This document shows positions 1 to 11,564 of a stretch of DNA of 11,564 bases, piece after piece. The DNA lies in contig CALFBV010000227.1 in assembly GCA_937951395.1 (NCBI GenBank), forward strand, positions 1-11,564, given 5' to 3'. The DNA is from an uncultured Rubritalea sp. GTDB lineage: Bacteria > Verrucomicrobiota > Verrucomicrobiia > Verrucomicrobiales > Akkermansiaceae. Numbering within the stretch: position 1 is the first letter of the stretch; each line of letters opens with the position of its first letter. The notes below the pieces were generated by a model. It saw only the letters and a program-made list of their open reading frames with translations, did no database searches and had not been told where the DNA came from. The translations under genes were made by a program, and so were the position numbers.

Positions 1-345
1 GGTCCCATTTATTCTCTGGGCGATTCTATTTCTATCAAATTTCTTAGTCTTATTTCCCACTATATCAAACAGATCAAACTGATCCTCTTTGAGTCGCATA
101 TGAAACCTCTTTTCCACATTTGCCACCTTATAATGGAACTGAATATTTTGACCTCTAAGAAATAGCGATACAGGTGTCTTACGTCCGTCTTTTTTCATAT
201 GCCCGTGCAAGTCTTGCTGCTGAAGGGTGGCTGCATACCTAGCTCCACGCAGCACCTGCTCAGCCGCGGCATCTGCTTGCGCAGTCACTGTCGTAAAAGC
301 TGACATGCTGGCTATTACCATCGTTGTGATCCATCTGTTTCTCAT
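1..345 (-). CDS. Exported LolA-like (outer-membrane lipoprotein-sorting-like) protein, C-terminus cut by window edge
   Basis: Reading the minus strand from the ATG at 345-343 gives 115 codons with no stop before base 1, so this is the N-terminal part of a gene that continues left of the window. The first 24 residues form a signal peptide: MRNRW, a hydrophobic stretch (ITTMVIASMSAF), then AQA as the probable signal peptidase I site. The mature part begins DAAAEQVLRGARYAATLQQ, followed by alternating strands with SLFLRGQNIQFHY and FHMRLKEDQFDLFDI. This layout (AAEQVL helix, 'L.G.....GRKTP', then beta strands) resembles LolA-like outer-membrane lipoprotein-sorting proteins of Verrucomicrobia, which would act in the periplasm. 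The family call comes from memory of the pattern, not a search; a generic secreted beta-rich protein is the alternative. The gene is divergent from fumarase across 107 bases and has no Shine-Dalgarno sequence. Confidence 0.72.
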   Translation of the reverse strand, partial: MRNRWITTMVIASMSAFTTVTAQADAAAEQVLRGARYAATLQQQDLHGHMKKDGRKTPVSLFLRGQNIQFHYKVANVEKRFHMRLKEDQFDLFDIVGNKTKKFDRNRIAQRINGT

Positions 346-351
346 GCTAGA

Positions 352-379
352 AAAGTAACACTTCATACTCATATGACAA
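352..379 (-). promoter_or_regulatory. Predicted promoter of the LolA-like gene, leaderless type
   Basis: On the minus strand, TTGTCA (379-374, five of six matches to TTGACA) is separated by 16 bases from TACTTT (357-352, the TAnnnT core of a -10 box). The next 6 bases lead straight into the ATG at 345, so the usual +1 would be the A of the start codon. No GGAGG-like site precedes the ATG. Predicted by eye only. Confidence 0.45.
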
Positions 380-418
380 CTAGAAGTTGAATTTTATTCA
401 TCAATAATCATTTTTTTC

Positions 419-446
419 TTCATCATCCCCTATCGCTTATTATGAT
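419..446 (+). promoter_or_regulatory. Predicted promoter of fumarase, leaderless type
   Basis: TATGAT (441-446, five of six matches to TATAAT) ends 6 bases before the fumarase ATG at 453, placing +1 on the start codon. A -35 element is weak: TTCATC at 419-424 with a 16-base spacer. The upstream stretch 395-440 is AT- and pyrimidine-rich, and no Shine-Dalgarno sequence is present. Confidence 0.38.
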
Positions 447-452
447 GCATCC

Positions 453-2084
453 ATGTCCACACCAGAATTTCACTACCAGAAGCCCTTCCCACTCGGCCCA
501 GACCAGACGGAGTATGAGCTCATAAGTACCGAAGGGATCTCAGTTGAGAAGCTGGGAGATAGAGAAATTCTTACTGTGAGTCGTGAAGCAATCACTAATC
601 TAGCGAACGAGGGATCGAAGGCGATCTGCTTTAAGTTGCGCTCATCTCACCTGAAGCAAGTAGCCGCTATTCTGGATGACCCTGAGGCTTCAGATAATGA
701 CAGAATGATGGCGCTCACTCTTCTTAGAAATGCAGAGATAGCGGCAAATGGCATATTACCAAACTGCCAAGACACTGGCACTGCCATCGTGATGGGGAAA
801 AAGGGTGAGAATGTTTATACCGGATTCGATGACGCAGAAGCGATCTCTCACGGTATTTACAAGACCTACACTGAAGAAAATTTACGCTACTCACAAGCTG
901 TCCCACTCAGCATGTATGAGGAAATGAACTCTAAGACCAACCTTCCCGCCCAGATTGATCTCTACGCGACGTCTGGCGACAGCTACGAGTTCCTCTTCAT
1001 CTCAAAAGGTGGAGGCTCAGCGAACAAGACATTTCTCTATCAGGAGACTAAAGCTTTACTAAATCCAGACACACTTAAATCATTTTGTGTCGCTAAAATG
1101 GCAACACTTGGCACATCAGCCTGTCCTCCTTATCACCTCGCCATCGTCATTGGTGGTACATCCGCTGAGATGAACCTTAAGACAGTGAAAATGGCATCAA
1201 CGCGTTACTATGATGAGCTTCCTACTACAGGAAATGAACACGGTAGAGCATTCCGTGATGTTGACTTGGAGAAAGAATTATTAACACTTTCGGGCGAGAT
1301 TGGCATTGGCGCGCAGTTTGGCGGTAAGCATTTTGCGCTTGATGTTAGAGTGATCCGACTTCCGCGTCACGGAGCATCATGTCCTGTGGGAATTGGAGTT
1401 TCATGCTCAGCTGACAGGCAGGCAAAAGCAAAAATCACCAAGGAAGGAATCTTCCTGGAGAAGCTAGAAAGCAATCCAGGGCAGTTCATCCCAGATAAAT
1501 TCCGCGACTGGAAATTCAATGGCGTAGAAATAGATCTCGATCAAGGCATGGAGAAGACCTTAGCCACACTCACAAAATACCCAGTCACCACTGCTCTATC
1601 GCTCAGCGGCACCATCATGGTGGCTCGCGATAGCGCTCATGCGAAGCTCCGTGAAATGTTAGACTCAGGAAAAAGTCTGCCTGACTACGTCAAAGACTAT
1701 CCCATTTACTACGCAGGCCCTGCAAAGAAGCCAGAGGGAATGGCCTCTGGATCGTTCGGCCCTACAACTGCTGGAAGAATGGATACCTACGTGCCTATTT
1801 TCCAAGCAGAAGGAGCATCCATGGTGATGCTAGCAAAAGGAAATCGTTCCCAGATCGTGACCGATTCCTGTAAAGAACACGGAGGTTTCTACCTAGGATC
1901 TATGGGTGGACCCGCAGCCATCCTAGCGCAAAACCACATCAAGTCCGTAGAAGTAGTAGATTTCCCAGAGCTAGGAATGGAAGCAGTATGGAAAATCACC
2001 GTAAAAGACTTCCCCGCCTTTATTTTGGTAGACGACAAAGGCAATGACTTCTTTCAAACGATCAATAACTGCCCTGCTTGCTAA
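453..2084 (+). CDS. fumA: Fumarate hydratase, class I (iron-sulfur, FumA/FumB type)
   Basis: This enzyme interconverts fumarate and L-malate in the TCA cycle, in the cytoplasm, using an oxygen-sensitive [4Fe-4S] cluster. The 543-residue protein is full length for the fused class I form (about 548 in E. coli). Residues 1-330 correspond to the Fe-S-binding alpha-type domain and about 340-543 to the beta-type domain. The three cluster cysteines are visible: C105 in NCQDTGTA, C224 in [11 protein letters not shown] and C318 in [11 protein letters not shown], at the same numbers as the E. coli ligands as I remember them. The C-terminal part carries [28 protein letters not shown] and LGSMGGPAA, all typical of the family. 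The ATG at 453 is the only in-frame start near the N-terminus; two upstream ATGs (442, 445) are out of frame. It stands alone, with no partner TCA gene beside it. Whether it is the FumA or FumB orthologue cannot be told. Confidence 0.95.
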
Positions 2085-2087
2085 TAC

Positions 2088-2102
2088 AGAACAATCTGTT
2101 CT
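2088..2102 (+). other. Small inverted repeat just after the fumarase stop
   Basis: AGAACA (2088-2093) and TGTTCT (2097-2102) form a perfect 6-base inverted repeat around a 3-base centre, 3 bases after the fumarase stop codon. It is AT-rich and not followed by a T run, so it is a poor intrinsic terminator. It could be an mRNA 3' hairpin or a chance palindrome. Confidence 0.2.
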
Positions 2103-2142
2103 CATCTGTGCGTTGTCAAAGGCTTGGCTACAATCTGACGGC

Positions 2143-2159
2143 CATCCTCTTAGAGGATG
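2143..2159 (+). terminator. Possible terminator hairpin downstream of fumarase
   Basis: CATCCTC (2143-2149) pairs perfectly with GAGGATG (2153-2159) around the loop TTA, giving a 7-base stem. It is followed by a T-rich but interrupted stretch (CTTTCAGGTTCTTT). It lies about 60 bases past the fumarase stop and ahead of the antisense transposase remnant, a sensible place to end the fumarase transcript. The broken T tract keeps this tentative; it could instead belong to the damaged insertion sequence. Confidence 0.35.
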
Positions 2160-2178
2160 CTTTCAGGTTCTTTCGTAT

Positions 2179-2484
2179 CTAAGACATCAATGAAAATATC
2201 ATACTCCCCATAAATGGAACCAGATCCCAAACCCGATCAATCATTTTGCTATACTTCTGTAAAATTAAAATCTTCAACATTAACACTGGATCAAAAGGAG
2301 GGCGACCACCTTTCTTATTATCTTTAGAACTATAGCCTGTCACATCCTCCATCAAACCTCGGAAGCCTTCCCAATCAATAATTTTGTTCAGCTTCAAAAT
2401 CCCAACCTCTTGCGTTTCTTGAGCTCGTTTCTTGGATATAGCACTAAAAAGATCGTAGTTCTTGGATGGCTTACGGTAGTTCAT
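2179..2484 (-). pseudogene. IS5-family transposase, N-terminal remnant
   Basis: The reading frame from the ATG at 2484 opens with residues that match the N-terminus of IS5-type DDE transposases: KLNKIIDWEGFRGLMEDVTGY (about 31-51), a basic stretch, then GGRPPFDPVLMLKILILQKY (about 59-78). In intact relatives of about 300 or more residues this is followed by 'LSDEATEFQI.DR.SF..FLGL' and the DDE catalytic domain. Here only a short unrelated-looking tail (SKMIDRVWDLVPFMG...) remains before a stop at residue 102, so the catalytic domain is absent. MIDRV may be the far side of an internal deletion joined to QKY. No DDE residues survive and the element cannot transpose by itself. The start codon is preceded by AAAGGC and a TAnnnT hexamer, possibly the old transposase promoter. 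Confidence 0.8.
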
Positions 2485-2562
2485 GCCTTTAAACTACTTT
2501 CTGATAAGAAAAATTAAATACTTTAAAATGTAAACCGGGCTCAGAGGTTTCCAGAAGTGCCC
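2179..2562 (-). mobile_element. Decayed IS5-like insertion sequence, right boundary tentative
   Basis: The transposase remnant is the clear part. About 50-80 bases upstream of its start lies a stretch that reads, on the minus strand from 2562, GGGCACTTCTGGAAACCTC, which resembles the general style of IS5-family terminal inverted repeats. No matching repeat was found between 2085 and 2178, so the distal end seems deleted. No target-site duplication could be identified. The boundary is a guess; only the presence of a remnant is well supported. Confidence 0.4.
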
Positions 2563-2579
2563 ATAAGATGATTTTTCTC

Positions 2580-2608
2580 TTGGTGAATAGGAGGGTCGTG
2601 ATTGTAAT
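2580..2608 (+). promoter_or_regulatory. Predicted promoter of the serine protease gene, leaderless type
   Basis: TTGGTG (2580-2585), a 17-base spacer and TGTAAT (2603-2608, five of six matches to TATAAT) are followed by 6 bases and the ATG at 2615. A GGAGGG at 2590-2595 lies about 20 bases before the start, too far to serve as a normal ribosome binding site, and would fall inside the spacer. A second candidate, CTGATA-N17-TAAAAT (2501-2529), would give a leader of about 80 bases that includes this GGAGGG. Confidence 0.42.
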
Positions 2609-2614
2609 AGCACA

Positions 2615-3415
2615 ATGAATAAACTGAAATTAGGTCTGTTGGTTACCATAAGCTGGATCACCGGAGTTAGCTTAGTGGGGTGTGCTGATAATAATACGTC
2701 TGGAGTTTCCTATGTGACCCGTTCTATTAAGGTAGCTGATATGCCGGTGGCGTATGATGATCCGGGGATTTTTAAGAAGTATGATGCGCTCGGTGATAGT
2801 GTGATGAATACTACTTGGACGAGGAAGTTTGATGCGTCTGGGATTTCATTTAATGATAAGCGGACTTGCACGCTGGTGACTCGGCAACATGTGGTAATGG
2901 CGGCACATTATAAACGTAAGATTCCTAGTTCCGTAGTGTTTCATGACAGGAATGGTAAACGGTTAGAGCGAGTGCTAGTGGCGGCTAAAAATGTACATGG
3001 TGACTGTGCGGTGGGTTTGCTGAATACACCAGTGCCTGCGGGCTATAAGGTGTATCCATTGCTTGCCCCGACAGCGGGCTTAGTAGAGAGGCTGAGAGGG
3101 GAATTTGTCATAGTAACTGATCAGAATAAACGTTTATTTGTCCACGAGGTGGGTGGTGTTTCTGGAGATAGAATATTCTTCCGCTATGATGCTAAGAAGC
3201 AGCTAGGTTATGGAAAAATGTTAGTCAGTGGTGATAGTGGGAATCCATCATTCATTATGGTGAATGGTGGGCCTGTGCTGATAGAGACGCATCACACAGG
3301 TGGTGCGGGAGCTGGACCTTTTTATGGGAGCGCGGTTCTGATAGAGAAGCTTAAGGCGCAGATTACAGCACTGGGTGGAGTGAGCGCTGGATCTGTTAGA
3401 GTTGTGAACTTTTAG
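2615..3415 (+). CDS. Chymotrypsin-like serine protease, predicted lipoprotein
   Basis: The 266-residue protein starts with a lipoprotein signal peptide: basic MNKLK, a hydrophobic core, and the lipobox-like LVGC ending at C23, so it is probably lipid-anchored after export. The rest looks like a trypsin-like S1-type domain. A catalytic triad can be placed as H98 (VVMAAHY), D130 (VHGDCAVGLL) and S208 (VSGDSGNPS), in the right order and spacing. C85 and C131 could form a disulfide. There is no PDZ domain, which separates it from DegP/HtrA proteases; the substrate is unknown. In-frame codons before the ATG run into a TAG at 2588-2590 without another usual start, which fixes the N-terminus. The gene sits next to the insertion-sequence remnant and its stop is 5 bases from the stop of an opposite-strand frame. 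Fold and triad are read from motifs, not from a search. Confidence 0.78.
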   Translation: MNKLKLGLLVTISWITGVSLVGCADNNTSGVSYVTRSIKVADMPVAYDDPGIFKKYDALGDSVMNTTWTRKFDASGISFNDKRTCTLVTRQHVVMAAHYKRKIPSSVVFHDRNGKRLERVLVAAKNVHGDCAVGLLNTPVPAGYKVYPLLAPTAGLVERLRGEFVIVTDQNKRLFVHEVGGVSGDRIFFRYDAKKQLGYGKMLVSGDSGNPSFIMVNGGPVLIETHHTGGAGAGPFYGSAVLIEKLKAQITALGGVSAGSVRVVNF

Positions 3416-3420
3416 CCGTC

Positions 3421-3630
3421 TTACCTATTCTCTGCTTTGACCGGATTGACAGGAAGGAACTTGAGATACTTGTGTTCGTTTTTTTCTACCCACTCGTGGT
3501 TTTGCTTGATGAGGACTTTATTAGTGGCTGTTAGATACTTGAGCTTGAGGTAGACTGTTGGTTTTACTTTAGGCTGTGCTTTCTGCGTCGCTTGATTGAG
3601 TTTTTTTGATTCGAGTGTGATGGTTTTCAC
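3421..3630 (-). CDS. Doubtful small protein of unknown function (possible 5'-damaged gene)
   Basis: A GTG at 3630 opens a 69-residue basic, lysine-rich frame (KKLNQATQKAQPKVKPTVYL, then IKQNHEWVEKNEHKYLKFLPV) that ends 5 bases from the convergent protease stop. I do not recognise it. The same frame stays open for a further 63 codons upstream, to a stop at 3820-3822, and the extension also reads like protein (RRSYSPANIYELAETHSSQEE, then GARFFHILVSVKPV). No ATG exists on this strand between 3845 and 3631 in any frame, and the GTG has no ribosome binding site. Either the GTG is the start of a short protein, or a non-standard start lies upstream, or this is the 3' part of a gene that has lost its beginning. 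It follows dxs on the same strand and could be transcribed with it. Confidence 0.3.
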   Translation of the reverse strand: MKTITLESKKLNQATQKAQPKVKPTVYLKLKYLTATNKVLIKQNHEWVEKNEHKYLKFLPVNPVKAENR

Positions 3631-3845
3631 TGGTTTAACGGATACGAGGATATGGAAAAACCTAGCTCCCTCTTCTTGGCTAGAGTGTGTTTCTGCTAGT
3701 TCGTAGATGTTAGCCGGGCTATAGCTTCTTCTTGAGAATTTATTACTACGAGCTGATTGAACCCTTATTGGATCTAAAATGTTCTTGGTGATGAAGCTCC
3801 AGCGCCTCTGGGGGTGAGTTTAACTGTAGAATAAGGGGTTGTTTC
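3631..3845. other. Gap between dxs and the small frame; no assignable gene
   Basis: This stretch lies directly after the dxs stop on the minus strand. It holds the start-less upstream part of the doubtful small frame (open from 3819). I saw no hairpin with a T run, no RNA gene and no promoter that I could support. Plus-strand frames here are very short. Confidence 0.4.
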
Positions 3846-5732
3846 CTAGAGATGACGTTGCACCAATGTTACGGCATTCTCAGCTGTTAGACCGTGCTTC
3901 TCTCTGAGAACGTCTACTTTTCCGTGTTCGACAAATTCATCCGGCCAGCCAATTCGCTCTACTGGTGTGCAGATGCCTGAGGTGTGGAGTAGCTCGATGA
4001 TGCTGCTTCCAAATCCATTCATGAGAACGTGATCTTCGAAGGTGCAGATTACTTTGCATTTCTGAGCATACTCAGTGATGAGCTTGGCATCGAGTGGCTT
4101 GATCCAGCGAGGGTTTATGAGAGCTACTGAGTAGCCCTGAGCTTCTAATTTAGTCTTGGTTTCGACTGCCATCTCGAAAAGGTGACCGAGTCCGATGAGG
4201 CAGATATCTGATCCGTCCGCTACGAGTTCAGCTTCACCGATAGTGAGAATTTCAGGGGAAGTCTTAGGTTTAGCTCCTACGCCAGCGCCACGAGGGAATC
4301 TGATACAAGTAGGGCCATCATTGTAGGTCGCCATGGTGTGAAGCATGTCTACGAATTCGTCTTCATCCTTAGGCTGCATGTGGATGAGGCCTGGAACGTG
4401 ACGGAGATATCCGATGTCAAACAAACCGTGGTGCGTAGGTCCATCATCGCCGCTGAGACCAGCACGATCCATGCAGAGGCGCACAGGTAAGTTTTGCAGG
4501 GCGATGTCATGAATGATCATGTCATAGGCGCGCTGCATGAAGGTAGAGTAGATGGCTAGAAAGGGTTTGAATCCTTCGCAGGCATGGCCACATGCAAACA
4601 GTGCTGCGTGCTCTTCAGCGATCCCTACATCAAAGTAACGTTCGTTGAGTTCGTTCTTGAAAATATCTAGTTTTGTCCCGCCTGGCATCGCAGCGGTGAT
4701 CGCGGTGATCTTCTCATCCGCCTTAGCCATATCAGTTAGAGAGCGGCCAAAAATTTCTGAGAAAGTAGGAAGAGGGCCGGCTGCAGTTGATCCGTCTTCT
4801 TGCTTGTAGGGTCCTAGTCCATGGAATTTCCCTGGGTTGTTTAAAGCAGGAGTGTATCCTTTTCCTTTTTCGGTGATAGCGTGGAGAATAACTGGTTCAT
4901 CTTGCTCCTTGAGATATTCGAAGGTGTCGATTAGTGAATTTACATCGTGTCCCTTGACTGGTCCGTAATAACGGATGCCGAAGTTCTCGAATAGGACGTT
5001 CTCAGAGAAGAGGTTCTTAGCTCCTTGCTCAACTTTATGAGCTAGCTTACGGAGGCTGCTTCCCGCAAATTTTTCTAATAAATCTGCTGATTTCTTTCTG
5101 ACAGATGAGTAGGTAGGGCTAGTTTGAAGGCTGTTAAAATAGCGTGAAATAGCACCTACGTTTTTGTCGATGGACCATTCATTGTCGTTGAGGACGACGA
5201 TGAATTTTTTGGTGGTGTCATTGATGTTATTGAGTGCTTCTAAAGTAGGGCCACAAGTGAATGCCGCATCACCCGCAAAAGCGATGACGTGGTTATCTCC
5301 ACCGGAGAGATCTCTGGCAGATGCCATTCCTAGTGCGGAAGAGAGGGCTGTTCCTGCATGCCCTGCACCATAGGAGTCGTGCTCAGACTCGGTTCGTAGG
5401 AGGAAACCATTGAGTCCTTCGTAGGTCCTAATGGTGTGGATTTCATCTGCTCTGCCTGTAAGCATTTTATGCACATAGCCTTGGTGTGAGACATCAAAGG
5501 TCATCTTATCCGCCGGGCTATCGAACACATAGTGCATAGCGATGCAGAGTTCCACAACGCCGAGGTTTGGCCCTAAATGACCACCTGTGACGGAGAGTCG
5601 GGTAATTAGTACCTCGCGGATCTCTTCAGCGAGTAACGGCAGGTCAGTGCGGTTGAGTTTCTTGAGATCATCGGGGGATTTAATTGTCTTTAGGAGACGT
5701 GGTAATTCAGAAGAGTCGGATTTCATCGTCAT
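3846..5732 (-). CDS. dxs: 1-deoxy-D-xylulose-5-phosphate synthase
   Basis: This enzyme condenses pyruvate with glyceraldehyde 3-phosphate to DXP, the first step of the MEP pathway to isoprenoids and a precursor of thiamine and pyridoxal cofactors. It needs thiamine diphosphate and Mg2+ and is cytoplasmic. The 628-residue protein has the family's usual length and three-domain order: ThDP-binding domain (about 1-315, H52 in GGHLGPNLG, the ThDP motif from GDAAFTCG at 154 to LNDN at 181), pyrimidine-binding domain (about 320-490, catalytic Glu at about 373 in IAEEHA, then YSTFMQRAYDM and DRAGLSGDDGPTHHG) and C-terminal transketolase domain (about 495-628). Two normally constant sites differ: GDG is GDA, and GHQAY is SHQGY. 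The ATG at 5732 overlaps the 3' end of xseB by 26 bases, suggesting translational coupling; ATG at 5726 is an alternative start two codons in. Confidence 0.96.
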   Translation of the reverse strand: MTMKSDSSELPRLLKTIKSPDDLKKLNRTDLPLLAEEIREVLITRLSVTGGHLGPNLGVVELCIAMHYVFDSPADKMTFDVSHQGYVHKMLTGRADEIHTIRTYEGLNGFLLRTESEHDSYGAGHAGTALSSALGMASARDLSGGDNHVIAFAGDAAFTCGPTLEALNNINDTTKKFIVVLNDNEWSIDKNVGAISRYFNSLQTSPTYSSVRKKSADLLEKFAGSSLRKLAHKVEQGAKNLFSENVLFENFGIRYYGPVKGHDVNSLIDTFEYLKEQDEPVILHAITEKGKGYTPALNNPGKFHGLGPYKQEDGSTAAGPLPTFSEIFGRSLTDMAKADEKITAITAAMPGGTKLDIFKNELNERYFDVGIAEEHAALFACGHACEGFKPFLAIYSTFMQRAYDMIIHDIALQNLPVRLCMDRAGLSGDDGPTHHGLFDIGYLRHVPGLIHMQPKDEDEFVDMLHTMATYNDGPTCIRFPRGAGVGAKPKTSPEILTIGEAELVADGSDICLIGLGHLFEMAVETKTKLEAQGYSVALINPRWIKPLDAKLITEYAQKCKVICTFEDHVLMNGFGSSIIELLHTSGICTPVERIGWPDEFVEHGKVDVLREKHGLTAENAVTLVQRHL

Positions 5733-5979
5733 CGTTGCTTGGTGATTCAGGGGGTGGAGTGGTGGATTTATCAGTGGTGTTATTGGCGATTACTTCTAAC
5801 CTTTTCTTGGCTGAGTTGAGGAATGTCTCACAATCTTTGTGAAGCTTGGCACCTCTCTCAAATTTATCAATAAGTACTTGCAAGGGGAGCTGATCTTCTT
5901 CCATGGATATCACTATTTCTTCTAATTCGGCAACAGCCTCCTCGAAGGTGAATTCTTTTGTGGTTGTTTTTTTCGGCAT
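5707..5979 (-). CDS. xseB: Exodeoxyribonuclease VII small subunit
   Basis: XseB is the small subunit of exonuclease VII, which degrades single-stranded DNA from both ends together with the large catalytic subunit XseA. The 90-residue protein fits the family (about 70-90). After a basic start it shows the conserved helical-hairpin core: FTFEEAVAELEEIVISMEED, then LPLQVLIDKFERGAKL and a helix ending AKKRLEVI. The tail from about residue 68 is acidic and proline/serine-rich (TTPPPESPSNDDDE) and looks disordered. xseA is not in the window. The gene starts 17 bases after the glycosyltransferase stop and overlaps dxs by 26 bases. Neighbouring xseB and dxs is a common arrangement in many bacteria, often with ispA between, which is missing here. 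No Shine-Dalgarno sequence precedes the ATG. Confidence 0.93.
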   Translation of the reverse strand: MPKKTTTKEFTFEEAVAELEEIVISMEEDQLPLQVLIDKFERGAKLHKDCETFLNSAKKRLEVIANNTTDKSTTPPPESPSNDDDEIRLF

Positions 5980-5996
5980 GTTGGATGATTGCAGTA

Positions 5997-7802
5997 TTAT
6001 TTTTCGTCTGGCTCCTGTTCGCGTGTTGCTGGATCTATGTTTGTGTATAACGTATAGGCATATGAAGACCAGTGTTGTATGGGGCTTTCAACGATGGGAA
6101 CGCGGTAGTTATAGCGGCCTGATGTAGTTGATACAATAGGTTTGGTTACAGGAGACGCTTCTGCGTATGGCACACCACCTAGTTGCATTCCTAAAAGATT
6201 ATAGGTTAAAGGAGCTAGATCGGAGTAGACGTGTTGAGTGTTCATTGCTTGGTTGCCATCTCGGATAGAGGGAGTCATAAAGATGCCGACTATGGAAGCC
6301 CTATTTTTCTCGGCGATCTCCTCAATTTTTATTAACTGCTTTGAATCACTAGGTAGCCAGATAGCCGTTCTGTCTGCGTACCATGCTACTGCCCATGGCT
6401 GATCAGTAATTACTATTTCGGTGTCTTCGACGTAATTTGTTAAAACTTGATTATGTGTGTATGGTGAATAGCCCAGAACAGTTTTCTGGTGAGTCCTAAA
6501 GTCATTTTGTAAGTTGATAATCATTGGAGTAGCTGTGATCAAAATAATAGCTATGAATGGAATAAGGCTGGCTATGCCTGGCTGCTGACTCAGTGGAATA
6601 CGTGCCCATAATATACTTATCAATGCCAAGGCAAATGCAGACATCATCGGCATGAATAAGATGTGCATTTGATTTGGGTCTAGTGGGTTAGAGGATAATC
6701 CGTAAACTGACATGCCTAGCGCGGCAGTGATCCACATAATGAATATAGCCCATTTGAATGCTGCTATACTATTTCTTTTAAATGGATGGAGCAAAGCGAG
6801 AAAGAATCCTGTCGCCATGAAGAACCCCCCAATGTGAGTATGAATTTGGTTTGCTTGAAAAAGTGTAGTCTTGATCACGCGTAATGCTAGGTCTCGTACG
6901 TTCATAGCAGGAAGGGATAGCTGTCTAAAGCTGTAATCTTGGGCTATTCCAGTTTGGCCATTGATGTAATAGTAGGCTGTGCCCATCAGACCGTCACTAT
7001 TTTTGGCATTGAAAATTAGTGGGCCCGCTATGAAAATAGCAACAGTGAGGGTGATGAAAATAGCAGAGATCCCTCGGGGTTTGAAATAGCTGATACAGAA
7101 GATGATATATCCCAAGAATATCCATAAAGTCATCCAGTGGGCTAAGGCAAGCAAACCAAACATAAAGCCTGATAGAATCACAGGAACGATGGCTGAGAGC
7201 CCTGCTTCTTGTCTCTGGATTGCTTTCCATATTAAGTAGCAGGCTGCGGAGAAAATAGTAAGCATCAGCATCTGTGGTAATCCAGATTTAGAAAAGTTCC
7301 AAAAATGTTCACTAAAAAGCATCAGAATGGCAACGATGGAGGCGATTTTGGTATCAAATATGTTTGAGATTAAGATGAAGTTAATTCCGATAGAGATCAT
7401 GAAGAACAGTACACAAGTTCCTGCTATGACTCTGTCTAGTTCATAAACGTTCTGGTTTTTGGACATCGCATAAGCATCTGGCGCATCGCCTCCAAAGGCC
7501 TTAATTACACCTGCATAGATGAGAACGTTGAGAGGTGAGTGGGTAGTATCATAGAAGTGATACATGTCGACCGGCTTATTAGATTCCTCTAATTGTTGAA
7601 GCGCTACAGGTCGAATGAATTTTGTAGTGATGCCGTGTCCCTTAGCAACCTGACGGCCAATTTGAGCTTGGTCCATGCCGTATTTGGAAGTTAGCCCTTT
7701 AAAGGTGAACATGATGTAGATGATCGCTAAGCTGATCATCAATGTGAAAAATAGGATTCTATAAATAGCTGATTTCGTGTTTATAGGTTTTTGCGCTTGC
7801 AT
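5997..7802 (-). CDS. Membrane glycosyltransferase, GT-C superfamily (GT39-like)
   Basis: The 601-residue protein has about ten or eleven transmembrane segments (first at about 12-34; others near 125-148, 153-166, 176-194, 203-240, 247-265, 322-340, 349-367, 378-399 and 410-429) and a C-terminal soluble part (about 432-601). The first external loop has the GT-C pattern: YGMDQAQIGRQVAKGHGITT, with D44 as the presumed catalytic aspartate, then FIRP and further on YDTTHSPLNVLIYAG. Enzymes of this type move a sugar from a polyprenyl-phosphate carrier to lipid, protein or glycan on the outer face of the inner membrane; donor and acceptor cannot be told from sequence. The C-terminal part (TEIVITDQPWAVAWYADRTA...) is typical of GT39-like proteins. 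It begins 33 bases after the response regulator. Its carrier would derive from the MEP pathway, so the downstream dxs is a possible functional link. No ribosome binding site is evident. Confidence 0.8.
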   Translation of the reverse strand: MQAQKPINTKSAIYRILFFTLMISLAIIYIMFTFKGLTSKYGMDQAQIGRQVAKGHGITTKFIRPVALQQLEESNKPVDMYHFYDTTHSPLNVLIYAGVIKAFGGDAPDAYAMSKNQNVYELDRVIAGTCVLFFMISIGINFILISNIFDTKIASIVAILMLFSEHFWNFSKSGLPQMLMLTIFSAACYLIWKAIQRQEAGLSAIVPVILSGFMFGLLALAHWMTLWIFLGYIIFCISYFKPRGISAIFITLTVAIFIAGPLIFNAKNSDGLMGTAYYYINGQTGIAQDYSFRQLSLPAMNVRDLALRVIKTTLFQANQIHTHIGGFFMATGFFLALLHPFKRNSIAAFKWAIFIMWITAALGMSVYGLSSNPLDPNQMHILFMPMMSAFALALISILWARIPLSQQPGIASLIPFIAIILITATPMIINLQNDFRTHQKTVLGYSPYTHNQVLTNYVEDTEIVITDQPWAVAWYADRTAIWLPSDSKQLIKIEEIAEKNRASIVGIFMTPSIRDGNQAMNTQHVYSDLAPLTYNLLGMQLGGVPYAEASPVTKPIVSTTSGRYNYRVPIVESPIQHWSSYAYTLYTNIDPATREQEPDEK

Positions 7803-7835
7803 AGGAATGATAGGGGGGTGTTGGAATTTTGTAGG

Positions 7836-9257
7836 TTAAAGGTCTTTTAATTTACGGTGGAGCGTGCGTCTGCTGATGCCTAAAAGTTCGGCTGCTGTTG
7901 TCCGATTCCCTCCAGAGTGGTCTAGCGCTCTCTTAATAGTCATTTTCTCTAGCGCACTCAAGTTGAAATCGGCTGGTTTCGCAAGACTGTTTTTTGTTTC
8001 GGCATCAGTTATTACGTTATTTTCTAGAGAGGAGTCATTTTTGAGCAGGAAACTAGGCAAATGCTTAGGATGGATGAGCGAGTCATTACTCATCACGACC
8101 CCATGTTCTATCGCAGTGCGGAGCTCTCGGACGTTTCCTGGCCATCGATAATTTTGTAGAAGGTTTGCAGCCTCATCACTGAGTGGTTTTTCTTCACGCT
8201 TGTTCTCTATCGTAAATTCTTTAAGGAAAGCATTTGCTAACAAGATGATGTCTTCTGATCGTTTTCGGAGTGGAGGCATTTCAATTTTCACCACATTGAG
8301 ACGGAAAAACAGATCTTCTCGGAAATCACCCTTTGCCACCATTTTACGGAGATTTTTGTTGGTAGCGGTCACCACTCTCACATCTACCTTCACCTGCGTG
8401 TTAGACCCTACTCGTTCAATGGTTTTCTCGCTCAGGACGCGTAAGAGCTTTACTTGAGTGGCTTGGTCGATCTCGCCTATTTCATCTAAGAAAATAGTTC
8501 CGCCACTAGCCTGCTCGAACCTGCCTATCCGTTTTTGAGACGCGCCGGTGAATGCTCCTTTCTCATGGCCGAATAGTTCACTTTCTAGTAATTGTGGACT
8601 GAGGGCGGCGCAGTTCACAGTTACCATTTTATCCGCAGGTCTGCCACTCATCGCGTGGATCGCCCCGGCTACTAGTTCCTTACCCGTGCCACTTTCTCCC
8701 TCGACTAATACAGTGGCTTTCGTGGGGGCTATCTGAGTGATCATTTGGTGGATTTGCGCCATGGCGGGGGAGCTGCCGATGAGCCGCTCTAGTCCGTGAG
8801 GAGATTTGCCTGTGTCCTTGCGGAGTTGCTGGTTCTCTTGCTCTAGTTTGACAATTTTAGTCTCTTGTTTGCGTCCACGCAGTGCGCGCTTGATAAGCAT
8901 TTCCACTTCGTCCAGATTCAGTGGCTTAGTCACGAAATGCCATGCGCCGCGCCTCATCGCCTCCACTGCGGTATCCACACTTCCGTAGGCAGTCATCATG
9001 ATGGCGATAGGTGCGTGAGGGTGGGGCAGAGTGAGCGCCTGATCTAGCAGATCCATTCCGTTGTCGCCGCCCATTCGTAGGTCAGTGAGCATGAGATCTA
9101 CCTTCTCGCTTTTGAGAATATTCATCGCCTCGCGGATGTCAGATGCCACATAGCAATCAAAGTTATCCTCCAGCGCTAGGCGTAGTCCATCACGCGTAGA
9201 TTTCTCATCATCCACGATTAGTAATACTGCATCACTCGATTCATTAAAGTCTATCAT
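7836..9257 (-). CDS. Sigma-54-dependent response regulator, NtrC family
   Basis: The 473-residue protein has the full NtrC-type layout. The receiver domain (about 10-125) shows the acidic pair D16-D17, phospho-acceptor D59 in MLTDLRMGG, T89 and K111. The AAA+ domain (about 158-390) shows Walker A GESGTGKE (187-194), the sigma-54 contact loop GAFTGA (234-239), Walker B TIFLDEIGE with D258-E259 and RWPGNVREL (371-379). A Fis-type helix-turn-helix occupies about 437-471 (GGNRTTAAELLGISRRTLHRK). It should remodel the sigma-54 closed complex when phosphorylated. Its ATG overlaps the kinase stop in an ATGA, so the two genes are translationally coupled and are a cognate pair. The intact GAFTGA means the genome should encode sigma-54. 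Target genes are unknown: I found no -24/-12 element in the window. Confidence 0.95.
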   Translation of the reverse strand: MIDFNESSDAVLLIVDDEKSTRDGLRLALEDNFDCYVASDIREAMNILKSEKVDLMLTDLRMGGDNGMDLLDQALTLPHPHAPIAIMMTAYGSVDTAVEAMRRGAWHFVTKPLNLDEVEMLIKRALRGRKQETKIVKLEQENQQLRKDTGKSPHGLERLIGSSPAMAQIHQMITQIAPTKATVLVEGESGTGKELVAGAIHAMSGRPADKMVTVNCAALSPQLLESELFGHEKGAFTGASQKRIGRFEQASGGTIFLDEIGEIDQATQVKLLRVLSEKTIERVGSNTQVKVDVRVVTATNKNLRKMVAKGDFREDLFFRLNVVKIEMPPLRKRSEDIILLANAFLKEFTIENKREEKPLSDEAANLLQNYRWPGNVRELRTAIEHGVVMSNDSLIHPKHLPSFLLKNDSSLENNVITDAETKNSLAKPADFNLSALEKMTIKRALDHSGGNRTTAAELLGISRRTLHRKLKDL

Positions 9258-10468
9258 TCTTCAGATTCTACATCGATTAAAGGTTTGCTCGCATCACTTT
9301 CTAACATCCGCACATGCTTTTCTATCCTTGGGAAGTATAAATTCACTGTAGTTCCTTTATTCTCCTCACTATCTATTTCCATTTCTCCACCATGCTCGCG
9401 CAGAATCCGGCGAACAATGAGCAGACCTAGACCGGTGCCAGATTTCTTAGTCGTGCGGAATGGCTCGAACAACGCACCCATATGCTCAGGTGAAATGCCT
9501 TTCCCGTTATCAGCGATGCTCATCACTATCTCGTGATCAGTAAATTTAGTCCCAATCGTGATCTGTCCATCATCCTTAGTCAGTGCTTGGGCTGCATTTC
9601 GGATCACATTATAAATAGCCTGCTGGATCTGTCCCGCATCGAGATCGATCAGAGGTAAGTTTTCTGCTAGCTCCAGGTTCACTTTCACATCGCGCTCTAT
9701 CAATTCAGCCTCTAGCGTTTCCAGAGTGTCGCGAAGCACATTATGTAGCGGCACCTTCTCGCGGACTGAGTCCTGTGGACGTAGTGCATGGAGGAACTGC
9801 TTTAAAATGTTATCCAGCCGCTTGATCTCCTGTTGCGCTGTTCCCAAAAGTGAGTTCAAGTCCTCCTTCTCCTGGCCCTTTAGCTTATTGATCTTCCTGC
9901 CGAGTAGCTGCAGGTGAATATCCAGCGAAGTGAGAGGGTTTCCTATCTCATGAGCCACGCCTGCAGCCAGAAATGTCAGTGCATTCAGCTTCTCGCTTTC
10001 TAAGCTCTCCTCATGTGCCTTCTTGCTTTCTGTGATGTCATGGATCAGCATCACATAGCCTAGATGTTCCTCCTCATTCCCCACCTGCCCATTGATTGGC
10101 GCTAGATAGAAATTTAAAAATCTATTCTCAGGATAAAATACCTCCATATCTCGAGTCACTACCCTGTCCGGGTGCGCCAGACTGTTCCAGTCTAGTCCGC
10201 GGATCACCGAGTTTACTTTCTGGCCGATACAGCGCGTAGTATCCACGCCTAGCAGCTGATGCACAGCTCGGTTCGCAAAGGTGATGTTTCCATCCGGATC
10301 CACAATAAACACGCCCTCACGGAGTGCTTCGAAAACACTCTCCATGAAGCCTTTCTCGCGCACTAATCTCGATACTAAGTTCTGCACCTCGCTCGGTGAG
10401 AATCTATCTAGTCTCGTGATTAATTTATCCAGAAAACCATCCTTCATATGCGCGACACATTGGCACAC
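9254..10468 (-). CDS. Soluble PAS-domain sensor histidine kinase
   Basis: The 404-residue protein has no transmembrane segment or signal peptide, so it senses a cytoplasmic cue. A PAS domain (about 40-148: EALREGVFIVDPDGNITFAN, ending MLIHDITESKK) is followed by a HisKA dimerisation domain with phospho-acceptor H173 in AAGVAHEIGNPLTSL and a HATPase_c domain (about 275-382) with N-box N287/N291 (YNVIRNAAQAL), G1 box DNGKGI (320-325), F box FEPFRTT and G2 box GTGLGL. The H-box and NtrC partner make it NtrB/AtoS-like. The start is uncertain: GTG at 10468 is only 2 bases after a strong AAAGGAGG, while the next in-frame start, ATG at 10447 (codon 8), is 23 bases after it. An in-frame TAA four codons before the GTG excludes a longer protein. 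It heads the minus-strand gene run. Confidence 0.94.
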   Translation of the reverse strand: MCQCVAHMKDGFLDKLITRLDRFSPSEVQNLVSRLVREKGFMESVFEALREGVFIVDPDGNITFANRAVHQLLGVDTTRCIGQKVNSVIRGLDWNSLAHPDRVVTRDMEVFYPENRFLNFYLAPINGQVGNEEEHLGYVMLIHDITESKKAHEESLESEKLNALTFLAAGVAHEIGNPLTSLDIHLQLLGRKINKLKGQEKEDLNSLLGTAQQEIKRLDNILKQFLHALRPQDSVREKVPLHNVLRDTLETLEAELIERDVKVNLELAENLPLIDLDAGQIQQAIYNVIRNAAQALTKDDGQITIGTKFTDHEIVMSIADNGKGISPEHMGALFEPFRTTKKSGTGLGLLIVRRILREHGGEMEIDSEENKGTTVNLYFPRIEKHVRMLESDASKPLIDVESEE

Positions 10469-10470
10469 TG

Positions 10471-10478
10471 CCTCCTTT
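10471..10478 (-). promoter_or_regulatory. Shine-Dalgarno sequence oddly placed for the histidine kinase
   Basis: Minus-strand AAAGGAGG is the strongest anti-16S match I see near a start in this window. It is 2 bases before the GTG at 10468, closer than the usual 5-9, and 23 bases before the in-frame ATG at 10447. No in-frame start lies at the ideal distance; the ATG in TGCCAATGTG is out of frame. The same stretch overlaps a weak -10-like TAAAAG 6 bases before the GTG. Confidence 0.45.
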
Positions 10479-10503
10479 TATGCAATCTCGCATTCCTTTA
10501 AAG

Positions 10504-10531
10504 TTGCGCCCATTGATGAAGCTCATAGAAT
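10504..10531 (+). promoter_or_regulatory. Predicted promoter of cutA, leaderless type
   Basis: TTGCGC (10504-10509), a 16-base spacer and TAGAAT (10526-10531, five of six matches to TATAAT) end exactly 6 bases before the cutA ATG at 10538. The predicted +1 is the A of ATG. A GAGG at 10532-10535 lies only 2 bases from the ATG, too close to act as a normal ribosome binding site. Confidence 0.45.
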
Positions 10532-10537
10532 GAGGCT

Positions 10538-10870
10538 ATGTTCAAGAAAATCAGCGCGCGTCCCATCACAGTATTCACCACATTTCCTGATGGCGAATCT
10601 GCTAAGAAGTTCGCCAGGATGATCGTGGAAGAAAATCTCGCAGCTTGTGTAAATCTGATCAAGGGAGTGGAGTCTATTTACCGTTGGGAAGGCAAGATCT
10701 GCACGGATGAGGAAATCATGATTATTATAAAGACGAATAACAAGCGCCTCGATGCCCTGAAAAATCTCTTGTTAAAAGCTCATCCTTACGACCTGCCAGA
10801 ATGCATTGTGCTAGAAATTTCAGATGGACAGCAGCCTTACCTAGATTGGCTTACTAAGGTTTCTGAATAA
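10538..10870 (+). CDS. cutA: Divalent-cation tolerance protein CutA
   Basis: CutA is a small trimeric protein with a PII-like ferredoxin fold, linked in E. coli to copper and other divalent-metal tolerance; its exact role is unsettled. The 110-residue length is typical. The family motifs are visible in order: TVFTTFPDGESAKKFA (about 11-26), VEENLAACVNLIKGVESIYRW (about 30-50) with the conserved cysteine at about 37, EEIMIIIKT, and HPYDLPECIVLEI with the Tyr-Asp-Leu-Pro-Glu core, then PYLDWL near the end. It is divergent from the histidine kinase (69 bases apart) and its stop is 16 bases from the stop of the convergent acyl-CoA reductase gene. No other metal gene is nearby. The start is the first ATG, with the leaderless-type promoter in front. 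Confidence 0.94.
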   Translation: MFKKISARPITVFTTFPDGESAKKFARMIVEENLAACVNLIKGVESIYRWEGKICTDEEIMIIIKTNNKRLDALKNLLLKAHPYDLPECIVLEISDGQQPYLDWLTKVSE

Positions 10871-10886
10871 CGCCAACGATAGCAGA

Positions 10887-11564
10887 TTAACTATCAACAT
10901 CCCGCCACCTTACTAGAGAGGCTAATGTTGCAACCCCGTCGTGGTGCCAACTCAGGCTAGGCATCTGAGAGTCTCCTAATTTACAGATCCGTGGCACATC
11001 TAAAAACTTACCTCTATCCAGTAATGATTTCTCAACTGCAAGTGTAGATAGATACTCGCGCTCCGCTCCAAGTTCAGAGAGTTCACCCGAATTGGGCCAT
11101 GGCTGAACAGAGATTACCCTATTGAGCACAGAGGGATGCAGGGTAGGGGAGTTTCTATAAATGGCGGTCCAGCTAGTATCTCCATCACTATGTAGTATCG
11201 CTACATGTTCAGGGTTATTTGCTGCCTCATACCTCACCACCTCCCGTAGATTAGAAATGGCACCACTATCAGAAATTCCGATTTCTCCCCGAGGATTCGT
11301 CTCCTCATAAGTCTGCATCGCCTCTGCTAACATAGGGAGGAATTCCCTCGCGCCCTCCATTACATAAACCGTATGCAGAGATAAGCATCCTTGCTGATTA
11401 AACGCGCAAGCATCTTTCACCACCAACTCAGCCGCCTCAGCGCTAGGCTTTTCTACTAGACCTATCGAAAGCTTATGCCCATGCGGTATGAATTTCTGCC
11501 TAGGGGAAATTCGTTTCTGAATTTCCGTCATCGTAGCATCAGACCCTATAGCAATGACTGTCCG
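10887..11564 (-). CDS. LuxC-family acyl-CoA reductase, 5' end outside window
   Basis: The frame has no stop before the right edge: codons upstream of the ATG at 11531 read RTVIAIGSDAT, the expected 'GSD' segment of the family, so that ATG is internal and the gene continues beyond 11564. About 225 C-terminal residues are visible. LuxC proteins reduce fatty acyl-CoA or acyl-protein thioesters to aldehydes with NADPH and belong to the aldehyde dehydrogenase superfamily. The active-site segment DACAFNQQGCLSLHTVYV is present, with the catalytic cysteine in QQGC (about the 60th visible residue), and the C-terminal VPRICKLGDSQMPSLSWHHDG also fits. Outside luminous bacteria such proteins usually pair with a LuxE-like acyl-protein synthetase and serve lipid or pigment pathways rather than light; the partner would lie to the right. 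Convergent with cutA. Confidence 0.85.
   Translation of the reverse strand, partial: RTVIAIGSDATMTEIQKRISPRQKFIPHGHKLSIGLVEKPSAEAAELVVKDACAFNQQGCLSLHTVYVMEGAREFLPMLAEAMQTYEETNPRGEIGISDSGAISNLREVVRYEAANNPEHVAILHSDGDTSWTAIYRNSPTLHPSVLNRVISVQPWPNSGELSELGAEREYLSTLAVEKSLLDRGKFLDVPRICKLGDSQMPSLSWHHDGVATLASLVRWRDVDS

Follow-up and report, generated by a model that had tools for sequence, protein, structure and literature searches.

The window, that is, the whole stretch of 11,564 nucleotides that was analysed, comes from a genome assembly of 1,522,264 bases (1.52 Mb) in 243 contigs, which is 58% complete. Pfam assigned domains of a class I fumarase, dxs, xseB, cutA and a LuxC-like end, and further those of a histidine kinase with PAS domains and of a response regulator bearing a sigma-54 activator domain. 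Upstream of four genes a −10-like hexamer ends exactly 6 bases before the ATG: TACTTT (357–352, minus strand) for a LolA-like gene (1..345, minus strand, cut by the window start, with a predicted leaderless start at ATG 345), TATGAT (441–446, plus strand) for fumarase (453..2084, plus strand; PF05681/PF05683; predicted leaderless from ATG 453), TGTAAT (2603–2608, plus strand) for a gene read as a protease in an earlier note on this DNA (2615..3415, plus strand; no Pfam match at E 0.001), and TAGAAT (10526–10531, plus strand) for cutA (10538..10870, plus strand; PF03091; predicted leaderless). Identity to TATAAT amounts to 3 of 6 positions for the LolA-like gene and 5 of 6 for each of the other three. 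A −35-like TTG element is found 16 bases upstream of TACTTT (TTGTCA, 379–374, minus strand), 17 bases upstream of TGTAAT (TTGGTG, 2580–2585, plus strand) and 16 bases upstream of TAGAAT (TTGCGC, 10504–10509, plus strand); for fumarase there was none in the scanned region −60..−21.

On re-reading the sequence, the four hexamers with their coordinates, their distance of 6 bases from the ATG and the three TTGs 16 or 17 bases further up all agreed with the earlier note, and the internal genes xseB, dxs and the regulator lack the signature as it had said, with identity to TATAAT at 1–2 positions. Its statement that every clear lead gene carries the signature was wrong: the PAS/histidine kinase gene divergent from cutA (9254..10447, minus strand, ATG 10447) has TGTGTC at −12..−7. 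Of the five clear lead genes four thus carry the signature, and among these the protease-like gene is a doubtful case. When the four upstream regions were subjected to 5000 dinucleotide shuffles, none attained the TATAAT match sum when the offset was fixed, whereas 0.06% (n = 5000) attained it at some common offset of 3–11 bases, which is no clean probability because the four genes had been picked beforehand.

Orthologues were screened for [TC]AnnnT at fixed distances from the start codon, leaving the own row and unresolved starts out of the counts. For fumarase (20 loci of 31 matches, 19 counted) the motif ends at −7 in 6 and at −8 in 4 of 19, spread over the genus, its family and a second family within the order (P 4.5e−7 by a simple binomial that ignores relatedness). 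Among the 15 more distant Verrucomicrobiota loci in the 80 fumarase matches listed, 12 were resolvable, with the motif at −7 in 0/12 and at −8 in 1/12. Since the near orthologues often have the signature and the 12 distant loci lack it at −7, it looks, for fumarase, like a property of the source lineage and its nearer relatives. For cutA (15 loci, 12 counted) the motif lies at −7 in 2/12, at −8 in 3/12 and at −6 in 2/12, and the cutA locus of G005 (L190) has TTGTGA at the same distance as the window's TTGCGC. At the loci L192 (G006) and L193 (G004), histidine kinase and cutA diverge from start codons separated by only 12–13 bases, so that a cutA promoter must there overlap the kinase coding region.

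The LolA-like gene owes its label to the orthologue in G005, which matched PF17131 (LolA_like); the window's own 115-residue piece gave no Pfam match. Its −10-like hexamer, in the extended form TGTTACTTT, is contained in a 17-base block directly 5′ of the ATG, AGTGTTACTTTTCTAGC (346..362, minus strand). Upstream regions were viewed for 11 of the 29 genomes with a match, and 10 were readable, the contig of G008 ending before the block. With up to 2 differences the block is present in 8 of the 10, namely the own genome, G009, G005, G001, G006, G004, G011, where an insertion of three bases separates the block from the ATG, and G018, which is another genus; G010 has kept part of it and G007 none. 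TAnnnT at 6 bases from the ATG was found in 7/10, own included. The element TTGTCA is kept at L170, L172 and L357 and is TTGTCT at L363; it is absent from the corresponding place at L358, L359 and L364.

As the frame is open upstream of ATG 345, with in-frame ATGs 366 and 372 as rival starts, the block could be coding (MKCYFSSM). For this gene alone, translation may start from ATG 366, TACTTT then being Tyr-Phe codons of a conserved N-terminus; M[K/N]CYFSS is readable in 7 genomes, the two changes of G004 and the one of G006 within the block are synonymous, and with a query that included the upstream stretch the protein matches from several other genomes extended to residues 1–2. Against this, the codons TGT, TTT and AGC have zero synonymous changes in 8 genomes while the signal peptide after them diverges freely; G018 has kept the block with the upstream ATG replaced by AAC (an in-frame TTG lies further up); and in G010 the upstream ATG begins a frame of six codons, MGCYCE, that overlaps the LolA-like start codon and has its stop there. 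The coding explanation appears rather unlikely, and the fixed synonymous positions together with the upstream ATG missing in G018 favour a DNA element. Conservation of the block from −17 to −1 is unusually strict, beyond the needs of a promoter. Tried as a regulon motif, the block gave 74 genome matches at up to 3 mismatches vs 52 for the reversed pattern; one match was exact (the window itself) and two had one mismatch.

For the protease-like gene (9 of 13 loci used, 3 counted) the −10 position was found in 0/3 resolvable orthologues, and TTGGTG is not conserved either. A leaderless promoter is here unproven. Of the earlier reading of all four genes as leaderless, the part on fumarase, cutA and the LolA-like gene is supported by orthologues, and the part on the protease-like gene is not. 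A transposase gene remnant (2179–2565; 101 aa, with a weak match to DUF772 under the cut-off) lies upstream; at 2484 it too has TAGTTT 6 bases ahead of its ATG, and it was left out of the counts as a mobile element. The adjoining stretch from 2480 to about 2562 has seven further copies in the genome at 76–100% identity and ends about 18 bases upstream of the protease-like −35.

Positional statistics were obtained from 80 of the 243 contigs plus that of the window (499,678 of 1,522,264 bases), from two relatives at 400 kb each, G004 (same genus) and G029 (another family of the order), and from control sets of 14 Enterobacteria and 22 Bacteroidota loci, chosen by name from the 80 fumarase matches listed. 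Genes were called in all sets with one home-made gene caller in which starts were allowed to move upstream. Starts were taken as strict if they were ATG, preceded by an in-frame stop at a distance of at most 19 codons and not followed by another ATG among the next nine; background was the mean count per position over −45..−14. With [TC]AnnnT, one of four patterns run, the hexamer ends at −7 in 27 of the own 176 strict non-internal starts vs a mean of 8.06 (maximum 15), in 13/129 vs 4.5 for G004 and in 10/91 vs 2.0 for G029. There was no peak of this pattern at −7 in Enterobacteria (4/87 vs 4.3) or Bacteroidota (10/151 vs 8.7). Without the window the own count is 25/171 (mean 7.9). Plain TAnnnT gave 18/176 (mean 4.7) for the own genome, 4/91 (0.75) for G029 and no significant peak for G004 (4/129 vs 2.4), and the two other variants gave weaker own peaks (9 vs 3.4 and 12 vs 4.7). 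A lack of positional TAnnnT enrichment across lead genes had been named in the earlier note as a result that would refute it; the enrichment is present. Own internal genes have [TC]AnnnT at −7 in 4/65 (mean 2.3), a weaker excess in small numbers, and genes with a co-directional neighbour 21–99 bases away have TAnnnT in 10/97. A pyrimidine at −1 is found in 88% of own matches, 73% of non-matches and 49% of internal genes; this is not specific, the Bacteroidota values being 80%, 70% and 63% in the same order.

Shine-Dalgarno (SD) 4-mers were near or below control in the four own gene classes (observed/control 11/10, 1/8, 5/11 and 15/14), operon-internal genes having them in 15/88 at −20..−5 vs 14/88 in the control stretch. 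The same script returned a strong SD signal for Enterobacteria, and SD words above control for the internal genes of G029 (9/44 vs 2/44). The lack of an SD before the four window genes, which the earlier note had put forward, is real and says little, because no gene class of this genome shows SD enrichment. The 16S tail GGATCACCTCCTTT, with CCTCC, is intact in all 9 related 16S loci that were viewed of 17, one belonging to the same family and eight to the order; as neither the own genome nor its genus yielded a 16S, the own tail is taken from these relatives.

Among the matches at −7, TTG occupies −36..−34 in 10/27 for the own genome and 5/13 for G004; by label permutation this coupling has P 0.002 for the own genome without the window (9/25) and P 0.008 for G004. 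It was not significant in G029 (2/10, P 0.25), Bacteroidota (1/10, P 0.71) or Enterobacteria (0/4, P 1.0). TG at −15/−14 was not clearly enriched (3/36 own matches vs 12/217), so that an extended −10 is not general. The coupling bears on the idea that TAnnnT near −10 is a translation signal, an AT-rich unstructured site of ribosome entry on mRNAs that do have leaders. A start signal of another kind is indeed needed where SD enrichment is missing from every own class, and in Bacteroidota TATAAT-like hexamers are commoner ending at −10 and −9 (38 and 30 of 151, mean 16). That excess is not at −7, however, the motif is weaker before operon-internal genes, and a TTG one promoter spacer upstream, coupled to the motif in the own genome and G004, is predicted by a promoter and not by a translation signal, which makes the ribosome-entry explanation very unlikely and argues for the promoter reading.

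Three further genes were followed in the same way. For an M42 peptidase, a lead gene elsewhere in the genome (18 loci used out of 30, with 12 at 28–35% identity taken as paralogues; 13 counted), [TC]AnnnT stands at −7 in 7/13 and at −8 in 3/13 other genomes, and the DNA around the −10 differs widely (P 1.7e−9, again a simple binomial that ignores relatedness). Sua5, also picked for the motif, has kept it in 1/21 orthologues only (30 loci, 21 counted), and a thioesterase, likewise picked, in 3/20 (23 loci, 20 counted), the three being distant (about 30% identity) and the two close orthologues lacking it. Reciprocal best matches of the own genome with G004 and G029 left 7 and 4 usable pairs, too few. 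That the four window cases arose by chance, from AT-rich upstream DNA read after the fact with a loose consensus, has in its favour that TACTTT agrees with TATAAT at half its positions, that the protease-like and Sua5 motifs are not conserved and that the histidine kinase and distant fumarases lack the signature, but is quite improbable given a peak at a single position in the own genome and two relatives, its absence from two control groups, and the conservation at −7/−8 among near orthologues of M42 peptidase and fumarase.

Fumarase and cutA are very probably leaderless, this being what best explains the data, and the LolA-like gene, with its rival upstream starts, is probably so too. In the first two and, with less certainty, in the third, the hexamer would be the −10 of an ordinary housekeeping-sigma promoter that abuts the start codon. 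The polymerase would open the DNA at TAnnnT, and we infer that it starts on the A of the ATG or one base off, leaving no leader. Ribosomes would then start on the 5′-terminal AUG, which is known for other leaderless mRNAs and would be workable in a genome without an SD signal.

The excess at −7, (27−8)/176, corresponds to about 11% of strict non-internal starts, probably an underestimate, as genuine −10 elements often depart from the pattern. An EM promoter model placed 0.25 of the own starts at offset 0, to be read as an upper figure only, since just 0.003 was left in ‘none’ and the model is therefore overfitted; applied unchanged, it gave 0.16 for own internal genes, 0.08 for G004, 0.04 for G029, 0.01 for Enterobacteria and 0.016 for Bacteroidota. 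Leaderless starts would thus account for roughly 11–25% of strict non-internal starts, a minority and not clearly a main mode of initiation, as which the earlier note had proposed them. That note has the right kind of finding and, broadly, the right interpretation; it includes a gene that is unproven, misses one exception and overstates how far the pattern reaches.

The geometry of the window's genes is that of the bacterial ‘TA-led’ genes described by Zheng et al. 2011 (PMC3160421), in which the first T of TANNNT lies about 12 bases upstream of the start and the hexamer is the −10 box of a transcript with no leader. The main text of that paper, in which the word Verrucomicrobia does not occur, gives the top bacterial shares to Deinococcus-Thermus, Aquificae and Actinobacteria. 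In Akkermansia muciniphila, a gut species that also belongs to the order Verrucomicrobiales, 10% of the start sites obtained by Cappable-seq fall on annotated start codons (PMC4782308); there they were measured, whereas here they are predicted from sequence alone. A like arrangement is reported from an unrelated phylum, Deinococcus-Thermus, where TANNNT a few bases before the ORF acts as −10 and an added −35 raises expression (PMC12340547); here, the TTG −35 is found in the fraction of own matches given above. Among the literature matches listed, none was by title a survey of leaderless genes in Verrucomicrobiota or Akkermansia. Leaderless starts are a known mode of gene start, which here seems to serve a sizeable minority of genes in a little-studied verrucomicrobial lineage.

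SD-scarce genomes with conserved CCUCC include Akkermansia muciniphila and another verrucomicrobial genome (PMC10783764), and the present genome is like them in its background level of SD words and, judging from its relatives, in its intact tail. A tentative extension to all Verrucomicrobiales would hold that the SD is largely disused with the anti-SD intact, and that promoter-fused leaderless starts are one of two standard start modes, the −10 being held to about 1 base within a genus; it is doubtful, and made less probable by the SD words of internal genes in G029 and by the 12 distant fumarases without the signature at −7. Within the lineage, leaderless promoters would be recognisable from sequence in an uncultured organism, which has a bearing on start-codon annotation in its verrucomicrobial genomes, and orthologue sets, that of the M42 peptidase foremost, have kept the −10 position while the surrounding DNA changes. 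The question raised is how the other genes start without SD signals while related genomes keep the anti-SD.

The fumarase of G004 (G004:C1:2697432-2699059) was matched in two pieces, residues 1–482 and 483–543, so that its frame seems to be broken, or the assembly to be in error. The best fumarase matches among those listed are Verrucomicrobiales records. Enterobacterial and Bacteroidota class I fumarases, also among the matches listed, are 63–68% similar, about like several other Verrucomicrobiota, and from this similarity class I fumarase may have been transferred between phyla.
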